A stretch of 64,000 nt of DNA. Origin: Polycladomyces zharkentensis. Its GTDB lineage: Bacteria > Bacillota > Bacilli > Thermoactinomycetales > JIR-001. The notes beneath the pieces were generated by a model. That model was given only the letters and a program-made list of their open reading frames with translations, was not told the DNA's origin and did not search any database. Every line of letters starts with the position of its first letter. The first letter of the stretch is position 1. A program made the position numbers and the translations under genes. Shown piece by piece: positions 1-64,000 of the stretch. The stretch lies in assembly GCF_016938855.1 (NCBI RefSeq), contig NZ_JAFHAP010000011.1:186001-250000 (forward strand), in the 5' to 3' direction.

Positions 1-462
1 CACGTGGGGCCGGTGCGGAAAGTCGCGGATTGCGTTGGCGGCCACCCGCTCCAGCATTTGTTCACCCTTGGCCTTGCGGTTTTGGTCTTTGTCGGTGAAC
101 CAGGTGATGGCGGTGTATTGAAACCGGTACAAACGTCCATCGTTGGAAAAGCGGTCCCGTTGTATGTGGGCGATCAGGGGCTGGGAAACATCGCGCCAGG
201 GTGTTTCCCTGATTCGGCCCGTCTCAGGCTCCTTCCACTTCGCCTTGACGAGGATGTTCCTGTGTTGGGAGACAGGATTGGGAGCAAACAATTTCCAGTT
301 CTGCATGAACAAAGGGTCCATATATTTCATCATGGGCTGAAACCATGATTGCTTGACCGGGTTGGGTGGTGCCAGATACAAAGCGGTCATGCCGAAGTGA
401 AAGACCAACAAGCATGCCAGGCCGATGATCCAAGTGCTCAATACGGTGGTTTTCCATTTCAC
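1..462 (-). CDS. DUF5819 family membrane-anchored protein (3' end cut by window edge)
   Basis: The minus-strand frame starts at a GTG at 462, preceded by a GAGGTGAG ribosome binding site, and stays open to the left edge, so the C-terminus is missing. The N-terminus has one hydrophobic segment at about residues 7-32. It is followed by the hallmark NWKLFAPNP at about residues 55-63, which I know from the DUF5819 family (function unknown). In other Firmicutes such genes tend to sit beside HTTM-domain genes, so an HTTM gene just outside the window is plausible but unseen. The antiporter gene lies 63 bases upstream on the same strand and may be co-transcribed. Family call is from motif memory; function unknown. 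Confidence 0.7.
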   Translation of the reverse strand, partial: MKWKTTVLSTWIIGLACLLVFHFGMTALYLAPPNPVKQSWFQPMMKYMDPLFMQNWKLFAPNPVSQHRNILVKAKWKEPETGRIRETPWRDVSQPLIAHIQRDRFSNDGRLYRFQYTAITWFTDKDQNRKAKGEQMLERVAANAIRDFPHRPHV

Positions 463-525
463 GGACCTCACCTCGTCCGGGAAGGTTCATCTTTCATCCT
501 ATCATACTTGGACAACAAAAACCGT

Positions 526-1764
526 TCATTCTTTGGTTACAGCCACACCGAGCCAACGGGCGACCACACCGGTGGTGCTCGCCTGAAGCACGATGGTGAA
601 CAGGATGGCGATAAATGTGACCGCCGCGATCACATCGGCATGAGCGACACCGGCACCGACGATCATGCCGGACAGGGCGGCAGGGATCACGCCGGTTTCC
701 CGCACCCAAAAGAAAAAAAACACTTCCCGCCAACGCCAGCGCGCGAGCCGGTCGGGAAGGGCGCATGCCAGCACGGCAAGCGGACGTGCAACAAACATCA
801 ACACAAGCACGACCAGCACGCCTTGCCACCAGTATTGGGACAATACGGCGAAATTGACTTGCGTCCCGAGCAGAACGAAGATCAGTTTGCGCAACAGCAA
901 TGTGACGGTGTCTCCGAATAAGACGATTTCCGAAACGGTGTCCTCCGGGATGCGCAACCGGAACAGATCCGGGTTGCCGAAGACGACGCCCGCGGCAAAA
1001 GTGGCCATGAAACCACTGGCGTGAATCCCCCCGGCTGTCAGGTAGGAACCGATCGCCACCAGCAGGCTGACCACTGTACCATACCGGCGAAACAGGCCGA
1101 TTCGATGCTCGGATGTGAACAACAAACCCAACCAGCCAACCAGGATACCGACGATCAATCCGCCGCCGGCCTCACGAATGAAACTCCAGATGGTATCGAT
1201 GGCGGAAAAACGGGTTTCACCGAGGATCAGTCCCAGGACCGTGAAGGTGAGAATCGAACCGGTGGCATCGTTGAACGCGGATTCCGATTCGACGGTTTGC
1301 CGTACCCGGGGTTCCACTGCGACTTGGCGGAAGACGGGAATCAATGTCGCCGGATCGGTCGAGGCGATCACCGCAGCCAACAAGGCAGCATACAGGATCG
1401 GCAGTTTCAATACGGCGACCGCCGCTGCTGTCACGATGGCGGCAGTGATGAGCACGCCGGGAACGGACAACAGGGTCACCGTGATCCATACGCGCTTCAA
1501 TACGGAAAATTGAATCGCTCGCCCACCTTCAAACAGGATCAAGGTGGACCCGATCAAAATGATGAACTGATAAGCAACGGAGTTGCCGGGCTGTACGATC
1601 CAGTTGAATCCGGCCGGACCGACGAGCATGCCGAGTATCAGGAATAACGCGACGTCGGGGATGCGAATCCGTTCCGCCAGTCGGGTGGCGATCAGCCCGA
1701 GCAGAAAGACCATGGCAAACATGTACATTTCGGTTTGTGCGATTTCCATTACTTTGGATTCCAT
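526..1764 (-). CDS. Cation:proton antiporter (CPA1/NhaP-type)
   Basis: A 412-residue integral membrane protein with about a dozen hydrophobic segments. It begins with a short hydrophilic N-terminus and then the antiporter-like stretch RLAERIRIPDVALFLILG at residues 27-44. The middle holds SESAFNDATGSI, in which the ND pair fits the ion-binding aspartate region of CPA1 exchangers. This family swaps Na+ or K+ for H+ across the cytoplasmic membrane in pH and salt homeostasis. There is no long cytoplasmic C-terminal TrkA domain; it ends soon after the last membrane helix. The start ATG at 1764 follows AAAAGGAG. A promoter lies at 1840-1869. Ion preference cannot be read from sequence. Confidence 0.85.
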   Translation of the reverse strand: MESKVMEIAQTEMYMFAMVFLLGLIATRLAERIRIPDVALFLILGMLVGPAGFNWIVQPGNSVAYQFIILIGSTLILFEGGRAIQFSVLKRVWITVTLLSVPGVLITAAIVTAAAVAVLKLPILYAALLAAVIASTDPATLIPVFRQVAVEPRVRQTVESESAFNDATGSILTFTVLGLILGETRFSAIDTIWSFIREAGGGLIVGILVGWLGLLFTSEHRIGLFRRYGTVVSLLVAIGSYLTAGGIHASGFMATFAAGVVFGNPDLFRLRIPEDTVSEIVLFGDTVTLLLRKLIFVLLGTQVNFAVLSQYWWQGVLVVLVLMFVARPLAVLACALPDRLARWRWREVFFFFWVRETGVIPAALSGMIVGAGVAHADVIAAVTFIAILFTIVLQASTTGVVARWLGVAVTKE

Positions 1765-1839
1765 TGTGCTGACTCCTTTTGAGGTGTGTTCGGTTGGTTC
1801 TCCCGCTTTTCACCGATTGCCGGTACAAGTGGCAATCTG

Positions 1840-1869
1840 ATTATACCTTAATGCTGATCGATTTGTCGG
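1840..1869 (-). promoter_or_regulatory. Sigma-A-type promoter for the antiporter gene
   Basis: Minus strand: -35 CCGACA (1869-1864), 18-base spacer, -10 TATAAT (1845-1840). It points at the antiporter start 76 bases downstream. Confidence 0.55.
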
Positions 1870-1884
1870 ACAATGAAGGGATCA

Positions 1885-1902
1885 TTTGGTAACATAACCA
1901 AA
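1885..1902. promoter_or_regulatory. Inverted repeat between divergent promoters, candidate operator
   Basis: TTTGGT and ACCAAA arms separated by six bases. It lies between the divergent antiporter promoter and the glnQ promoter, so a regulator bound here could affect both. It does not match the TnrA/GlnR consensus as I know it. Confidence 0.3.
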
Positions 1903-1958
1903 ACTGGCTCATTTAACCTCATTTCTTTCCGATAAGACAGAAGAATCGGATTCATTCC

Positions 1959-1988
1959 TTGACATTGGGAGGGGGGAATGGGTATATT
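1959..1988 (+). promoter_or_regulatory. Sigma-A promoter of the glutamine transporter operon
   Basis: -35 TTGACA (1959-1964), 18-base spacer, -10 TATATT (1983-1988). It is the only near-consensus promoter before glnQ. Confidence 0.65.
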
Positions 1989-2047
1989 CACCTTACGGAT
2001 AGTGTTTTTCTTCGCGGTTCCTCATATTGATTTCAAAATTGTCTGTA

Positions 2048-2791
2048 ATGGAGGGATGTACGATCATTCAGTTCCGCCAGGTCAACAAATGGTTCGGTGA
2101 TTTTCACGTTCTAAAAGACATCAACTTGACGATCCAAGCGGGCGAAGTGGTCGTGATTCTCGGACCCAGCGGATCGGGCAAAAGTACCTTGCTCCGCTGT
2201 ATCAATCAGTTGGAAACGGTATCTGACGGCGAAGTGATCGTGGACGGGGTAAAAATGAACGACCCCAAAACCAATCTGAACAAAGCACGGCAGGAGATTG
2301 GCATGGTCTTCCAGCACTTTCATCTGTATCCTCACAAAACGGTGCTGGAAAATATCATGCTTGCCCCGATGAAAGTGAAAAAAATGCCGGAAGAGGAAGC
2401 GCGAAAGATTGCGGAATTTTACCTGCAAAAAGTGGGAATCCCGGAAAAAGCCAACGCCTATCCCTCCCAACTGTCGGGTGGCCAGCAGCAGCGTGTCGCG
2501 ATCGCCAGGGGGTTGGCGATGAAGCCGAAGATCATGTTGTTTGACGAGCCGACTTCCGCACTCGATCCCGAAATGATCGGCGAAGTGTTGGATGTGATGC
2601 GAACGCTGGCCAAAGAAGGTATGACCATGGTGGTAGTGACCCACGAGATGGGGTTCGCGCGGGAAGTGGCGGACCGGGTGATCTTTATGGATGAAGGACG
2701 GATTTTGGAAGAATCCGAGCCGGAGACGTTTTTCAACAATCCGAAAGAAGAGCGGACCCGGCAGTTTTTAAGCAGAATTCTGAAACATTGA
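2048..2791 (+). CDS. glnQ: Polar amino acid (glutamine-type) ABC transporter ATP-binding protein
   Basis: ATPase of an amino acid importer; it hydrolyses ATP on the inner face of the membrane to drive uptake. Walker [10 protein letters not shown] is at residues 39-47 if the ATG at 2048 is used. The signature LSGGQQQR is near residue 143 and Walker [11 protein letters not shown] near 164. Length and order with the next three genes match B. subtilis glnQHMP. The start is uncertain. A TTG at 2027 has no ribosome binding site. The ATG at 2048 overlaps the only good one (GGAGGG, 2050-2055). The usual family N-terminus (MI.F..V.K.FG) would fall on an ATC/ATT codon at 2063-2068, seven to ten bases after that site. 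Confidence 0.9.
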
Positions 2792-2806
2792 AAAAGGGGG
2801 AATTCG

Positions 2807-3646
2807 ATGCGTTTTTGGAAGCGTTGGTTGACGCTGTGTCTGTCTGTGGTGCTGGCGTTCTCCCTGACGGCGTGCGGTGATGGAAGCTCGGCCGACGATT
2901 CGTCGCTGGCAGCGATCAAAAAGCGGGGGAAATTGGTCGTCGGTGTCAAGTATGACACCAATCTGTTCGGCTACAAAGATCCCGCTGACGGTCAAGTCAA
3001 AGGTTTTGAAATCGATTTGATGCGCGAGTTTGCCAAGAGATTGCTGGGAGACGAAAAGAAAGTGGAGTTCAAGGAGGTCACCTCCAAAACGCGTATCAAG
3101 ATGCTGCAAAGCGGCGATATCGACATGATCGCAGCGACGATGACCATCACCGACAAGCGGAAGAAACAGGTGGATTTCTCCCGCGTCTATTTCATGGCCG
3201 GACAATCCTTGCTAGTACCGACCAACAGTTCGATTACGGGGCTGAAATCTCTGAACGGAAAAGTGGTGGCCACGGCCAAAGGAGCCACGAGCGGCCGGAA
3301 CTTGGAAAAATTGGCTCCCGGTGTGAAGATCAAGGAGTATGAAAACTATGCGGATGCATTCACAGCACTCAAGAGCGGTCAAGCGGATGCCGTGACGACC
3401 GACGACAGTATTTTGATGGGAATGCAGCAACAGGACCCCACCCGCTTCAAGCTCGTCGGCGGACAGTTTACGCAAGAGCCGTACGGGATTGCCGTGAAAA
3501 AGGGGAACAAGGATCTGCTGAAAGCGTTGAACGATTTCTTGAACGACATCATGAAGGATGGCACCTATCAGAAACTCTATCGGAAGTGGTTCAAAAAGAA
3601 CCCGCCGGCCAATATTCCTGCTGAGGCAGTGCAAAAATCTCCGTGA
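2807..3646 (+). CDS. glnH: Amino acid ABC transporter substrate-binding lipoprotein
   Basis: A 279-residue periplasmic-type binding protein (SBP_bac_3 family) anchored outside the membrane. The signal peptide ends in the lipobox LTAC, so Cys23 should be lipidated. The mature part begins with a Ser/Asp-rich linker and then IKKRGKLVVGVKYDTNLFGY, typical of glutamine/polar amino acid receptors. It starts 15 bases after glnQ with an AAAAAGGGGG site. The ligand is probably glutamine or glutamate by operon similarity, but arginine or cystine cannot be excluded. The two permease genes follow only after a 339-base gap that carries a dispersed repeat, which is unusual for this operon. Confidence 0.9.
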   Translation: MRFWKRWLTLCLSVVLAFSLTACGDGSSADDSSLAAIKKRGKLVVGVKYDTNLFGYKDPADGQVKGFEIDLMREFAKRLLGDEKKVEFKEVTSKTRIKMLQSGDIDMIAATMTITDKRKKQVDFSRVYFMAGQSLLVPTNSSITGLKSLNGKVVATAKGATSGRNLEKLAPGVKIKEYENYADAFTALKSGQADAVTTDDSILMGMQQQDPTRFKLVGGQFTQEPYGIAVKKGNKDLLKALNDFLNDIMKDGTYQKLYRKWFKKNPPANIPAEAVQKSP

Positions 3647-3654
3647 TCATGCGT

Positions 3655-3920
3655 ACCACCTTCCAGGCAACTCTGGCCATTCCGTAAGGAGAACAACGAT
3701 CTCCCGGGGTGAGTCGCTTTCCTGAGCCTGATCGAGAGGAAGCAGAATGCGCAGGGATTCATTCGCGGGCAAATTCCCATTAAGCCAAGCGTGCTCGCCC
3801 GCGTCCTGCGCCACCTGTTTCGGACTGCCATGATCTGCTTCCCGGGAGGGCGTAGGTGGACTGAGCCGGGAAGGCGATGCGGACTATTGACAGACACGTC
3901 TTGGCAACGGAGTCATGATC
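3655..3920 (+). repeat. Dispersed structured repeat, family 1, copy A
   Basis: This fills the gap between glnH and the first permease gene. It shares with the copy near 9.4 kb a 5' box (3671-3690, TCTGGCCATTCCGTAAGGA) and a central hairpin. It also shares a 3' box ending GGTGGACTGAGCCGGG (3854-3869) and a distal GACAGACACG. Central hairpin: outer stem GCGCAGG (3749-3755) with CCTGCGC (3805-3811), inner stem CGCGGGC (3764-3770) with GCCCGCG (3797-3803). No reading frame here looks like a protein. It could be an RNA processing or attenuation element inside the operon, or an inserted repeat. Confidence 0.75.
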
Positions 3921-3985
3921 GTGTATCAGGTGAATCGGACCATATCCACCGGGATATGTCCTGGAGACGAAAGCGGGGGTGAGCG

Positions 3986-4639
3986 ATGTTCGACGTAGCG
4001 GTTTTGGCCGATTACAAGCAGGAGTTTATCGACGGGTTCTTTGTCACGCTTTCGGCCAGTGTACTGGCATTGGGACTCAGTTTGGCCATCGGTACCTTCA
4101 TCGCGGTGTTGCGGTTGTCCGGGGTGCGGCCATTGGAAATCCTGGGAACGGCTTATGTGGAGTTTTTTCGCAACACGCCCATTGTGATTCAGGTGTTTCT
4201 GTTTGCGATCGGACTCCCCACGTTGGGCATTCGGTTTTCTGAGTTCACCAGTGGCGTGTTGGGCCTGTCCATCTACACCGGGGCATTCATCGCCGAAGCG
4301 CTTCGGGCGGGGATCCAGTCCGTGCCGAAAGGACAGATGGAAGCGGCACGTTCATCCGGGATGAGTTATGTGCAGGCCATGCGGTACGTGATTTTGCCGC
4401 AAGCGTTTAAACTGGTCATCCCGCCGCTCGGCAACCAGTTTGTCAATCTGGTGAAAAACTCATCCGTTTTGGCCATCATCGCGGGTGGGGATTTGCTGTA
4501 TACCGCAGATCGTGTTTCGTCGGATACGTTTGAGGTGGCACTCGTCTACGGCTTTGTCGCTTTGCTGTATCTGGTCATCACCCTGCCGCTCAGTCTGGGT
4601 GTCAACTGGTTGGAACGTCGGTTGAGTAAAAATCACTGA
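3986..4639 (+). CDS. glnM: Amino acid ABC transporter permease
   Basis: A 217-residue membrane permease of the His/Glu/Gln family. It has about five hydrophobic segments and the cytoplasmic EAA loop EALRAGIQSVPKGQMEAARS that docks on the ATPase. Together with the next permease it should form the heterodimeric channel for the substrate delivered by the lipoprotein. The ATG at 3986 follows GGGGGTGAG. It is separated from the next gene by 13 bases and is clearly in the same transcription unit as it. Whether it is co-transcribed with glnQH depends on read-through of the repeat upstream. Confidence 0.9.
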   Translation: MFDVAVLADYKQEFIDGFFVTLSASVLALGLSLAIGTFIAVLRLSGVRPLEILGTAYVEFFRNTPIVIQVFLFAIGLPTLGIRFSEFTSGVLGLSIYTGAFIAEALRAGIQSVPKGQMEAARSSGMSYVQAMRYVILPQAFKLVIPPLGNQFVNLVKNSSVLAIIAGGDLLYTADRVSSDTFEVALVYGFVALLYLVITLPLSLGVNWLERRLSKNH

Positions 4640-4652
4640 AAGGGGGATGCCG

Positions 4653-5306
4653 GTGGATTTACAACACACATTCGCACCCGCAACGCTCCGTTCGTTGATG
4701 GAAGGACTACTGGTCACATTGGAAGTGGCGGCATCCGCCATTGTGCTCAGTTTCGTCTTCGGTATTATTCTGGGCATCCTGCGGTATACAAAATTGCCGG
4801 TATTGTCCCAGCTCGCGGTGTTGTACATTGAGGTGATGCGCAATTTGCCGCTGTTGCTCATCATCTTTTTCGGCTATTTCGGGTTGCGTGACATGGGGAT
4901 CGAATTGCCCGTGACCATGGCGGCGATTACGGGGCTTACAGTATTCACCTCGGCGTTGATCGCTGAAATTGTGCGAAGTGGATTGAATTCGGTGGAAAAA
5001 GGGCAAATCGAAGCCGCACGTGCCCAAGGGTTCACCTATTCACAAACCTTGTGGTACATCATCCTGCCACAGGGCCTCAAACGCATGATCCCGCCGTTGG
5101 TCAGCCAGTTCATCACGTTGGTGAAGGACACATCGCTTGCGGTTGTGATCAGTTTGGAAGAGATCATGCACAACGCGCAGATCGTTTACAACAAGTACGT
5201 GAATGCGACCATCCCGTTGCTGATCTTGGTGGCGTTTATCTATTTCACCATCAATTACAGCCTCTCGAGAGTGAGCCGGTATTTGGAAAAACGGTTGGCA
5301 GGCTGA
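4653..5306 (+). CDS. glnP: Amino acid ABC transporter permease, second subunit
   Basis: A 217-residue permease homologous to the preceding one, with the EAA loop EIVRSGLNSVEKGQIEAARA. I prefer the GTG at 4653, six bases after AGGGGG (4641-4646), over the ATG at 4647 that abuts that site; the former gives the same length as its partner. It completes the glnQHMP-type importer. No convincing terminator follows. The next 446 bases hold no recognisable gene. Confidence 0.88.
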   Translation: MDLQHTFAPATLRSLMEGLLVTLEVAASAIVLSFVFGIILGILRYTKLPVLSQLAVLYIEVMRNLPLLLIIFFGYFGLRDMGIELPVTMAAITGLTVFTSALIAEIVRSGLNSVEKGQIEAARAQGFTYSQTLWYIILPQGLKRMIPPLVSQFITLVKDTSLAVVISLEEIMHNAQIVYNKYVNATIPLLILVAFIYFTINYSLSRVSRYLEKRLAG

Positions 5307-5752
5307 GCGCCCGACCTTGATACCGATCCCGGTAATGGTATTCACTGTCTGAAAACTCACCACCAGCCCACATCAACACCATCATCGCCCATCCCGGACC
5401 GATTCGGGACATGTCCAGGGTGTGTCTGTCATGCTTCTCCCCAATGCAGAGTGATCTTAATTCCTGTAAATGGAAAAAGATCCCGATTGGGTATGTGTCA
5501 GACATGCCCTCACAGTGTTGGATGCAGTTTCATCCAACACACAATCTTCACGGAATCCCTTTCAACGAATATGGACACAACCATGCAGATGGAATAAGAT
5601 CAAAGTGGTGAACTCATTCAAAAAAGGACATACTGTCATGGCCGCATGGCATACATATTCGTGGATGCCCGTTTGACGGGCCGGTTATTCATGTGATTCC
5701 AACTTTTGCATACACACCATGAATCAATGGAGTCGAAAGAAAGGGGTCAGGG
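5307..5752. other. Intergenic region without a recognisable gene
   Basis: This 446-base gap lies between the transporter operon and dedA. The only clear structure is a perfect 10-bp hairpin, GTGTTGGATG (5515-5524) and CATCCAACAC (5531-5540) with a six-base loop. It lacks a T-run, so it is not an ordinary terminator. Short open frames here have no ribosome binding site and no family look. Confidence 0.5.
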
Positions 5753-6358
5753 ATGGGCGAATTTATTCAATCCTTTTTACAGTGGTTGGCGGATCTTGGT
5801 TATTTGGGGATTGCTCTGGGGTTGATGGTAGAAGTGATCCCGAGCGAAATTGTCCTCGCTTACGGGGGATACCTAGTTTCCCGAGGGGAAGTGACGTTTG
5901 TGGGTGCCGTGATCGCCGGTACGATCGGCGGTGTGTTGGCACAGTTGTTCCTTTACTGGGCAGGGTATTATGGCGGTCGCCCCTTCTTGGAAAAATACGG
6001 GAAATACATCCTCATCAACAAAAAGCATCTCGATGTGGCGGAAGAGTGGTTTCAGCGCTATGGGGCGGGCGTCATCTTCGGGGCCCGTTTCATCCCGGTC
6101 GTGCGTCATGCCATCTCAATCCCGGCCGGAATTGCGAAAATGTCGTGGATCAAATTTACGGCGTATACCACGGCGGCCATCATCCCGTGGTCGATTTTCT
6201 TTATTTACATCGGTTGGGAGCTGGGAGATCGCTGGGAAGACTTCAAAGAAATCGCCGAACCGTATGTACAGCCGTTGGCGATCGTTGCGGTGATTTTGCT
6301 CGTCGGTTATGTGTTGATCCAATCGATGAAGAGAAAACGTGCACAAAACAATGGTTGA
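5753..6358 (+). CDS. DedA family membrane protein
   Basis: A 201-residue polytopic protein of the DedA/SNARE-associated (VTT) family. It shows an EVIPSEIVLAYGGYL region near residues 28-42, the FGARFIPVVRHAISIPAG motif near 106-123, and C-terminal hydrophobic segments. Members act as lipid scramblases or transporters that recycle carriers such as undecaprenyl phosphate, and affect membrane homeostasis; the substrate of this one is unknown. The ATG at 5753 follows AAAGGGG. It stands alone, ahead of tatA. Confidence 0.88.
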   Translation: MGEFIQSFLQWLADLGYLGIALGLMVEVIPSEIVLAYGGYLVSRGEVTFVGAVIAGTIGGVLAQLFLYWAGYYGGRPFLEKYGKYILINKKHLDVAEEWFQRYGAGVIFGARFIPVVRHAISIPAGIAKMSWIKFTAYTTAAIIPWSIFFIYIGWELGDRWEDFKEIAEPYVQPLAIVAVILLVGYVLIQSMKRKRAQNNG

Positions 6359-6537
6359 GCTTGAATTCTCGGACATTTGCACGATTGGGAAAAAATGAGG
6401 ACATGAAAATGTCAAGATGCCCTCCCATGAATATAAGAATCTTTGTTACAATAAGGGCAGAACAGGGTACGCTGAAAACAAACGCAGTCATCGAGCGTTC
6501 ACATAAGGGAAACTGAAAAACAGGGAGGGCGTCATCG

Positions 6538-6714
6538 ATGCACATGCCTTCGTTGAGCGGATGGATCATTATTTTGGTCATCGCGCTGTTGGTGTTCGGT
6601 CCGAGCAAGTTGCCGCAGTTGGGTAAATCACTCGGCAGTGCCTTGCGGGAGTTCAAAGAAGCAGTCGGCGGTGTGGGCAAAGACGATCAAAACAAAGATA
6701 AAACCAGCACCTGA
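6538..6714 (+). CDS. tatA: Sec-independent protein translocase TatA
   Basis: A 58-residue protein. It has one N-terminal transmembrane helix (about residues 8-21), the conserved FGPSKLPQLGKSLG hinge that leads into an amphipathic helix, and a charged tail rich in Lys and Asp. That is the standard TatA/E build for the pore of the twin-arginine export pathway. GGGAGGG sits about eight bases before the ATG. No tatC is in the window, so this tatA is separated from its partner. A strong terminator follows within ten bases, so it is a single-gene unit or the end of one. Confidence 0.93.
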   Translation: MHMPSLSGWIIILVIALLVFGPSKLPQLGKSLGSALREFKEAVGGVGKDDQNKDKTST

Positions 6715-6720
6715 GAAGAA

Positions 6721-6748
6721 GGGACGGGGTTTTTCCCCGTCCCTTTTT
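6721..6748 (+). terminator. Rho-independent terminator after tatA
   Basis: Perfect 9-bp stem GGGACGGGG (6721-6729) and CCCCGTCCC (6735-6743), five-base loop, then TTTTT. The T-run touches the stop of the convergent YbdD gene. Confidence 0.9.
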
Positions 6749-6954
6749 CAACAACAGCGCCGGATGCCTTTGCCGCCATATTTTTCATCGGTGGCCCAGC
6801 GGTGAAATTCCTTTTCTGACATGGGTTGTTGGTCGGGATGGTGGCGGCGCATGTGTTCCAAGTATCTTTGATAGTCAGGCACGCCGGCGATGGCGTTCAG
6901 ATAGTCGGCTACGGCCTTGAACGGGCGCAGGCAACGCGCCAACCAACCGTCCAT
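6748..6954 (-). CDS. YbdD/YjiX family protein (DUF466)
   Basis: A 68-residue protein matching the small YbdD/YjiX family: an FKAVADYLNAIAGVPDYQRY core, a central HMRRHHPD, and a YGGKGIRRCC end. Members are almost always the gene just after a CstA-type pyruvate/peptide transporter, as here (12-base gap), and are thought to assist that transporter; the molecular role is unknown. GAGGAGGG precedes the ATG at 6954. The paired C-terminal cysteines are typical of the family. Confidence 0.9.
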   Translation of the reverse strand: MDGWLARCLRPFKAVADYLNAIAGVPDYQRYLEHMRRHHPDQQPMSEKEFHRWATDEKYGGKGIRRCC

Positions 6955-6966
6955 ACTTCTCCCTCC

Positions 6967-9030
6967 TCATCGGGTCGACGTTACCGGTGTGTAGGGTGTT
7001 TCCATGAGCGGCAAGCGTTCCCGCTTAATGATCAATTTATACCATACGCGTAACGCATCCAGAATGATCAGGGTGACCAACAACATGAAGATGGCCGTCA
7101 AAATGGCGTCGATCTGGTTGTTCAGCACGATGCGGTGCATTTCCTCCATCGATTGCGCGGGAGGCAACACTTTGCCGGCGTTGATGGCCGCTTGGTATTT
7201 GTCGGCTGCTGCCAGGAAGCTGACTTTGGCGCTGGGATCGAACAGTTTCTGCCATCCGGCTGTCATGGTGACGGTGGTCAGCCAGGCGGTCGGCAGCAGG
7301 GTCACCCAGGCGTAACGGGTTTTGCCCATTTTCAGGAGAATGGTCGTGCCGACGACCAGTGCGACGACGGCCAGCATCTGGTTGGCGATCCCGAACAGCG
7401 GCCACAGCGTGTTGATGCCACCGAGCGGATCGACAACCCCTTGATAGAGGAAGTATCCCCAAGCCGCCACGACCAAACCGCTGGCCAGCACATTGGCAAA
7501 ATAGTTGGACGTATCACCCAATTTTTTGTGGAAGTGTCCGAGCAGATCCTGCAGCATGAACCGCCCGACACGCGTACCGGCATCGATCGTCGTCAGAATG
7601 AAAACGGCTTCAAACAAAATCGCAAAGTGATACCAGAAGGCCATCAACGCTTTTCCACCGATAACAGCAGAGAAGATTTGCGCCATACCGACCGCCAGTG
7701 TGGGCGCACCGCCGGTTCTGGACAGCAGGGTTTGCTCCCCGATGTCCTTGGCCAAGGTTTGTAATTGGTCCGGTGTCAGGGTGAAGCCCCACGAGGTGAT
7801 CGTCTTCGCCGCGGTCACCACATCGGTGCCGATCGCGGCAGCGGGGCTGTTCATTGCGAAGTAGACACCGGGTGTCAGCGCGCAAGCCGCGATCATCGCC
7901 ATGATCGCAACGAAAGATTCCATCAACATGGCACCGTATCCGATCGAACGAGCATGGGATTCGCGTGCGATCATCTTCGGTGTCGTTCCGGAGGAAACCA
8001 GCGAGTGGAACCCGGAAACGGCACCACATGCGATCGTGATGAAGACAAACGGGAACAAATCACCGGCAAACACCGGACCCGTACCGTCGATAAACTTGGT
8101 GAACGCCGGCATTTGCAAAGGTGGCAACACCAGCAGAATGCCCAGCGCCAAAGCGCCGATCGTGCCAATTTTCAGGAACGTGCTCAGATAATCGCGCGGT
8201 GCCAACAGCAGCCACACGGGGATGACGGAGGCGACAAAGCCGTAGATGATCATCATCCAGGCGATCGTGGTGCCTTCAAAGGTGAACATGTCGGACAACG
8301 TGGGATGCTTCGACACATACTGTCCCAGATACAGGGATAGCAACAGCAGGCCGAAACCGATCAGCGACGTTTCCAGCACGCGCCCCGGGCGGATATAACG
8401 CATGTACACACCCATGAACAAGGCGATCGGAATCGTCGCGGCGATGGTGAACATGCCCCACGGACTGTGTGCGAGCGCTTTCACCACAACCAAAGCCAAA
8501 ACGGCCAACAAGATGATCATGATGCCGAGGATGGCGAACAGCGCGATAAATCCGCCAACCGGCCCGATCTCCTGTTTTGCCATTTCTCCGAGTGATTTGC
8601 CGTTGCGGCGCATGGATCCGAACAGAATGATGAAGTCCTGCACGGCGCCGCCCAATACCACACCGACCAGAATCCACAAGGTACCGGGAAGATATCCCAT
8701 TTGCGCGGCCAAAATCGGGCCGACCAACGGTCCCGCGCCGGCGATGGCGGCGAAATGGTGGCCGAACAATACCCACTTGTTGGTGGGTACGTAGTCTTTG
8801 CCGTCATTGATGCGTTCAGCCGGCGTTTGCCGATTGTCATCCAAACCAAAAACCTTGTTTGCCAAAAAGCGGCTGTAAAAACGGTACGCGATGGCATAGG
8901 TGCAGATGGCAGCCACCAGCATCCATGCCGCATTCACCGTCTCACCGCGATTGAGTGCCAAAACGGCGAAACCAGCCGCACCTGCCGCGGAGATCAATCC
9001 CCAAAGCAACACGGAAGCCCATTTGTTCAT
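6967..9030 (-). CDS. cstA: Carbon starvation protein CstA (pyruvate/peptide transporter)
   Basis: A 687-residue protein with some 16-18 hydrophobic segments. It carries the CstA core: FGHHFAAIAGAGPLVGPILA near the N-terminus and FHSLVSSGTTPKMI in the middle. In E. coli the related CstA and BtsT import peptides or pyruvate during starvation. I start it at the ATG at 9030, which has AAAGGGGG in front, rather than at 9081, which has no ribosome binding site. It forms a two-gene unit with the YbdD gene. A TATAAT and a perfect 14-bp palindrome sit in its leader, suggesting repression close to the transcription start. Confidence 0.93.
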   Translation of the reverse strand: MNKWASVLLWGLISAAGAAGFAVLALNRGETVNAAWMLVAAICTYAIAYRFYSRFLANKVFGLDDNRQTPAERINDGKDYVPTNKWVLFGHHFAAIAGAGPLVGPILAAQMGYLPGTLWILVGVVLGGAVQDFIILFGSMRRNGKSLGEMAKQEIGPVGGFIALFAILGIMIILLAVLALVVVKALAHSPWGMFTIAATIPIALFMGVYMRYIRPGRVLETSLIGFGLLLLSLYLGQYVSKHPTLSDMFTFEGTTIAWMMIIYGFVASVIPVWLLLAPRDYLSTFLKIGTIGALALGILLVLPPLQMPAFTKFIDGTGPVFAGDLFPFVFITIACGAVSGFHSLVSSGTTPKMIARESHARSIGYGAMLMESFVAIMAMIAACALTPGVYFAMNSPAAAIGTDVVTAAKTITSWGFTLTPDQLQTLAKDIGEQTLLSRTGGAPTLAVGMAQIFSAVIGGKALMAFWYHFAILFEAVFILTTIDAGTRVGRFMLQDLLGHFHKKLGDTSNYFANVLASGLVVAAWGYFLYQGVVDPLGGINTLWPLFGIANQMLAVVALVVGTTILLKMGKTRYAWVTLLPTAWLTTVTMTAGWQKLFDPSAKVSFLAAADKYQAAINAGKVLPPAQSMEEMHRIVLNNQIDAILTAIFMLLVTLIILDALRVWYKLIIKRERLPLMETPYTPVTSTR

Positions 9031-9060
9031 AATATTTTGACCCCCTTTACAACATTGGTG

Positions 9061-9088
9061 AGGGAATATTCCCTTATTCATGATTATA
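9061..9088 (-). promoter_or_regulatory. cstA promoter -10 and overlapping palindromic operator
   Basis: On the minus strand a TATAAT (9088-9083) would start transcription near 9076. The perfect palindrome AGGGAATATTCCCT (9074-9061) begins right there, a classic repressor position. The -35 region is poor and instead holds an ACCGG/CCGGT dyad (9100-9116), perhaps an activator site. It matches neither CcpA, CodY nor LexA consensus sites that I know. Confidence 0.5.
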
Positions 9089-9200
9089 CTGCAAAATGCA
9101 CCGGATCTGGACCGGTCAATTTTTTCCCTGTGGGATGTGCCGTCAAGATTTTGTCCCGAAAAGCAGAATGCGCGGTGAAAGAAAAGGGATGAGTTTGTGC

Positions 9201-9206
9201 TATACT
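9201..9206 (+). promoter_or_regulatory. Extended -10 promoter candidate ahead of the gat operon leader
   Basis: TGCTATACT gives an extended -10 (TATACT 9201-9206). If used, it would give the gatCAB message a leader of about 460 bases that contains the family 1 repeat. A second weak candidate, TGATACAAT, lies at 9625-9633, nearer to gatC. Confidence 0.35.
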
Positions 9207-9339
9207 GTCATAGGAAGGATGGGAGAAAACGGACGTCGGGTTCGTCCGGTTTGTAAAAGCGGGAGAAGTTCTTGAACGAGGCGCTTTTGCACTGCCTGGG
9301 TTGTGTCTGGTTCGACCATACGGTGGCAACGTTTCTTAT

Positions 9340-9620
9340 GCGAGCGAGTTCCTATGGTGTGTCTGGTCAATCCGCGAAGGAGCAAATGCTTTCCCGGGTG
9401 AGCGATTGACCTGAGCCCGGCAGAGTGAAGACCCGGAAAGCGCAGGAATGAAATCGCGGGCAACTTCCTTCAAGCGAAACGTACTTTGCTTGCGTCCTGC
9501 GTTCCGGGTTGAAGCGACCATGACCTGTTTCCTTGCATGGCGCAGGTGGAGCAAGCCGGTAACCAGAAACGGAACGATTATGATCCAGACTCACCCCGAC
9601 AACGTGGCTTCCCCGCAGTT
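9340..9620 (+). repeat. Dispersed structured repeat, family 1, copy B (best preserved)
   Basis: This lies directly before gatC. It has the 5' box GTGTCTGGTCAATCCGCGAAG (from 9359), a CCGGG/CCCGG hairpin (about 9394-9420), then a long hairpin. The long hairpin pairs CCCGGAA (9432-9438) with TTCCGGG (9502-9508) and CGCAGGA (9441-9447) with TCCTGCG (9495-9501), and is capped by the most conserved segment GCGAAACGTACTTTGC. The 3' box GCAGGTGGAGCAAGCCGG is at 9543-9560. No protein-like frame overlaps it. Confidence 0.8.
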
Positions 9621-9669
9621 TGCATGATACAATGGATCAGATACTGAGCGTTTTTCGGAGGTGAAACCG

Positions 9670-9960
9670 ATGGCCATTTCCAAGGAACAAGTGCAGCATG
9701 TCGCGCAACTGGCGCGTTTGGCGTTGACGAAAGAGGAAGTGGAGCAGTTCACCACGCAGTTGAACGATATTCTTCACTTTGCGGAAAAATTGAACGAATT
9801 GGACACGGAAAACGTGGAACCGACCACTCACGTGTTGCCGCTGGCCAACGTATTGCGCGAAGATGAAGTGCGCCCGTCTGTTCCGCGTGACAAAGCACTG
9901 GCCAACGCACCGGAAAAACAGGACGGCATGTTCCGTGTGCCGGCCGTATTTGAGGAGTAA
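9670..9960 (+). CDS. gatC: Asp/Glu-tRNA(Asn/Gln) amidotransferase subunit C
   Basis: A 96-residue GatC, the small belt subunit that holds GatA and GatB together in the amidotransferase that turns Glu-tRNA(Gln) and Asp-tRNA(Asn) into the amidated forms. It shows the family pattern [13 protein letters not shown], then [16 protein letters not shown], and the VPAVFEE end. GGAGGTG lies seven bases before the ATG at 9670. It is first of the gatCAB operon, 12 bases ahead of gatA, and the repeat copy B lies just upstream. Confidence 0.95.
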
Positions 9961-9972
9961 AGGGGGAGAACC

Positions 9973-11439
9973 ATGTCACTGTTGAGAGAATCGCTGAACT
10001 CGATACATAGCCGTCTGGCGAATCGCGAATTGACGGTATCTGATTTGGTGGATGCGTCGCTCGCCCGGATTCGCGAAGTGGACGAGCAGGTACGGGCGTT
10101 TTTGACGGTGGATGAAGAGGGGGCCCGGAAACGGGCGGAAACCTTGGACCGGGAACGGATGGAGTCAGATCAGCGGGGACTCTTGTTCGGATTGCCGGCG
10201 GGAATCAAGGACAACATTTGTACGGAAGGGCTGAAAACCACGTGCGCCAGCCGACTGTTGGCCAACTATGAACCGATTTACTCGGCCACGGTGATGAAGA
10301 AGCTGGAACAAGCCCAGGCCGTCACGATCGGCAAAATGAACATGGACGAGTTTGCGATGGGATCGTCGACGGAAAACTCCGGGTTTTACCCGACATACAA
10401 CCCATGGGACCTCAACCGCGTCCCCGGCGGTTCCAGCGGGGGATCGGCCGCCGCCGTCGCCGCGGGAGAAGTGTATTTCGCGCTCGGATCGGACACCGGC
10501 GGATCGATTCGGCAACCGGCCGCGTATTGCGGGGTTGTCGGGTTGAAACCCACTTACGGGCGGGTGTCCCGGTTCGGTTTGGTCGCGTTTGCTTCTTCGC
10601 TGGATCAGATCGGGCCGCTGACGAAAAACGTGGAAGATGCGGCGTATGTGTTGCAGGCGATTGCCGGACATGACCCGATGGATTCCACCTCGGCCGATGT
10701 GGAGGTGCCGGATTATCTCTCCGCGTTGACGGGGGATGTGAAAGGGCTCAAAGTGGCCGTTCCCAAGGAGATGATGGGAGAAGGCATTCATCCGGGCGTT
10801 CGCGAGAAGGTGCAGCAGGCGTTGCGGGTGCTGGAAAGCCTGGGTGCCGTCATCGAGGAAGTTTCCCTGCCGCATTCCGAGTATGCCGTGGCCACGTATT
10901 ACCTGCTGGCTCCGGCGGAAGCGTCCTCCAACCTCGCTCGTTACGACGGGGTGCGCTACGGTGTGCGCGTCGAAGCGGACTCGTTGGTGGAAATGTACAA
11001 ACAGACGCGCAGCCAAGGGTTCGGCAGCGAGGTGAAACGCCGGATCATGTTGGGTACGTACTCTCTCAGCTCCGGTTATTACGATGCCTACTATCTGAAG
11101 GCACAAAAGGTGCGTACCTTGATCAAGCAGGACTTTGACCGGGTTTTCGAGCAATATGACGTCATCGTCGGACCGACTGCACCGACCACCGCTTTCAAAA
11201 TCGGGGAAAAGGTCGACGATCCGCTTACGATGTATCTGAACGACATCCTCACCATTCCGGTAAACCTGGCAGGGCTGCCGGCGATCAGCGTGCCGTGCGG
11301 ACTGTCTGACGGACTGCCGGTCGGTCTGCAAATCATCGGCAAGGCGTTTGACGAATCCACGGTGTTGCGGGTGGCTCATGCCTACGAGCAGCACGGGGAA
11401 CGTTTGCCGGAGCCGACGATCGGAGGTGCGGAAGCATGA
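9973..11439 (+). CDS. gatA: Asp/Glu-tRNA(Asn/Gln) amidotransferase subunit A
   Basis: A 488-residue amidase-signature enzyme that releases ammonia from glutamine and passes it to GatB. The catalytic Ser-cisSer-Lys triad is fully present and falls at the same numbers as in S. aureus GatA: Lys79 (PAGIKDN), Ser154 (GGSSGGSAA) and Ser178 (DTGGSIR). AAAGGGGGAG precedes the ATG. The stop overlaps the gatB start by four bases, so translation is coupled. Nothing odd in length or motifs. Confidence 0.97.
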
Positions 11440-12869
11440 CACAGTTTGAGACGGTTATCGGATTGGAAGTGCACGTGGAGCTCTCCACCAAAACGAAAAT
11501 TTTCTGTGGTTGTTCCACCGAATTCGGCGCTCCGCCGAACACGCACACTTGCCCGATTTGCCTGGGGCATCCCGGCGTGCTTCCCGTGTTGAACCGGCAA
11601 GCTGTGGAATACGCGATGAAGGCGGCGATGGCACTCAACTGTGAGATCGCCGAATACAGCAAATTCGACCGGAAAAACTACTTCTACCCCGATTTGCCCA
11701 AGGCCTATCAAATTTCGCAGTATGACCAGCCGATCGGTCGTAACGGGTGGATTGAAATTGAAGTGAACGGGGAGAAGAAACGGATCGGGATCACGCGTGT
11801 CCATCTTGAGGAGGACGCGGGCAAACTGAACCATATGGATAACGAGGATGGTTCACTGGTCGACTTCAACCGCGTGGGTGTCCCGCTGATCGAGATCGTC
11901 TCCGAGCCGGATCTGCGTTCGCCGCAGGAAGCACGGGCGTATCTCGAAAAATTGAAGGCGATTATGCAATATACCGGGGTCTCCGATGTGAAAATGGAAG
12001 AAGGATCACTCCGGTGTGACGCCAACATCAGTCTGCGTCCGGTTGGTTCCGAGAAGTTCGGTACCAAAACCGAGCTGAAAAACCTGAACTCGTTCCGCAA
12101 CGTGGAACGCGGTCTGGAATACGAACAGAAGCGGCAAGCGGAAATCCTCTCCCAAGGGGGTGAAATCACCCAACAAACGTTGCGGTGGTTGGAGGATGAA
12201 GGACGAACCAAAGTGATGCGCAGCAAAGAGGAGGCGCACGATTACCGCTACTTCCCGGAGCCGGATCTGGTCCGTCTGCACATTGACGCTGATTGGAAAG
12301 AACGGGTACGGGCCACGATTCCGGAGCTGCCGGATGCACGTCAAGCCCGTTATACCAAGGAGTACGGCTTGTCCGACTATGATGCCGGTTTGCTTACTGC
12401 TTCCAAGGTGATCGCCGACTTTTTCGACCAAACGGTGGAAGCCGGTGCGGAACCGAAAGCGGCGGCCAACTGGATCGCAAGTGAATTGCTGGGCTATCTT
12501 AATGCCTATGACAAAGAACTGGCCGACACGCGCATCACGCCACAAGGGTTGGCAGGTATGATCGGGTTGATCCAAAACGGAACGATCAGCACCAAAATCG
12601 CCAAGAAAGTGTTCAAGGAATTGGTCGAAAAAGGCGGGGACCCAAAACGGATCGTCGAGGAAAAAGGGTTGGTACAGATCAGCGATGAGGGGCAATTGCG
12701 GCAGATCGTGGAGCAGGTGTTGGCCGAGAACCAGCAGTCGGTGGAAGATTACCGCAACGGAAAAGACCGCGCTCTGGGATATCTCGTGGGACAAGTGATG
12801 AAACTGACCAAAGGCAAGGCCAATCCGCAGTTGGTCAACCAACTGATCCGGGAACAGATCAACGCTTGA
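11436..12869 (+). CDS. gatB: Asp/Glu-tRNA(Asn/Gln) amidotransferase subunit B
   Basis: A 477-residue GatB, which phosphorylates and amidates the mischarged aminoacyl end of tRNA. Recognisable parts are the [12 protein letters not shown] start, the zinc-site cysteines CGCSTEFG and CPICLGHPG, the LEEDAGK and [16 protein letters not shown] stretches, and a C-terminal YqeY-like tail ending in [10 protein letters not shown]. It overlaps gatA by four bases. A terminator follows at 12936. Confidence 0.97.
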
Positions 12870-12935
12870 TATCGAGATCATTCAGGCCGGCGTTACTTTC
12901 GAAGATGCCAAATTGTGGACTTCCCGTTGGAAGAG

Positions 12936-12981
12936 CGGGAGCCGTTTTCTGATCGAGGGGAGAGCGGCTCCCGTCAGGTTT
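12936..12981 (+). terminator. Probable terminator of the gatCAB operon
   Basis: CGGGAGCCG (12936-12944) pairs perfectly with CGGCTCCCG (12965-12973), followed by a TTTTGTG stretch. The loop is long (20 bases). Confidence 0.7.
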
Positions 12982-13082
12982 TGTGTTCCGGTTTTGAAAA
13001 ACGAACGCCGTCTTTCAGCGAGTGTTTCGCCAAGAGAAAAGATGATCTGTTAAGTCCGGCGTTGGGGTGGGAGGTGTTGGAA

Positions 13083-13376
13083 GTGCAAGGTTTGTACACC
13101 GCCATTGTGCTTTTGTTTTTGGGCATGGGCTTGTATTATCTGAATACGGAACCGGTTGTGGCGGTGCATCATTTTTTGATCTCCCTCTATTTCTTTGTTT
13201 TTTTGTTTGAGATTCGGGGAAAACCTTTTTCAAAGAGCGTCTATTGGTTGTTGTTGCTGTTGTTGGTCGGGGATGCTTTCATGCAGTTTTCCATTGGGGA
13301 TATGAATATCATCAGCGGATTGGTCAGTGCGATGTTTGCACTGTCCACCTGGCAAGCCCAGAAGCGATTGACTTGA
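13083..13376 (+). CDS. Small multi-spanning membrane protein, unknown
   Basis: A 97-residue hydrophobic protein with three predicted membrane helices: VLLFLGMGLYYL near the N-terminus, HHFLISLYFFVFLFEI, then SKSVYWLLLLLLVGDAFM, plus a weakly hydrophobic C-terminal segment. The GTG at 13083 lies six bases after GGGAGGTG, which is better than the more distal starts in the same frame. I do not recognise a family. It stands between gatB and cbiX on the same strand. Confidence 0.7.
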   Translation: MQGLYTAIVLLFLGMGLYYLNTEPVVAVHHFLISLYFFVFLFEIRGKPFSKSVYWLLLLLLVGDAFMQFSIGDMNIISGLVSAMFALSTWQAQKRLT

Positions 13377-13463
13377 CGTCGATCCGTCCGGATGCTTTTC
13401 ACGATTCCATCTGCCGGTCATGAATGTGATTGTTTGAACATGGACGAACCGAGGTGGTTACGG

Positions 13464-14243
13464 ATGGCCCAACGGGGTGTTTTGGTCATTGCGCACGGGT
13501 CCAGCAAACCGGAATGGGTGCAGTTGGTTGATGAAGCGGTATCGCTGGTTCGATTGGATTTGCCCGTAGAGATTGGTTTTTTGGAGATGGTGCCGGGCCG
13601 GGCGATTGCGGATGCCGTACAGTCACTGCGCCGCCGGGGTGTGGATGAAATCATTGCCGTACCGTTGTTCGTCTCTTCCGGTAGTACACATATTGAGGAG
13701 ATCGGTTACCTTTTGGGTGTGATTTCCAATCCGCGTCTTTCGTTTGAGACGCAACCCATCCCCTTGGGGATTCCCGTACATTACACACCGGCGATGGATG
13801 GTCACCCGTTGATCGGTGAGATTGTGACGGAACGCGCCCGTAAACTGAGCCGCCATCCGGAGGAAGAAGTCGTCGTGCTGGTCGGCCACGGAAGCGAGAT
13901 GCCCGGATTCCGGGAAAAATGGGAAGAAGGCGCCAAGAAACTTGCCGCACAGGTGCAGCATGCATTGGGGTTTCGGCAAACGGTATACGCGTCGTTGCAT
14001 CCGGATCATTTGCATGAAGTGGTCCGCACTTGGAGCGCACAGCACCGGGTATTGGTGTTGCCATTGTTTTTGAGTGAAGGATATTTTACCAAAAAAGTGA
14101 TCCCGTCGAAATTGGCGGGGCTGGATTATGCGTATTCCGGAGAGACATATCTGCCGCATCCGTTGATTTCCCGCTGGATCGAAGAAATGGTGAGGGATGC
14201 GATCGGTCAATCCCGGTGCGCACCTTCTGCCGCCACTCAGTGA
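13464..14243 (+). CDS. Sirohydrochlorin chelatase family protein (CbiX/SirB)
   Basis: A 259-residue protein built of two CbiX-like halves. The first begins with LVIAHGSSKPEW and the second with VVLVGHGSEMPG; the histidines in both HGS motifs are the likely metal ligands. The family inserts Fe2+, Co2+ or Ni2+ into sirohydrochlorin for siroheme or cobalamin-type cofactors. No other siroheme genes are near, so the metal and pathway are open. The start ATG at 13464 follows GAGGTGG; an ATG eight codons earlier lacks a site. Confidence 0.88.
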   Translation: MAQRGVLVIAHGSSKPEWVQLVDEAVSLVRLDLPVEIGFLEMVPGRAIADAVQSLRRRGVDEIIAVPLFVSSGSTHIEEIGYLLGVISNPRLSFETQPIPLGIPVHYTPAMDGHPLIGEIVTERARKLSRHPEEEVVVLVGHGSEMPGFREKWEEGAKKLAAQVQHALGFRQTVYASLHPDHLHEVVRTWSAQHRVLVLPLFLSEGYFTKKVIPSKLAGLDYAYSGETYLPHPLISRWIEEMVRDAIGQSRCAPSAATQ

Positions 14244-14336
14244 ATCAAGCCGGCGTGGGTGTGCCGCTGCCACGGGGCGCACAATGTCGGGCAAGACCGG
14301 CAGCCGGATATCGGCATCCCCACCCTGACAGTCACC

Positions 14337-14362
14337 ACCGTCCCGTGAGGGACGGTTTTTTC
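14337..14362 (+). terminator. Rho-independent terminator after cbiX
   Basis: ACCGTCCC (14337-14344), loop GTGA, GGGACGGT (14349-14356), then T-run. Confidence 0.88.
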
Positions 14363-14454
14363 ACGTTGGGATACCGTTTGACATATAGCGCCAATGGTGA
14401 CATTTTGTTTGTACAGGCACCTGTTGTAAGGATGTGGGAAATGGATCACCTGTC

Positions 14455-14955
14455 TTATGTTTCTGGCATCCACCGGGTCCATTGCCGCGTACCCAACAGA
14501 TGCTGTGCACCGACCATCGCCTGTTGCAAGTGCGTCTCCGCGTGTCGGGTCCAAACGAGAAGCAATTCCGCCGTGGGACGGAATCCTTCCGGCGCTGAAC
14601 CGCACAACCGGTGAAAATATCCTTGTTTGATGCGATCCGCCCGCCGGGCGAGATACAAGCATTGTACCAGTGTCATCAACAGGGTTTCATGCCAATCGCC
14701 CATCGCCATCCGTTTGAGGCAACCGGAAGCGGTCAGACGGTAGTGGTTGGACAGCATGCATTCCCGATGTGCTTCCTCCCAGCCGTCCCAATCACGTGCA
14801 AACGCGGAACAACGCAGTTGATAACAAATGGAACTCAAGGTTTCGTCTGCGGCAATGCTCTGTTCCAAAGCGTGTTGTACTTCAGTCAACCGGTAGGGTT
14901 CCGGACCGGTTGGGGTCGGTTGCGACTTGTTGGAGGAGGCGTGGGAATCGGTCAT
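14455..14955 (-). CDS. Hypothetical cytoplasmic protein
   Basis: A 166-residue soluble protein starting at ATG 14955 behind a strong AAAGGAGG site, so very likely expressed. After a Ser/Pro-rich N-terminus (about 30 residues) it is predicted helical, rich in Trp, Arg, His and Cys: CYQLRCSAF, EEAHRECML, LVQCLYLARRADRIKQGYFHRLCG. No signal peptide or membrane segment. I do not recognise the family. It is divergent from dagK, with about 100 bases between the two starts. Confidence 0.7.
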   Translation of the reverse strand: MTDSHASSNKSQPTPTGPEPYRLTEVQHALEQSIAADETLSSICYQLRCSAFARDWDGWEEAHRECMLSNHYRLTASGCLKRMAMGDWHETLLMTLVQCLYLARRADRIKQGYFHRLCGSAPEGFRPTAELLLVWTRHAETHLQQAMVGAQHLLGTRQWTRWMPET

Positions 14956-15058
14956 CGACGGTTCCTCCTTTCTCATTCTCAAGCGGGCGAAATCTTGTCT
15001 TTCACCATTGTATGCGTTGGCCGGGAAAATAAGCAGACCGTAAAAGAGGTGATCCCGA

Positions 15059-15994
15059 ATGTACAGGCGAGCGAGATTGATTTACAATCCCACCGCCGGG
15101 AGAGAGATGTTCGTACGGCAGTTGCCCCGCATTCTCGAACGCTTGGAGCGGGCAGGATTGGAAACGTCCTGTCACGCGACACGGGAGCCGGGTCAGGCGA
15201 CAATTGCGGCGCGGCAGGCGGCAGAACGCGGGTTTGACGTGGTGATCGCTGCTGGTGGAGACGGGACGGTGCACGAAGTGGTCACCGGCATATCCCAGGG
15301 TCCGCACCGTCCGATCCTGGGCGTTTTGCCGTGCGGTACCACCAACGATTTTGCGCGTGGCATAGGGTTGCCACATGACTTGTTACGGGCGTGCGACGTG
15401 ATCGGTGGCGGATTCGCACGGACAGTGGATGCGGGACGTGTGGGGGATCGGCTGTTTGTCAACGTGGCGGCGGTCGGTGATGTGACGGCTGTCACCTACG
15501 AAGCACCCAGCAGACTGAAAACGCTGATCGGCCCATTGGCTTATTACTTGAAAGGACTGGAGAAAATAGGATCATTGTCGCGTTCGTTTCCGGTTCGCAT
15601 CGAGGCGGACGGCCGACAATGGGAGGAAGACATTTTGTTGATGATGGTGGCCAATACCCGATCGGTGGGCGGGTTTGAACAGCTGGCCCCGAAAGCGGAT
15701 TTGACCGACGGGAAACTGGATGTGATCGTGGTGCGCAAAACGGGTATCACCGATTTGATTCCGTTGGTCAGAATCGCGAGGAAGGGTGGGCACATCTATG
15801 ATCCAAGCATCTTGTATTTTCAAACACGTCGTCTCCACGTCGAATCGGATGAGCCGCTGCGTTGGAACCTGGACGGGGAACTGGGCGGGACCCTCCCCGG
15901 TATATGCGAAACGTTGCCGGGTCATCTGCGGGTGTTGTGCCCGCGACCGGCTGCAAATGCATCGGACAGCGTGATTGAAAAGGTTCTGGTATAA
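15059..15994 (+). CDS. dagK: Diacylglycerol kinase family lipid kinase
   Basis: A 311-residue DagK/YegS/BmrU-type soluble lipid kinase. It phosphorylates diacylglycerol at the membrane surface so that it re-enters phospholipid synthesis. Motifs: IYNPTAGR at residues 8-15, the nucleotide loop AAGGDGTVHEV at 65-75, and GVLPCGTTNDFARGI near 98-112. The ATG at 15059 follows AGAGGTG. Next comes the 23S rRNA methyltransferase, the same pair (dagK then rlmCD/yefA) seen in B. subtilis. Confidence 0.93.
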   Translation: MYRRARLIYNPTAGREMFVRQLPRILERLERAGLETSCHATREPGQATIAARQAAERGFDVVIAAGGDGTVHEVVTGISQGPHRPILGVLPCGTTNDFARGIGLPHDLLRACDVIGGGFARTVDAGRVGDRLFVNVAAVGDVTAVTYEAPSRLKTLIGPLAYYLKGLEKIGSLSRSFPVRIEADGRQWEEDILLMMVANTRSVGGFEQLAPKADLTDGKLDVIVVRKTGITDLIPLVRIARKGGHIYDPSILYFQTRRLHVESDEPLRWNLDGELGGTLPGICETLPGHLRVLCPRPAANASDSVIEKVLV

Positions 15995-16059
15995 TCGATT
16001 CGTGACGCTGCGGAACCAGTTGCAGCAGATGACCGAATGATGGTGAGGAGCAAAGAAGG

Positions 16060-17451
16060 ATGAAACCACCTGTTACCACGGGAGATATCATCGAACTGAC
16101 CGTCACCGGACAGAGCCATACCGGCGACGGTGTTGGAAAATACGAGGGGTTCACCGTTTTTGTTCCGTTGGCGCTGACCGGTGAACGAATTCGGGCGAAA
16201 ATCACGAAGGTGAAGAAGACATACGCTCACGGGCGGATGTTGGAGATATTGGAACCGGCCCCGGCACGGACGGAGCCGGCTTGTCCCGTTTTTGAACGGT
16301 GTGGCGGATGTCAGTTGCAACACGTGAGCTATGAGGAGCAGTTACGGATCAAACGGCAGCAAGTCATCGACAGTTTTCAACGGATCGGCGGATGGGAGGA
16401 ACCGGTGCCCGTTTTACCCGTGATCGGGATGCAAGATCCGTGGGCATACCGCAACAAAGCGCAAGTGCCGTTCGGCTTGCGCGGCGGGGAACTGGTGGCC
16501 GGTTTTTACGCTGCCGGTACGCATACGATTGTCGACATGGATACCTGCGGCATTCAACATCCGGACAACGACCAGGCAGTCCGGGAAGTAAAGCGGCTGG
16601 CCAAGGAATGGGGAATCTCTCCGTACGATGAAAAAAATCACCGTGGGGTACTGCGACATGTCATGGTGCGAACCGGGTTTGCCACCGGCGAGATGATGGT
16701 CGTACTGGTGACCAACGGAAAACGGTTGCCGCACCGGGAGATGCTGGTGACCGAACTGCGGAAGGCACTGCCGCGGATGAAGTCACTGGTGCAAAACATC
16801 AACGACCGTCGGACCAATGTGATATTGGGCCGGAAAAACCGGTTGTTGTGGGGGGAGCCGGTGATCCGTGACCGGATCGGGTCTGTGACCTACGTGATTT
16901 CTCCGCAGTCGTTTTTTCAGGTCAATCCCGTTCAGACACGTGTGTTGTACGATCAGGTGCGTCGATATGCCCGGTTGACGGGGCGGGAGATCGTGATGGA
17001 TGTCTATTGCGGTGCCGGTACCATCGGTTTGTATCTGGCTGACGGCGCGGCATGGGTGTACGGAGTGGAATCTGTGGCTGAAGCGGTTGAGGACGCACGG
17101 CGCAATGCGCAGATCAACGGGATCGAACATGTCACGTTCGTGGCAGGAAAAGCGGAGGAAGTGATGCCGAAGTGGCGGGAACAGGGAATCCGGCCTGACG
17201 TCATCGTGGTGGACCCGCCGCGCAAAGGCTGTGATCCCGTTTTGTTGGATACGGTGGTGGACATGCATCCCAAACGGTTGGTCTACGTCTCGTGCAACCC
17301 GGCTACGTTGGCACGGGATGCCCGTTATTTGCGGGAGCGGGGTTTTGAAACGCGCGAAGTCCAGCCGGTGGATATGTTTCCGCACACCAGTCATGTGGAG
17401 TGCGTCGCTTGGATGGAACCGGTGGGGAAAACTCTTGACGGAAACAAATGA
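16060..17451 (+). CDS. rlmCD: 23S rRNA (uracil-C5)-methyltransferase RlmCD/RlmD-type
   Basis: A 463-residue RumA-family enzyme that makes 5-methyluridine in 23S rRNA with SAM. An N-terminal TRAM domain (about 1-65) is followed by the iron-sulfur cysteines 75, 81 and 84 plus 163. The C-terminal Rossmann fold has MDVYCGAGTIGLYLA and VDPPRKGC, and the catalytic cysteine is in YVSCNPATLARD near residue 414. B. subtilis has one enzyme for both U747 and U1939, so I use rlmCD; specificity is inferred. The ATG follows GAGGAG. Confidence 0.94.
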   Translation: MKPPVTTGDIIELTVTGQSHTGDGVGKYEGFTVFVPLALTGERIRAKITKVKKTYAHGRMLEILEPAPARTEPACPVFERCGGCQLQHVSYEEQLRIKRQQVIDSFQRIGGWEEPVPVLPVIGMQDPWAYRNKAQVPFGLRGGELVAGFYAAGTHTIVDMDTCGIQHPDNDQAVREVKRLAKEWGISPYDEKNHRGVLRHVMVRTGFATGEMMVVLVTNGKRLPHREMLVTELRKALPRMKSLVQNINDRRTNVILGRKNRLLWGEPVIRDRIGSVTYVISPQSFFQVNPVQTRVLYDQVRRYARLTGREIVMDVYCGAGTIGLYLADGAAWVYGVESVAEAVEDARRNAQINGIEHVTFVAGKAEEVMPKWREQGIRPDVIVVDPPRKGCDPVLLDTVVDMHPKRLVYVSCNPATLARDARYLRERGFETREVQPVDMFPHTSHVECVAWMEPVGKTLDGNK

Positions 17452-17801
17452 AATAAATGATTGGATTTTGCTTTGTTCCCAGGAACAGTTTTTTGCCATT
17501 CCCTCTCATCATGGAAAAAGAGGCGCGGTATGGTTCCGCGCCGGAGAGTGCTGACAAAGCTTTTTAACCACATATGATTCCCGGATGCCCCGTTTTCCCT
17601 CTTGCTCCTGGATCGTAGCGTCTCAAAGGTCGCTCGTGGGAAAAAACGGCCACCCTATTGTAAAAAATGGGTCCGAACTCCCGACGAGCGACTCCAGCTG
17701 TCGTTACGGAGAGAAGACGGGGAAATCAGTGTCCGTGACATTTCGACAATCTGGTGCGGTATGGTTCCAGCAACCCCCCGATGGAAAAGTCGAACATCTT
17801 C
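17452..17801. other. Intergenic region after rlmCD
   Basis: A GC-rich hairpin GGCGCGG (17522-17528) and CCGCGCC (17536-17542) follows rlmCD by 70 bases, but the nearest T-run is 15 bases downstream, so it is a weak terminator. The rest holds no gene I can support. Confidence 0.45.
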
Positions 17802-18674
17802 TCATTCTTCCATTTCCGCTTGGCTCTTCACGTCTGCCGGCACTTCGATCTTGTCGTTGAGGTCGCCTTTGAGGTTGCATTCGGAATGATCTTCCACCTT
17901 CAACACGGTTCCGTCGGGAGCGGAACGGAGGCCTCGTAATCAAGTTCTCCTCCCAGAAAACGGAACGTGCTGGCATTGATCCGATACGTGTCTTTGAACG
18001 TGTGAAACTGAATTTGTTCCTTTTTCAGCTTCGCGCCGTTGGGGTGTTCGTCCTGAGCAAGGTCCAGTTCTGATTTGATCTGTTTTTTAATGTAGCTTTC
18101 GTATGATTTGTTTGCTTTCAATACCTGGAGATCGAATTTCAACACATACGTGTTTGCTTCTTTTTTCATGGTCACGCCGTTCGGGGAGCTTCCCCGGAAC
18201 AGCTTCGCCATCATGGCCAGTCCGTCGGACATCCTTTGGTCTTTACCGCCAGGTCGCATTTCAACTCCCTGTTTTTTCGTCCAGCCCGTTCCCGCTATAT
18301 GTTCATATGATTCATCCCCGATATAGTATCCTTCTACCGGCAGGTTTAGATTGTCTTATTTAAAGTTCCCTTTTATATGTGTGGCCGGAGGTTGACCGGT
18401 TTCTTCCCAATCGCCGTCATAACCCATTGAGGTTATTTTCTCAACATCACCCTGCATGGTGAACACCATCGACAGGTCCCACCCTCATATCATAGGCATA
18501 ACCGCCCTTGCTCATCACGTTGGCCGACTTTTGCAACACTTCGGCGACCGTCAGTTCTTGTTCTTTCGGCTTCTCCAGTTCGGGTGCGGAAGCTTGATTT
18601 TGCTGAACGCATCCTGACAACACAAGAACCACAGACGTAATGAAAATGAGTCCAAAGCGAATGAATTTGTTCAT
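17802..18674 (-). pseudogene. Broken lipoprotein gene (DUF6612-like)
   Basis: A minus-strand gene scattered over several frames. Fragment 1 begins at 18674 with a lipoprotein signal peptide (lipobox VLSGC) and a linker, then QELTVAEVLQKSANVMSKGG. After a shift near 18485, a second frame reads DLSMVFTMQGDVEKITSMG and ends at a TAA. A third frame reads NLPVEGYYIGDESYEH and runs through to 17900. The true C-terminus, DGTVLKVEDHSECNLKGDLN, continues in yet another frame to a TGA at 17802-17804. Put together, this is a 280-290 residue extracytoplasmic lipoprotein of the DUF6612 type, with at least three frameshifts and one stop. Function unknown. This many lesions make a sequencing error unlikely. 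Confidence 0.8.
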
Positions 18675-18814
18675 GCCGTGTTACTGCTGTGCGTGATGTG
18701 GTGATCCTTGCGGTCGGGAGCCGGCGTACTCCCGTCTACAGCAGAATGCTGCCTCCCTTCCCTTATATTCTTTTTGAACGGGAACAGACAAAATGTGAAA
18801 CTGTCCTTAAAAAC

Positions 18815-19429
18815 TCAAGAAGTTCCCGGATCATGGATGAAAAAGGCTTCAATCGCATGCCGTTGTTCGAACACATCGAGTTCAGGATCCACGGTGGAAC
18901 GGATTTCGTACCCCTGAAACACCCCGATGATCAGGTTGCCGATGACCCGGGCCTCGATATCTGACCGAATTTGCCCCAGCTCCTGGCCGCGTTGGATGAC
19001 GGTCGCCATAAACGCTTCCCATGCCCGGTACTGCTCTTGAATCCACTCCCGGACGACCGGGTTTTTTCGGTGCATCAGAAAGACCTGATAGAAAGCGGAG
19101 GACCACAAAGCCGGGTCCGATCCTGCAGAACCCTGATACACCTGTCTCAGCATTTGCCGGAGGATCTCCCGGACATCACACGGTTCCTCCTTCAGCTTGG
19201 CGAGCGTCTCCTCGGCAATTTCTCCAAATGTCCGATCCAGCCGGGTTCGCATCACTTCGTACAGCAAGTCCTCTTTGCTTTGAAAGTGTGTGTAAAATGC
19301 CCCCTTGGTTTTCCCGATCTCAGACATGATGTCGTCAATCGACATGGCATCATATCCTTTTTCCGCAATCAAGCGGAACGCCGTGTCAATCATTTGTTGC
19401 TTCGTCTGTTCACCGGACTTGTATTTCAT
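18815..19429 (-). CDS. TetR/AcrR family transcriptional regulator
   Basis: A 204-residue repressor. The N-terminal helix-turn-helix (about residues 8-55) has the TetR pattern TKQQMIDTAFRLIAEKGYDA, then SIDDIMSEIGKTKGAFYTHF. The larger C-terminal half is the ligand-binding/dimer domain. I start at the ATG at 19429, preceded by GGAAAGGAG, rather than at 19486. Its promoter overlaps a divergent promoter, so it probably represses itself and the divergent transcript. The neighbouring broken lipoprotein gene gives no clue to its inducer. Confidence 0.9.
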   Translation of the reverse strand: MKYKSGEQTKQQMIDTAFRLIAEKGYDAMSIDDIMSEIGKTKGAFYTHFQSKEDLLYEVMRTRLDRTFGEIAEETLAKLKEEPCDVREILRQMLRQVYQGSAGSDPALWSSAFYQVFLMHRKNPVVREWIQEQYRAWEAFMATVIQRGQELGQIRSDIEARVIGNLIIGVFQGYEIRSTVDPELDVFEQRHAIEAFFIHDPGTS

Positions 19430-19465
19430 GACGTTCTCCTTTCCTGGGAAAATATCAATTTGATG

Positions 19466-19502
19466 TTGAATACTATTATAAATCATCCTATAATGAAATC
19501 AA
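19466..19502. promoter_or_regulatory. Overlapping divergent promoters (tetR and a rightward transcript)
   Basis: Minus strand, toward tetR: TTGATT (19502-19497), 16 bases, TATAAT (19480-19475). Plus strand: TTGAAT (19466-19471), 17 bases, TATAAT (19489-19494). The two -10 boxes form an inverted repeat, ATTATA-8-TATAAT, that a TetR dimer could read. Confidence 0.65.
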
Positions 19503-19691
19503 ACCAAACGTTCAGTATGATTTGGTCGCGTGAAGAGGGTCTTTTCATTTCTCATCAAAGGAGTGGGGAACGGCTCAAAAGAAGGGATGTGACAACGACC
19601 AAGTCTTCAGGCGAGAAAAGAAAATGTAAATTTAAAAAAGTTCAATAACTACCTGAAGGGGATGGGCTTTTTGGATGTCCATTCCCTTTTT
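19500..19691 (+). ncRNA. Candidate small transcript between tetR and the glycosyltransferase gene
   Basis: The near-consensus rightward promoter at 19466-19494 and a terminator-like hairpin, AAGGGGATGG (19655-19664) with CCATTCCCTT (19678-19687) and six Ts, frame an RNA of about 190 nt. The only frame inside is a 43-codon one from an ATG near 19517 to 19648. It is very basic (RLKRRD, KRKCKFKK) and has no ribosome binding site. It could be a regulatory RNA or a small basic protein. Confidence 0.4.
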
Positions 19692-20040
19692 TACGTGACA
19701 AAACGCTGTATCGAGCTGTGCCGGCAGCTCACAAGAGGAATGGATTGACGGCTGTCAATTTCCGGTGAGGAGAACACGGACCGGTGCAAGTAATCGGAGT
19801 CTTTGCGGGGGATTTGTAACCAAAGTTGAACCCTTTTCCGAAACAGGTCAAAATGAGAGGGGAGTTCCGAAAAAAGAAGATGGACGAAGAGGAGAATATT
19901 GTATATTTCGGCGAATAACATGGGAGAGTGCGACACATACATATGGTATAATGAGGGAACTTGAAACCGAAGGGTGATGGAAAACGTTTGCTGGGGTGGA
20001 TACGTGGGATGTGAGACGGCAAAACAGAGGGGGAGGAAAC
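19692..20040 (+). promoter_or_regulatory. Leader of the glycosyltransferase gene with extended -10 promoter
   Basis: TATGGTATAAT supplies an extended -10 (TATAAT 19947-19952) about 90 bases before the ATG at 20041. The -35 is poor. The preceding 250 bases show no gene. Confidence 0.4.
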
Positions 20041-21246
20041 ATGGATCGGATCGCTCAAACGGGCTGGGACGGGTTGGCGAGAAGCGATGATGCACTGGAT
20101 CACGATGTCGTCGATATCCTGCTGGTCTCCGAAAACTTCGGAACCGGTCATACGCGTGCGGCAGAAGCCTTGGCTCGCGGCATCGAACGGTCTCGTCCCG
20201 AGTTGCGGGTGCAACTGATTGAGCTGGGGAGGGCGCTTCAACCTCAAATCAACCGTGCTCTCCTGACCTCTTATCTGGGCATGATCAGACGGGCGCCCAA
20301 TTTATGGAGAAAAGTGTACGGACGACACCATGAGCGGCTGTTTCCCCGTTGGTTGCAGTGGTGTTTGCATCTGACACTGTATGCCAGTTTATCTGATCTG
20401 ATTGAAACCTTCCGTCCCAAACTCGTCGTTTCCACCCATCCGTTTGCCAGCTCCGGCGTGGCCAAACTGAAACAAAAAGGGTTCCCCCTTCGACTGTGTA
20501 CAGTGGTTACAGATTTCACAGCACACGGTTCATGGGTTCATCCCGAAGTGGACCGTTACTTGGTTCCCACCCCTCAGGTACGTGAACAACTGGTGCAGTT
20601 GGGTGTAGAGGATCGTCGCATTCAGGTTACGGGCATTCCCACGGATGTGCAGTTTTGGGAAGAAGGGAATCGGTTGCGTGCCCGGCAGTACGTCGGTTTG
20701 TCGGACAAGCCGACCGTTTTGATCTTGGGAGGCGGATTGGGCATCGGTACGGACAGGCTCGTCCAGATGGCCGCCAAGTGGAAAGAAGAGATGCAAATCG
20801 TGGTCTGCACGGGGCACAACCGCAAAGTGTACCAGTGGTTGCAGAGCGATCTGTCCCTGAGGCACCCTCACATTCGCATCCTGGGATATACGCGGAGGTT
20901 ATCGGATTGGATGGATGCGGCCGACCTCATTTTGTCCAAGCCCGGTGCGCTGACATGTTCGGAAGCGATCGCCAAGGGAACACCGCTGTTGTTGTATGGA
21001 TCAATCCCCGGACATGAGGAACAAAACAGTCGGTTTCTGGTTTCTCACGGGCTGGCTGTCCAGGCGAAAAACGAAGAGGAGCTGGACGCGTGGTTTGCCC
21101 GGTTGTTGCATAAACCGGATCGGTTTCAGGAAATACGGGAGAACATGCTCCGATGGCGCAAGCATATCCACCCCTCCAAAAGTGTGGAGGCCGTGTTGGA
21201 GATGATGGTGTCCGAACCGTCTTCAGGGTTCCTGATAAAGGCATAA
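20041..21246 (+). CDS. Glycolipid glycosyltransferase, MGDG synthase/UgtP type (GT28)
   Basis: A 401-residue enzyme that should add sugars from UDP-sugar to diacylglycerol at the cytoplasmic membrane face. The N-terminal acceptor domain holds the MGDG-synthase signature VSENFGTGHTRAAEALARGI near residues 29-48. The C-terminal half has LILGGGLGIG and the donor-binding SKPGALTCSEAIAKGTPLLL near 297-316. The ATG follows GGGGGAGG. In B. subtilis UgtP makes diglucosyl-DAG, the anchor of lipoteichoic acid; sugar and degree of processivity here are inferred. The next gene is an O-antigen-ligase-like membrane protein. Confidence 0.87.
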   Translation: MDRIAQTGWDGLARSDDALDHDVVDILLVSENFGTGHTRAAEALARGIERSRPELRVQLIELGRALQPQINRALLTSYLGMIRRAPNLWRKVYGRHHERLFPRWLQWCLHLTLYASLSDLIETFRPKLVVSTHPFASSGVAKLKQKGFPLRLCTVVTDFTAHGSWVHPEVDRYLVPTPQVREQLVQLGVEDRRIQVTGIPTDVQFWEEGNRLRARQYVGLSDKPTVLILGGGLGIGTDRLVQMAAKWKEEMQIVVCTGHNRKVYQWLQSDLSLRHPHIRILGYTRRLSDWMDAADLILSKPGALTCSEAIAKGTPLLLYGSIPGHEEQNSRFLVSHGLAVQAKNEEELDAWFARLLHKPDRFQEIRENMLRWRKHIHPSKSVEAVLEMMVSEPSSGFLIKA

Positions 21247-21392
21247 ATGTGGGGTTTTGTTTTGCTTGCCCTTTTGTGCTTCCATCGATATAATGCAAAG
21301 GGCAGGTATAAATTCACAGATGTGACCAAGCCTTGAAAACGGACTGCGAAACAATCGCAGTAATCGACATGGGATGAGGATGTTAATAGACC

Positions 21393-22877
21393 ATGGACAA
21401 ACAACCTTCAGATATCGTGATACCGGATACCGGTATTTATTCCAAGAAGCTGGGGCAAGCCGACACCCGGATGCATGATTGGATTGCTCGGTTCGCCCGG
21501 TTTTGGGTAAAGGGAGTCATCTCTTTGAAGATTGAAACGACTCAACAGCTGGCCATTCGCATCATCCATCTGTTGTTTTTGAGCATCTTGATGTCGCCGT
21601 GGCTGCCGCCGCTGGTGATGCTCGGGATCGGTTTGTTGACGCCTTTTTTCTATAAATGCAAATGGCCGGTGCGCGGTTGGCCCGAGGGGATTTTTCTCGG
21701 TTTTGCGTTTCTGTCGCTCATCAGCTGGGCGTTTAATCCTTCGTGGTTTTGGTGGATTCCCATCGGTATCATCCCGATTATCTTGTTCGGGCTGTATTAT
21801 CTCTTGACGATATGGATCAAACATCTGGCTGATTGGTCGTGGCAACAACTTCAGCGGCTGTATCTTCAATTTTGGCTGGGCGGCATCTATGTCGCCATTG
21901 TCGTGATTATGCAGCGTTGGGACCTGTTGCCGCACGAAAAGTCGTTTTGGACGTACATGCTGGGGTTTTATCCGCTGTGGCAGACGGATATGGAACGAAG
22001 TGTGGGGACGGCTGCCAACTCCAATCTGGCTGCAGCCATGCTGATCTGTTTGGCACTGATGAGTATTTACGCGTCCTCGGTGGTGCGGGGAGCGTGGAAA
22101 AAAGTCGGTTGCTTCACGATGTTTGCCATGTATTCGGTGGCCATTTGGTGCACCGGCTCCCGCGGTGCATGGGTGGGCTTGTTGATCGGTCTGTTGGTTC
22201 AGGTGTGGATGACCGGAAACCGTCGTCGCACGGTGTTGTTGTTCTGCGCACTGTTACTTTTGGGCGGTGTGATCTATACCAATCAAACCCTGATCCCGCG
22301 GGAAGAGACGCTGTTTGCCACGGTGGAAGTGCGGATTTTTGTCTGGCAGCATGCGTTTCAAATTTTCCGGGAACATTGGTTGCTTGGTGTATTGCCGCTC
22401 CATTTTGGCCAACTGTTCGCCAAGATGACCGGCAAATACATGTTCCATGCGCATAACGTCTTTTTGGGTATTGCCACGGAATACGGCATTATCGGTCTGG
22501 GATTGTTCTTGGCGTTGATCGCGGTAACGACATACCGGGCCCGGCGGTGGCGGAAAACGGCCAATCGGAAAGAAGAAAAGCGGTTGGCCGGGCTGTTGAT
22601 ATCCATTCTCTTTGCGCTGTTGGGTCACGGGATGTACGATTATCCCATCATTTCCCCGCAAATCGGATTGATCTTCATTTTGAGCCTGATCATGATCCAC
22701 GCACAGTATGAACGCCGGTGCCTGAAGAAACCGGAGTGGAGTCAGGTATCATACACGGACAGTGTTTCCGAGAAAAAGATGGACAAATGGGAGGCGGCGT
22801 TGATCACCGTCTCCAGTGTATGGAAGGCGTTACCCGGAGGACGGGTGTACAGTGTATCTCATTCCAAAGATGGATGA
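21393..22877 (+). CDS. O-antigen ligase/polymerase family membrane protein (Wzy_C)
   Basis: A 494-residue protein with about ten to twelve hydrophobic segments and the Wzy_C-type core: TGSRGAWVGLLIGLLVQ near residues 253-269, and FHAHNVFLGIATEYGIIGL with a conserved HAHN in the large external loop. Family members polymerise or ligate lipid-linked surface glycans; some glycosylate teichoic acids or proteins. In a Gram-positive cell an exopolysaccharide or teichoic acid role is most likely. The 20-30 C-terminal residues are poorly conserved-looking. It lies 146 bases after the glycolipid synthase. Confidence 0.82.
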   Translation: MDKQPSDIVIPDTGIYSKKLGQADTRMHDWIARFARFWVKGVISLKIETTQQLAIRIIHLLFLSILMSPWLPPLVMLGIGLLTPFFYKCKWPVRGWPEGIFLGFAFLSLISWAFNPSWFWWIPIGIIPIILFGLYYLLTIWIKHLADWSWQQLQRLYLQFWLGGIYVAIVVIMQRWDLLPHEKSFWTYMLGFYPLWQTDMERSVGTAANSNLAAAMLICLALMSIYASSVVRGAWKKVGCFTMFAMYSVAIWCTGSRGAWVGLLIGLLVQVWMTGNRRRTVLLFCALLLLGGVIYTNQTLIPREETLFATVEVRIFVWQHAFQIFREHWLLGVLPLHFGQLFAKMTGKYMFHAHNVFLGIATEYGIIGLGLFLALIAVTTYRARRWRKTANRKEEKRLAGLLISILFALLGHGMYDYPIISPQIGLIFILSLIMIHAQYERRCLKKPEWSQVSYTDSVSEKKMDKWEAALITVSSVWKALPGGRVYSVSHSKDG

Positions 22878-22899
22878 GACGGGTCAACGGTGTAGCTTC

Positions 22900-23098
22900 C
22901 TTGGTTCTCGCTCTGTGAATTACCTGAAATATCTTCCCGGTCAACGCCTTTACCAAGCCTGACCCCAGTAACCGGAAATTGAGGGGAAAATCCACGGGCA
23001 AGCTCCACGTCTCGCGCCTGCCGGTTCAAAGCGGTCTTGATCTGCGGGCGCAGGTGGAGCGAGCAGGAAAAGTGTTACGGACGATCACAAAAACGGAG
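22900..23098 (+). repeat. Dispersed structured repeat, family 1, copy E (diverged)
   Basis: This lies between the O-antigen-ligase-like gene and yfbR. It keeps CTTCCCGGTCAACGCC (from 22933), the outer stem AACCGG (22970-22975) and CCGGTT (23021-23026), CACGGGCAAG, and the 3' box GCGCAGGTGGAGCGAGCAGG (23049-23068). The apical segment has drifted. Confidence 0.6.
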
Positions 23099-23119
23099 TA
23101 ACGGAAGCCGGGGTGGAAA

Positions 23120-23719
23120 ATGAACGCATTTTTCGCCTATTTGTATCGTTTGCGGTTGATTCAAAGATGGAGCCTGATGCGCAACGTGATGCCGGAAAAC
23201 GTGGCGGAACACAGTTTTCACGTTGCGTTGCTGACACACGCCCTTTGCACGATCGGCATCGAGGTGTTCGGTAAGCAGATTCCGGTGGAAAAGGCGGTAA
23301 CACTGGCATTGTTCCACGATGTGACGGAAGTGATCACCGGCGACATTCCTTCCCCGGTGAAACATCACAACGACAAGCTGCTGGGGGGATTTCGCGAATT
23401 GGAGAATTTGGCTGCGGAGCGGCTGTGCGACATGATCCCCGAACCGCTGCACCGGCATTATCGCCCGTTGATTCATGGTGAAGATTCCGATTTGCACCGT
23501 TGGGTGAAAGCGGCCGATTTGCTGGATGCTTATCTCAAATGTGAAATGGAGATTTCGGCGGGAAACCGGGAGTTCGCCGTTGCCAAACAGGAGATTGAAC
23601 GCCGTCTGCAATCGCTCGACATGCCGGAAGTGGACTATTTCCTCCGCCATTTCGGCTCCAGTTTCACCCGGACACTGGATGAACTGCATGATATGGACGA
23701 TTCGGACATGAATCGCTGA
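23120..23719 (+). CDS. yfbR: 5'-deoxynucleotidase YfbR (HD domain)
   Basis: A 199-residue HD-family nucleotidase that removes the phosphate from deoxyribonucleoside 5'-monophosphates. It is close to E. coli YfbR over its whole length. It has FFAYLYRLRLIQRWSLMRNV at the start with the Arg-Trp pair that recognises the deoxyribose. Metal ligands are His31, the His66-Asp67 pair (LFHDVTE) and the later KAADLLDAYLK aspartate. The start ATG at 23120 sits about 25 bases after the family 1 repeat copy E. It appears to be transcribed alone. Confidence 0.9.
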   Translation: MNAFFAYLYRLRLIQRWSLMRNVMPENVAEHSFHVALLTHALCTIGIEVFGKQIPVEKAVTLALFHDVTEVITGDIPSPVKHHNDKLLGGFRELENLAAERLCDMIPEPLHRHYRPLIHGEDSDLHRWVKAADLLDAYLKCEMEISAGNREFAVAKQEIERRLQSLDMPEVDYFLRHFGSSFTRTLDELHDMDDSDMNR

Positions 23720-23914
23720 GTACACGTTGCAGACAAAGACAACGGGATACGATTTACCTTCCAAAGCTCGGCACTCGACGGGAAAATCGGGTCCACTCCT
23801 TTAAAAAGGGTGACCGTTTTGAGACGATTGACCATAGGCGTTTTCCGATCGAGCAGCGAAAGGAAAAGGACTCACCCGAAAATACGTGATTCCACTGACT
23901 TTGTCAGCAGTCTC

Positions 23915-23939
23915 AGGCGCTAACGCGCCTTTTTTCTTT
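23915..23939 (+). terminator. Terminator, probably for yfbR
   Basis: AGGCGC (23915-23920), loop TAAC, GCGCCT (23925-23930), then TTTTTTC. A smaller CTGAC/GTCAG hairpin precedes it. Confidence 0.75.
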
Positions 23940-23978
23940 TTAAGGGTCACAACACAAATATAGATCCCGGTATTTTTC

Positions 23979-24305
23979 TTACGCTTCCATTTCGCTTTCA
24001 ATCGCCAGATCCAACGCGTGCGGGATACTTTGCCAACGGATCGGCTGAAAAGCCGGGACTGCGGCCTGTTTCCCCGTTAGTACGGCAAACAGCCGGGTAA
24101 ACTCGCGATCATGCACTTTCTCGTTGGAAGTCACGTTTGGCGGATGCAGGGGCTTCCGCCGCGACACGGGTATGGAAGTCAATGGCTGTGCCGCGTCATG
24201 TGCCGCTTTCAACAGTTCTTGCAGGAACTTCGGGGAATGGTCATACAGACGGGGGCGATCCATCTTCAGATGATGGAAACGGGGCCAGACAGACCATCAA
24301 TTCAT
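23979..24305 (-). pseudogene. Possible minus-strand gene with a stop at codon 3
   Basis: A strong GGAGGAGG (24322-24315) precedes ATG-AAT-TGA (24305-24297). In the same frame the reading continues WSVWPRFHHLKMDRPRLYDH and stays open to 23979 (about 100 further codons, ending IPHALDLAIESEMEA). Without the TGA this would be an ordinary 108-residue protein. Either the gene starts at the ATG at 24263, which has a poor site, or it is recently broken. I do not recognise a family, and the whole call is tentative. Confidence 0.4.
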
Positions 24306-24459
24306 AGCGTCAAACCTCCTCCGGTTGAACATCTTCGAGTGTGTTCATCCCTGTTGAATAGCCTGTGCAACGGGTGGAAAAACGTCCGGATGAGTATAAA
24401 ACCGGCAAAGCGCGGTCATGCTGTTACCAGAATCTATCAATCTATGAGGTGGTTTTACT

Positions 24460-25107
24460 ATGTTTAAACACCGCGCTTTCTGGTTGATCATCAGCGTTGT
24501 CACCATCATTGGTTTGACGCGTTGGGGCGGTGGCATTCCATCCGCTCCGCAAGCGTACGCGGAAAAAGAAGGTCTCATCGCTGTCCGTGTCCAACATGGG
24601 GACACTGTATACCGGATCGCCAAACAACATGGGACTGATGTGACTACCGTGGCACGGATCAACGATTTGCAAGATCCATCCCGCATCCGGACGGGACAGA
24701 TTTTATGGGTGCCCGAGACAAAACGGCAATCTGAAGCACCCCAACGCGAACCCCGTTCCGTTCCGGCAATGTCCCGCGGAATTTCATTGGGTGATTTTAC
24801 CCTGACCGCATACACAGCCGGACCGGAGTCAACGGGGAAAGCACCGGGTCACCCCGCCTACGGCATCACCGCATCCGGTGCCAAAGCCAGAGAGGGTGTC
24901 ACTATCGCTGTTGATCCCAAGGTAATCCCGATTGGATCGCGTGTATATATCGAGGGGATCGGTTATCGTACGGCACAGGATGTGGGTGGGGCGATCAAGG
25001 GAAATCGGATTGATGTGTTTATGAATGACCTGAGCGAGGCACGGGAATTTGGCGTGAAGAAACACGTGCGGGTGATGTTGGTTCCGACGTCCTATGTTTC
25101 GGAATGA
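24460..25107 (+). CDS. Secreted LysM and 3D domain cell-wall protein
   Basis: A 215-residue secreted protein. The signal peptide ends near QAYA-E (residue 34). One LysM peptidoglycan-binding domain follows (VQHGDTVYRIAKQHG to RTGQILWVPE, about 44-87), then a short Pro/Arg linker. The C-terminal 3D domain (about 112-213) has the three aspartates of the name in AVDPKVIP, QDVGGAIKG and IDVFM. These are double-psi-barrel lytic transglycosylase-like folds, as in YocH and the Rpf/Sps group, involved in wall turnover or spore germination. GAGGTGG precedes the ATG. I looked for a c-di-AMP (ydaO) riboswitch upstream and did not find one. Confidence 0.88.
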   Translation: MFKHRAFWLIISVVTIIGLTRWGGGIPSAPQAYAEKEGLIAVRVQHGDTVYRIAKQHGTDVTTVARINDLQDPSRIRTGQILWVPETKRQSEAPQREPRSVPAMSRGISLGDFTLTAYTAGPESTGKAPGHPAYGITASGAKAREGVTIAVDPKVIPIGSRVYIEGIGYRTAQDVGGAIKGNRIDVFMNDLSEAREFGVKKHVRVMLVPTSYVSE

Positions 25108-25119
25108 AACTCCCACGCT

Positions 25120-25255
25120 TGAAAGCCTGGGATTCCCGGATCATTCGCGTTCTCCATTCCCCTTTCTTTGCGGGGCAACTGGCGGAGCGAGTCGGGAAAT
25201 GGGACAGTATTCACACAGACACGTTAGACAACGACCCGGATTCAAGGATATGGGG
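25120..25255 (+). repeat. Dispersed structured repeat, family 1, copy F (3' part only)
   Basis: It begins 13 bases after the LysM-3D gene and keeps only the 3' half: CCTTTCTTTGCGGGGC, then CTGGCGGAGCGAGTCGGG, then GGACAGTATTCAC with AGACACG. The last two match copy C (GGACAGTATTCATCGGACACG). The central hairpin is absent. Confidence 0.55.
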
Positions 25256-25360
25256 CATAAGCGCCAGACCCGTTTTCCGAGGAGAACGGCAGTGGAGCAA
25301 AACGCCAAAATACGATAAAATGGACGGGCAGGAACCCCACGGCAAAAGGGGAGGCAGTGA

Positions 25361-26272
25361 ATGAAACGTGTGTTTCCGCTCCGTTATCCCTACTCGTATG
25401 AGGCCACCGTCCGGCGGCTCATTTCTTTCGAAAAGTCCAGCTACCGTTTCCATAACGGACGTTTGGTTCGGGCGATCGAGGCGGGGGGACGTCCTTATGT
25501 GGTGGAAATCGGTTGGCAGACGGAACCTCGTGCGCTGACGGTGCACGTACACGGTAATCCACCGGAGGCGGAACGGGAACGGTTGGAAGCCAAACTGCGC
25601 CGGATGTTTTCGGTGGATGTGGATTTGACGCCTTTCTATCGACAGCTGGAAGCAGACCCCAACCTGGGACCGGTTATCGAAAAACGGAAGGGTTTGCATC
25701 TGGTGCTGGATGCTTCGTTGTATGAGTGTTTGATCAAAACCGTCATCAGCCAACAACTGAATGTGGCGTTCGCTGCCAAGCTGATCGAGCGGTTGATCGA
25801 CCTGGCGGGCGAACGGTTGTCGTTATTTGATGGGGAGTTGTTGCCCGTGTTTCCCTCGCCTGAACGGGTGGCGGCGCTGGAATACGAGCAGTTGCAGGCA
25901 CTGCAGTTCAACCGGCGGAAAGCCGAGTATGTGATCGACATCTCCCGTCAGGTGGCCTCGGGAACATTGGATTTGGAAGCCTTGTGGACAATGGAGGACG
26001 AAGCGGTGATGGAGCGTTTGTTGCCCCTGAGGGGAGTGGGGCGATGGACGGTGGAGTGTTTGTTGCTGTTCGGTCTGGGACGTACCGACCTTTTGCCGGC
26101 GGCGGACATCGGGCTTCGAAACGCGGTCCGTTACGTATATGGATTGGCACATCAACCACGGGAAGAAGAAATCCGTAAACTTGGCCGGGATTGGTCTCCA
26201 TGGCGAAGCTACGCCACGTTTTATCTGTGGGATGCGTTGAGCGAATGGAAGCCGGAGAAAAAAGGAGGATGA
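25361..26272 (+). CDS. DNA-3-methyladenine glycosylase, AlkA type
   Basis: A 303-residue HhH-GPD base-excision repair glycosylase that removes alkylated purines. There is a beta-rich N-terminal AlkA_N-like part (about 1-90). The helical core follows, with VISQQLNVAFAAKLIERL at 128-145, the helix-hairpin-helix LRGVGRWTVECLL at 223-235, and catalytic Asp249 in LLPAADIGLR. There is no iron-sulfur cluster, as expected for AlkA. GGGGAGG precedes the ATG. A 48-residue membrane peptide gene follows after three bases and is surely co-transcribed. Confidence 0.9.
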   Translation: MKRVFPLRYPYSYEATVRRLISFEKSSYRFHNGRLVRAIEAGGRPYVVEIGWQTEPRALTVHVHGNPPEAERERLEAKLRRMFSVDVDLTPFYRQLEADPNLGPVIEKRKGLHLVLDASLYECLIKTVISQQLNVAFAAKLIERLIDLAGERLSLFDGELLPVFPSPERVAALEYEQLQALQFNRRKAEYVIDISRQVASGTLDLEALWTMEDEAVMERLLPLRGVGRWTVECLLLFGLGRTDLLPAADIGLRNAVRYVYGLAHQPREEEIRKLGRDWSPWRSYATFYLWDALSEWKPEKKGG

Positions 26273-26275
26273 AGG

Positions 26276-26422
26276 ATGGGACGGAAGAAGAAAAAGCAGA
26301 CCGAGGTGAGAACGGTCGACCCGATTGTCACACTGACCCATGATCTGAAGCGGGTTGTGCTGTGGATGGCAATCGCAGTCGGAGCAGCGGCGGTCTTGGC
26401 GTTGACGGTCCCGTCGTTTTAA
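26276..26422 (+). CDS. Small membrane protein (48 residues), unknown
   Basis: It is translated from ATG 26276, seven bases after a perfect AAAGGAGG that lies in the end of the alkA-like gene. A very basic N-terminus (MGRKKKKQ) precedes TVDPIVTLTHDLKRVV and one C-terminal transmembrane helix (about residues 29-46) ending at VPSF. It should sit with its N-terminus in the cytoplasm. It ends three bases before a terminator, which supports it as the last gene of this unit. Function unknown. Confidence 0.75.
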   Translation: MGRKKKKQTEVRTVDPIVTLTHDLKRVVLWMAIAVGAAAVLALTVPSF

Positions 26423-26464
26423 AAAACAAGGCCGGGAGGGAATCTCCTAGCCTTGTTTTTTTGT
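26421..26464. terminator. Bidirectional terminator between alkA-like unit and mscS
   Basis: AACAAGGC (26425-26432) and GCCTTGTT (26450-26457), with A-run before and T-run after, so it can serve both convergent units. Confidence 0.85.
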
Positions 26465-27421
26465 TGCGGGCGATTCGGATGACGCTTTCGGTTGGGTGGA
26501 TGCCCGCATCATCGCAATCTCGGGCGGGCTCATCAAGACTTGCCGCGGGTAGGCCACATCGATGTCGTGTTTTTGGAAAGTGGTGATGATGGTTTTGCGC
26601 AATTCACGTTCGATTCGCCAAACTTCCTGCGGGTCGCTCAATGCGGTGACAGTGAATTGCACTCCGTCCCGCTCGATATTGGTCACGCCAAATACGGACG
26701 GTTCCTCAAGCAGATAGGGGGAGAACCGCTTGTGAATGTCCCGGCACACCTCTTCCAACACTTCGTGCACCCGACCCAGATCGGATTCATACGGAACCGT
26801 CACGGTGACGATCGCCCGCATCCGATCGCGGTTGTAGTTGGTCACCTGCGTGATTTCGCCGTTGGAGATGTAGTGCAGCCGTTGGTTCCATTCACGGATT
26901 TTGGTCACCCGAAGCCCGATCTCCTCCACCGTGCCCGTAATTTGGCCGTTGATCTCGACAAAATCGCCCACTTCCAGCTGATTTTCAAAGATCAGGAAAA
27001 ATCCGGTGATAACGTCCCGCACCAGATTTTGCGCACCGAATCCGATCGCCAATCCGAGAATCCCGGCACCGGCCAACACCGGTGTCATGTTGACGCCCAG
27101 CCGATCCAGAATCATCAACAGCGCGATGAAATAGATAGAATAACGCGCCGTCGATTTGATCAGCTTGCTCATGGTTACGGCGCGCTTGCTGTCCGTTTTG
27201 CTCAATTTCAAGATATGATCGATCAGTCGGTTAACCAAACGCAAGGCGATCAGCGTGATCAGGACGATCAACAAGATCTGCCCCAGCGGCAACAAGAGGT
27301 ATTCCACCGGGTTCTCAAACATCGCGCTCAGTTTATCGCTCATGTTTTGGATCAGGCCCACACTGTGTTCGGGATGGGCGGGGGTTTCGGATTTGGTGAG
27401 GTCCAGTTCCTTTTCCAGCAT
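26447..27421 (-). CDS. Small-conductance mechanosensitive channel (MscS family)
   Basis: A 324-residue channel that releases solutes during osmotic downshock. After a hydrophilic N-terminus there are about three membrane helices; the last carries the pore pattern LAGAGILGLAIGFGAQNLVRDVI (about 139-161). The beta domain follows with FEIN/FLIFENQLEVGDFVEING and GTVEEIGLRVTKIREW, then the alpha-beta domain. Length and layout are those of the short MscS/YkuT class. The stop lies within the shared terminator. It is followed upstream on the same strand by yitT (15 bases between), which may be co-transcribed with it. Confidence 0.9.
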   Translation of the reverse strand: MLEKELDLTKSETPAHPEHSVGLIQNMSDKLSAMFENPVEYLLLPLGQILLIVLITLIALRLVNRLIDHILKLSKTDSKRAVTMSKLIKSTARYSIYFIALLMILDRLGVNMTPVLAGAGILGLAIGFGAQNLVRDVITGFFLIFENQLEVGDFVEINGQITGTVEEIGLRVTKIREWNQRLHYISNGEITQVTNYNRDRMRAIVTVTVPYESDLGRVHEVLEEVCRDIHKRFSPYLLEEPSVFGVTNIERDGVQFTVTALSDPQEVWRIERELRKTIITTFQKHDIDVAYPRQVLMSPPEIAMMRASTQPKASSESPATKKQG

Positions 27422-27436
27422 GTGATCACCCCTCCG

Positions 27437-28303
27437 TCAGTGGATGGATTTTTTCTTGAACCGTCCGCCCAACACATCGTGCACGTGTTCAATGGCCACG
27501 AAAGCGTGCGGGTCGATTTCACTGACGATGCTCTTCAACTTGGCGACTTCCAGACGCGTCACGATGCAGTAGAGCAGTTCCTTTTCCTCTTTGGTATAGC
27601 CGCCTTTTCCATAGATATGCGTCACGCCGCGACCGAGACGGTACAAAATGGCTTCGGCTATGTCATCCGGCTTGTCGGAGATGATCATGACCGATTTGGA
27701 TTCATCCAGTCCTTCCACCACCACGTCGATCGTCTTGTATGCGATGAAATACGCAATGAGCGAGTACATCGCCTTGTCCCATTCGAAGACGAATCCCGCG
27801 CTTCCCAAAATGAACACGTTGAAAAACATCACGATCTCGCCGACGGAGAAGCCCAGTTTTTCATGGCCGATGATGGCCAACACTTCGGTTCCGTCCAATG
27901 ATCCGCCATTGCGGATGATGAGTCCCACGCCCATACCCAAGATAATGCCGCCGAATACGGTCGCCAGAAAAAGGTTGTCAGTGACCCGTGGGAAACTGTG
28001 GATGAATTCGGTCAACACGGCCAGCAGAATCACTGAATACATGGTGCAAAACGTGAATGTCTTCCCAATTTGCTTGTAACCCAAAAACCAGAACGGCAGG
28101 TTGAATAATACCAAAAAAACGGACATGGACCAAGGTGTAATTTCACTGAAAATGATGGAAATACCGACCACACCGCCGTCAATGATCTGATTGGGGATCA
28201 AAAACAGGTCCAAGCCAACGGCAACCAGGATACAGCCCAGCGTGAGTGAAATGAGGCGTCGCCACCAGCGCCAAGAGGGAATACGAAAAATGGGTTGGTT
28301 CAC
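27437..28303 (-). CDS. YitT family membrane protein (DUF161/DUF2179)
   Basis: A 288-residue protein with five or six membrane helices (two DUF161 repeats: VAVGLDLFLIPNQIIDGGVVG, and GMGVGLIIRNGGSLDGTEVLA). A soluble C-terminal DUF2179 domain (GRGVTHIYGKGGYTKEEKEL) resembles a ligand-binding fold. Bacillales encode several paralogues of unknown role. I place the start at the GTG at 28303, with AAAGGA close before it; this gives the usual family length. The longest frame (to 28474) would add an unrelated tail. An extended -10, TGCTATAAT, lies at 28358-28350. Confidence 0.88.
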   Translation of the reverse strand: MNQPIFRIPSWRWWRRLISLTLGCILVAVGLDLFLIPNQIIDGGVVGISIIFSEITPWSMSVFLVLFNLPFWFLGYKQIGKTFTFCTMYSVILLAVLTEFIHSFPRVTDNLFLATVFGGIILGMGVGLIIRNGGSLDGTEVLAIIGHEKLGFSVGEIVMFFNVFILGSAGFVFEWDKAMYSLIAYFIAYKTIDVVVEGLDESKSVMIISDKPDDIAEAILYRLGRGVTHIYGKGGYTKEEKELLYCIVTRLEVAKLKSIVSEIDPHAFVAIEHVHDVLGGRFKKKSIH

Positions 28304-28515
28304 TGTGTCCTTTTCCCTCCCATCCGGATCTATTGTGTAGTCTTTCACGATTATAGCACAACTTGGAAGGTGTACGGGGACGTTTGACTGATTGTCACAG
28401 ATGGCAGACAGGAGATGGATACGATGATGCCGGATCGTCGGACATTGAAGTGTCATCCTTTCTCCCTTAACCAAATCGCCCGTTTTTGTTAAACTGGACC
28501 AAAGGAGTGCTGTTC

Positions 28516-28839
28516 GTGGTCAACAGTGGTTTTATTGTCTTTCTTGAGTATCGGGTACATACACATAAAAGGGAACTGTATCTACAACTTCTGGACTATT
28601 TTGATCGGAGACCGCCCGTGCCGTGGGAATAATCCGACACGAGCGGATGGAAAGTGTGGATCAACCGGGATCGTTCGTCAAGATGATTCGCGGTGCCGGA
28701 TGAAATAACCGGCCCACGTGTCATCTCTCTTATAAGGAACCTTGCTTAGGACGGCCGGATGACGGATATTGCAGACAAAGTGAATATCTGGTCATTCCGG
28801 GTCACCGAACCATCATCCACCGGAAAAAAGGATGTTTGA
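28516..28839 (+). pseudogene. Degraded small gene (about 100 codons), frameshifted
   Basis: It starts well: AAAGGAG (28501-28507), then GTG at 28516 and 38 codons (VNSGFIVFLEYRVHTHKREL...) to a TAA at 28630. A second frame then reads ERMESVDQPGSFVKMIRG (from 28641). The original frame returns at 28759 with DKVNIWSFRVTEPSSTG and stops at 28839. The three pieces line up with a family of about 100-residue Bacillales proteins I remember beside mutY (DQPG..FVE in the middle and a KL.VW.FR end). That match is from memory only. No intact product can be made. Confidence 0.5.
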
Positions 28840-28841
28840 TC

Positions 28842-30224
28842 ATGGGCGCAAAAGATCCGTCGGCTCGCTGGTTTGTATGGCGGCGCACAAGAAGGCGGTT
28901 TCACCGCCTTTGTACGGTAACTTCTGCGTGGCCGGTTCGATTTGCGGTGTTGACGGGATTGTTGTTGGTCTTCGTTTTCATCTGCCTGCTCATGTGGGGG
29001 TGGCGGGATGAGGAGAGACCCCGTGTGCCTTCGCCCGTTATCCGAACGGCGGAATTTCAGGCAGTGAAACCGGGACAGATTCGGGAAGATCGTTTCTTTT
29101 TCCGCGGAAGGTCAGAGCGGGGGGAAGCGGATTATGAGTGGAACCTGCGCACAGGGACTTTATTGAAAGAGGGGGAAAAAAGCGAAACGGGCGTAATCCC
29201 CTTGGGAAATCACGGCCTTCTGACCGTTTTGTCCGAAGGTGCTGCCCGGTTGTTGATGGTGCAAAAAAGAGTTCATCGCAACCGGATTGCTTACAACGTC
29301 CGGGCAGGGATGCATCATCCGGTATCGGTGTCGCCGCGGGGAGATGCCATCGTGTATCCGGTTGGAGATGCGGACGATGTGTCATTGGCTTTGTTCCGTC
29401 CCAAGGAGGGACGATCTCACCCGATCCCCGAAACCAGGTTTTCGTCCCGTACCAACATAGCGACGGCAGTGTCCTGGTCCCCGAGTGGCCGTTTTCTGTC
29501 AGTGGCGGACAGGGTGTACGCGGTGGGTGATACTGTTCCCGTCACGATCCTTCGAAGCGGTCCGGGCTGGTGGTCCCCAAAGGAGGATGTGCGGGCGACC
29601 GTGGAGGACAATCGACGGTTGGTTCTCTGGAATGCCGAGACGGGGAAACGACGGGTCGTGTTTGAAACTCCTTCGGGTGAGGAGATCGTTCCGCCTGTTG
29701 TGTGGGATTCCCATGGTCATTATTTTTCCTTTGCAACCGGACGCAGGGTTAGCGGAGAACTGTTTTTTGAAAAAGTACATGTGATGGACGGACAATTGTA
29801 TCATTACGTGGAGAATGAACATAATCTGCAATCAACGCAATTGGATCACCTGATGATCGGACCCGGCGGCGGTTATGTATCATACGTGATCAACGGGATG
29901 TTGAAGCTGATTCATCTCCGCACGCAAAATTCGCTGGTTTTCGATGTGTATCATCAGCTGGCGGGGCAGTCCCATCCGTTTATCCGTCACGAACCTAACG
30001 GGGTATGGCTGGCGGAGGGCCGCCATGTCCTGTATATCGGTGACGACATGAAAGAAAAGGAAATTTACCGAACTTCCCGTCCATTGATGGGATTTTATCT
30101 GTCACCACGTTTGCACCGGCTGCTGATTGTGGAAAAAATGCCGCATGGGTGTAAGCTGAGCCTGATCGATCTCAAACGGTTGGGCCAATCGGCGTCCTCC
30201 GGCGATTCGGGCAATACAGGATAA
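28842..30224 (+). CDS. Membrane-anchored extracytoplasmic protein, possible beta-propeller
   Basis: A 460-residue protein. An Arg-rich cytoplasmic N-terminus (about 1-35) precedes a single transmembrane helix (VLTGLLLVFVFICLLMWGW, about 37-55). The rest is extracytoplasmic and rich in short beta-type repeats such as SVSPRGDAIVYPVGD, SWSPSGRFLSVAD and VWDSHGHYFSFATG. These recall WD40/TolB-like propeller blades. No enzyme motif is visible. It is placed 13 bases before mutY. I do not recognise the family; the fold is inferred from the spacing of the S-P-x-G and D-x-x-x-Y patterns. The start ATG at 28842 follows AAAAAAGGAT. Confidence 0.65.
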   Translation: MGAKDPSARWFVWRRTRRRFHRLCTVTSAWPVRFAVLTGLLLVFVFICLLMWGWRDEERPRVPSPVIRTAEFQAVKPGQIREDRFFFRGRSERGEADYEWNLRTGTLLKEGEKSETGVIPLGNHGLLTVLSEGAARLLMVQKRVHRNRIAYNVRAGMHHPVSVSPRGDAIVYPVGDADDVSLALFRPKEGRSHPIPETRFSSRTNIATAVSWSPSGRFLSVADRVYAVGDTVPVTILRSGPGWWSPKEDVRATVEDNRRLVLWNAETGKRRVVFETPSGEEIVPPVVWDSHGHYFSFATGRRVSGELFFEKVHVMDGQLYHYVENEHNLQSTQLDHLMIGPGGGYVSYVINGMLKLIHLRTQNSLVFDVYHQLAGQSHPFIRHEPNGVWLAEGRHVLYIGDDMKEKEIYRTSRPLMGFYLSPRLHRLLIVEKMPHGCKLSLIDLKRLGQSASSGDSGNTG

Positions 30225-30237
30225 AGGAGCGCGAGCA

Positions 30238-31344
30238 ATGGCCAGAGTCTCAACGAAGCAACCGGCACTCCCGTTTACGGAAGTGCGAAAAGCATCCATT
30301 CAACGACGTTTGCTCCAATGGTATCGGATTCACCAACGAGATTTGCCTTGGCGGCGGGATCAGGACCCCTATAAGATTTGGGTATCCGAAGTGATGTTGC
30401 AGCAAACACGGGTAGAGACCGTGATTCCCTATTTTCATCGCTTTTTGGAACGATTCCCCACACTGGAAGCGCTGGCGGCGGCCGATGAGGCTGACGTCAT
30501 CAAAGCGTGGGAAGGATTGGGGTATTATTCGCGCGTGCGCAACCTGCACGCCGCTGTTAAGGAGGTGGTGGAGAAACACGGGGGGAAAGTGCCCGACACA
30601 TTGGAGACCATCTCTCAGCTGAAGGGAGTGGGACCGTATACGGCGGGTGCCATTTTGAGCATCGCGTATAACCGGCGGGTGCCGGCCGTCGACGGCAATG
30701 TGTTGCGCGTCTTTTCCCGGTTGTTCGCTTCGGCGGATGACATTGCCCGTGTCCAGACACGAAAAAAAATGGAAACGTGGGCTTATCATCTGATACCGGA
30801 GTCCAATCCGGGTGATTTCAATCAAGCATTGATGGAGTTGGGGGCGATGGTGTGTACGCCCACATCGCCTTCCTGTGCGAATTGTCCGGTCCGCTCCGAT
30901 TGTCTGGCATACGAAAAAGGGATGCAACACGAATTGCCCGTCAAGAAAAAAGCGAAACCGCCCGTTCCGGTTTCGCTCGTGTTCGGCTGGATTCGGGACG
31001 GCAATCGCGTGTTGCTGGAACAAAGGCCGGAGACGGGACTCTTGGCAGGGATGTGGGGATTGCCCACACTGGAGACGGATGTCGGCGATTCGGTGCAGGC
31101 ATTGATTGTTTGGATGGAAAAACACGGTATACTCATACAACCCGGCGAAACGTTGGGGATGGTGGAGCATGTCTTCACGCATCGCAAATGGCATGCCACG
31201 ATCATCGGCGGTACGTGCGTCGGATATAAGGGAGAACTCCCGCAACATTGGCGGTGGGTAACGTTGGAGGAACTGGAAAGGTTGGCGCTGCCCAAGGTAT
31301 ACCAAAAGGCCGTTCAAGCCGCTTTATCTTCCATTTTTGCTTGA
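30238..31344 (+). CDS. mutY: Adenine DNA glycosylase MutY
   Basis: A 368-residue repair enzyme that removes adenine mispaired with 8-oxoguanine. The helical glycosylase core has catalytic Glu51 (WVSEVMLQQT), a helix-hairpin-helix LKGVGPYTAGAI (128-139) and Asp152 (VPAVDGNV). The [4Fe-4S] cysteines 206, 213, 216 and 222 show the usual C-x6-C-x2-C-x5-C. The C-terminal third is the Nudix-like domain that reads 8-oxoG (VFTHRKWH included). AAAGGAG lies before the ATG. The upstream membrane protein gene ends 13 bases earlier. Confidence 0.96.
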   Translation: MARVSTKQPALPFTEVRKASIQRRLLQWYRIHQRDLPWRRDQDPYKIWVSEVMLQQTRVETVIPYFHRFLERFPTLEALAAADEADVIKAWEGLGYYSRVRNLHAAVKEVVEKHGGKVPDTLETISQLKGVGPYTAGAILSIAYNRRVPAVDGNVLRVFSRLFASADDIARVQTRKKMETWAYHLIPESNPGDFNQALMELGAMVCTPTSPSCANCPVRSDCLAYEKGMQHELPVKKKAKPPVPVSLVFGWIRDGNRVLLEQRPETGLLAGMWGLPTLETDVGDSVQALIVWMEKHGILIQPGETLGMVEHVFTHRKWHATIIGGTCVGYKGELPQHWRWVTLEELERLALPKVYQKAVQAALSSIFA

Positions 31345-31419
31345 TATCCTGATCAGCAAGGGAAACACGGTGTTGTGGCCACCGTGCAGGCGAGGGAGAA
31401 ACCGAGGGGGAATTGATCC

Positions 31420-33000
31420 GTGGAAGAGAAAAAAGAGCCGACCGTCGGCGACTCCAGAGAAACACCAAATGAGTCGCCATCCCTGCGAAACGTCCCCGAT
31501 TCGCGACCGGAGGCGGATCGGTTGACGGAAGTGGGAGCGGACGCGTCTGACACAGTTGAAAGGCAAGAAAAAGATGTCCCGTCCAGAAAGTCAGAGGCGG
31601 AGCCGCCGACAGGGGAAAAAACGATGTCCGCCTTTGGGGAATCCTCTGCCGGGCAACAGGGAGGTTCGCCAGTTGATCGGCAGGGTGAACGAAAAGAGAA
31701 CTCGACGGACCCAAAGCCGAAAGTGGATGAATCAATCCCGGTCTGGACAGAGATGTCCGAAGAAACAGAATCAAAGGACCGTAAGACTTCAACGGAGCCG
31801 GCCGTGACCGGTTCGTCGAACGCACCTTCCTCTCCCGAGCGGGAAGAAATGGCCGCCGCTGCATTGGTGTCCGGAACCCCGCGGATGAGCGTTTGGGATC
31901 GGGTCACCCGGGTGTTGCAACGCGTCCCGCTGGTCAACCGCATTCCGTTTCAACGGATCGGTCCGCAAAAAACGGTCGTCGGCGCGTTGGTGGTGGCTTT
32001 CGCCTTGGTGGGAAGCTTGTCCGCGTTTGTGTTTGACGGAACGACCGATGCCAAAGAGGCCCCGCGGGCAGGTGTGACAAAGCCGCATCAACAGCCATAT
32101 GTGAAACCGAAACCGATTCCATTCATCGTCACCCATGAGGGCAGAAAATGGACTGTGGACCTCCGTACGCTTGGCTATGACGGTCAAGATCCATCCACAT
32201 TGAATCGTGACAAATGGTTGGCTTGGTTTCGCGGGGTGAAAAAAGAAGTGGACCAACCGGCCGTGGACGCGGAGCAAAATTGGTTCGGCGGTAAACTGAC
32301 CCCGTCCAAAACGGGAAAATTGGTGGATATGGACACCATCGAAAAAGAATGGCTGCCCCGTTTGACGACGATGACCGGTCAGCCTCAGGAGCTGCCGATG
32401 GTGATTGATCAGCCGGAGGTGACCGAAGCGGATTTTCAGCAGGTGGATCAACGGTTGATCGGCAAGTATACGACATATTTTGATGGAAGCAACGTCAACC
32501 GTACCACCAACATCCGATTGGCCTCCAAAGCGATCAACAATCTGATCCTGAGTCCGGGAGAGCGCTTCTCCTTCAACCGTGTCGTAGGACCGCGCACACC
32601 GGGGCGCGGTTACAAATCAGCCAAGGTGATCGTGCGGGGAGAATACAGTGAAGGCATCGGCGGCGGGATCTGCCAGGTGTCGAGCACACTGTTCAACAGC
32701 GTGGATGAAGCGGGACTGAGAATCCTACAGCGCAATTCCCACAGCAAAGAGGTGGCGTACGTTCCGCCGGGGCGCGATGCGACCGTCTCATGGGGCGGAC
32801 CGGATTTCCGTTTTAAAAACAATCTGACCAAACCGGTATTGATCCGTATCCGGGTGACCAGCAATGCAATCACGGCCTATGTATACACGACACCGGACGC
32901 CCGGGTGAAAAAACGGAAACCGGTGCAACCCGCACCGACCAAAGTGGAGTCGGTGCCCGCCACCAACCCCGGTTCTTTGAACGGGAAACAACCGCAGTGA
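31420..33000 (+). CDS. VanW family protein with long disordered cytoplasmic tail
   Basis: A 526-residue type II membrane protein. Residues 1-150 are strongly charged, Ser/Glu/Pro-rich and surely disordered. A transmembrane helix (about 184-205, VVGALVVAFALVGSLSAFVF) follows. Outside is a YoaR/PG-binding_4-like segment (about 220-340), then the VanW domain with TNIRLASKAINNLILSPGERF, GGGICQVSSTLFNSV and VSWGGPDFRFKN. VanW occurs in vancomycin-resistance clusters and in many Firmicutes wall proteins; its activity is not firmly known. A weakly conserved Pro/Lys tail ends the protein. The GTG at 31420 follows GAGGGGG. Confidence 0.85.
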   Translation: MEEKKEPTVGDSRETPNESPSLRNVPDSRPEADRLTEVGADASDTVERQEKDVPSRKSEAEPPTGEKTMSAFGESSAGQQGGSPVDRQGERKENSTDPKPKVDESIPVWTEMSEETESKDRKTSTEPAVTGSSNAPSSPEREEMAAAALVSGTPRMSVWDRVTRVLQRVPLVNRIPFQRIGPQKTVVGALVVAFALVGSLSAFVFDGTTDAKEAPRAGVTKPHQQPYVKPKPIPFIVTHEGRKWTVDLRTLGYDGQDPSTLNRDKWLAWFRGVKKEVDQPAVDAEQNWFGGKLTPSKTGKLVDMDTIEKEWLPRLTTMTGQPQELPMVIDQPEVTEADFQQVDQRLIGKYTTYFDGSNVNRTTNIRLASKAINNLILSPGERFSFNRVVGPRTPGRGYKSAKVIVRGEYSEGIGGGICQVSSTLFNSVDEAGLRILQRNSHSKEVAYVPPGRDATVSWGGPDFRFKNNLTKPVLIRIRVTSNAITAYVYTTPDARVKKRKPVQPAPTKVESVPATNPGSLNGKQPQ

Positions 33001-33010
33001 CCAACGGGAA

Positions 33011-33038
33011 AGCCGTCCCTTTACGGGACGGCTTTTTC
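33011..33038 (+). terminator. Terminator of the VanW gene
   Basis: AGCCGTCCC (33011-33019) and GGGACGGCT (33025-33033), five-base loop, T-run. It overlaps the 3' end of the convergent ung gene. Confidence 0.9.
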
Positions 33039-33755
33039 AGGTAAAGGATTGTCGACTGAATGAGGCCGTTCTTCGGTATGAATATCGTCCAGTTGCCAAT
33101 CAATGGGCTGCAGACCGACCTTTTGCAAAAATTCATTGGTTCGGGAAAACGGACGGCTGCCGAAAAAGCCGCGATTGGCGGAATACGGACTGGGATGGGC
33201 CGATTCGATCACCAGATGATGATCGCGGGTGATCAATGCTTTTTTCTCCTGCGCATTTCTTCCCCACAAGAGAAAGACGACGGGTTGTTCCCGTTCATTC
33301 AACGTGCGGATCACCTGGCTTGTAAACGTTTCCCATCCTTTCCCCTTGTGGGAATTGGGCTGGCCCCGGCGAACAGTCAAGACGTTGTTGAGTAGCAGGA
33401 CGCCTTGTTTCGCCCACTTGACCAGATGACCGTGGTTGGGAATCCGGCACCCGAGATCATCATGCAACTCTTTGAAAATGTTTTTGAGTGAGGGGGGCAC
33501 TTTCACCCCGGGCTTGACGGAAAAGCTGAGCCCGTGCGCCTGACCCGGGCCATGGTACGGGTCTTGTCCGATGATGACGACCTTGGTGTCGGCATAAGGG
33601 GTGAGGTGCAAGGCGGAGTAGATATCATATTTGTCCGGATAGACGGTATACGTGTTGTATTCGTGGATCAAAAACTGGCGCAACTTTTGGTAATACGGCT
33701 TTTCGAATTCAGCGTTCAAATGATCGGCCCAATCATTTTTCAGGATGGGCGCCAT
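33021..33755 (-). CDS. ung: Uracil-DNA glycosylase
   Basis: A 244-residue family 1 UDG that excises uracil from DNA. The water-activating Asp65 lies in IIGQDPYHG, the uracil-binding [10 protein letters not shown] is near residue 120, and the [17 protein letters not shown] loop near 188 supplies the catalytic His. About 20 extra residues follow the usual Ung C-terminus ([21 protein letters not shown]), partly because the frame runs through the terminator of the convergent gene. GGAGGAGAG lies before the ATG at 33755. With MutY and the AlkA-like enzyme, it is the third base-excision glycosylase within 9 kb. Confidence 0.96.
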
Positions 33756-33849
33756 ATGTCTCTCCTCCCGATTATGTATCTTATTGATAAAATTATTTTC
33801 ACATATATGATGGTTTTTTGTAAGGGGTTGCTGTCAAAAACAGCTCCGG

Positions 33850-33905
33850 GGCCGTCTCTCATTTTGCCATGTCCGGCATGAGGTGCGGGAGAGAACGGCC
33901 TTTTT
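33850..33905. terminator. Hairpin downstream of the molybdopterin oxidoreductase gene
   Basis: GGCCGTCTCTC (about 33850-33860) pairs with GAGAGAACGGCC (33889-33900) with one bulge. TTTTT follows on the plus strand. On the minus strand a T-run lies nine bases beyond the stem, so it may serve the minus gene imperfectly. Confidence 0.5.
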
Positions 33906-34018
33906 CATTCTCAATGGCACAACATGTTCACCGCTGATCCAATGACTGTCCGGAGGATGTTTTTTCAGCGCGTTTAACAGCCATCCACGGCCCGATTCTC
34001 AGGTTCATGATCTCCCCG

Positions 34019-36079
34019 TCATTCCGCTTTTTCCAGTTGGACCGCGGTGGAGAAAAAGACGGCACCGCCACCCATATCGGCTTCCCGGTCGGGCGTGAGT
34101 TGGTTGATCCCTTTTCCGTCCGGATAGGAGGACAACCACCACAATCCCATGCTGACCAACACGCCGGGAAGAACGGCGTCGGTCACTTTTGCCGTCAAGG
34201 TACAACTGCCCCGCTCGTTCCGGATGCGTACGAGACTCCCGTCGACAATCCCCTTCCGCTCTGCGTCTTTCGGGTGAATTTGCAAAGTGGGCCGTCCCTC
34301 CATCTTCTGCAGTTTGGGAATGTTGCCCATGCTGGAGTTGAGATACTGGTGGTTGGGCGGAGAGATCAGCATGAACGTATCGGGGTCTTTCGCGTTTCGT
34401 TCCCCGTCGGTCCCCTCTTTCAGTGCGATGTGAGCAGGGAGGGGGTCCAGTCCTTGCGCCCGGAGCGATTCATTGAACAGCTGAATCCGGATACCGCGTT
34501 GCAACCGTTCCGGAAATGCCGCATTCTCCGATAGATCCAGCTTGACGATCTCTTTTTCCATCAGCTCGTCAAAATCGATACGGGACAGGCAGGGATTCTC
34601 CGGGTTGTCCAGGACTTGGCGGATCAGGTCCTCTTCCGTATCGTCAAAGCAGGGTTCCGTGAAACCCATCCGTTTGGCCAACGTACGGAACAGCTTGTAG
34701 TTGGACCAGGCTTCGCCTTGCGGTGGCAGGATCGGACGTGCCACTTGGACGTACATATGCCAGTAGGATTTGTATACATCCAGGTTTTCGAAATGGGATG
34801 TGGCGGGCAGCACCAAATCGGCATAACGGGCGGTGTCCGTGAGAAACAGGTCGTGTACCACCGTGAACAGATCTTCCCGGGCCAGACCGCGCAACACCTT
34901 TTCCTGAGAAGGTGCCACCGCGGCCGGATTGCTGTTGTATACGAACAGCATGCGAATCGGCGGATCAGCCTCCAGCAATGCGCTTCCCAGTTGGATCATG
35001 TTGATGCTGCGCACGTCGGGATCGGGCAACAGATCGGGACGTTCCAGTTTGTCGGTGTCCACTTGGACCAAACCGTTTTCCTTGAGCGCTCCGCCGCCTT
35101 TGTACTGCCACTGGCCGGTAAGTGCCGGCAGACAGGTGATGGTGCGAACGATCATGCCGCCGTTGTCATGATGTTGCAAACCGTTGCCGATCCGGATGAG
35201 CGAGGGTGACGTTTTCCCATACTCCCGGGCAAGCCGGATGATGGTCTCCTTCGGTACGCCCGTGATGCGGGATACCCGTTCGGGCGGATATGTTTTCAGC
35301 CGTTCCTTTAGCTGCTCCCAACCGACGGTATGATCGCGCAAAAAAGCTTCGTCAATCAGGTTTTCCCGTTCCAACACGTGCATCATGCCCAGTGCCAGTG
35401 CTGCGTCGGTTCCGGGATACAACTGGACGAACTCGTCGGCCCACCGTGCCGTCTGATTGCGATGAACGTCGATGACCACGATTTTGGCCCCTTGTTTGCG
35501 GGCTTGCTCGAACAGCATCACTTGATGCATGTTGGTGCTGACGATGTTGCCGCCCCAAACGATGATATACCGGCTATGGACCGTGTCTTCGGGATCAATC
35601 GCCCCCTTGATCCCCATGGTGGCACGGAATCCTTGACTGCCTGCCGCGTTGCAGATGGTGCGCTCCAGCCGCGTCGCTCCGAGGCGATGAAAGAAGCGCC
35701 GATCCATCGTCCCATTGTTGACCAGGCCCATGTTGCCGTAATAACTATAGGGAAGAATCGATTCGGCGCCGTATTCGGCAATGAGATTTTTCATTCGTGA
35801 CGTGATCTCGTCCAGCGCCTCTTCCCAAGTGATCCGTTCAAACTTGCCTTCCCCTTTCCTGCCTGTGCGTCGCATCGGGTAAAGCAGCCGTTCCGGATGG
35901 TGGACTCGGGCAGGGAAATAGCGTACTTTATGGCAAATCACTCCGCGGGTGATGGGGTGATCAGGATCGCCGGTCACCCGGGTGATGCGACCGTCTTCCA
36001 CCGTGACGCGCAAGCCGCAGGTGTCCGGGCAATCCAGCGGGCAGACGGAGCGAAAAATTTCTCGGGTTGATGGTGACAC
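34019..36079 (-). CDS. Molybdopterin-dependent oxidoreductase (formate dehydrogenase/DMSO reductase superfamily)
   Basis: A 686-residue enzyme of the Mo-bisMGD superfamily. An N-terminal iron-sulfur motif CPLDCPDTCGL, with the next cysteine in GVICHKVR, binds [4Fe-4S]. Then come RRTGRKGEGKFERITWEEALDEI and the middle MGD-binding domains (WGGNIVSTNMHQV, PGTDAALALGMMHVL). The C-terminal molybdopterin dinucleotide-binding domain has HPKDAERKGI and SMGLWW. The substrate is unknown; related B. subtilis proteins include YoaE. No partner subunit or Mo-cofactor gene is adjacent. I start at the GTG at 36079, behind GGAGGGAG, instead of the ATG at 36106. Confidence 0.88.
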   Translation of the reverse strand: MSPSTREIFRSVCPLDCPDTCGLRVTVEDGRITRVTGDPDHPITRGVICHKVRYFPARVHHPERLLYPMRRTGRKGEGKFERITWEEALDEITSRMKNLIAEYGAESILPYSYYGNMGLVNNGTMDRRFFHRLGATRLERTICNAAGSQGFRATMGIKGAIDPEDTVHSRYIIVWGGNIVSTNMHQVMLFEQARKQGAKIVVIDVHRNQTARWADEFVQLYPGTDAALALGMMHVLERENLIDEAFLRDHTVGWEQLKERLKTYPPERVSRITGVPKETIIRLAREYGKTSPSLIRIGNGLQHHDNGGMIVRTITCLPALTGQWQYKGGGALKENGLVQVDTDKLERPDLLPDPDVRSINMIQLGSALLEADPPIRMLFVYNSNPAAVAPSQEKVLRGLAREDLFTVVHDLFLTDTARYADLVLPATSHFENLDVYKSYWHMYVQVARPILPPQGEAWSNYKLFRTLAKRMGFTEPCFDDTEEDLIRQVLDNPENPCLSRIDFDELMEKEIVKLDLSENAAFPERLQRGIRIQLFNESLRAQGLDPLPAHIALKEGTDGERNAKDPDTFMLISPPNHQYLNSSMGNIPKLQKMEGRPTLQIHPKDAERKGIVDGSLVRIRNERGSCTLTAKVTDAVLPGVLVSMGLWWLSSYPDGKGINQLTPDREADMGGGAVFFSTAVQLEKAE

Positions 36080-36204
36080 GTTTCTCCCTCCAGCCTTTTT
36101 CCACATATTTTACCTTTTGCATAAGCGGTTGGAAAGAGAAAGGGCTGTACGAATCCGGCATCGTTTGAGACAATGCTCATGATGACATCAAAGGAGGGAA
36201 CGAT

Positions 36205-36930
36205 GTGCTGGCCCAATTGTGGCGGGCGGCCGGATGGGGGGTGCCGTCCCATGATGAGGTGAAGGTGTGGGTGGAACGGGCGCTGAAAGAAGGGGCAAAA
36301 CGAAAGGGACGGCCGGGAGATCGGCGGTACGAATGGACGGATTGGCCCATGTCGCCCAGTGTCCGTTTCCGCGTGATGACGGACGGAACACGTGTGGTGC
36401 AGTTGGTACCGGCGCTCGTTTGCGGATCGACTCATCCGTTTGTTCCTTCAATCGTCCGGCAAACGGAACACCATTGCATCGCTTGGGGGGCGTGGCGGAG
36501 TCAAACGGGTGGCATCCTGCATCGGACGGCAATCTGGATGCAAAATGGCTGGGAAGCGGAGCAATCAGGTCCATGGACGATGAGGATCGCCGGTCTGGCG
36601 TATCAAGTAAAGGTGGATACAACATCTTTGGGCACGGCAGAATCGATGCCGCTGTTTGCGCAGGTTGCTCGCTTTACACGTGAGATCCCCTTGGAGGAGC
36701 AGGCGAATTATGCCGTTCGGGGAAAGGTGGAGGAAGTGGAAGAAGAGGGCAACCGGATCACCGGTCAAACGCTTTGGAAAATCACATTGTCGGGAAAAGA
36801 CCAGTGGCAGTTGACCATGGTGACACATCCAGCTTTGGTGGAGGGGAAAATCCGCCCGGGTGTTTGGGTGGTGGCCGAGTGTCGATTACAAGGGGAGATG
36901 GTGGACTGGGGCGATCAGGTAAATCCGTGA
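36205..36930 (+). CDS. Hypothetical protein
   Basis: A 241-residue protein starting at GTG 36205 behind AAAGGAGGG, divergent from the oxidoreductase gene. It has no signal peptide and no membrane helix. It contains a basic, Trp-rich N-terminal half (WVERALKEGAKRKGRPGDRR, YEWTDWPM), and a C-terminal part with alternating beta-like stretches: YAVRGKVEEVEEEGNRITGQ, WKITLSGKDQWQLTMVTHP. The C-terminal part could be an OB-fold, since it ends in KIRPGVWVVAECRLQGEM. I do not recognise the family. The family 1 repeat copy C begins five bases after the stop. Confidence 0.65.
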   Translation: MLAQLWRAAGWGVPSHDEVKVWVERALKEGAKRKGRPGDRRYEWTDWPMSPSVRFRVMTDGTRVVQLVPALVCGSTHPFVPSIVRQTEHHCIAWGAWRSQTGGILHRTAIWMQNGWEAEQSGPWTMRIAGLAYQVKVDTTSLGTAESMPLFAQVARFTREIPLEEQANYAVRGKVEEVEEEGNRITGQTLWKITLSGKDQWQLTMVTHPALVEGKIRPGVWVVAECRLQGEMVDWGDQVNP

Positions 36931-36934
36931 GGAG

Positions 36935-37144
36935 AAAATGATTTGCCAAGTGACGAAGACCTCAGCCCGACTGCGCGAAGTCCCGGAAAGAGCAAGGATG
37001 GAATCGAGGCAACTTCCTCTGAGCGAAACGTACTTTGCCCGCGTCCTGTACTCCCGGTCGGAGCGGCCATGAACGGCTCCCTTTGCAGAGCAATGGTGGA
37101 GCAAGCCGAAAAAAGCAATTGGACAGTATTCATCGGACACGCTT
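36935..37144 (+). repeat. Dispersed structured repeat, family 1, copy C
   Basis: It shares CCCGGAAAGAGCAAGGA, the apical GAGCGAAACGTACTTTGC (identical to copy B over 18 bases) and GCGTCCTG. It also has the 3' box GGTGGAGCAAGCCG (37096-37109) and GGACAGTATTCATCGGACACG (37121-37141). The outer stem CCGG/CCGG and AGGA/TCCT remain; part of the middle stem is lost. Downstream is the 3' end of a convergent small gene. Confidence 0.75.
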
Positions 37145-37209
37145 AAGGATGTCACTGCGTTCGCAGATAATGTAACGGGTTCCAATGGCGGATGTTTCGC
37201 GTTTACGGG

Positions 37210-37386
37210 TTATCGCCGGCCGCGCCGTTCGATTTCCGCGATGATTTGATGATGCAAGCTGACTCCCTGCGCATTCATCAGCGGGGCAAGCTGTGAAAAA
37301 ACGGCGTGCTGAAACGCCAGTTCCTCATCGGTCCATTGGGAAAGCGGCGTGGTGTGCAACGTTTGCCAATCACGGCCGACAAACAC
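37210..37386 (-). CDS. Small soluble protein (58 residues), unknown
   Basis: The frame runs from GTG 37386 (five bases after GAGGTGAG) to TAA 37210-37212. The product begins VFVGRDWQTLHTTPLSQWTD, continues EELAFQHAVFSQLAPLMNAQ and ends EIERRGRR. The amphipathic helical pattern and codon use look real. It recalls the small cytosolic proteins common in spore formers, but I cannot name the family. It is divergent from pabB, 86 bases apart. Confidence 0.65.
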   Translation of the reverse strand: MFVGRDWQTLHTTPLSQWTDEELAFQHAVFSQLAPLMNAQGVSLHHQIIAEIERRGRR

Positions 37387-37472
37387 GATGACTCACCTCA
37401 GTTGCATCAGGGTTGTTTTCAGTATGGTTCAATCCCGCGATTTGATACATCGAAGCTCAAGGAGTTGTGGTG

Positions 37473-38900
37473 ATGAGGATCGTAGCGCGTCTCTTGTCTG
37501 AGGAGATCGAACCGGAGCGCGTGTTCTCCCGGTTGTACGGAAGCTGTACCCATGCGTTTTGGCTGGATGGCCAAGGAAGTGACCGCAGTGGCCGTTTTTC
37601 CTGGATGGGGGGAGATCCGTTTCTGTTGATGTCCACCCGTCATGGGCGGACCACGATAATCCGAAACGGTCAGGTACGCACATATGGGGACCATCCGTTC
37701 ACGCTGCTGAAATCGCTGGCCCAGTCTTGGTCGGTGACGGATGTCCCTTTGCCGGATGTCCCGTTTTTGGCCGGCGGTGTCGGATATGTCGGCTATGAGA
37801 TGAAGCGGTATGTGGAACAACTGCCGCAGACCGGTGCTGATCCGTTCGGCTTGCCGGAGATGTACTGGATGTGGTTTGACAAAGTGATGGTATTTGACCA
37901 TGCCGAACGATGTGTCTGGCTCTGCAAATGGCAGTTGGATAAAGAAACCGCTACTGATGTGGAACGAACGCTGAACGAATGGGAAACCGCCGTCTTGCGT
38001 GCCGCACGTATTTCCCTTCCCACCCGCGCATGGCCTGATTGTATCGCGGTTGACATGGATGAGTCGGCGTTTCGTTATACGGTGAGCCGTGACCAATATC
38101 TGCGCAAAATCGAAATCATTCAACGCCATATTGCGGACGGGGATATTTACCAAGCTTGTCTGACGCATTTGATCACTGCCGATTTGACGTCGGACGGTTG
38201 GGAGTTGTATCGGGTGTTGCGCCGGATCAATCCCGCGCCTTTTTCGTGTTATCTCAAGTTGGGAGAAACGCAAGTGGTCTCTTCCTCTCCGGAACGCTTT
38301 TTGCGTGTGCGTGCCGATCGCATGGTGGACAGCAGCCCGATCAAAGGAACACGTCCGCGGGGACGTACCCCGGAGGAGGACGCGCGATTGGCTGACGAGT
38401 TGGCCACGCATCAAAAAGACCGGGCGGAAAACGTGATGATCGTTGATCTTGTGCGCAATGATCTGGGCAGAGTTGCGGAGCCCGGCAGTGTACGCGTACC
38501 CGAATTGCTTGCTGTGAAATCTTACGCCACCGTTCATCAACTGGTGTCCACAGTGGAAGCCAGGTTGCGGGAAGATCTGCACGCCGTGGACGCGTTGCAG
38601 GCCGCGTTTCCCGGCGGCTCCATGACGGGTGCGCCCAAGATTCGTGCGATGGAGATTTTGGATCGGTTGGAACCTACAGTGCGGGGAATTTATTCCGGCG
38701 GGATCGGTTATTTGGATGTCCGCGGGACAATGGATCTCAGTATGGTGATCCGCACAGTGATTTGCCGAAAGGGACAAGCCTTTTTTCACGTGGGTGGCGG
38801 AATCGTCGCCGATTCTGATCCCGTGGCGGAGTATCAGGAGACGATGGACAAAGCCCGTGCGCTCAAGGCAGCGATCCACTGGACGAATCGCCAAACATGA
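37473..38900 (+). CDS. pabB: Aminodeoxychorismate synthase component I
   Basis: A 475-residue chorismate-utilising enzyme. An N-terminal TrpE_N-like half (to about 190) precedes the catalytic half. The catalytic half has IIQRHIADGDIYQACLTH, FSCYLKLGETQVVSSSPERFL, the DSSPIKGTRPRG loop, AENVMIVDLVRNDLGRV and FPGGSMTGAPKIRAMEI. It makes 4-amino-4-deoxychorismate for folate. The PIKGT lysine fits PabB rather than TrpE, but family separation by eye is not certain. No pabA or pabC is adjacent, which differs from the usual folate operon. GGAG lies eight bases before the ATG. Confidence 0.85.
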   Translation: MRIVARLLSEEIEPERVFSRLYGSCTHAFWLDGQGSDRSGRFSWMGGDPFLLMSTRHGRTTIIRNGQVRTYGDHPFTLLKSLAQSWSVTDVPLPDVPFLAGGVGYVGYEMKRYVEQLPQTGADPFGLPEMYWMWFDKVMVFDHAERCVWLCKWQLDKETATDVERTLNEWETAVLRAARISLPTRAWPDCIAVDMDESAFRYTVSRDQYLRKIEIIQRHIADGDIYQACLTHLITADLTSDGWELYRVLRRINPAPFSCYLKLGETQVVSSSPERFLRVRADRMVDSSPIKGTRPRGRTPEEDARLADELATHQKDRAENVMIVDLVRNDLGRVAEPGSVRVPELLAVKSYATVHQLVSTVEARLREDLHAVDALQAAFPGGSMTGAPKIRAMEILDRLEPTVRGIYSGGIGYLDVRGTMDLSMVIRTVICRKGQAFFHVGGGIVADSDPVAEYQETMDKARALKAAIHWTNRQT

Positions 38901-38969
38901 CACCACCTGCCATGGATGGGGCGTGGTGGATGATTTCAATTATAAATATTACGTGATATTTTCCATTTC

Positions 38970-39012
38970 AAAAAAGCCTTTTTCCGGTTTGTTGGAAACA
39001 AAGGAAAAAGGC
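38970..39012 (-). terminator. Terminator of the YhcN-type lipoprotein gene
   Basis: GCCTTTTTCC (38976-38985) and GGAAAAAGGC (39003-39012) form a 10-bp stem. On the minus strand it is followed by TTTTTT. Confidence 0.8.
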
Positions 39013-39092
39013 ATGAGTCAAGCGTACGGGGATCGTCAAAGAGTGTGAGCATCATGTATCTCGTTGGTTGAGACGGGAAAAATATGAAAACG

Positions 39093-39452
39093 TCAATGCG
39101 CGTTCGTCCGTGTGTTGGACAGTATTCTGACCTCAAACGGTTTGTGTGGGGCGATATCACCCACATTGCGATGTACCAGTCGTTTGATACGGTGGTATTG
39201 ATCCGGTTTTACCCAGCGTTCCGGCTCCACGTATACGATGAGGCGTCGCCCGTCATAGTCCGTCCGGGCGGATCGAACTCCCTCGACGGTTTGAGCCGCC
39301 TGTACCATATGGCTTTCGGGATAACCTACATAGGTATAGGATTGACTGTCATTGGTCAGTCCTTGGCGTTGTCCCGGTGGTTTGGCCCATTGGCATCCCG
39401 CGGAAACTGTCAAGAAACCACACATCATACCTGCGAAAATGCGGCGATTCAT
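39093..39452 (-). CDS. YhcN/YlaJ-type sporulation lipoprotein
   Basis: A 119-residue lipoprotein: MNRRIFAGMMCGFLTVSAGC puts the lipidated cysteine at residue 20. The mature part has the YhcN/YlaJ look, AQTVEGVRSARTDYDGRRLIVYVEPERW, ending in VRILSNTRTNAH. Relatives are found in the forespore or spore membrane and help outgrowth; the exact task is unknown. GAGGAGGGAAGGGA precedes the ATG at 39452. It is divergent from the membrane protein at 39558. Confidence 0.8.
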   Translation of the reverse strand: MNRRIFAGMMCGFLTVSAGCQWAKPPGQRQGLTNDSQSYTYVGYPESHMVQAAQTVEGVRSARTDYDGRRLIVYVEPERWVKPDQYHRIKRLVHRNVGDIAPHKPFEVRILSNTRTNAH

Positions 39453-39557
39453 TCCCTTCCCTCCTCTTTTTGCATAGTTTGGGTTGAAAAAAGTCCGGCT
39501 TTGCAAGGGAAATCTTCCCTGTCGGTCCGAAGACTTGATGAAAAAGAGGTGGAGGCT

Positions 39558-40196
39558 GTGAGTATACCCGTACGTGTCTCGAAGTGGTTGCTTCCGGTTA
39601 CCCTTGCAGTGCATGCGGGAGGGGTTGCCGGATGGTTGGTTTGGTATTGGCGGGATGGCGAGGGAGGGTCGCCGGCGTGGTTGTGGCAGGCCGGCATATT
39701 GGCGGCTTGTTGCATGGCGGTTTGGTACGGGAGATGGTACCGGTGCTTTTCCGCCGAATACGGTGCCTTTCTCTCGTTGGCATGGTTGATATGGGTGATT
39801 GGGTCCGCATCCGTTATCCTGCACCATGTGATCCAATTGACGATGATATCCGCTTTGACCGAATTGCTGAGACAAATTCCTTCGGTTTGGTTGCAGACAT
39901 ATTTGGCGGAATGGAACCGTCTGCTGTACGTTTTTGGCGGCATATTCGGTCACTTTTGTTATGTATGTTCCGGTTTGATGTGTACGGTGGTCCTGTCCCG
40001 GAATCCGTCGTTTTCGGCGCGGGTGGCCGGTTATTCGTTCGGTTTGTGGATGGTGGGTCTGGCGTCCGTACTCTGGTGTTGGTACAGAAATGTTCCGTCA
40101 GCTTGGTTGTTTGGATTTCCGTTGTTTTTGTCCGGCGGGTGGTCGGCACTGATGGCGGGAGCCACCCCCGCAGAGGATGGGGCGGCATCTTGGTGA
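39558..40196 (+). CDS. Polytopic membrane protein, unknown
   Basis: A 212-residue protein with six or so hydrophobic segments: LLPVTLAVHAGGVAGWLVWY, WLWQAGILAACCMAVWYG, FLSLAWLIWVIGSASVILHH, then LLYVFGGIFGHFCYVCSGLM, FGLWMVGLASVLWCWY and WLFGFPLFLSGGWSALM. The GTG at 39558 follows AGGTGGAGG. It is Trp-rich and has no charged motif that suggests transport or catalysis. I do not recognise the family. It is on the same strand as, and 130 bases ahead of, the methyltransferase gene. Confidence 0.6.
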   Translation: MSIPVRVSKWLLPVTLAVHAGGVAGWLVWYWRDGEGGSPAWLWQAGILAACCMAVWYGRWYRCFSAEYGAFLSLAWLIWVIGSASVILHHVIQLTMISALTELLRQIPSVWLQTYLAEWNRLLYVFGGIFGHFCYVCSGLMCTVVLSRNPSFSARVAGYSFGLWMVGLASVLWCWYRNVPSAWLFGFPLFLSGGWSALMAGATPAEDGAASW

Positions 40197-40325
40197 TCGA
40201 TCGGGTGCGTGGGGAAGAGCGCTTTTTTTGGATTGTGTTAAGAGAATGTTAAGGTCTTCACCCCTGAAATGTTCAGAATCCGCGTTTAATCTGGTAGGTG
40301 TCGAAGTAAACAAGGGAGTGATATC

Positions 40326-40913
40326 GTGGAGTCATTGATGGACCGAATGGCGTTTTTGTTGCGTTTTTTTCGATCCCCGCGTATGATCGGCAGCATCACC
40401 CCCAGCTCCGCCCACCTCGTTCGGGCCATGCTCGATCCCATTCCGTGGGAACGGGTCAACACGGTGGTTGAATTGGGAGCAGGAACCGGGGTGATCACCG
40501 AAGCGTTGGTTCAACGGACCCATCCGGAGACACGTGTCATCGTATTTGAACAAGATTCCCGTTTACGGGACTTGCTGTTTCATCGTTTTCCGTACATTGA
40601 TCATGCCGACCATGCGGAAAAACTGGGTGAGGTGTTGGAGCGGTACGGGATCGGACGGGCGGATTGCATCCTGTCCAGTTTGCCTTTCACCAATTTTCCG
40701 AAAGGCATGCGGCAAGTCATCTTGGATGAAGTGGCGGAACGGTTGGCACCGGACGGTATGTTTGTCGCCTACCAGTATTCCCTGCACATGTTGCCGCTGT
40801 TGAGGGAGCGATTTCAGCGCGTCTCGTTCCGGTTGGTATTTTGGAATCTGCCCCCCGCTTTCGTCTATGTATGCAGAAAACCCAAAACACGGAAGAAGGG
40901 AAAAAGCAAATGA
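40326..40913 (+). CDS. SAM-dependent methyltransferase (phospholipid N-methyltransferase-like)
   Basis: A 195-residue class I methyltransferase with motif I VVELGAGTGVITEAL (about 47-61), an acidic FEQD after strand 2, and SSLPFTNFP in the motif IV place. The N-terminal RFFRSPRMIGSITPSSAHLVRAM resembles the rRNA adenine dimethylase/PmtA group. Such proteins methylate phosphatidylethanolamine or small molecules; the substrate is unproven. It lacks the longer C-terminal domain of KsgA/Erm, so rRNA is less likely. The GTG at 40326 follows AAGGGAGTG. Confidence 0.75.
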   Translation: MESLMDRMAFLLRFFRSPRMIGSITPSSAHLVRAMLDPIPWERVNTVVELGAGTGVITEALVQRTHPETRVIVFEQDSRLRDLLFHRFPYIDHADHAEKLGEVLERYGIGRADCILSSLPFTNFPKGMRQVILDEVAERLAPDGMFVAYQYSLHMLPLLRERFQRVSFRLVFWNLPPAFVYVCRKPKTRKKGKSK

Positions 40914-41010
40914 TTGGCTAAACCTTACTCCATCATCCACCAATGTGAAAAGATCAACCGGCATGGCGATGGAATGAGAAAGGATTTGTCGGGGGAGGAT
41001 GAATGGCCGG

Positions 41011-41733
41011 ATGGAAATGCAGACAACCGTGTTGATCGTTGACGATGAGCCGGACATTCGGGAGTTGATCCGTCTCTATCTGGCAAATGAGGGGTATCGC
41101 GTGTTGGAGGCGGCCGACGGTCGGGAAGCTTTGGAACTGACTCGCAAACATGAGATTGACCTGATGATCCTGGACGTCATGATGTCCGGGATGGACGGGA
41201 TGGAGACATGCGCCAAAATCCGTGAGAGGCAGTGGATGCCCATTATCATGCTGACGGCCAGGACGGGAGATCTGGACAAGATTCAAGGGCTGGCTGTGGG
41301 GGCCGACGATTATGTCACCAAACCGTTCAACCCTCTGGAACTGGTGGCGCGGGTCAAGTCACAGTTGCGGCGGTACAAACGATATGCCAACGCTTTTACA
41401 CTGCAAACAAATCTGCTTTCCATCGGTGGGGTGACCCTTCATCCCGAAATGCGCCAAGTATGGGTTCGCGGTCAACCCGTTCACCTGACACCTCGTGAAT
41501 TTGATATTTTGGCATTGTTGTTCCGCCATCCCGGAGTGGTGTTTCGTTCGGAAGAAATTTATGAACGGGTGTGGGGGGAACCGATGCTGACTTCCAACAA
41601 TACGATCATGGTACATATTCGAAAAATTCGCGAGAAGATCGAGGATGACCCCAAAAATCCCGCTATCGTGCTTACCGTTTGGGGGGTGGGATACAAGGCG
41701 GCGGCCGATTCCCATCCGGTTCGTCATGATTGA
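41011..41733 (+). CDS. OmpR/PhoB-family response regulator (VanR-like)
   Basis: A 240-residue regulator. The receiver domain (1-120) has the acidic pair DDE at 11-13, phospho-acceptor Asp55 (LMILDVMM), Thr near 83 and Lys near 105 (YVTKPF). The C-terminal winged helix ends in VWGVGYKAA. Three ATGs are in frame (40999, 41011, 41017); the GGGGGAGG site abuts the first, so the second or third is likelier. It overlaps the kinase gene by eight bases. The pair resembles VanR/VanS in sequence style, but no vanHAX genes are near. Confidence 0.9.
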   Translation: MEMQTTVLIVDDEPDIRELIRLYLANEGYRVLEAADGREALELTRKHEIDLMILDVMMSGMDGMETCAKIRERQWMPIIMLTARTGDLDKIQGLAVGADDYVTKPFNPLELVARVKSQLRRYKRYANAFTLQTNLLSIGGVTLHPEMRQVWVRGQPVHLTPREFDILALLFRHPGVVFRSEEIYERVWGEPMLTSNNTIMVHIRKIREKIEDDPKNPAIVLTVWGVGYKAAADSHPVRHD

Positions 41734-43162
41734 GCCGAAATTGCGAAAATGTCGTCTTGTGACCCGTTGGCTCAGGAAAATGTGGTCTCGTCTGCGAACC
41801 CGGATGATCGTCGTGTTTCTGATCAGTTTGGCGGCCATGTTGGTGGGGGGATCGATCGGGGAGCAACTTACCTTCAGAGAGAAGCGCTATTACTACTATC
41901 CGGAAGAAGAGGAAATGACCGCCCTGTTCTTGTCCCGTTATGCCCGGGAAATGACACAGATTCGAGCTGCCAAGCGAAACGAACGGTTGAACAGTCTCGA
42001 ACAAACCGGCAGGATGAGATTGCGCGTGTTGGATCAAGAAGGAAATCCGCTTTATCGGTCGGTGCATGCATCCAAGAGAAGAGAGAATATCCATACCCTG
42101 TTGTTTCAGATGAAACGTCAATCGGATGATCTGAATACCAGTGGCGGTGTTCGGAATCTGACGTTTGTCTATCCGTTTTATCTCGATCAACAACCGGTCT
42201 ATTTGGTGGCTGATTGGATAGGGAGCGGGAAGCCTGTCGATCAGGGAAATCCGTTGATGAGCTTTTGTTCCGCCATTTTGTCTTTCTGGCTTGTGTTCCA
42301 CTTGTTGACCAAGGGGAAACTGCGGCAAATTGCCGCCATGTCCCGCGGTGTCCGGGAGATTGCCCAAGGCAGGTGGGAAACGCGCGTGCCGGAAACAGGC
42401 GATGATGAATTGGGGATTTTGGGGCGACATATCAACGAAATGGCACGAAAGCTGAAGGAAAGCCGGGAGAAGGAAAAACGCCTGGACGCACAGCGCAACG
42501 AGTTGATCACCAGCATATCCCATGATCTGAGAACGCCGTTGACCTCCATCATCGGATACCTTCTCTGGATGAGGGATCACCCCGACATGTCCGAAGCGGA
42601 GGTTCGCCGTTATGCGGGTATCGGGCTTTCCAAAGCCCAAAGCATGAAACGGTTGATCGAGGATTTGTTCGACTATGCCAAGTGGACGCATCATCAAGCA
42701 CCGATCCGGAAAACCCGTCTGTTTTTCAACCGATTGATCGAACAGCTGGCGGAAGAGACGATTCCACTCGCCGAACGGGAGCAAATGAGCATCCGGCTTG
42801 ATCTGTGCGAAGACCCGTTGGAACTGGATGGCGATCCCGACCTTTTGGTGCGGATGTTGGAAAATGTCTTTCACAATGCGCTCCACCACGGCAGTCGGCC
42901 GGGCGAGATCGTGGTGTCCACGGCCAGGGAAGGGGACACGGCCGTGCTGAAGGTGACAAATATGGCTGATCCCTTGCCGAAAGAGAGACTGAGCCGATTG
43001 TTTGACCTGTTTGTCACCGGGGAGCAATCCCGATTACGCGGGTCGGGTGTCGGGTTGGCCATCGTCAGGATGATTGCGGAAATGCACGGGGGAAACGTGA
43101 CGGCCACCCAGGATCGAGGGATGCTGATGATCCGGTTTCGACTGCCGCTCTTGCATCAATGA
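41726..43162 (+). CDS. Membrane sensor histidine kinase (VanS-like)
   Basis: A 478-residue kinase. The first transmembrane helix is at about 26-44, then an extracytoplasmic sensor region (about 45-175, many Tyr and Glu: REKRYYYYPEEEEM), a second helix near 178-195, and a HAMP domain. The phospho-acceptor His266 is in SISHDLRTPLTSIIGYL. The ATPase domain has N, G1 and G2 boxes, e.g. RLRGSGVGLAIVRMIAEMHGG. The start ATG at 41726 lies inside the regulator gene (eight-base overlap), so they are coupled. The signal is unknown; the acidic, Tyr-rich sensor segment could bind cations or cationic peptides. Confidence 0.9.
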   Translation: MIEPKLRKCRLVTRWLRKMWSRLRTRMIVVFLISLAAMLVGGSIGEQLTFREKRYYYYPEEEEMTALFLSRYAREMTQIRAAKRNERLNSLEQTGRMRLRVLDQEGNPLYRSVHASKRRENIHTLLFQMKRQSDDLNTSGGVRNLTFVYPFYLDQQPVYLVADWIGSGKPVDQGNPLMSFCSAILSFWLVFHLLTKGKLRQIAAMSRGVREIAQGRWETRVPETGDDELGILGRHINEMARKLKESREKEKRLDAQRNELITSISHDLRTPLTSIIGYLLWMRDHPDMSEAEVRRYAGIGLSKAQSMKRLIEDLFDYAKWTHHQAPIRKTRLFFNRLIEQLAEETIPLAEREQMSIRLDLCEDPLELDGDPDLLVRMLENVFHNALHHGSRPGEIVVSTAREGDTAVLKVTNMADPLPKERLSRLFDLFVTGEQSRLRGSGVGLAIVRMIAEMHGGNVTATQDRGMLMIRFRLPLLHQ

Positions 43163-43367
43163 ACATACCAGTCCGGGCTTCGGGTGGGAGGGAAAAGCTG
43201 GTATCGGCGAAACGAACGGGGGAGCAAAAGTGAATGAATTGTGAACGCGAAACCAAGCAAATGCTAGTTTTTGAAAGATATTTGAGTGTTAACGGGGTTT
43301 GCATTCAAGTTGCGGGCGCGTTACACTTTTTAAAAGGAAGCCGCCATCGAGGGAGGAAACAACAAAT

Positions 43368-43808
43368 ATGCGTCTGCGCTCTTTTCAATTATCCGATGTA
43401 CACGATGTGTCAGAAATTTGGAAACTAAACGCATCCGCAAAGCCGGAGGCGGAAACGCTTCAGGTTCTCTCACAACAGTTGGCTCGTGACCGCGATTTGG
43501 TGCTGGTGGCGGAAGTGGATAACCGGGTGGTGGGGGCGATCGTTGGCGTGCAGGATGGAACCAGTGGCTTTTTCTACTGTTTGGCCGTTCATCCTTCTTA
43601 TCAACGCCGGGGAATCGGTCGCAGTCTCATCCGTGCCTTGGAAGAGCGGTTACGCAAAAAAGGGGTCAAACGGTTGTGGATCACAGTGGATCCCGGTACG
43701 GAAAAATTGCTTCCGTTCTATCAGCATCTGGGTTACAGCAACACGTGTTCCAGTATGCTGGAAAAGGATTTGTTCGAGGAATGCATCGAATGGCGAAAAC
43801 AAGCTTAA
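43368..43808 (+). CDS. GNAT family N-acetyltransferase
   Basis: A 146-residue GNAT enzyme that transfers an acetyl group from acetyl-CoA. The CoA loop is YQRRGIGRSLIRALEERL, preceded by the beta-4 strand FFYCLAVHPS. The C-terminal FYQHLGYSNT is typical of the YpeA/RimI-like branch. The substrate is unknown. The ATG at 43368 follows GAGGGAGG. A possible promoter with TTGCAT and TTACAC lies about 40 bases upstream. A terminator follows at 43852. Confidence 0.88.
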   Translation: MRLRSFQLSDVHDVSEIWKLNASAKPEAETLQVLSQQLARDRDLVLVAEVDNRVVGAIVGVQDGTSGFFYCLAVHPSYQRRGIGRSLIRALEERLRKKGVKRLWITVDPGTEKLLPFYQHLGYSNTCSSMLEKDLFEECIEWRKQA

Positions 43809-43851
43809 TCGGGCTTAATTGAACTTTATCCTTACGTTTTTAACCCGATGG

Positions 43852-43881
43852 GTCTGTCCGGAAATTCGGACGGACTTTTTT
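43852..43881 (+). terminator. Terminator after the GNAT gene
   Basis: GTCTGTCCG (43852-43860) and CGGACGGAC (43867-43875) with one G-U pair, then TTTTTT. Confidence 0.88.
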
Positions 43882-43958
43882 GTTTTCCGCAAATTTTTTT
43901 GATTTGGAGCAGGACACGAGACCAAAAATAGCCAATTCTTAATATGGGAGGTGGAAAT

Positions 43959-45254
43959 ATGGGGAAAGGGCAAAAAGCCTGGTTTGAACAAGCGGCACAT
44001 TCGCTGGATCCGGTATTGATTCATGAATTGAGACGCCTCCGGGAACATGACGACGACAAAGCGACAGTTCCGGTGATTATCCGGTTGAAGAAGGATCTGG
44101 AAGACGAGAAAAAAGAGCATGTGTTTCAGCTGTGCCAAGAAGGGGAGTGCAACGCCGTACACGGAGAATTGGAGCTGGTGCGCGGGTTGTACGGCAACCT
44201 TCATCCCGAGACGATCCGGCAGCTGGTGGAGCATGAAGCGGTGGACCGTATCTTCCATGACCGGGAAGTGCGGGCGTTTTTGGACGTAGCCACCCGGTCG
44301 ATCGGTTCCCGCGATGTACAGGCAAAACTGGAATACACGGGTAAAGGCGTCACCATCGCCATCGTGGACACCGGCATCTATCCGCATGCGGATTTGACCC
44401 GTCCCAAAAACCGCATCCTGAAGTTTGTCGACTTGGTAAACGGAAAAAGCGAGCCGTATGACGACCAAGGGCACGGTACCCACTGTGCGGGAGATGCGGC
44501 CGGCAACGGTTACCAGTCGGAAGGGCTGTATGCGAGTCCCGCACCGGATGCCAACCTGGTCGGCATCAAGGTATTGGATGAAAACGGCAGCGGTCAAATG
44601 TCCACGGTGATCCGCGGGATTGAGTGGTGCGTGAAAAACAAGCAAAAGTACAACATTCGTGTGATTTCGCTTTCCCTGGGCGCGCCGGCGTTTGAATCGT
44701 ACCGGGACGACCCGGTGGCTCAAGCAGTGGAAAAAGCTTGGCACAACGGTATTGTCGTGTGCGCGGCTGCCGGCAACGAGGGACCGTACCCGATGACGAT
44801 CAGCACGCCCGGCCTGGACCCGGTGATCATCACAGTGGGGGCTGCGGACGACCATAACACCGTCACCCGCGGGGATGATGAAAAAGCCTCCTACTCCAGC
44901 CGCGGTCCTACCATCGATATGCTGGTCAAACCGGATGTGTATGCGCCTGGCACAGATATCGTCTCTCTGTCCGCACCGGGTTCACAGTTGGAGAAACAAT
45001 TGCCGGAAAACCGCGTGGGAGAGCATTACATCCGCCTGTCCGGGACTTCGATGGCCACGCCGATTTGCGCCGGCGTTGTGGCACAGTTGCTGGAGGCCAA
45101 TCCGTATCTCAGTCCCAACGATGTCAAGAGTATCCTGATGTCCACCTCTCAGGAAATGTCCGGCGATCAAGCCGGCTACCTTGATGTACGTAAGGCGGTG
45201 GCGTTGGCCAAGAAGTATCTGGCATTCCAAAAGCCGACGGTCTCCCGGATGTGA
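43959..45254 (+). CDS. aprX: Subtilisin-like serine protease, AprX type
   Basis: A 431-residue S8 peptidase without signal peptide, like B. subtilis AprX. The catalytic triad is intact: Asp137 (IVDTGIYPHADL), His172 (DQGHGTHCAG) and Ser364 (LSGTSMATP). The oxyanion Asn is in AAAGNEGP. An N-terminal stretch of about 110 residues (IIRLKKDLEDEKK...) is likely an inhibitor-like prodomain. GGGAGGTGG precedes the ATG at 43959. It is followed by a strong terminator. AprX is nonessential and expressed late in growth in B. subtilis; here the role is inferred. Confidence 0.9.
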   Translation: MGKGQKAWFEQAAHSLDPVLIHELRRLREHDDDKATVPVIIRLKKDLEDEKKEHVFQLCQEGECNAVHGELELVRGLYGNLHPETIRQLVEHEAVDRIFHDREVRAFLDVATRSIGSRDVQAKLEYTGKGVTIAIVDTGIYPHADLTRPKNRILKFVDLVNGKSEPYDDQGHGTHCAGDAAGNGYQSEGLYASPAPDANLVGIKVLDENGSGQMSTVIRGIEWCVKNKQKYNIRVISLSLGAPAFESYRDDPVAQAVEKAWHNGIVVCAAAGNEGPYPMTISTPGLDPVIITVGAADDHNTVTRGDDEKASYSSRGPTIDMLVKPDVYAPGTDIVSLSAPGSQLEKQLPENRVGEHYIRLSGTSMATPICAGVVAQLLEANPYLSPNDVKSILMSTSQEMSGDQAGYLDVRKAVALAKKYLAFQKPTVSRM

Positions 45255-45369
45255 GTTTGGGAAAACAAGACGGCCCATTGACGGATACCTTGACATGAAA
45301 AGCCGTCTCCGATCGTGCCGAATCATCAGGAGACGACCTTTATCGCACGGGACTTGATCATCAGACCCT

Positions 45370-45399
45370 CCCTCTGCCTGCGGGCAGAGGGTTTTTTTT
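45370..45399 (+). terminator. Terminator after aprX
   Basis: CCCTCTGCC (45370-45378), loop TGCG, GGCAGAGGG (45383-45391), eight Ts. It touches the stop of convergent proC. Confidence 0.92.
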
Positions 45400-46240
45400 A
45401 TGATTTGACAATGGTTGTGAACGCGTCGCCCAGTTCTTTCGACCGCTCTTTGGCGCGGAAAATGGCCGATTGAACCGCCTTCTCGAATTGATACTGGCGG
45501 AGTGTTTCCAACCCGGCAAGGGTTGTGCCACCTGGAGAGGTGACTTTGCGTCGCAGTTCCGCCGGTTCCTCTTCGGTTTCGATCAGCATGTGAGCGGCTC
45601 CCAACAATGTCTGCAGCGTGAGCTGCCGTGCAATATCGGCCTTGAGACCGGCTTCGACACCCGCTTGCTGCATCGCCTCCACCATATAGTAAATATAAGC
45701 GGGACCGCTTCCGGACAGGCCCGTAACCGTGTCCATGGCTTCTTCCGGCACCTCCACGACGATGCCGATCGCCTGAAACAGACGATGTGCCGATTCCATG
45801 TGTTCATGCGTGGCCCATCTTCCTCGGCAGATGGCTGTTGCCGACAGTCCGATCGTACAGGAGGTGTTGGGCATGGAGCGGATCACTGCGGTGCCTTCCT
45901 TCAGATGGCGCTCGATGAATGCGGTGGAAATGCCGGCTGCCACGGAGATCACCAATTGATCGGGGCGGATCATGGGGCCCCATTGTGTGAGGGCGTCGGG
46001 AATGTCTTTCGGTTTGGCGGCAAGTATGACGATATCCGATTGGACAACGGCGTCCCCTTTGTTTTCGGGGATCTGGACACCATACTCCCGGTTCAGGTAT
46101 GCTAATCGCGCGCGGTTTTGCCGATTGATGACCATGATCTGCCCGGCTTCGGCCATGCCCTTTTTCAGCAGCCCGGCAATCATGGCCTCTGCCATCGATC
46201 CCGCTCCGATAAAACAGTATCGAATTTGGCGTTCCATCAT
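45398..46240 (-). CDS. proC: Pyrroline-5-carboxylate reductase
   Basis: A 280-residue enzyme that reduces pyrroline-5-carboxylate to proline with NAD(P)H, the last step of proline synthesis. The N-terminal Rossmann motif is CFIGAGSMAEAMIAGL (residues 9-24). The C-terminal dimer domain has TGLSGSGPAYIY and VTSPGGTTLAGLE, both diagnostic. GGAGGG lies five bases before ATG 46240 (a second ATG follows at once). A proline-type T-box leader precedes it, so expression should rise when tRNA-Pro is uncharged. Confidence 0.96.
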   Translation of the reverse strand: MMERQIRYCFIGAGSMAEAMIAGLLKKGMAEAGQIMVINRQNRARLAYLNREYGVQIPENKGDAVVQSDIVILAAKPKDIPDALTQWGPMIRPDQLVISVAAGISTAFIERHLKEGTAVIRSMPNTSCTIGLSATAICRGRWATHEHMESAHRLFQAIGIVVEVPEEAMDTVTGLSGSGPAYIYYMVEAMQQAGVEAGLKADIARQLTLQTLLGAAHMLIETEEEPAELRRKVTSPGGTTLAGLETLRQYQFEKAVQSAIFRAKERSKELGDAFTTIVKS

Positions 46241-46261
46241 GATACCCTCCTTTTTTCAGCC

Positions 46262-46545
46262 GAAAAATAAAAAACCCCTTCCGTCCAAGGACGAAAGAGG
46301 ATTTCTTTCGCGGTACCACCTTGATTGGCGCCCCGGTGGCGCCCACCTCTGCCGCGGTCTGAAACCGCGCAACCTTGATAACGGAGTGTGCTCCGGTTCC
46401 GGTTTGTCACCGTCCGCTACGGGGGTGGGTTCAGGTCGGCATCCCGGCAGAACCTTTCAGCCTGTGGATTCCGCTCTCTGAGACGGTAGCGCGGCCTTAC
46501 TGGCCCCCGTCATCGCGTTTGAGAAAATGCGATCCGTTGTTGTTC
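46262..46545 (-). promoter_or_regulatory. T-box riboswitch, proline specifier, controlling proC
   Basis: Minus-strand leader with the conserved T-box AAGGTGGTACCGCG (46322-46309), whose TGG side pairs with uncharged tRNA CCA ends. Then comes a terminator: CCTCTTTCGT and ACGGAAGGGG around 46300-46275, plus T-run. The base of stem I pairs ACGGGGG (46513-46507) with CCCCCGT (46425-46419). The specifier loop has AGTA on one side and GAACCCA on the other. The codon in register is CCC (46429-46427), proline, agreeing with proC. Confidence 0.93.
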
Positions 46546-46550
46546 CATAT

Positions 46551-46580
46551 ATTATGAACGGGAATGAAGGATCATGTCAA
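46551..46580 (-). promoter_or_regulatory. Promoter of the T-box proC transcript
   Basis: TTGACA (46580-46575), 18-base spacer, CATAAT (46556-46551), minus strand. It starts the leader near 46545. Confidence 0.75.
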
Positions 46581-46698
46581 GGGGAATAAATGATTTAAAA
46601 ATGGAATATCTGGACGGTTTTCAAAGATTTTGTGTTTTCTTGTTTTACTATTCGTCCAATTTGGCAATAAAGAGAAATGGATAGAGAGGGATCGCCGG

Positions 46699-47238
46699 AT
46701 GAACAAGGGTGACATCGTACGCATCGAAAGTTGGAAACATGACGGTAGCCTGCATCGTGTGTGGAAACAGTCTGTGGTACTATTCCCCGGTGAACCGCTC
46801 ATTCTCGCAAACCATGATGTCGAAGTCGTCGAGTCTGACGGGCAGAAGTGGGTTTCTCCGGGTTTGGCGATTTGCCAGTTTCATAGAAATGAGTGGTTTC
46901 ATACGATACTACTGTTTGATGAACAGGAGAAGCCCTGCCGATACTATACCAATATTGCATCTCCCTGTCGGATCGAAAACGGTGTGATCACCTACATCGA
47001 TTACGATTTGGACATGATCGCCGATATCAATCTTCGCTATCGGTGGGTGGATCAGGATGAGTTTGAAGCCAATCGGCGGAAAATGGATTATCCGAAGGAG
47101 GTTGTCCGCGAGGTAGAGCGGGCGGTCAAACGTTTGGAAGAACGGGTCAGGCGTCGGGAAGCGCCGTTCAGTCCTTCATTTGTGAGAAAGTGGTATCATC
47201 AATATCTTCTTTTCAAAAAAATACGATTGATGGAGTGA
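46699..47238 (+). CDS. Nucleoside tri/diphosphate phosphatase, DUF402 family (YgaC/Ntdp)
   Basis: A 179-residue DUF402 protein: GDIVRIESWKHDGSLHRVWK at the start, and a core SPGLAICQFHRNEWFHTILL, then CRYYTNIASPCRIENGVITYIDYDLDMI with metal-binding acidic residues. It ends in a long basic helix. The S. aureus homologue SA1684 hydrolyses nucleoside tri- and diphosphates, and B. subtilis YgaC is the same size; that activity is inferred here. GAGAGGG precedes the ATG. Signal peptidase follows 11 bases later. Confidence 0.88.
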   Translation: MNKGDIVRIESWKHDGSLHRVWKQSVVLFPGEPLILANHDVEVVESDGQKWVSPGLAICQFHRNEWFHTILLFDEQEKPCRYYTNIASPCRIENGVITYIDYDLDMIADINLRYRWVDQDEFEANRRKMDYPKEVVREVERAVKRLEERVRRREAPFSPSFVRKWYHQYLLFKKIRLME

Positions 47239-47249
47239 AGTGAAACCAA

Positions 47250-47777
47250 ATGAAGTGGCGCAGTACCCGTTGGCTCCGTTGGATCCGCATGATGGTGATG
47301 GCCGTTTTGGTGGCACTGGCCGTCAATCAATTCGGCGTCGCGCTATCCGTCGTCAACGGAACATCGATGCAGCCGACGCTGGAAAACGGTGACCGATTGC
47401 TTGTCAACAAATTTTCCTTTTTGTTTGAGAAGCCGAAAGTGGGGGATGTGATCACCTTCGAAGACCCGTCGCAAGAAGGACGGTATCTGGTGAAACGGGT
47501 GATTGGCACACCCGGTGACCGGATCGAGATCAAAAATGGCGCGGTCTATCGAAACGGGGAACGGATCAATGAACCTTATGCGAAATGTCCGGTGGAAGAC
47601 GGAGATTTCGGACCAGTGACGGTCAAACAGGGAACCGTGTTTGTCATGGGAGACAATCGACAGCGATTTGCCAGCAGAGACAGTCGCTACGAGAGTGTCG
47701 GTCTGGTACCGTACCATTTGATCGACGGAAAAGTGGAGTTGATCTTGTATCGACCCTCATTGGAAGCTTTCTTGTAA
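47250..47777 (+). CDS. Signal peptidase I
   Basis: A 175-residue type I signal peptidase, a membrane enzyme that cuts signal peptides off exported proteins. The single N-terminal helix (about 11-34) leads to the catalytic Ser39 (NGTSMQPTL) and general-base Lys82 (LVKRVIGTPGD). MGDNRQRFASRDSR near 132-145 is the box E signature (usually MGDNR..S.DSR). The length fits the short Gram-positive SipS/T class. Its 11-base distance to the phosphatase gene suggests co-transcription. Most Bacillales have several paralogues, so I give no sip letter. Confidence 0.93.
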   Translation: MKWRSTRWLRWIRMMVMAVLVALAVNQFGVALSVVNGTSMQPTLENGDRLLVNKFSFLFEKPKVGDVITFEDPSQEGRYLVKRVIGTPGDRIEIKNGAVYRNGERINEPYAKCPVEDGDFGPVTVKQGTVFVMGDNRQRFASRDSRYESVGLVPYHLIDGKVELILYRPSLEAFL

Positions 47778-48030
47778 CGAAAGGGAAACATAGGAAGGGG
47801 AATCAATTTGCAATAATAGAAAAAGTCAAAAAGAGTTCACAAATTGATATACCGAAATTCGTCAAATGGCTCATAATAGTGTAGGTGCGACCTCTCCGTT
47901 TCGGAAGTATACCAAAAAACAAAAGAGGGTTCGAGAGGGGATTGTTCCCGATATCCCTGGAAAAATAAGGGACTCTTGAAGACTTTAAGAAAATAAAAAG
48001 GAAAAAGAAAATCAAAGGAGGAACTGTTCA
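47778..48030 (+). promoter_or_regulatory. codY upstream region
   Basis: This 253-base AT-rich gap must hold the codY promoter. A CATAAT (47873-47878) is the best -10, but its -35 is weak. A GGAGG site (48016-48020) precedes the ATG. I see no CodY-box match. Confidence 0.3.
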
Positions 48031-48810
48031 ATGGATCTGTTGAACAAAACCCGGCGCATTTCGCGCATCCTGCAAAAAAATGTCGGTCATCACCTGGTCG
48101 ATTTCGATGATGTGGCTCAAGCATTGTGTGACGTGATTCAAGCCAACATCTACGTGGTCAACCCGGACGGCAAACTGTTGGGAGTGGCCATCGACCATGA
48201 AATTGAAAACGAACGGATGCAGCAATACCTGCGGGAACGGCAGTTTCCGGCCGAGTATGCCCGTTTGTTGATGGAAGTGGAAAAAACGACAGCCAACATC
48301 AGTGTGGAAAGTCCGTACACGGCTTATCCGACGGAGATGAAAGACATGTTCCGCACCGGATATACGACATTGGTACCGATCGTCGGCGGTGGTGATCATT
48401 TGGGGACGCTGGTCCTGTCCCGCCTGAACCAAGAGTTCGTCGATGACGACCTGATTTTGGCCGAGTACGGAGCGACCGTTGTCGGAATGGAAATTCTGCG
48501 CGAGCGTGCCGGCCAGATCGAAGAAGAGGCCCGCAGTCGTGCGGTGGTGCAATTGGCGATCAATTCGTTGTCTTTCAGCGAATTGGAAGCAGCCGAGCAC
48601 ATTTTCAAAGAACTGGACGGCAACGAAGGATTGCTGGTGGCCAGTAAGATTGCCGATCGCGTCGGCATTACCCGTTCGGTAATCGTCAACGCGCTTCGCA
48701 AGTTGGAAAGTGCCGGTGTGGTAGAGTCGCGTTCGTTGGGGATGAAAGGAACCTATATCAAGATTCTCAACCCGAAACTCTTGCCGGCGTTGGAGAAAGC
48801 CCGCCATTGA
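48031..48810 (+). CDS. codY: GTP- and branched-chain amino acid-sensing repressor CodY
   Basis: A 259-residue CodY. The N-terminal GAF domain (1-150) binds isoleucine/leucine/valine and begins [15 protein letters not shown]. The C-terminal winged helix has the very conserved block [20 protein letters not shown], followed by [20 protein letters not shown]. It represses nitrogen, amino acid and adaptation genes when nutrients are plentiful. Candidate targets in this window are the glutamine transporter and glutamate synthase, but no operator is visible to me. Unlike in Bacillus, it is not preceded by the clpQY (hslVU) pair here but by signal peptidase. Confidence 0.97.
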
Positions 48811-48824
48811 GGTACATGGGATCA

Positions 48825-48868
48825 AACGGCTCTGAATGGGGATAGCCCCCAGACAGAGCCGTTTTTCT
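48825..48868 (+). terminator. Terminator after codY
   Basis: AACGGCTCTG (48824-48833) and CAGAGCCGTT (48854-48863), with an inner GGGG/CCCC stem, then T-run. Confidence 0.85.
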
Positions 48869-49075
48869 TTCTCAAACTTCCCCCGTCATCGAATCGTGAG
48901 GGAAGGGGAGGCATATATTGTCGGGAGGGGATGATCCCGATACACGTGAGATGGCAAAAGCGTGATTGGCGTTGGTTGATGCTGTTGGGATGCAGCCATG
49001 ATGATCGGTGTGTCGGTCTATGGGAAGATACCCATTCTGTTCTCGTCCATAATCGGACAACCGGAGGAAACGGGG

Positions 49076-50161
49076 ATGAAGCGGATCGAATGGACAGAAA
49101 TCGACGGGATCATGCAACAAGCTGTGAAAAAAGGCGTGATTCCCGGAGGTGTCGTACTGGTGGCCCGAGACGGCAGGATCGTCAAATTACGGGCATACGG
49201 TTGGTCCGCGCGGTATCGGGATGCCCGAAAAACCCCCTTGCCACAAGCGGTTCCAGCCACGACGAATACCCTGTATGATGTGGCTTCGTTGACCAAATTG
49301 TTCACGGCAACAGCAGTGATGCGTCTGATTGAACATGGACGGCTCTCGTTGGATGCACCTCTGGGGCGTTATCTTTCCGATTTTGCCGGTGAAGGAAAAG
49401 AATCCATCACAGTCCGTCATCTGCTCTCCCATACAAGCGGATTGCCGGCCAATTTGCCGCTATACCAGACTCCCGGACCGCCGGAAAAGCGGATTAGGTT
49501 GGCGATGGGGGCAAAACCCGTGGCAACTCCCGGAACCCGATACATATACAGTGATATCGGCTATATGGTGTTGGGCGAATTGGTTCATCGTGTTTCGGGA
49601 AAGTCTCTGGACCAATATATGCAAGAGCAGATCCTGCAACCACTCTCCATGTCTTCCACCGCATTTCGGCCGCCGGACGCATGGAAAGCGAAGATTGCGC
49701 CGACCGAGGAGCAAACCGTTCCTTTGCGCGGTCTCGTCTGGGGGGAGGTACACGATGAAAACGCCTGGGCGTTGGGAGGAGTGGCCGGGCATGCAGGATT
49801 GTTTTCCACGGCAGGTGATCTCGCCCGGTTCGGTCAGATGTTTTTAAACGAAGGATCATGGGACGGAGTGCGGGTGCTTCGTCCATCATCCGTCCGGGAA
49901 ATGTTTCGGTTGCAAACACCTGCTCTTTCCCATGTGGAGCGCGGTCTCGGATGGGAACTCCATCAGCCGCGGGACAGGGGAGAACATGCTGAGGGGAAAC
50001 GGGCGGGCCATACCGGTTTTACGGGAACGTCCATTGTCTTGGATCGTGAGGAGGGTTGGATGCTCATTGTATTGACCAATCGGGTTCATCCCACACGAGA
50101 AGGACCGTCCATCGCCATGGTACGCAAACGGTTGGCTGATGCGGTGGAAAAAGACCGTTGA
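49076..50161 (+). CDS. Serine hydrolase, class C beta-lactamase/esterase family
   Basis: A 361-residue protein of the beta-lactamase (PF00144) fold without a signal peptide. The SxxK nucleophile is Ser71-Leu-Thr-Lys74, the Tyr motif is Tyr158-Ser-Asp (usually YxN), and HTGFTG replaces KTG near residue 317. Members are esterases, D-aminopeptidases or PBP-like enzymes; the cytoplasmic location argues against a resistance beta-lactamase. GGAGG lies eight bases before ATG 49076. An upstream in-frame ATG at 48998 lacks a site. Confidence 0.85.
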   Translation: MKRIEWTEIDGIMQQAVKKGVIPGGVVLVARDGRIVKLRAYGWSARYRDARKTPLPQAVPATTNTLYDVASLTKLFTATAVMRLIEHGRLSLDAPLGRYLSDFAGEGKESITVRHLLSHTSGLPANLPLYQTPGPPEKRIRLAMGAKPVATPGTRYIYSDIGYMVLGELVHRVSGKSLDQYMQEQILQPLSMSSTAFRPPDAWKAKIAPTEEQTVPLRGLVWGEVHDENAWALGGVAGHAGLFSTAGDLARFGQMFLNEGSWDGVRVLRPSSVREMFRLQTPALSHVERGLGWELHQPRDRGEHAEGKRAGHTGFTGTSIVLDREEGWMLIVLTNRVHPTREGPSIAMVRKRLADAVEKDR

Positions 50162-50197
50162 ACAGTGAGGAAGGACAAGGGGACAGCACTTTCGCCT

Positions 50198-50231
50198 CTC
50201 GCCAGTCCTGCATCTTTTTGGTATAATTCAT
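50198..50231 (+). promoter_or_regulatory. Promoter box similar to the 5' end of repeat family 2
   Basis: CTCGCCAGTCCTGCATCTTT continuing into TTGGTATAATTCA. It matches the 5' box of the copy at 58193 at about 24 of 30 positions. The TATAAT (50222-50227) with TG one base before makes an extended -10 and is well placed to transcribe the ABC exporter gene. The rest of the element is absent. Confidence 0.45.
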
Positions 50232-50311
50232 TTGACAACTTGCGACACCTGACGATCCTAGATGTCAGCGTGCGGACATATTGGCTATCCTATCGTTCAG
50301 GAGAGGATTGC

Positions 50312-52078
50312 ATGGGCAGTATTCGGAGGTATCTCCGTTTTGTACGGCCCTATCGGAAGCACATTGTGTGGACGATGGTGGTCGGCATATGCAAATTCGG
50401 AATCCCCTTGTTGCTGCCATTGGTCCTGAAATATGCCGTGGACGACATTTTGTTGGTCCAGCTGCCCGCAGAAGAGAAAGTCAGACGGTTACTCTGGCTG
50501 TTGGCGGGGACTTTTTTCGTTTTTACTTTCATTCGTTATCCGATTGAATATTACCGGCAATATTTCGCCCAATGGACGGCGAGCAAGGTATTGTATGACA
50601 TACGCAACCGTTTGTTTGATCACCTGCAAAAGCTGTCATTGCGGTTTTATCATAATCAGAAAGTGGGACAGATTATTTCCCGGGTAATCCACGATGTCGA
50701 ACAGACAAAAGAGTTTGTCGTGACCGGGATGATGAATGTTTGGTTGGATTTGTTCACCATTTCGTTTGCCGCGGCAGCGATGGCGTGGATGGATCCGTTG
50801 ATGACAGTGATCGCTTTATCCGTGTTTCCCTTGTACGGCGTGGCGGTCAAATATTTTTACCAACGCCTGCGCCAACGAACCAAAGAGCGTTCCCAGGCGC
50901 TCGCCGAGCTGCAAGGACATTTGCACGAGCGCATTCAGGGTATTTCCGTCATCCGTGCCTTTCACTTGGAAGCGCATGAACAGGGACAGTTTTTGCGGCG
51001 TAACGGGTATTTTCTCGACAGAGCCTTGGCCCATACCCGTTGGAATGCCCAAACATTTGCAGTCATCAACACCATCACCGATTTGGCCCCCATTTTGGTC
51101 ATCGGATTTTCCAGCTACTACGTGATCCATGGTCATATGAGCATCGGGGAAATGACCGCATTTTACGGATACGTGGGATTGATCTACTCCCCGATCCGCC
51201 GACTGGTCAACGCATCCACCACTTTGACCCAGGCTTTGGCATCAATGGATCGTGTGTTCGAGCTGATGGACGAACCCTATGAGATTACGGACCGTCCTGG
51301 CGCTGTCCCCCTTTCACAAGCGGAAGGAAGCATCCGTTTTGAAAACGTGACATTTCGTTATCATGAACACGGTGATCCGGTGTTGACCGCTGTTGATTTG
51401 ACCATTGAACCGGGGCAGACCGTCGCCTTGGTCGGTCCCAGCGGAGGGGGTAAATCGACTGTCGTATCGTTGATTCCCCGTTTTTATGATGTTCAAACGG
51501 GGAGCGTAAAGGTGGACGGCAGGGATGTACGCGATTGGACACTGGCCAGTTTGCGCAGTCACATCGGAATGGTGTTGCAGGATAACATTCTGTTCAGTGG
51601 AAGTGTGTTGGAAAATATCCGCATGGGACGACCGACGGCTTCGTTCGAAGAGGTGGTGGCCGCCGCGAAAGCGGCCAACGCACATGCTTTCATCATGGAA
51701 CTGAAAGACGGATATGATACGGAAATCGGGGAACGGGGGGTCAAACTGTCTGGTGGACAAAAACAACGCATTGCCTTGGCACGAGTATTTTTGAAAGACC
51801 CCACCATACTGATTTTGGATGAAGCGACATCCGCATTGGATTTGCAATCCGAACGCCTGATTCAGGAATCACTGGATCGGTTGGCAAAAGATCGTACCAC
51901 CATCATTGTGGCGCATCGTCTCTCCACCATCACCCACGCCGATCGGATCTACTACATTGAGGAAGGACGGGTGAAGGAATCGGGCACGCACGAGGAGTTG
52001 ATGGCCCTCGGCGGGAAATATGCAAGATTGTTTGCCGTACAGCATTTGGAGCGCCACGGGGAAACGGTCAGTCATTGA
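50312..52078 (+). CDS. ABC exporter (fused permease and ATPase), MsbA/YwjA type
   Basis: A 588-residue half-transporter. It has an N-terminal six-helix ABC_membrane domain (about 15-300), then an ATPase domain with Walker A VGPSGGGKST (about 375-384), signature KLSGGQKQRIALARVF (near 480), Walker B ILILDEATSALD (near 502) and the His loop VAHRLSTI. It works as a homodimer that exports lipids or drugs. Closest in feel to B. subtilis YwjA; substrate unknown. The start ATG at 50312 follows GGAGAGG. The RsbT-like gene begins 37 bases after it. Confidence 0.9.
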   Translation: MGSIRRYLRFVRPYRKHIVWTMVVGICKFGIPLLLPLVLKYAVDDILLVQLPAEEKVRRLLWLLAGTFFVFTFIRYPIEYYRQYFAQWTASKVLYDIRNRLFDHLQKLSLRFYHNQKVGQIISRVIHDVEQTKEFVVTGMMNVWLDLFTISFAAAAMAWMDPLMTVIALSVFPLYGVAVKYFYQRLRQRTKERSQALAELQGHLHERIQGISVIRAFHLEAHEQGQFLRRNGYFLDRALAHTRWNAQTFAVINTITDLAPILVIGFSSYYVIHGHMSIGEMTAFYGYVGLIYSPIRRLVNASTTLTQALASMDRVFELMDEPYEITDRPGAVPLSQAEGSIRFENVTFRYHEHGDPVLTAVDLTIEPGQTVALVGPSGGGKSTVVSLIPRFYDVQTGSVKVDGRDVRDWTLASLRSHIGMVLQDNILFSGSVLENIRMGRPTASFEEVVAAAKAANAHAFIMELKDGYDTEIGERGVKLSGGQKQRIALARVFLKDPTILILDEATSALDLQSERLIQESLDRLAKDRTTIIVAHRLSTITHADRIYYIEEGRVKESGTHEELMALGGKYARLFAVQHLERHGETVSH

Positions 52079-52115
52079 AGAAACGAGTGCCCATCGTGAG
52101 ACGGAGGGGAAAGTA

Positions 52116-52535
52116 GTGAGAAAGAGATTCCGGGTTCGATATGAATGGGATATCGTCTCCATCCGCAGTGAAATTCGGGAGATTGCGGGGCAGGCGGGGT
52201 TTGACGAGCTGGATCAGGCGCGGATCGTTCAGTCGGTTTCCGAGTTGGCCCGGAACGTGGTTCACTATGCGGAAAAGGGACTGATACTCGTCGAGACCGT
52301 GGAACGTGACGGGAAAGAAGGATTGCGCATTTTGGTGCAGGACTTGGGGCCCGGCATCACGGATGTGGAAGAAGTGTTGCGCAAGATGGATACCCCGACC
52401 GTCACCGAAAATTCCGGCTTGCAACAGGTGAGAAGTTTGATGGACGAATTTTCGATTCAATCAGTGGAGGGCAAAGGTACTTGTGTGGAAGTGATCAAAT
52501 GGCGGAAGACGGCGCAAACGATCCAGGACAGCTGA
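52116..52535 (+). CDS. Anti-sigma factor/serine kinase, RsbT-like
   Basis: A 139-residue GHKL ATPase. The N box is VQSVSELARNVVHYA (about 38-52), the G1 box is QDLGPGI (about 74-80), and GLQQVRSLMDEFSIQSVEGKGTCVEV closes the ATP lid. These features match RsbT, the kinase that phosphorylates RsbS/RsbR in the stressosome. The GTG at 52116 follows GGAGGGG. No rsbR, rsbS, rsbU or sigB genes lie nearby, so it is an orphan whose only neighbour is an ABC exporter. Other small GHKL switch kinases are possible. Confidence 0.8.
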   Translation: MRKRFRVRYEWDIVSIRSEIREIAGQAGFDELDQARIVQSVSELARNVVHYAEKGLILVETVERDGKEGLRILVQDLGPGITDVEEVLRKMDTPTVTENSGLQQVRSLMDEFSIQSVEGKGTCVEVIKWRKTAQTIQDS

Positions 52536-52538
52536 TTC

Positions 52539-52617
52539 ATCGGCGCTGCATTTTCCACTTTCACTCCAAAAGGAGGACCGGAGTGTCTCGGTGGAGTTGT
52601 CAGCGCCGATTTTGTTT
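52539..52617 (+). terminator. Terminator after the RsbT-like gene
   Basis: ATCGGCGCTG (52539-52548) pairs with CAGCGCCGAT (52601-52610), with an inner ACTCC/GGAGT hairpin, then TTTGTTT. Confidence 0.8.
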
Positions 52618-53107
52618 GGTTTCGATCAAAGCGCTTTTATGATGGATTTATCTATGTTTCCATATTATGAACCTTTTTGGGCTGGCCTTGACGCCTTTCT
52701 TTTTGATCAACTAAAATGGGAATGACATCCGAGACTTTGCCTTCTCGTTGCCAACTTATTCCTGTTGTTTTGTCATGATGGATCAACGGAAAATATCATG
52801 TAAAGCGTTTTCCCGCTGTGGCTTCGCGTCGAATGGCGACCCGGGTGGGGGCGGAAGCGGTTCGCCATCCTCCTTTTTTTTGCCCGGACGCATTCGTCCG
52901 ACGCCGGATGTATAAGGGAGATTCACTGAAACGGATACTATAGGTAACTTTTCATTTACAGAGGTAAGCAACCGTGGGTTTTTGATACAGCACTGGCAAA
53001 AGGCCGGTCTTGATGAATTAAAGGAACCCGGTAGCGGGTCCGAGCCGGCACCGCAATGATGCTATCATCGCTGGCGAAGTCCGGCCAAATGAAAGGAGGT
53101 CTGCGCT
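52618..53107 (+). other. Long structured leader before ctaB
   Basis: No convincing gene. A 62-codon minus-strand frame (52971-52783, Pro-rich, TTG start, no site) is not supported. The 180 bases nearest ctaB hold several stems. One is GGAACCCG (53030s) with CGGGTCC. Another is AGCCGGC with GCCGG, and a third is GATGATAGCATC-type. A perfect AAAGGAGG lies right before the start. It may be a regulated 5' leader. Confidence 0.4.
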
Positions 53108-54055
53108 GTGGAACGACCGTTGACACGAGAAACGTCCGTCGATCCCATCATGTCGACCGAACCGTTTATGACGACTCCGAGCAGAGCGACATGGCGAGAT
53201 TATCTCAACATCACGAAGCCCGGTATCAATGTCTCCAATCTGTTGGCGACGTTTACCGGGTTTTGGTTGGCCGGACCTCGTTCGCTTGACCTTACTTTGC
53301 TGTTCTTCACGCTATTGGGAACGGCTTTGGTCATCGCCGGGGGATGCACACTGAACAACTTCATCGACCGGGATATCGACCCTTCGATGGCACGAACCCG
53401 TAACCGCCCGGTAGCTTCCGGAAAAATCGCTCCCGCTACCGCTTTGCGGATGGGCATCCTTTTGACCGTGGCCGGCATCTCGGTGTTGGCGCTGGGAGCC
53501 AATCCGTTGGCGGCGGTTCTGGGGATGATCGGCTTTTTTGTATATGTCATGGTTTATACTGTTTGGCTGAAACGGACGACGACGCTGAACACGGTGATCG
53601 GTGGCATTTCCGGTGCCGTACCGCCGATGATCGGTTGGACGGCAGTCACGGGCAATGTGGATCTTCCCGCTTGGATATTGTTCCTCATCCTGTTCATGTG
53701 GCAACCGCCGCATTTCCTGGCGTTGGCCATGCGAAAAGTGGAAGATTACCGAGCCGCGGGTGTCCCGATGCTGCCCGTCGTCCGTGGTTTTATGGAGACC
53801 AAACGGGCGATCATGGTGTACGTGGCAGCGATGATCCCGTCGTCCCTCTTCCTGTACCATACGGGGGTCGTCGGAAAGATCTACTTTTTCACTGCCATCG
53901 TTCTCGGGGTCATCTACTTGGTTTTGTCGATTGCCGGTTTCTTCACGAAAGACGATGATCGATGGGCGCGGCAGATGTTCTTGTACTCCTTGGTTTATTT
54001 GACGACCATCCTCTTGGTGATGATAGTGGATAAAGTTCCTCCCGTCGCCGGATAA
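53108..54055 (+). CDS. ctaB: Protoheme IX farnesyltransferase (heme O synthase)
   Basis: A 315-residue UbiA-superfamily prenyltransferase with about nine membrane helices. The two aspartate-rich motifs are NNFIDRDIDPSMARTRNRPV (about 80-99) and LRKVEDY-type MRKVEDYRAAGVPMLPVV (about 208-225). It attaches farnesyl to heme B, making heme O for the oxidase encoded next. The GTG at 53108 follows AAAGGAGGT. The first 35 residues are hydrophilic and variable. It leads the ctaBCDEFG cluster, as in Bacillales. Confidence 0.95.
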   Translation: MERPLTRETSVDPIMSTEPFMTTPSRATWRDYLNITKPGINVSNLLATFTGFWLAGPRSLDLTLLFFTLLGTALVIAGGCTLNNFIDRDIDPSMARTRNRPVASGKIAPATALRMGILLTVAGISVLALGANPLAAVLGMIGFFVYVMVYTVWLKRTTTLNTVIGGISGAVPPMIGWTAVTGNVDLPAWILFLILFMWQPPHFLALAMRKVEDYRAAGVPMLPVVRGFMETKRAIMVYVAAMIPSSLFLYHTGVVGKIYFFTAIVLGVIYLVLSIAGFFTKDDDRWARQMFLYSLVYLTTILLVMIVDKVPPVAG

Positions 54056-54119
54056 AGGCGGCGGGAACGCATCCACTGCACAGCCAAGTTTACGCGATGA
54101 GAGAAAGCGAGGTTTGAAG

Positions 54120-55139
54120 GTGTTGAGACGACGGCAACATTTGTGGCGTTATCTGTTCGTGTTTGCGGCACTGGCGCTTCTAATGACCGGTTGCGGTGAC
54201 CCGAGATTGAACTCCCTGGATCCTTCGGGACCGGCTGGGGAAATGCAATTATCGTTAATCAAGCTCAGTTTGGGGATCATGATCGGTGTTTTCACCGTCG
54301 TGACGATCATTTATGTCTACGTGCTGGTTCGCTACCGGCAGCGCCCGGGGCAAAACGACATTCCCAAACAGGTTGAAGGCAGCACTAAATTAGAAATTCT
54401 CTGGACGGTTATCCCGATCGCCTTGCTGGCGGTACTGGCGGTGCCGACCATATCGGCCACCTTCTCCTTGGCAAAAAAACCGCCGCAGGGACAATCCGTC
54501 GAGGTGAAAGTGATCGGGCACCAGTACTGGTGGGAGTTCGTCTATCCGCAATACGGTATCCGTACCTCTCAGGAGCTGCACATCCCGGTGGGGAAAAAGG
54601 TGCACTTCGAAATCACTTCCACCGATGTCATCCATTCGTTCTGGGTGCCCAACCTGGGCGGTAAAATGGACGCCATTCCCGGCAAGAAAAACAATATGTG
54701 GCTTCAGGCCGACAAGCCGGGACGTTATGTCGGGAAATGCGCAGAGCTCTGCGGTGCAAGTCACGCATTGATGGATTTTACCGTGATCGCACAAACGCAA
54801 CAAGATTTTGATAAGTGGGTCAAAGCGCAACAAAATCCGCAATCCATGGCAACGAACAAAACACTGGAGCAAGGGAAACAACTGGTGGCACAAAACTGCA
54901 TCGGCTGTCACGCCGTGCGTGGTGCGGGTTTCCGTTACGAGGGCAAAAAAGGACCGGATCTGACCGGTTTTGGTCAGCGTACGACGATTGCCGGTTTCCT
55001 CCCGCATGACGAGAAGCATTTGCAAGCATGGCTGAAAAATCCGCAAGCCTTCAAACCCGGGGCGCGGATGCCCAAGATCGGATATTTGGACGACCAAGAG
55101 ATGAAGGCGCTCACTCAGTACTTAATGAGTTTGAAATAA
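54120..55139 (+). CDS. ctaC: Cytochrome c oxidase subunit II with fused cytochrome c (caa3)
   Basis: A 339-residue lipoprotein subunit. The signal peptide ends at the lipobox MTGC (Cys23). Two membrane helices follow (about 45-68 and 88-108). The CuA domain has WWEFVYPQYGIRTSQELHIP, HSFWVPNLGGKMD and CAELCGASHALM, giving all CuA ligands. The C-terminal c-type cytochrome carries heme motif CIGCH and an axial Met in GARMPKIGYL. It passes electrons from cytochrome c to subunit I. The GTG at 54120 lies seven bases after GAGG; a TTG at 54114 is an alternative. Confidence 0.95.
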   Translation: MLRRRQHLWRYLFVFAALALLMTGCGDPRLNSLDPSGPAGEMQLSLIKLSLGIMIGVFTVVTIIYVYVLVRYRQRPGQNDIPKQVEGSTKLEILWTVIPIALLAVLAVPTISATFSLAKKPPQGQSVEVKVIGHQYWWEFVYPQYGIRTSQELHIPVGKKVHFEITSTDVIHSFWVPNLGGKMDAIPGKKNNMWLQADKPGRYVGKCAELCGASHALMDFTVIAQTQQDFDKWVKAQQNPQSMATNKTLEQGKQLVAQNCIGCHAVRGAGFRYEGKKGPDLTGFGQRTTIAGFLPHDEKHLQAWLKNPQAFKPGARMPKIGYLDDQEMKALTQYLMSLK

Positions 55140-55213
55140 CAAACGAATGTCGGAAGCCCCTTTGCCGGAAGGGGAATGGAACCCAATGGACGGACGTTTG
55201 AAGGAGGGACACC

Positions 55214-57130
55214 ATGGGAGCGTTTTTAAGCGTGCTGGTCTTCGCCATGTTCATCCTGGCCATCTTCACCGGCGGTTACAACGACCGCTTTCTTGAGCGG
55301 GTACGCAACCATTGGCTGTGGGACTGGCTGACCACTGTCGATCATAAAAAGATTGGGATCATGTATTTTCTATCCGGTTTTGTCTTCTTCCTGATCGGCG
55401 GCATTGAAGCCTTGCTGATTCGGATGCAGTTGATCGTTCCGAACAACGGGTTCATGGTGGGCGACACATTTAACCAACTGCTTACCATGCACGGAACGAC
55501 AATGATCTTCTTGGCGGCCATGCCGATGATTTTCGGCTTAATGAACGTGATTGTCCCGTTGCAGATCGGCGCTCGTGACGTGGCGTTCCCGTTCATGAAC
55601 GCATTGGGCTTCTGGCTATTCTTCGTTGGGGGATTGCTGCTCAACATCAGCTGGCTGTTCGGAGGAGCGCCGGATGCCGGTTGGACGTCATACGTCCAGT
55701 TGGCGTTGAATCAGTACAGCCCGGGACCCGGTATCGACTATTACGTGCTGGGGTTGCAGATCTCCGGGATCGGCAGTATGATGGGGGCCATCAACTTTTT
55801 GGTGACGATCGTAAACATGCGGGCGCCCGGGATGACGTTCCTGCGCATGCCGCTGTTTACCTGGACTACGTTCGTCACTTCGGCTCTCATTTTGTTCGCG
55901 TTCCCGCCTTTGACGGTGGGGTTGCTGCTGCTGATGTTCGACCGTCTCTTCGGATCGCATTTCTTCGATGCGACCGGCGGCGGTGATCCGTTGATCTGGC
56001 AGCACTTGTTCTGGATCTTCGGTCACCCGGAAGTGTACATCGTCATTTTGCCGGCATTCGGAATCATGTCTGAAGTGATCGCGACGTTCTCCAAAAAGCG
56101 TCTGTTTGGATACTCGTCGATGGTGTTCGCAACCGTACTGATCGGGTTCCTGGGCTTCATGGTGTGGGTCCACCACATGTTCACCGTGGGTCTGGGGCCG
56201 ATGTCCAACGCCATATTCGGGATCGCGACGATGGCGATTGCGGTTCCGACGGGGATCAAGGTGTTCAACTGGCTGTTCACGATGTGGGGCGGGCGTATCC
56301 GGTTCACCACGCCGATGCTGTTTGCGGTCGGCTTCATCCCGACATTCGTCATCGGGGGGATGACGGGGGTCATGTTGGCGTCCCCGCCTGCTGACTTCCA
56401 GTACCAAGACTCTTACTTCGTCGTGGCCCACTTCCATTACGTGCTGATCGGGGGCACCGTCTTCGGACTGTTTGCAGGCGCGTATTACTGGTGGCCGAAA
56501 ATGTTCGGCAAGAAGCTGAACGAAACGTTGGGACGCTGGCATTTCTGGCTGTTCCTGATCGGATTCCACATGACGTTCTTGGTACAACATTGGTTGGGAC
56601 TGTGGGGGATGCCGCGCCGGGTGTTCACCTATCAACCGGGTTACGGTTTGGAATGGGGGAACCAGCTGAGCACGGCAGGCGCGCTTTTGATGGGTGTCTC
56701 CATTATCTTCTTCCTGGTGAATATCGCCGTTACCGCTCGTCGCGGTGAAGCGGCCGATGCCGATCCGTGGGATGGCCGGACGCTGGAATGGGCGATTCCG
56801 TCTCCACCACCGGAGTACAACTTTGCGCAGTTGCCCTTGGTGCGTGAATTGGATGCCCTGTGGTATGAGAAAATGAACGGCAAGAAAGGTGTGGAGCCGG
56901 CCGAGCCGCTCGGTTCGATTCACATGCCGTCTCCGTCCTATCTGCCGATATTGATGTCGATCGGCTTCTTCATCGCCGGTTTCGGTTTCGTCATGCGGGC
57001 GATCCCGGCAGCCGTGCTCGGCTTGATCATGGTCTTTATCACCATGTTCATGCGTTCGTTTGAGCATGATCCGGGCTACCACATCGAACCTGAGGAAATT
57101 GAGGCTACGGAGAAGGGGGCGAAAGCATGA
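55214..57130 (+). CDS. ctaD: Cytochrome c oxidase subunit I (caa3)
   Basis: A 638-residue heme-copper oxidase core with 12-14 membrane helices. It reduces O2 to water and pumps protons. Heme and copper ligands are visible: the His in TMHGTTMIF, the His-Tyr pair in WIFGHPEVYIVILP, the CuB histidines in VWVHHMFTVG, and the heme pair in VAHFHYVLIGG. The HPEVY tyrosine and lysine-channel context mark an A-type oxidase. It starts at ATG 55214 with GAAGGAGGG and overlaps ctaE by four bases. Confidence 0.98.
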   Translation: MGAFLSVLVFAMFILAIFTGGYNDRFLERVRNHWLWDWLTTVDHKKIGIMYFLSGFVFFLIGGIEALLIRMQLIVPNNGFMVGDTFNQLLTMHGTTMIFLAAMPMIFGLMNVIVPLQIGARDVAFPFMNALGFWLFFVGGLLLNISWLFGGAPDAGWTSYVQLALNQYSPGPGIDYYVLGLQISGIGSMMGAINFLVTIVNMRAPGMTFLRMPLFTWTTFVTSALILFAFPPLTVGLLLLMFDRLFGSHFFDATGGGDPLIWQHLFWIFGHPEVYIVILPAFGIMSEVIATFSKKRLFGYSSMVFATVLIGFLGFMVWVHHMFTVGLGPMSNAIFGIATMAIAVPTGIKVFNWLFTMWGGRIRFTTPMLFAVGFIPTFVIGGMTGVMLASPPADFQYQDSYFVVAHFHYVLIGGTVFGLFAGAYYWWPKMFGKKLNETLGRWHFWLFLIGFHMTFLVQHWLGLWGMPRRVFTYQPGYGLEWGNQLSTAGALLMGVSIIFFLVNIAVTARRGEAADADPWDGRTLEWAIPSPPPEYNFAQLPLVRELDALWYEKMNGKKGVEPAEPLGSIHMPSPSYLPILMSIGFFIAGFGFVMRAIPAAVLGLIMVFITMFMRSFEHDPGYHIEPEEIEATEKGAKA

Positions 57131-57753
57131 GCGATCACAACCAACTGAGCATGGCTCCGGAAATGCCTCATCACACGGAAACCTCCACGTTGGAAGGAAA
57201 AAACAAGATCTTGGGTTTCTGGTTTTTCCTCGGGGCCGAAACCGTCTTGTTCGCTTGCTTGTTCGGTACGTACCTGGCTCTTCGTCACTCCACGATGAAC
57301 AACGGTCCGACCTCGGAAGAGCTGTTCAGCCTTCCGATGGTCGCCATTGCGACACTCATCCTGTTAACCAGCAGCCTGACAAGTGTGCTCGGCATTTTGG
57401 GCATGCACCGCGAAAATCTCAAGTCGATGCTCTTCTGGTTCGGTGTGACGGTTCTGCTGGGCTTGGCTTTCTTGGGATTGGAGATTTACGAGTTCATCGA
57501 ATACGTGCATGAAGGGCACACCTTCACCCGCAACGCTTTTGGTTCTTCGTTCTACACGTTGGTGGGTACGCACGGAAGTCACGTGCTGTTTGGCGTCATC
57601 TGGATCACAACCCTGATTTACCAGGGACGGAAAAAAGGCATTACCAAGGAAACGGCGCCGAAATTCTACGTCGCCAGCTTGTACTGGCACTTTATCGACG
57701 TGGTTTGGGTGTTCATCTTCACCGTCGTGTATCTGTTGGGGATGATTTCCTAA
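57127..57753 (+). CDS. ctaE: Cytochrome c oxidase subunit III
   Basis: A 208-residue subunit III with five membrane helices. Its signature stretches are KILGFWFFLGAETVLFACLF near the N-terminus and FYTLVGTHGSHVLFGVIW in the middle. A conserved WHFIDVVWVFIFTVVYL closes the protein. It stabilises the proton-uptake path of subunit I. The ATGA overlap with ctaD implies coupled translation. Confidence 0.96.
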   Translation: MSDHNQLSMAPEMPHHTETSTLEGKNKILGFWFFLGAETVLFACLFGTYLALRHSTMNNGPTSEELFSLPMVAIATLILLTSSLTSVLGILGMHRENLKSMLFWFGVTVLLGLAFLGLEIYEFIEYVHEGHTFTRNAFGSSFYTLVGTHGSHVLFGVIWITTLIYQGRKKGITKETAPKFYVASLYWHFIDVVWVFIFTVVYLLGMIS

Positions 57754-57770
57754 GAAAGGTGGGATGACCG

Positions 57771-58082
57771 ATGCAAACGTCGACGCAAACGACAACCTCC
57801 CAACAGCCGGCAAAAAAACAAGAGAGTGTGGGCAAGCATCTCTTGTCTTTCGCAGTGATGATTGTTTTGACCGCGATTGCGTTCGCGGCGGTCGGTTTGA
57901 AAATCATCCCGACCCATCTGGTGGTTCCGGTATTGTTGGTGATGGCGGCGATTCAGGTGTTCCTCCAATTATTCACCTTCATGCACCTGGATCAGAAAGG
58001 AAGTTTGTTCCCGATCATCTTCATTTTTGCAGGGATCTTTGTCGCCGTCATATCTGCATTCGGGATCTTCATGCTGTTGTAA
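57771..58082 (+). CDS. ctaF: Cytochrome c oxidase subunit IV
   Basis: A 103-residue subunit IV of the Bacillus caa3 type. A hydrophilic Gln/Thr-rich N-terminus precedes three membrane helices: HLLSFAVMIVLTAIAFAAVG, LVVPVLLVMAAIQVFLQLFTFMHL and FPIIFIFAGIFVAVISAFGIF. It ends the core operon, 17 bases after ctaE, with a strong GC-rich hairpin behind it. Confidence 0.92.
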   Translation: MQTSTQTTTSQQPAKKQESVGKHLLSFAVMIVLTAIAFAAVGLKIIPTHLVVPVLLVMAAIQVFLQLFTFMHLDQKGSLFPIIFIFAGIFVAVISAFGIFMLL

Positions 58083-58108
58083 TCAATCAAACCCATCTTT
58101 GAAAATCC

Positions 58109-58155
58109 GGCCCCTCGTGTAAGAAAGCGCAGTCTTTCGCGAGGGGCCTGGTTTA
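58109..58155 (+). terminator. Hairpin after ctaF
   Basis: GGCCCCTCG (58109-58117) and CGAGGGGCC (58140-58148) enclose GAAAG/CTTTC, followed by a short TGGTTTAT. It is a strong stem with a weak T-tract, so it may only attenuate transcription into ctaG. Confidence 0.65.
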
Positions 58156-58192
58156 TAAGAAGATGAAAGCGAGCATCGGGCGGCTTCAGCCA

Positions 58193-58409
58193 CTCGCAAG
58201 TCCGACAGCGTTTTGGTACAATCAAGCCATGCAGCGAGAAAACGCTCAAAACTGCCATGCGATACTGATGATGAATCAAAACAGAACCGGACGGACGAAG
58301 CTTTCAAGGATGGATGTGGGGTTGCCACACCAAACCCCGATCAAGTGCGAAGCCCCACGCCGAACAAAGGGAGTCTCTCTGGGTGCTTCAACCATATGGA
58401 GCAAGTCAC
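58193..58409 (+). repeat. Repeat family 2, copy G (tnpB right-end/omega-RNA-like relic)
   Basis: It fills the gap between ctaF and ctaG. The 5' box CTCGCAAGTCCGACAG, then TTTTGGTACAATCA, includes an extended -10 (TACAAT 58217-58222). The middle diverges from copy H except GGACGAAGC and GGATGTGGG. The 3' end, GTGCTTCAACCATATGGAGC then AAGTCAC, matches copy H and the right ends of IS200/IS605-type tnpB elements as I remember them. No transposase frame remains. Confidence 0.6.
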
Positions 58410-58440
58410 GGATGGGAATCCCTGAACCGGGAGATGATGG

Positions 58441-59310
58441 ATGATGCACTCTCATATGCACCATGCCGCGCATGCCGGATCGCCGGTCGCGAGCTGGTTT
58501 CATTGGGAAGCGATTTTGATCGTACTGTTGTTGGGAATCGGTTATGCATGGTACACGGGACCGCGACAAAAACGCCTGGGTACAACGAGTCCGGTACCCA
58601 TTCATCAGAAAGTGTGGTTTTACACAGGCTTGGTATTGATCTATGTCGCGCACGGCAGCCCGTTGGCCGATTGGGGACACATATCGTTCAGTGTGCACAT
58701 GCTCCAGCAATCCATCATGTTTTTGATGATGCCGCCGGCCATTTTGCTGGGGATGCCGCCGGATGCGGCCAGAGCGATCGTCAAACGGATACCCAAGGGC
58801 TTGTTCGCGATTTTGACCCAACCGTTGAGTTCGATATTGCTGTTTAACCTGCTGTTTTCGTTGTATCATGTGCCTGTCATTTTCGACACCCTCATGAGTC
58901 AGTCATGGTACCATGTCATCAGCCATACACTGCTGATCTTGACCGCTTTCATGATGTGGTGGCCTGTGGTCTGTCCCGTACCTGAGTTGGACAAACTGAG
59001 CGAGCTGAAGAAAATCGCGTACATTTTTGCCAATGGCATCCTGCTCACACCGGCCTGTGCACTCATCATCTTTGCCCGTGAGCTGTTGTACGCGTCATAC
59101 GGGCATGTACAGGTTTTCGGTTTCCTGCCGCCGATCGATGATCAGCAGTTTGGTGGCGTGATCATGAAGATCATTCAGGAAATCGTGTATGGAATGGCAT
59201 TGGGGATTACCTTTTTCCGATGGGTGAAAAAAGAACGTGCCAAAAGCGATGAGCAAACGGATGCGGTCGCCGTTCGCATGCGCACAGCGGAAGGCGACGG
59301 GCATGCGTGA
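58441..59310 (+). CDS. ctaG: Cytochrome c oxidase assembly factor CtaG
   Basis: A 289-residue membrane protein of the Caa3_CtaG family (unrelated to Cox11). It has seven or so helices, a His-rich start (MMHSHMHHAAHAG), and internal conserved HGSPLADWGHISFSVHMLQQS, SLYHVPVIFDTLM and HTLLILTAFMMWWPV. It is needed in B. subtilis for assembly of the caa3 oxidase, likely for copper. GGGAGATG lies before the double ATG at 58441. The family 2 repeat sits between it and ctaF. Confidence 0.93.
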   Translation: MMHSHMHHAAHAGSPVASWFHWEAILIVLLLGIGYAWYTGPRQKRLGTTSPVPIHQKVWFYTGLVLIYVAHGSPLADWGHISFSVHMLQQSIMFLMMPPAILLGMPPDAARAIVKRIPKGLFAILTQPLSSILLFNLLFSLYHVPVIFDTLMSQSWYHVISHTLLILTAFMMWWPVVCPVPELDKLSELKKIAYIFANGILLTPACALIIFARELLYASYGHVQVFGFLPPIDDQQFGGVIMKIIQEIVYGMALGITFFRWVKKERAKSDEQTDAVAVRMRTAEGDGHA

Positions 59311-59529
59311 TCAGGGCGGTTTCAACCAGCCTCGTTTCGACAAGGCAGGCGATCGACAACCTGTCATTAAAGCGAAAGACGTCTCTCAATCGGAGTGACG
59401 TTTGCATGGCTGGTTTGGCGTCCCAAGAGAAGAAGAGCTTTTTTCGATGAGTGACCTGCGAGCGGTGCAATTGCAAGCGCAAAGAGAACCGCCATTCAAC
59501 AAAACGGATTCTGCCGGATTCGCCCTAGG
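59311..59529 (+). other. Gap after ctaG
   Basis: It contains a possible hairpin ACGTCTCTC (59379 region) with GAGTGACGT and no strong T-run. Otherwise I see no gene. Confidence 0.35.
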
Positions 59530-59710
59530 GCGTGTCTGGCAATTCCGTAAGGGGACCAGGTTGTCCAAGGTGAGCGACGACCCCGGCCGAGCATCGATTC
59601 GGGGAAACGCAGGAAACCCCATCACGGGCGATTTCCTCTACACGAAGCATATGGAGCCTCTTTCCCGAGTTCCCCGTTCGTTTGCAGGGGCAGTTGGAGA
59701 GCGCAAACGG
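59530..59710 (+). repeat. Dispersed structured repeat, family 1, copy D
   Basis: It keeps the 5' box GTGTCTGGCAATTCCGTAAGG (59532-59552) and ACGCAGGAAACCCC, CACGGGCGATTTCCTCTACA and GAAGC. The outer stem is CGGGGAA (59600-59606) with TTCCCCG (59670-59676), where copy B has CCCGGAA with TTCCGGG: both sides changed together. The 3' box is weak. Confidence 0.7.
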
Positions 59711-59861
59711 AAATACGATGCGGACGATATGGATCAACCCTGTCAAGGTTGCGCAGTGGGGACGGGAAACGGATTGCTCATGGAATTTTGTCCCCAGTCG
59801 TAACATGATGGACCAAGCGGAACCTTTTTCGATCGGGGTTGCAATGTTGATAAGGGGTGGA

Positions 59862-60317
59862 ATGCAGGTGTCGATTTCGATGTTACTTGCAACCGTCAGC
59901 ACATCATGCACGGTCACCAGCGCCATTTGCATGGCTGCGGGATGGGTGGCCATCAAAAAAAAGAAAGTGGACGTGCACAAACGGTTGATGTGGCTGTCCG
60001 TTTTTTTCGCATTTTTGTTTTTCGTCCTGTATATGTCACGGACGGTGTTGATCGGCAATACCGCTTTTGGCGGCCCGGAAAGTCTGAAAACCGCCTACAA
60101 CGTGTTTTTGGCGGTCCATATCTTGTTGACCGTCCTTTCGCCGGTTCTGGTGATCACTACCATGACATTCGCTTATCGGAAACGATTTGACCGCCATAAG
60201 CGTCTCGGTCGCCGCGCCGCAGTGATCTGGTTTGTCACTGCGATCACGGGAGTGATGGTTTACCTGCTGTTGTTTGTCATCTTCCCGCCGGGTCCGACCA
60301 CCAATCATTTTCAGTAA
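59862..60317 (+). CDS. DUF420 family membrane protein (YozB/CtaM-like)
   Basis: A 151-residue protein with four membrane helices: LATVSTSCTVTSAICMAAGW, LMWLSVFFAFLFFVLYMSRT, NVFLAVHILLTVLSPVLVIT and AVIWFVTAITGVMVYLLLFV. Conserved charged spots are VDVHKRLMW and RFDRHKRLGR. DUF420 proteins (YozB in B. subtilis, CtaM in S. aureus) lie beside ctaG and help mature heme-copper oxidases. The start is uncertain: ATG 59862 gives the usual family N-terminus, while 59844 and 59880 are alternatives. Confidence 0.87.
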   Translation: MQVSISMLLATVSTSCTVTSAICMAAGWVAIKKKKVDVHKRLMWLSVFFAFLFFVLYMSRTVLIGNTAFGGPESLKTAYNVFLAVHILLTVLSPVLVITTMTFAYRKRFDRHKRLGRRAAVIWFVTAITGVMVYLLLFVIFPPGPTTNHFQ

Positions 60318-60334
60318 CTTCAAAGCTCAAGAAG

Positions 60335-60374
60335 CCGATTCCTGCCAACCATATGGTGGAGGAATCGGTTTTTG
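60335..60374 (+). terminator. Terminator after the DUF420 gene
   Basis: CCGATTCCT (60335-60343) and AGGAATCGG (60360-60368), inner CCA/TGG, then TTTTTG. Confidence 0.88.
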
Positions 60375-60531
60375 TTAGCAGTCACATCTGTTTGTGTGCA
60401 ATATCGGATGTGGACCACGAAATCGCGCATCAAATGCATTTGGAGTAAAAAATGTGGTAACCATAGGTCAGGTAGTTGATTGTTTTGGGGAGGACCCTCC
60501 TCAAAATGGGTGACCCTTCCGTTGTAAATTT

Positions 60532-60990
60532 TCAAAAAACTTTGTTCGGAAGATATCTCAGGGCTTGTTTCAAGCGGCGGACCTCTTCATCAATCTTTTT
60601 TTCATCTAGATTGCCATAACCCAAAATTACTTTGTTACGGTGTAATCCTTTTTGTATCGAATGGAGTTCTACCGGATAGATTTTGACTTTGTGTTGATGG
60701 ATACGAAGGAGAGTATTTTCATGAAACGCTACATTTTTAAACTCTGCGATTAAGTGAAGACCCGTAGAATCACCGGTTATGGATACTTGGTCTCCGAATG
60801 CTTCTTTGAGGCAAGATTTCAGACATTGTCTTCGGCTCATGTACAACTTCCGCATCTTGCGAATGTGGCGGTCCAAGCTCCCGTTATGGATAAACCTCGC
60901 GAGGGTGATCTGTTCCAATGATGGAGTGTGCAGGTCATAAAACCATTTCAGCTCTCGGCACCGTTGAACCAGGGTTCTCTCGCAGCCCGA
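60532..60990 (-). pseudogene. 3' remnant of a MocR/PdxR-type GntR-aminotransferase regulator
   Basis: Only the last 145-150 codons remain. LVQRCRELKWFYDLHTPSLE, then LARFIHNGSLDRHIRKMRKL and a C-terminal VILGYGNLDEKKIDEEVRRL match the end of MocR-family proteins (winged helix plus PLP-dependent aminotransferase-like domain, normally about 470 residues). The reading breaks off upstream near 60990, exactly where the family 2 element begins. No 5' half lies beyond the element, so the gene has lost about 320 codons, including the PLP lysine and the DNA-binding domain. Confidence 0.85.
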
Positions 60991-61171
60991 CAGAATTTTG
61001 GTACAATCACAAGTCGAGAAGTGCGAAAACACTTAAAACTACGATGCGAGCAGAGACTCGTTAAACCTAAAATCACCGAGACTTGGACGAAGCCATCGTG
61101 TATGGATGTGGGTAGCCACGCCAGATGAAGCGAGAAGGCCTCTGGTGCTTTAGCCGAGCGGAGCAAGTCAC
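60979..61171 (+). repeat. Repeat family 2, copy H (tnpB right-end/omega-RNA-like relic)
   Basis: The 5' box CTCGCAGCCCGACAGAATTT with TTTTGGTACAATCAC has an extended -10 (TACAAT 61002-61007). The 3' part reads GGATGTGGGTAGCCACGCCA, then GATGAAGCGAGAAGGCCTC, TGGTGCTTTAGCCGAGCGGA and GCAAGTCAC. CGCCAGA (61119-61125) and TCTGGTG (61141-61147) pair. This resembles the 3' guide-RNA scaffold of IS605-type tnpB transposons. It abuts the truncated mocR gene. Confidence 0.65.
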
Positions 61172-61249
61172 CATCATTTTCCCATAAAAATTGGTATACA
61201 TATTCCCTGAAATAGGTGCAAATCAGCAAAAAAACAGAGTCCGTGACGG

Positions 61250-61283
61250 AAAAGGGGAGAGCGACTGAACGCTCTCCCCTTTC
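61250..61283. terminator. Terminator of the glutamate synthase gene
   Basis: GGGGAGAGCG (61254-61263) and CGCTCTCCCC (61270-61279), with A-run before and T-run after. It works for the minus-strand gene and possibly both ways. Confidence 0.88.
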
Positions 61284-61320
61284 TGCAGTGGCAAATCAGA
61301 ATAAGAGGTGATATATCGCC

Positions 61321-64000
61321 TTATTCCGTCGAAATGGACGGATCGGCTTGCACTTTGTGAGGAATGACTTGCATGAACGATACACGCGGGTTTTCCGCGA
61401 GTTGAGCCACTTTCTCGGCTTCGGCTTGCTGACCGGAACGTTCCAGCTCCTCCCGGTAATAGCCCAACAGCTCCCGGATGTCTCGTTCTCCCTGATCATC
61501 CAACGGTTGCAGGGAGACTTTGGCACCCTTGGCGATCCGGCGTTGAAGGGCCTGTTGATCCAATCCGAGTTCCGGAATCAGTCGCAGGTAAACCCGTCCG
61601 CCTGTCATGCCGGCACAGATCCACGGTCCGGGATCGCCCATCACGACGGCCCTTCCGTTGGTCATATATTCAAAGGCAAAACCTTTGATATTGGCACGTG
61701 CACCGATCATGCCCAAATCGTCGCGGATCGGTCCGCTCGGCTCACCGCCGATGATGACATCGGCGCCGGAGAGGCGGATTCCCGCACGTGAGTCGGCGTT
61801 ACCCTGCACGATGAACAACCCTTTTTGTGCACCGTAGCAGAAGCTTTTTCCAACCGATCCGTTAATCATCACGCCGTTGGCACCCGGCGATTTCAGAATG
61901 CTCACCCGTCCGCCGAACGCCGTTTTGCCCACTCCATCCTGTGCACCGCCATGGACCACCATGCGGACGCCTTCCGCGTTGAATGCCGCCAAGCCGTTGC
62001 CCGGAATCGAGCCGTGTTTGAACGTGAGCGACACTTCCGGCAAACGCATGTAGCTGCCGTCCAAACGGTTGCGGACGCGGGCGCCGGAGATCCGGCTTCC
62101 CATGACGCGATCCGTGCTGTTGACGTCTGCATACGACTCGGATACCGGACGATCGAACGTGATCCTGTCCGCCAAGACAGCTTCGGCTTCTGCCCCAACC
62201 GCCACTTTGAGATCGTCGGATTGCGACGTGACGGCGATTTCGCTTGCCGCAGACTGTCTCCAATCGATCGCGATCGGACGCAACAGGTCGGACAGGTCCA
62301 CACGCTCCAATTCACGTACTTGTTTCAACAAGTCGGAGCGGCCGACCAGGTCTTGCGTGCGCGTAAATCCGAGTTGTGCCGTCAACCTGCGGATTTCTTC
62401 GCCGAATGCGGAAAACAGGCGTACCAGTGAATCGACGGCATCTTCGTATACGCGGGGAACGAAACGACGCAAACCTTTTTCTTCCGCTTCCTCCATCGAT
62501 TCAATCTGCGTGGCGATCCCCACGTGGCACGTATCCAAGTGACAACCGCGACAGGTGGTACATCCGATGGCCAGCATGGCCAAGGTACCGAACCCGATCC
62601 GGTTGGCTCCGAGCAGCATCATTTTGATAACGTCCAAACCGCTCTTCAGTCCACCGTCGGCCCACAGTTCCACCTGATCACGGATACCGGCTTCCACCAA
62701 TGCATTGTGGGCCGCTTTGACACCGATCTCCGCGGGCAGTCCCACATGCTGCAGGGCGTGTACCCGTGCGGCGCCGGTACCGCCGTCAAATCCGCTCAAG
62801 GTGATGATATCCGCCCCTGCTTTGGCGATCCCGACGGTGATTGTGCCGATGTTGGGAACGATGGGCACTTTGACGATGACTTTGGCGAATTTGTTGGCCG
62901 TTTTCAGCTCCGTGATGATTTGTGCCAAATCCTCGATCGAATAAATGTCATGATTGTTCGACGGCGAGATCAGGTCGACTCCGGGCGAAGCATTCCGCGC
63001 CGCGGCCACTTTTTCGGAAACCTTGACCCCAGGCAGGTGTCCGCCTTCACCCGGCTTGGCGCCTTGACCGATTTTGATCTCCAGAAGCAGGGCGGAGTTG
63101 ACCAGCTCCACGTTGACACCGAACCGGCCGGATGCGATCTGGTGTCCGCGCGTACGCGGATATTTGCCCAGCATGTCTTTGATTTCTCCGCCTTCACCGT
63201 TGAGGCTGACCATGTTCAGCCGTTCTGCCGCTTCCGCATATGCGCGGAAGGCGGTTTCGTGCTGAGAACCGAACGACATGGACGAAATGACAAGCGGCAG
63301 GTCGTGATCCCCCACGCTGATGTCCACTTCATCCGGGGAGACCGGCGTTGCCCGATCCAAGTCCAGATCGGCCACATGGCGCAAGCTGATCGGGTTTTGC
63401 TTTTCCAGATCCTCCAATTTTTCCGCAAATTCGCGATACGAGATGGCACCGGAGGCCACTTGACCGATCGACTTCCATACCCGCGGCCAGAGATGGAATG
63501 TTTTGGCCGGTTTCGCCTTGTTGGAGGCATAATCCTCGTAACGCGCCTCCGCATCTTTTTCCAGGTCGCTCCAAGACGTGCCGGCCTGCTCCGAACCGCA
63601 GTAGTTGACGATATTGAGCACATCGGCGATTTCCGGATGCAGACCGATCGACGAGAATAACCGTGCATAACCGCGCAATTCGTGAATTCCGATCGTGGAG
63701 ATGATTTTCTCCAAACCTTTGTTGATCGCCTCAAACAGGTTGGCAGCGGACTTGTTCTCTTTTCCGATGATGGTGGCGAACATCAGGTACGGGTTGACCG
63801 CATCCGCTCCCAAACCGACGGCGATGGCGATATCGTGCAACGAGCGCAGGGCGGCCGAACGGAGCACAATGCTGCATTCGCGGCGCCAGTTTTGGCCATC
63901 TTTTGGCCACGGAGCGGCTTTGAGTGCCTGGTCCACTTTGGAGACGGCCAAGTGCGGATCCAAGAACAACCGATCTTCCTGATGGCAGCCCGCATCGTCC
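61321..64000 (-). CDS. gltB: Glutamate synthase large subunit (5' end cut by window edge)
   Basis: About 890 C-terminal residues are visible, in frame to the right edge. They start in the central region (LHDIAIAVGLGADAVNPYLM). Then comes the FMN/glutamate synthase domain with GEGGEIKDMLGKYPRTRGHQ, GAKPGEGGHLPG, SPSNNHDIYSIEDLAQII and GFDGGTGAARVHALQHVGLP. The [3Fe-4S] cysteines are in CTTCRGCHLDTC. The GXGXG domain has GGRVSILKSPGANGVMINGS. The enzyme makes two glutamates from glutamine and 2-oxoglutarate. The glutaminase domain must lie beyond 64000. No small subunit gene is downstream. Confidence 0.93.
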   Translation of the reverse strand, partial: DDAGCHQEDRLFLDPHLAVSKVDQALKAAPWPKDGQNWRRECSIVLRSAALRSLHDIAIAVGLGADAVNPYLMFATIIGKENKSAANLFEAINKGLEKIISTIGIHELRGYARLFSSIGLHPEIADVLNIVNYCGSEQAGTSWSDLEKDAEARYEDYASNKAKPAKTFHLWPRVWKSIGQVASGAISYREFAEKLEDLEKQNPISLRHVADLDLDRATPVSPDEVDISVGDHDLPLVISSMSFGSQHETAFRAYAEAAERLNMVSLNGEGGEIKDMLGKYPRTRGHQIASGRFGVNVELVNSALLLEIKIGQGAKPGEGGHLPGVKVSEKVAAARNASPGVDLISPSNNHDIYSIEDLAQIITELKTANKFAKVIVKVPIVPNIGTITVGIAKAGADIITLSGFDGGTGAARVHALQHVGLPAEIGVKAAHNALVEAGIRDQVELWADGGLKSGLDVIKMMLLGANRIGFGTLAMLAIGCTTCRGCHLDTCHVGIATQIESMEEAEEKGLRRFVPRVYEDAVDSLVRLFSAFGEEIRRLTAQLGFTRTQDLVGRSDLLKQVRELERVDLSDLLRPIAIDWRQSAASEIAVTSQSDDLKVAVGAEAEAVLADRITFDRPVSESYADVNSTDRVMGSRISGARVRNRLDGSYMRLPEVSLTFKHGSIPGNGLAAFNAEGVRMVVHGGAQDGVGKTAFGGRVSILKSPGANGVMINGSVGKSFCYGAQKGLFIVQGNADSRAGIRLSGADVIIGGEPSGPIRDDLGMIGARANIKGFAFEYMTNGRAVVMGDPGPWICAGMTGGRVYLRLIPELGLDQQALQRRIAKGAKVSLQPLDDQGERDIRELLGYYREELERSGQQAEAEKVAQLAENPRVSFMQVIPHKVQADPSISTE

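Follow-up and report, generated by a model that had tools for sequence, protein, structure and literature searches.

Two short stretches of the window raise the question of whether they are remnants of a mobile element, genes for a guide RNA or parts of host genes. The window is the whole stretch of 64,000 nt that was analysed (contig C11:186001-250000 of a 3.3-Mb genome, G000). We consider it probable that both stretches, here called copies A and B, are decayed elements from a non-autonomous family of the IS200/IS605 type that carries an omega-RNA-like scaffold, and for which we propose that a box acts as promoter and that TnpB and a Y1 transposase act in trans.

A sequence-only reading had placed copy B at 58193-58409 and copy A at 60979-61171. 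The ends were retained and the starts were revised: copy B begins at ~58157, after a TTTAT, and the family similarity of copy A begins at ~60974 (Table 1). The common box and 3′ end described in that reading were recovered. The 14-nt box TTTTGGTACAATCA occurred exactly twice in the window and in none of 100 shuffles, and the two copies shared three collinear stretches of 26–28 nt each (79–88% identity). With copy B as the query, copy A was found in the whole genome (E 2.6e-9). With copy A as the query, copy B was not among the 42 matches listed (40 of 96 candidates scored). The own-genome matches listed numbered at least 42 for copy A and at least 40 for copy B, with 40 candidates scored per query. 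The lack of tnpA and tnpB was also confirmed, as neither PF07282 (TnpB) nor PF01797 (Y1 transposase) matched within the window at E ≤0.001.

Table 1. Features of copies A and B, in positions of the window
Feature	Position	Strand	Basis
Copy A, 5′-truncated non-autonomous element, left end mostly lost	~60974..61171	+	nhmmer, family model positions 94-289
Box TTTTGGTACAATCA of copy A; extended -10-like TGG TACAAT at 60999-61007; no good -35	60996..61009	+	
Two small hairpins of copy A: AGTG-CGAAAA-CACT at 61020-61033, CGAG-CAGAGA-CTCG at 61047-61060	61020..61060	+	module present in other genera
Omega-RNA-like scaffold / right end of copy A	61080..61171	+	family comparison
Flank of copy A, would-be 16-nt guide	61172..61187	+	position after TCAC, by analogy with ISDra2
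Target / TAM TTTAT of copy B	58152..58156	+	sequence; family TAM
Copy B: degenerate left end, box, middle, right end	58157..58409	+	family alignment; orthologous insertion in two congeners
Box TTTTGGTACAATCA of copy B, TACAAT at 58217-58222	58211..58224	+	
Hairpin AGCG-AGAAAA-CGCT of copy B, one double change with respect to AGTG/CACT	58233..58246	+	
Right end of copy B, with a broken stem 1, a GTC (58405-58407) and, by eye, a retained stem 3	58290..58409	+	
Flank of copy B, would-be guide	58410..58425	+	

A sigma-70 scanner, whose rule requires a -35 element, reported no promoter at copy A or copy B. In the Rfam search of the window at gathering score, the copies were without a match, and the listing for copy A held only a chance-level entry (E 6.1). 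Neither whole copy folded better than shuffled sequence (z 0.29 for A and -0.50 for B), so the case rests on homology and not on folding energy. The values of the parts were modest: -1.56 for the scaffold of copy A, -1.00 for its leader and -2.07 for the scaffold of L042, a tnpB element described below. In the scaffold of copy A, four of the five pairs of stem 1 (GACTT/AAGCC) and stem 3 were kept, and stem 4 was lost. Its pseudoknot was kept as well, with the loop GAC (61086-61088) complementary to GTC (61167-61169); the 3′ end from GATGAAGCGAG on spans 61124-61171. When the guide of copy A preceded by TTTAT was sought as a target within the window, its own site was the single match. The two copies are themselves probably unable to work as mobile guide genes any longer, and they are better read as fossils than as host genes. 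A 166-aa frame adjoining copy A (60532-61032, minus strand) had no Pfam match and may be the remnant of a longer gene that was cut at the element.

The family was defined from nhmmer matches on fetched loci, aligned with MAFFT. Matches were retained if they began no later than model position 165 and extended at least to position 255, which gave 46 own-genome copies spanning middle and scaffold. Five further own-genome matches lie outside this set (C9:179030, C4:161420, C1:19563, C17:2231 and C17:92245), and further copies were found in two congeners. The family comprises ~50 copies with an element length of ~200–300 nt. A full copy consists of TTTAT or TTGAT, a left end, a ~70-nt middle and a right end, with no transposase or accessory gene inside. 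The left end reads AAAGAGCGAGCGGGAAAACCC with a hairpin and is followed by a long palindrome, GTCGGACGCGGGAGGG..CTCTCGCAAGTCCGAC; the right end reads GGCTTGGACGAAGCC..AAGTCAC. Among 22 scorable copies, 12 were preceded by TTTAT and 4 by TTGAT (16 together), and 29 of the 46 copies carried TCAC at the right end. All 33 readable guides were different, the best pair being alike at 11 of 16 positions. The shortened right end of copy A, without stem 4, was seen in eight miniature copies (L001, L002, L004, L005, L006, L009, L012 and L040) and also beside a decayed tnpB on C8 (L014). Eight copies with this common right end suggest multiplication after the loss of stem 4.

The sequence-only reading had been made to depend on a tnpB element with the same 3′ end elsewhere in the genome. 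Such an element is present on contig C2 (L042): the miniature copies, L042 and several decayed tnpB elements have in common the right end and, as far as the palindrome, the left end. The open tnpB frame of L042 encodes a protein of 372 residues with three Pfam domains (OrfB_IS605, Cas12f1-like_TNB and HTH_OrfB_IS605), which matched ISDra2 TnpB (8bf8) with E 1.7e-63. Three residues of this protein, D (gvDlg), E (afEdln) and D (aDRD), are matched by identical letters in ISDra2 TnpB. We take these three to be the catalytic residues. PF07282 had 19 matches in the own genome: three in frames of >350 aa, two cut by N or contig ends and 14 in frames of ≤160 aa. In the congener G001, the right end adjoining a 378-aa tnpB frame (L234) was 96% identical to that of the miniature copy L088. 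The shared ends support an assignment of the family to non-autonomous elements of the IS200/IS605 type, similar to PATEs (palindrome-associated transposable elements) or MITEs. Upstream of tnpB in L042 and L041 (~390-555, minus strand), a small reversed frame looked ribbon-helix-helix repressor-like by eye, and the tnpB promoter region of L042 contained the palindrome-like GTCGTTGACGAC (also by eye).

The right end was compared with the omega RNA of ISDra2. As described (PMC10097598), this RNA has a 116-nt scaffold with stem 1 and stems 2–4, followed by a 16-nt guide; the strand -105G to -103A forms a pseudoknot with -5U to -3C, and RNA 5′ of the scaffold is dispensable for cleavage. The family right end follows the same order of stem 1, pseudoknot, stem 2-3 and stem 4, which bears out the earlier remark that the 3′ end resembles an IS200/IS605 right end and omega RNA. 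In L042, the fold of the right end comprises GGCUU[GGACG]AAGCC, a stem with another stem inside it, and a CCCACGGC/GCCGUG hairpin; GAC in the loop of stem 1 is the complement of GUC in AAGUCAC. Stem 1 of other genera is GGCAU/GUGCC, GGCAU/AUGCC, GGCCA/UGGCC or GGCUC/GAGCC. The pseudoknot appeared across genera in compensatory variants (GAC/GUC, GAA/UUC, GGC/GUC, GAG/UUC and GGA/UUC).

Complementarity of the pseudoknot was found in all 18 chosen right ends. It was also found in 42 of 46 distinct right ends, a mixture of tnpB and miniature elements that had been pre-filtered for at least four of five stem 1 pairs and the end motif, the pseudoknot itself not being a filter. Alignment A2 consisted of the 18 right ends, hand-picked and non-random, again with tnpB and miniature elements mixed. 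For stems 1 and 3 and two pseudoknot pairs, a structure chosen after viewing the same sequences and the ISDra2 paper, A2 showed 19 double-change cells vs. 7.0 ± 1.9, a number reached in none of 500 shuffles. The cells were paired at 95.5% vs. 34–51% when slid. Four pairs had a double change, a number that is not unusual (150 of 500 shuffles). Among own-genome copies, a first and partly different draft structure with eight helices showed no excess of covariation, its score being equalled or exceeded in 108 of 500 shuffles, and the pseudoknot was kept in 21 and broken in 6 of the 27 scorable copies. The CCAGA/TCTGG and GAAGC/GCTTT helices of that draft were dropped for the ISDra2 layout. RNAalifold on alignment A1 (29 of 32 candidates; L066, L081 and L083 were omitted for damage) gave only 17 pairs and a covariation term of almost nil.

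Mean pairwise identity was calculated on up to 38 copies (8 of the 46 omitted, 29–38 rows per segment). The scaffold core had a value of 0.790, hairpin 1 of 0.774 and the promoter segment of 0.723; values were lower for hairpin 2 (0.679), the left tip (0.639) and the spacer that precedes hairpin 1 (0.632). For the scaffold core and hairpin 1, the bootstrap intervals were separate from those of left tip and spacer. Hairpin 2 was conserved no better than the linkers (0.632–0.681). Conservation of the right end may partly reflect the needs of the transposase.

A promoter-like box and a two-hairpin leader stand in place of the tnpB gene. The ~70-nt middle is made up of the TTTTGGTACAAT box and two small hairpins with GAAAA-like loops after it, and it is absent from the tnpB elements. 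Directly upstream of the scaffold there is accordingly the two-hairpin module, not tnpB, and no overlap with a tnpB 3′ end. The box reads TGG TACAAT, an extended -10-like site. Of 37 copies, 14 had GGTACAAT unchanged, 13 had it with one mismatch and 7 with two, and the other 3 had no such box. When three mismatches at most were allowed, the pattern GTGCGAAAACACTTAAAACTAC gave 46 matches in 11 of 61 genomes vs. 3 for the reversed control. The motif was exact or nearly exact in Thermoflavimicrobium dichotomicum and in a Thermoactinomycetaceae MAG. Of 12 places with the module outside the genus, at least five had the left-end palindrome and a -10-like box before it (by eye), and none had a tnpB start in the ~230 nt behind it that were inspected by eye.

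Other origins of the middle were considered and rejected. For a riboswitch or another known RNA, Rfam on 12 loci at E ≤0.5 returned only a tRNA. For a group I or II intron (IStron), Rfam at a relaxed threshold gave one chance-level, unrelated match. For a cold-shock gene leader, nine genomes with 19 cold-shock genes were examined and the module was present (up to 420 nt upstream, up to five substitutions) at just one of these genes, which makes it probable that the element brought the module along. The single case, in G033 (L189 and L211), is a remnant with a -10-like box and both hairpins, 175 nt upstream of the gene, and is a possible promoter exaptation. Decayed modules were also seen by eye upstream of same-strand frames, SDR-like and CoA-transferase-like, at L187 (G026) and L200 (G035).

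The sequence-only reading had offered non-autonomous elements mobilised in trans as one of two options, and this option is favoured. Two copies in G001 were 98% identical at different sites, which points to recent movement. For one G001 copy, L088 (263 nt), the own genome holds the empty site, where the two flanks (aligned at 89% and 74%) adjoin each other at the same point. The junction reads GCGTTTTAT|element|GAATAGCCG in G001 and GCGTTTTAAAGACAGCCG in the empty own-genome site. By its length, this one empty site, for the copy of a congener, corresponds to a precise insertion without target duplication, although the two species differ at 4 of 10 junction bases. ISDra2 is likewise stated to insert 3′ of TTGAT without duplication (PMC8612924). 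In the window, a target sign remains before copy B and was lost with the left tip of copy A. A full-length Y1 transposase was not found in the own genome, G001 or G023 by profile search (three partial matches in the own genome, one match in G001 and zero in G023), so mobilisation in trans may be over. Full-length Y1 transposases are present in G002 and G009.

A second lineage was found in another genus (G023), with four miniature copies of 378–402 nt that were 91–98% identical. The miniature L131 and the tnpB element L248 (open 377-aa frame) share ~250 nt on the left (78%) and ~97 nt on the right (70%). The shared left part includes a TTTACA..TTAAACT promoter-like region and the leader, and this family looks as if an internal deletion had brought the promoter region of tnpB next to the right end. 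Nine of 12 listed left-end matches in G023 were inspected, of which five were miniature and four led into tnpB. In G034, a further miniature family was seen by eye (L101, L141, L142, L143 and L188), with another left end, a -10-like box, a GAA/UUC-type right end and no tnpB between the ends.

Judged from its letters, the box may serve as a promoter and the copies may be transcribed. If so, each insertion would make its own scaffold, with a guide taken from its flank. A Y1 transposase would excise the miniature element in trans. TnpB from another element would load the miniature RNA, also in trans, and would cut the empty donor site, so that the miniature element would be restored after excision. 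From this we infer a possible benefit for retention. In its full form, this proposal is that of a mobile guide-RNA gene which combines a promoter of its own with a two-hairpin leader and a TnpB scaffold, and which TnpB from elsewhere restores at the donor site. The arrangement would have arisen at least twice in the group and would supply dozens of trans guides per one or a few TnpB proteins. We regard this full form as quite possible and put it forward tentatively.

The family might instead consist of plain internal-deletion MITEs, whose ends are kept for the Y1 transposase only, with an incidental box and no functional guide RNA. The weak promoter match and the decay of many copies fit such elements, as do the own-genome covariation at shuffle level and the six broken pseudoknots; the subfamily of copy A even reached eight copies with stem 4 lost. 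But the covariation seen across genera involves stem 1 and the pseudoknot loop, neither of which is part of the terminal hairpin; several genera have the leader module, and the scaffold core is conserved above the left tip. Moreover, a promoter-like region and the scaffold were kept together in two lineages. We therefore hold plain MITEs to be rather unlikely.

Domesticated RNA genes were the other option of the sequence-only reading; single copies would then have been retained for host regulation, as RNA genes or promoters. Downstream of copy B, ctaG (Caa3_CtaG, start at 58441) has the same orientation and could be fed by the -10-like box of that copy, and the G033 module precedes a cold-shock gene, if only one of the 19. 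However, G001 and G002 keep the insertion of copy B, with the same TTTAT behind the same hairpin, the left tip and the right end, while its middle is missing or unrecognisable in both; the region of site A holds other sequence there. Domestication of copy B is rejected on account of these orthologous insertions, and for the copies in general we deem it very improbable. Hardly any weight is given to a repeat or riboswitch-like leader unrelated to IS200/IS605, with a chance likeness to a tnpB right end. The copies do lack an Rfam match, but both ends are collinear with tnpB elements, in L042 with an open tnpB frame between them, and this and the empty site speak strongly against it. The preferred reading remains that of decayed, non-autonomous IS200/IS605-type elements with a scaffold.

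For TnpB, a role in the recovery of its own transposon at the donor site has been proposed (PMC8612924). If our proposal is true, a guide-only miniature element would show that this restoration can be used in trans and that selection for retention can act on the guide RNA alone. It would also show how one nuclease may come to serve dozens of guides, a step that the path from transposon nucleases to CRISPR required as well. The family may be a natural case of transposons that borrow the RNA-guided nuclease of another element to hold their place. The proposal is testable, as there are ~50 natural copies with different guides, the same genomes contain open tnpB frames whose right ends match, and a sister species offers an empty site.

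Among known systems, standalone omega RNAs of IscB systems, that is, guide loci without an adjacent nuclease gene, were reportedly described by Altae-Tran et al. in 2021. The difference is that they belong to IscB and not to TnpB. A TnpB-free miniature element with its own omega-RNA promoter was met in no title or start of an abstract in the literature searched, which covers few subscription journals, and in no passage of the available parts of PMC9956272 and PMC12558985. A promoter-bearing, high-copy miniature element of the TnpB type was thus not met in that literature, whereas PATEs themselves are known. PATEs belong to the IS200/IS605 family and are known, for example, in Halanaerobium hydrogeniformans; a single example there also kept 58 nt of tnpB and the full right end (PMC7290912). 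Compared with these, the present family is high in copy number, occurs in several genera and has a promoter-like box and a two-hairpin leader replacing the genes. There is also a likeness to the omega RNA (reRNA) of ISDra2 TnpB (PMC10097598 and PMC8612924), with stem 1, a pseudoknot with the 3′ end and further stems, a guide from the flank, a TTGAT-like TAM and the same TnpB family. Unlike ISDra2, which according to the same sources carries tnpA and tnpB and whose RNA overlaps the 3′ end of tnpB, the elements described here are free of genes, and the 5′ part of their putative RNA is not tnpB.
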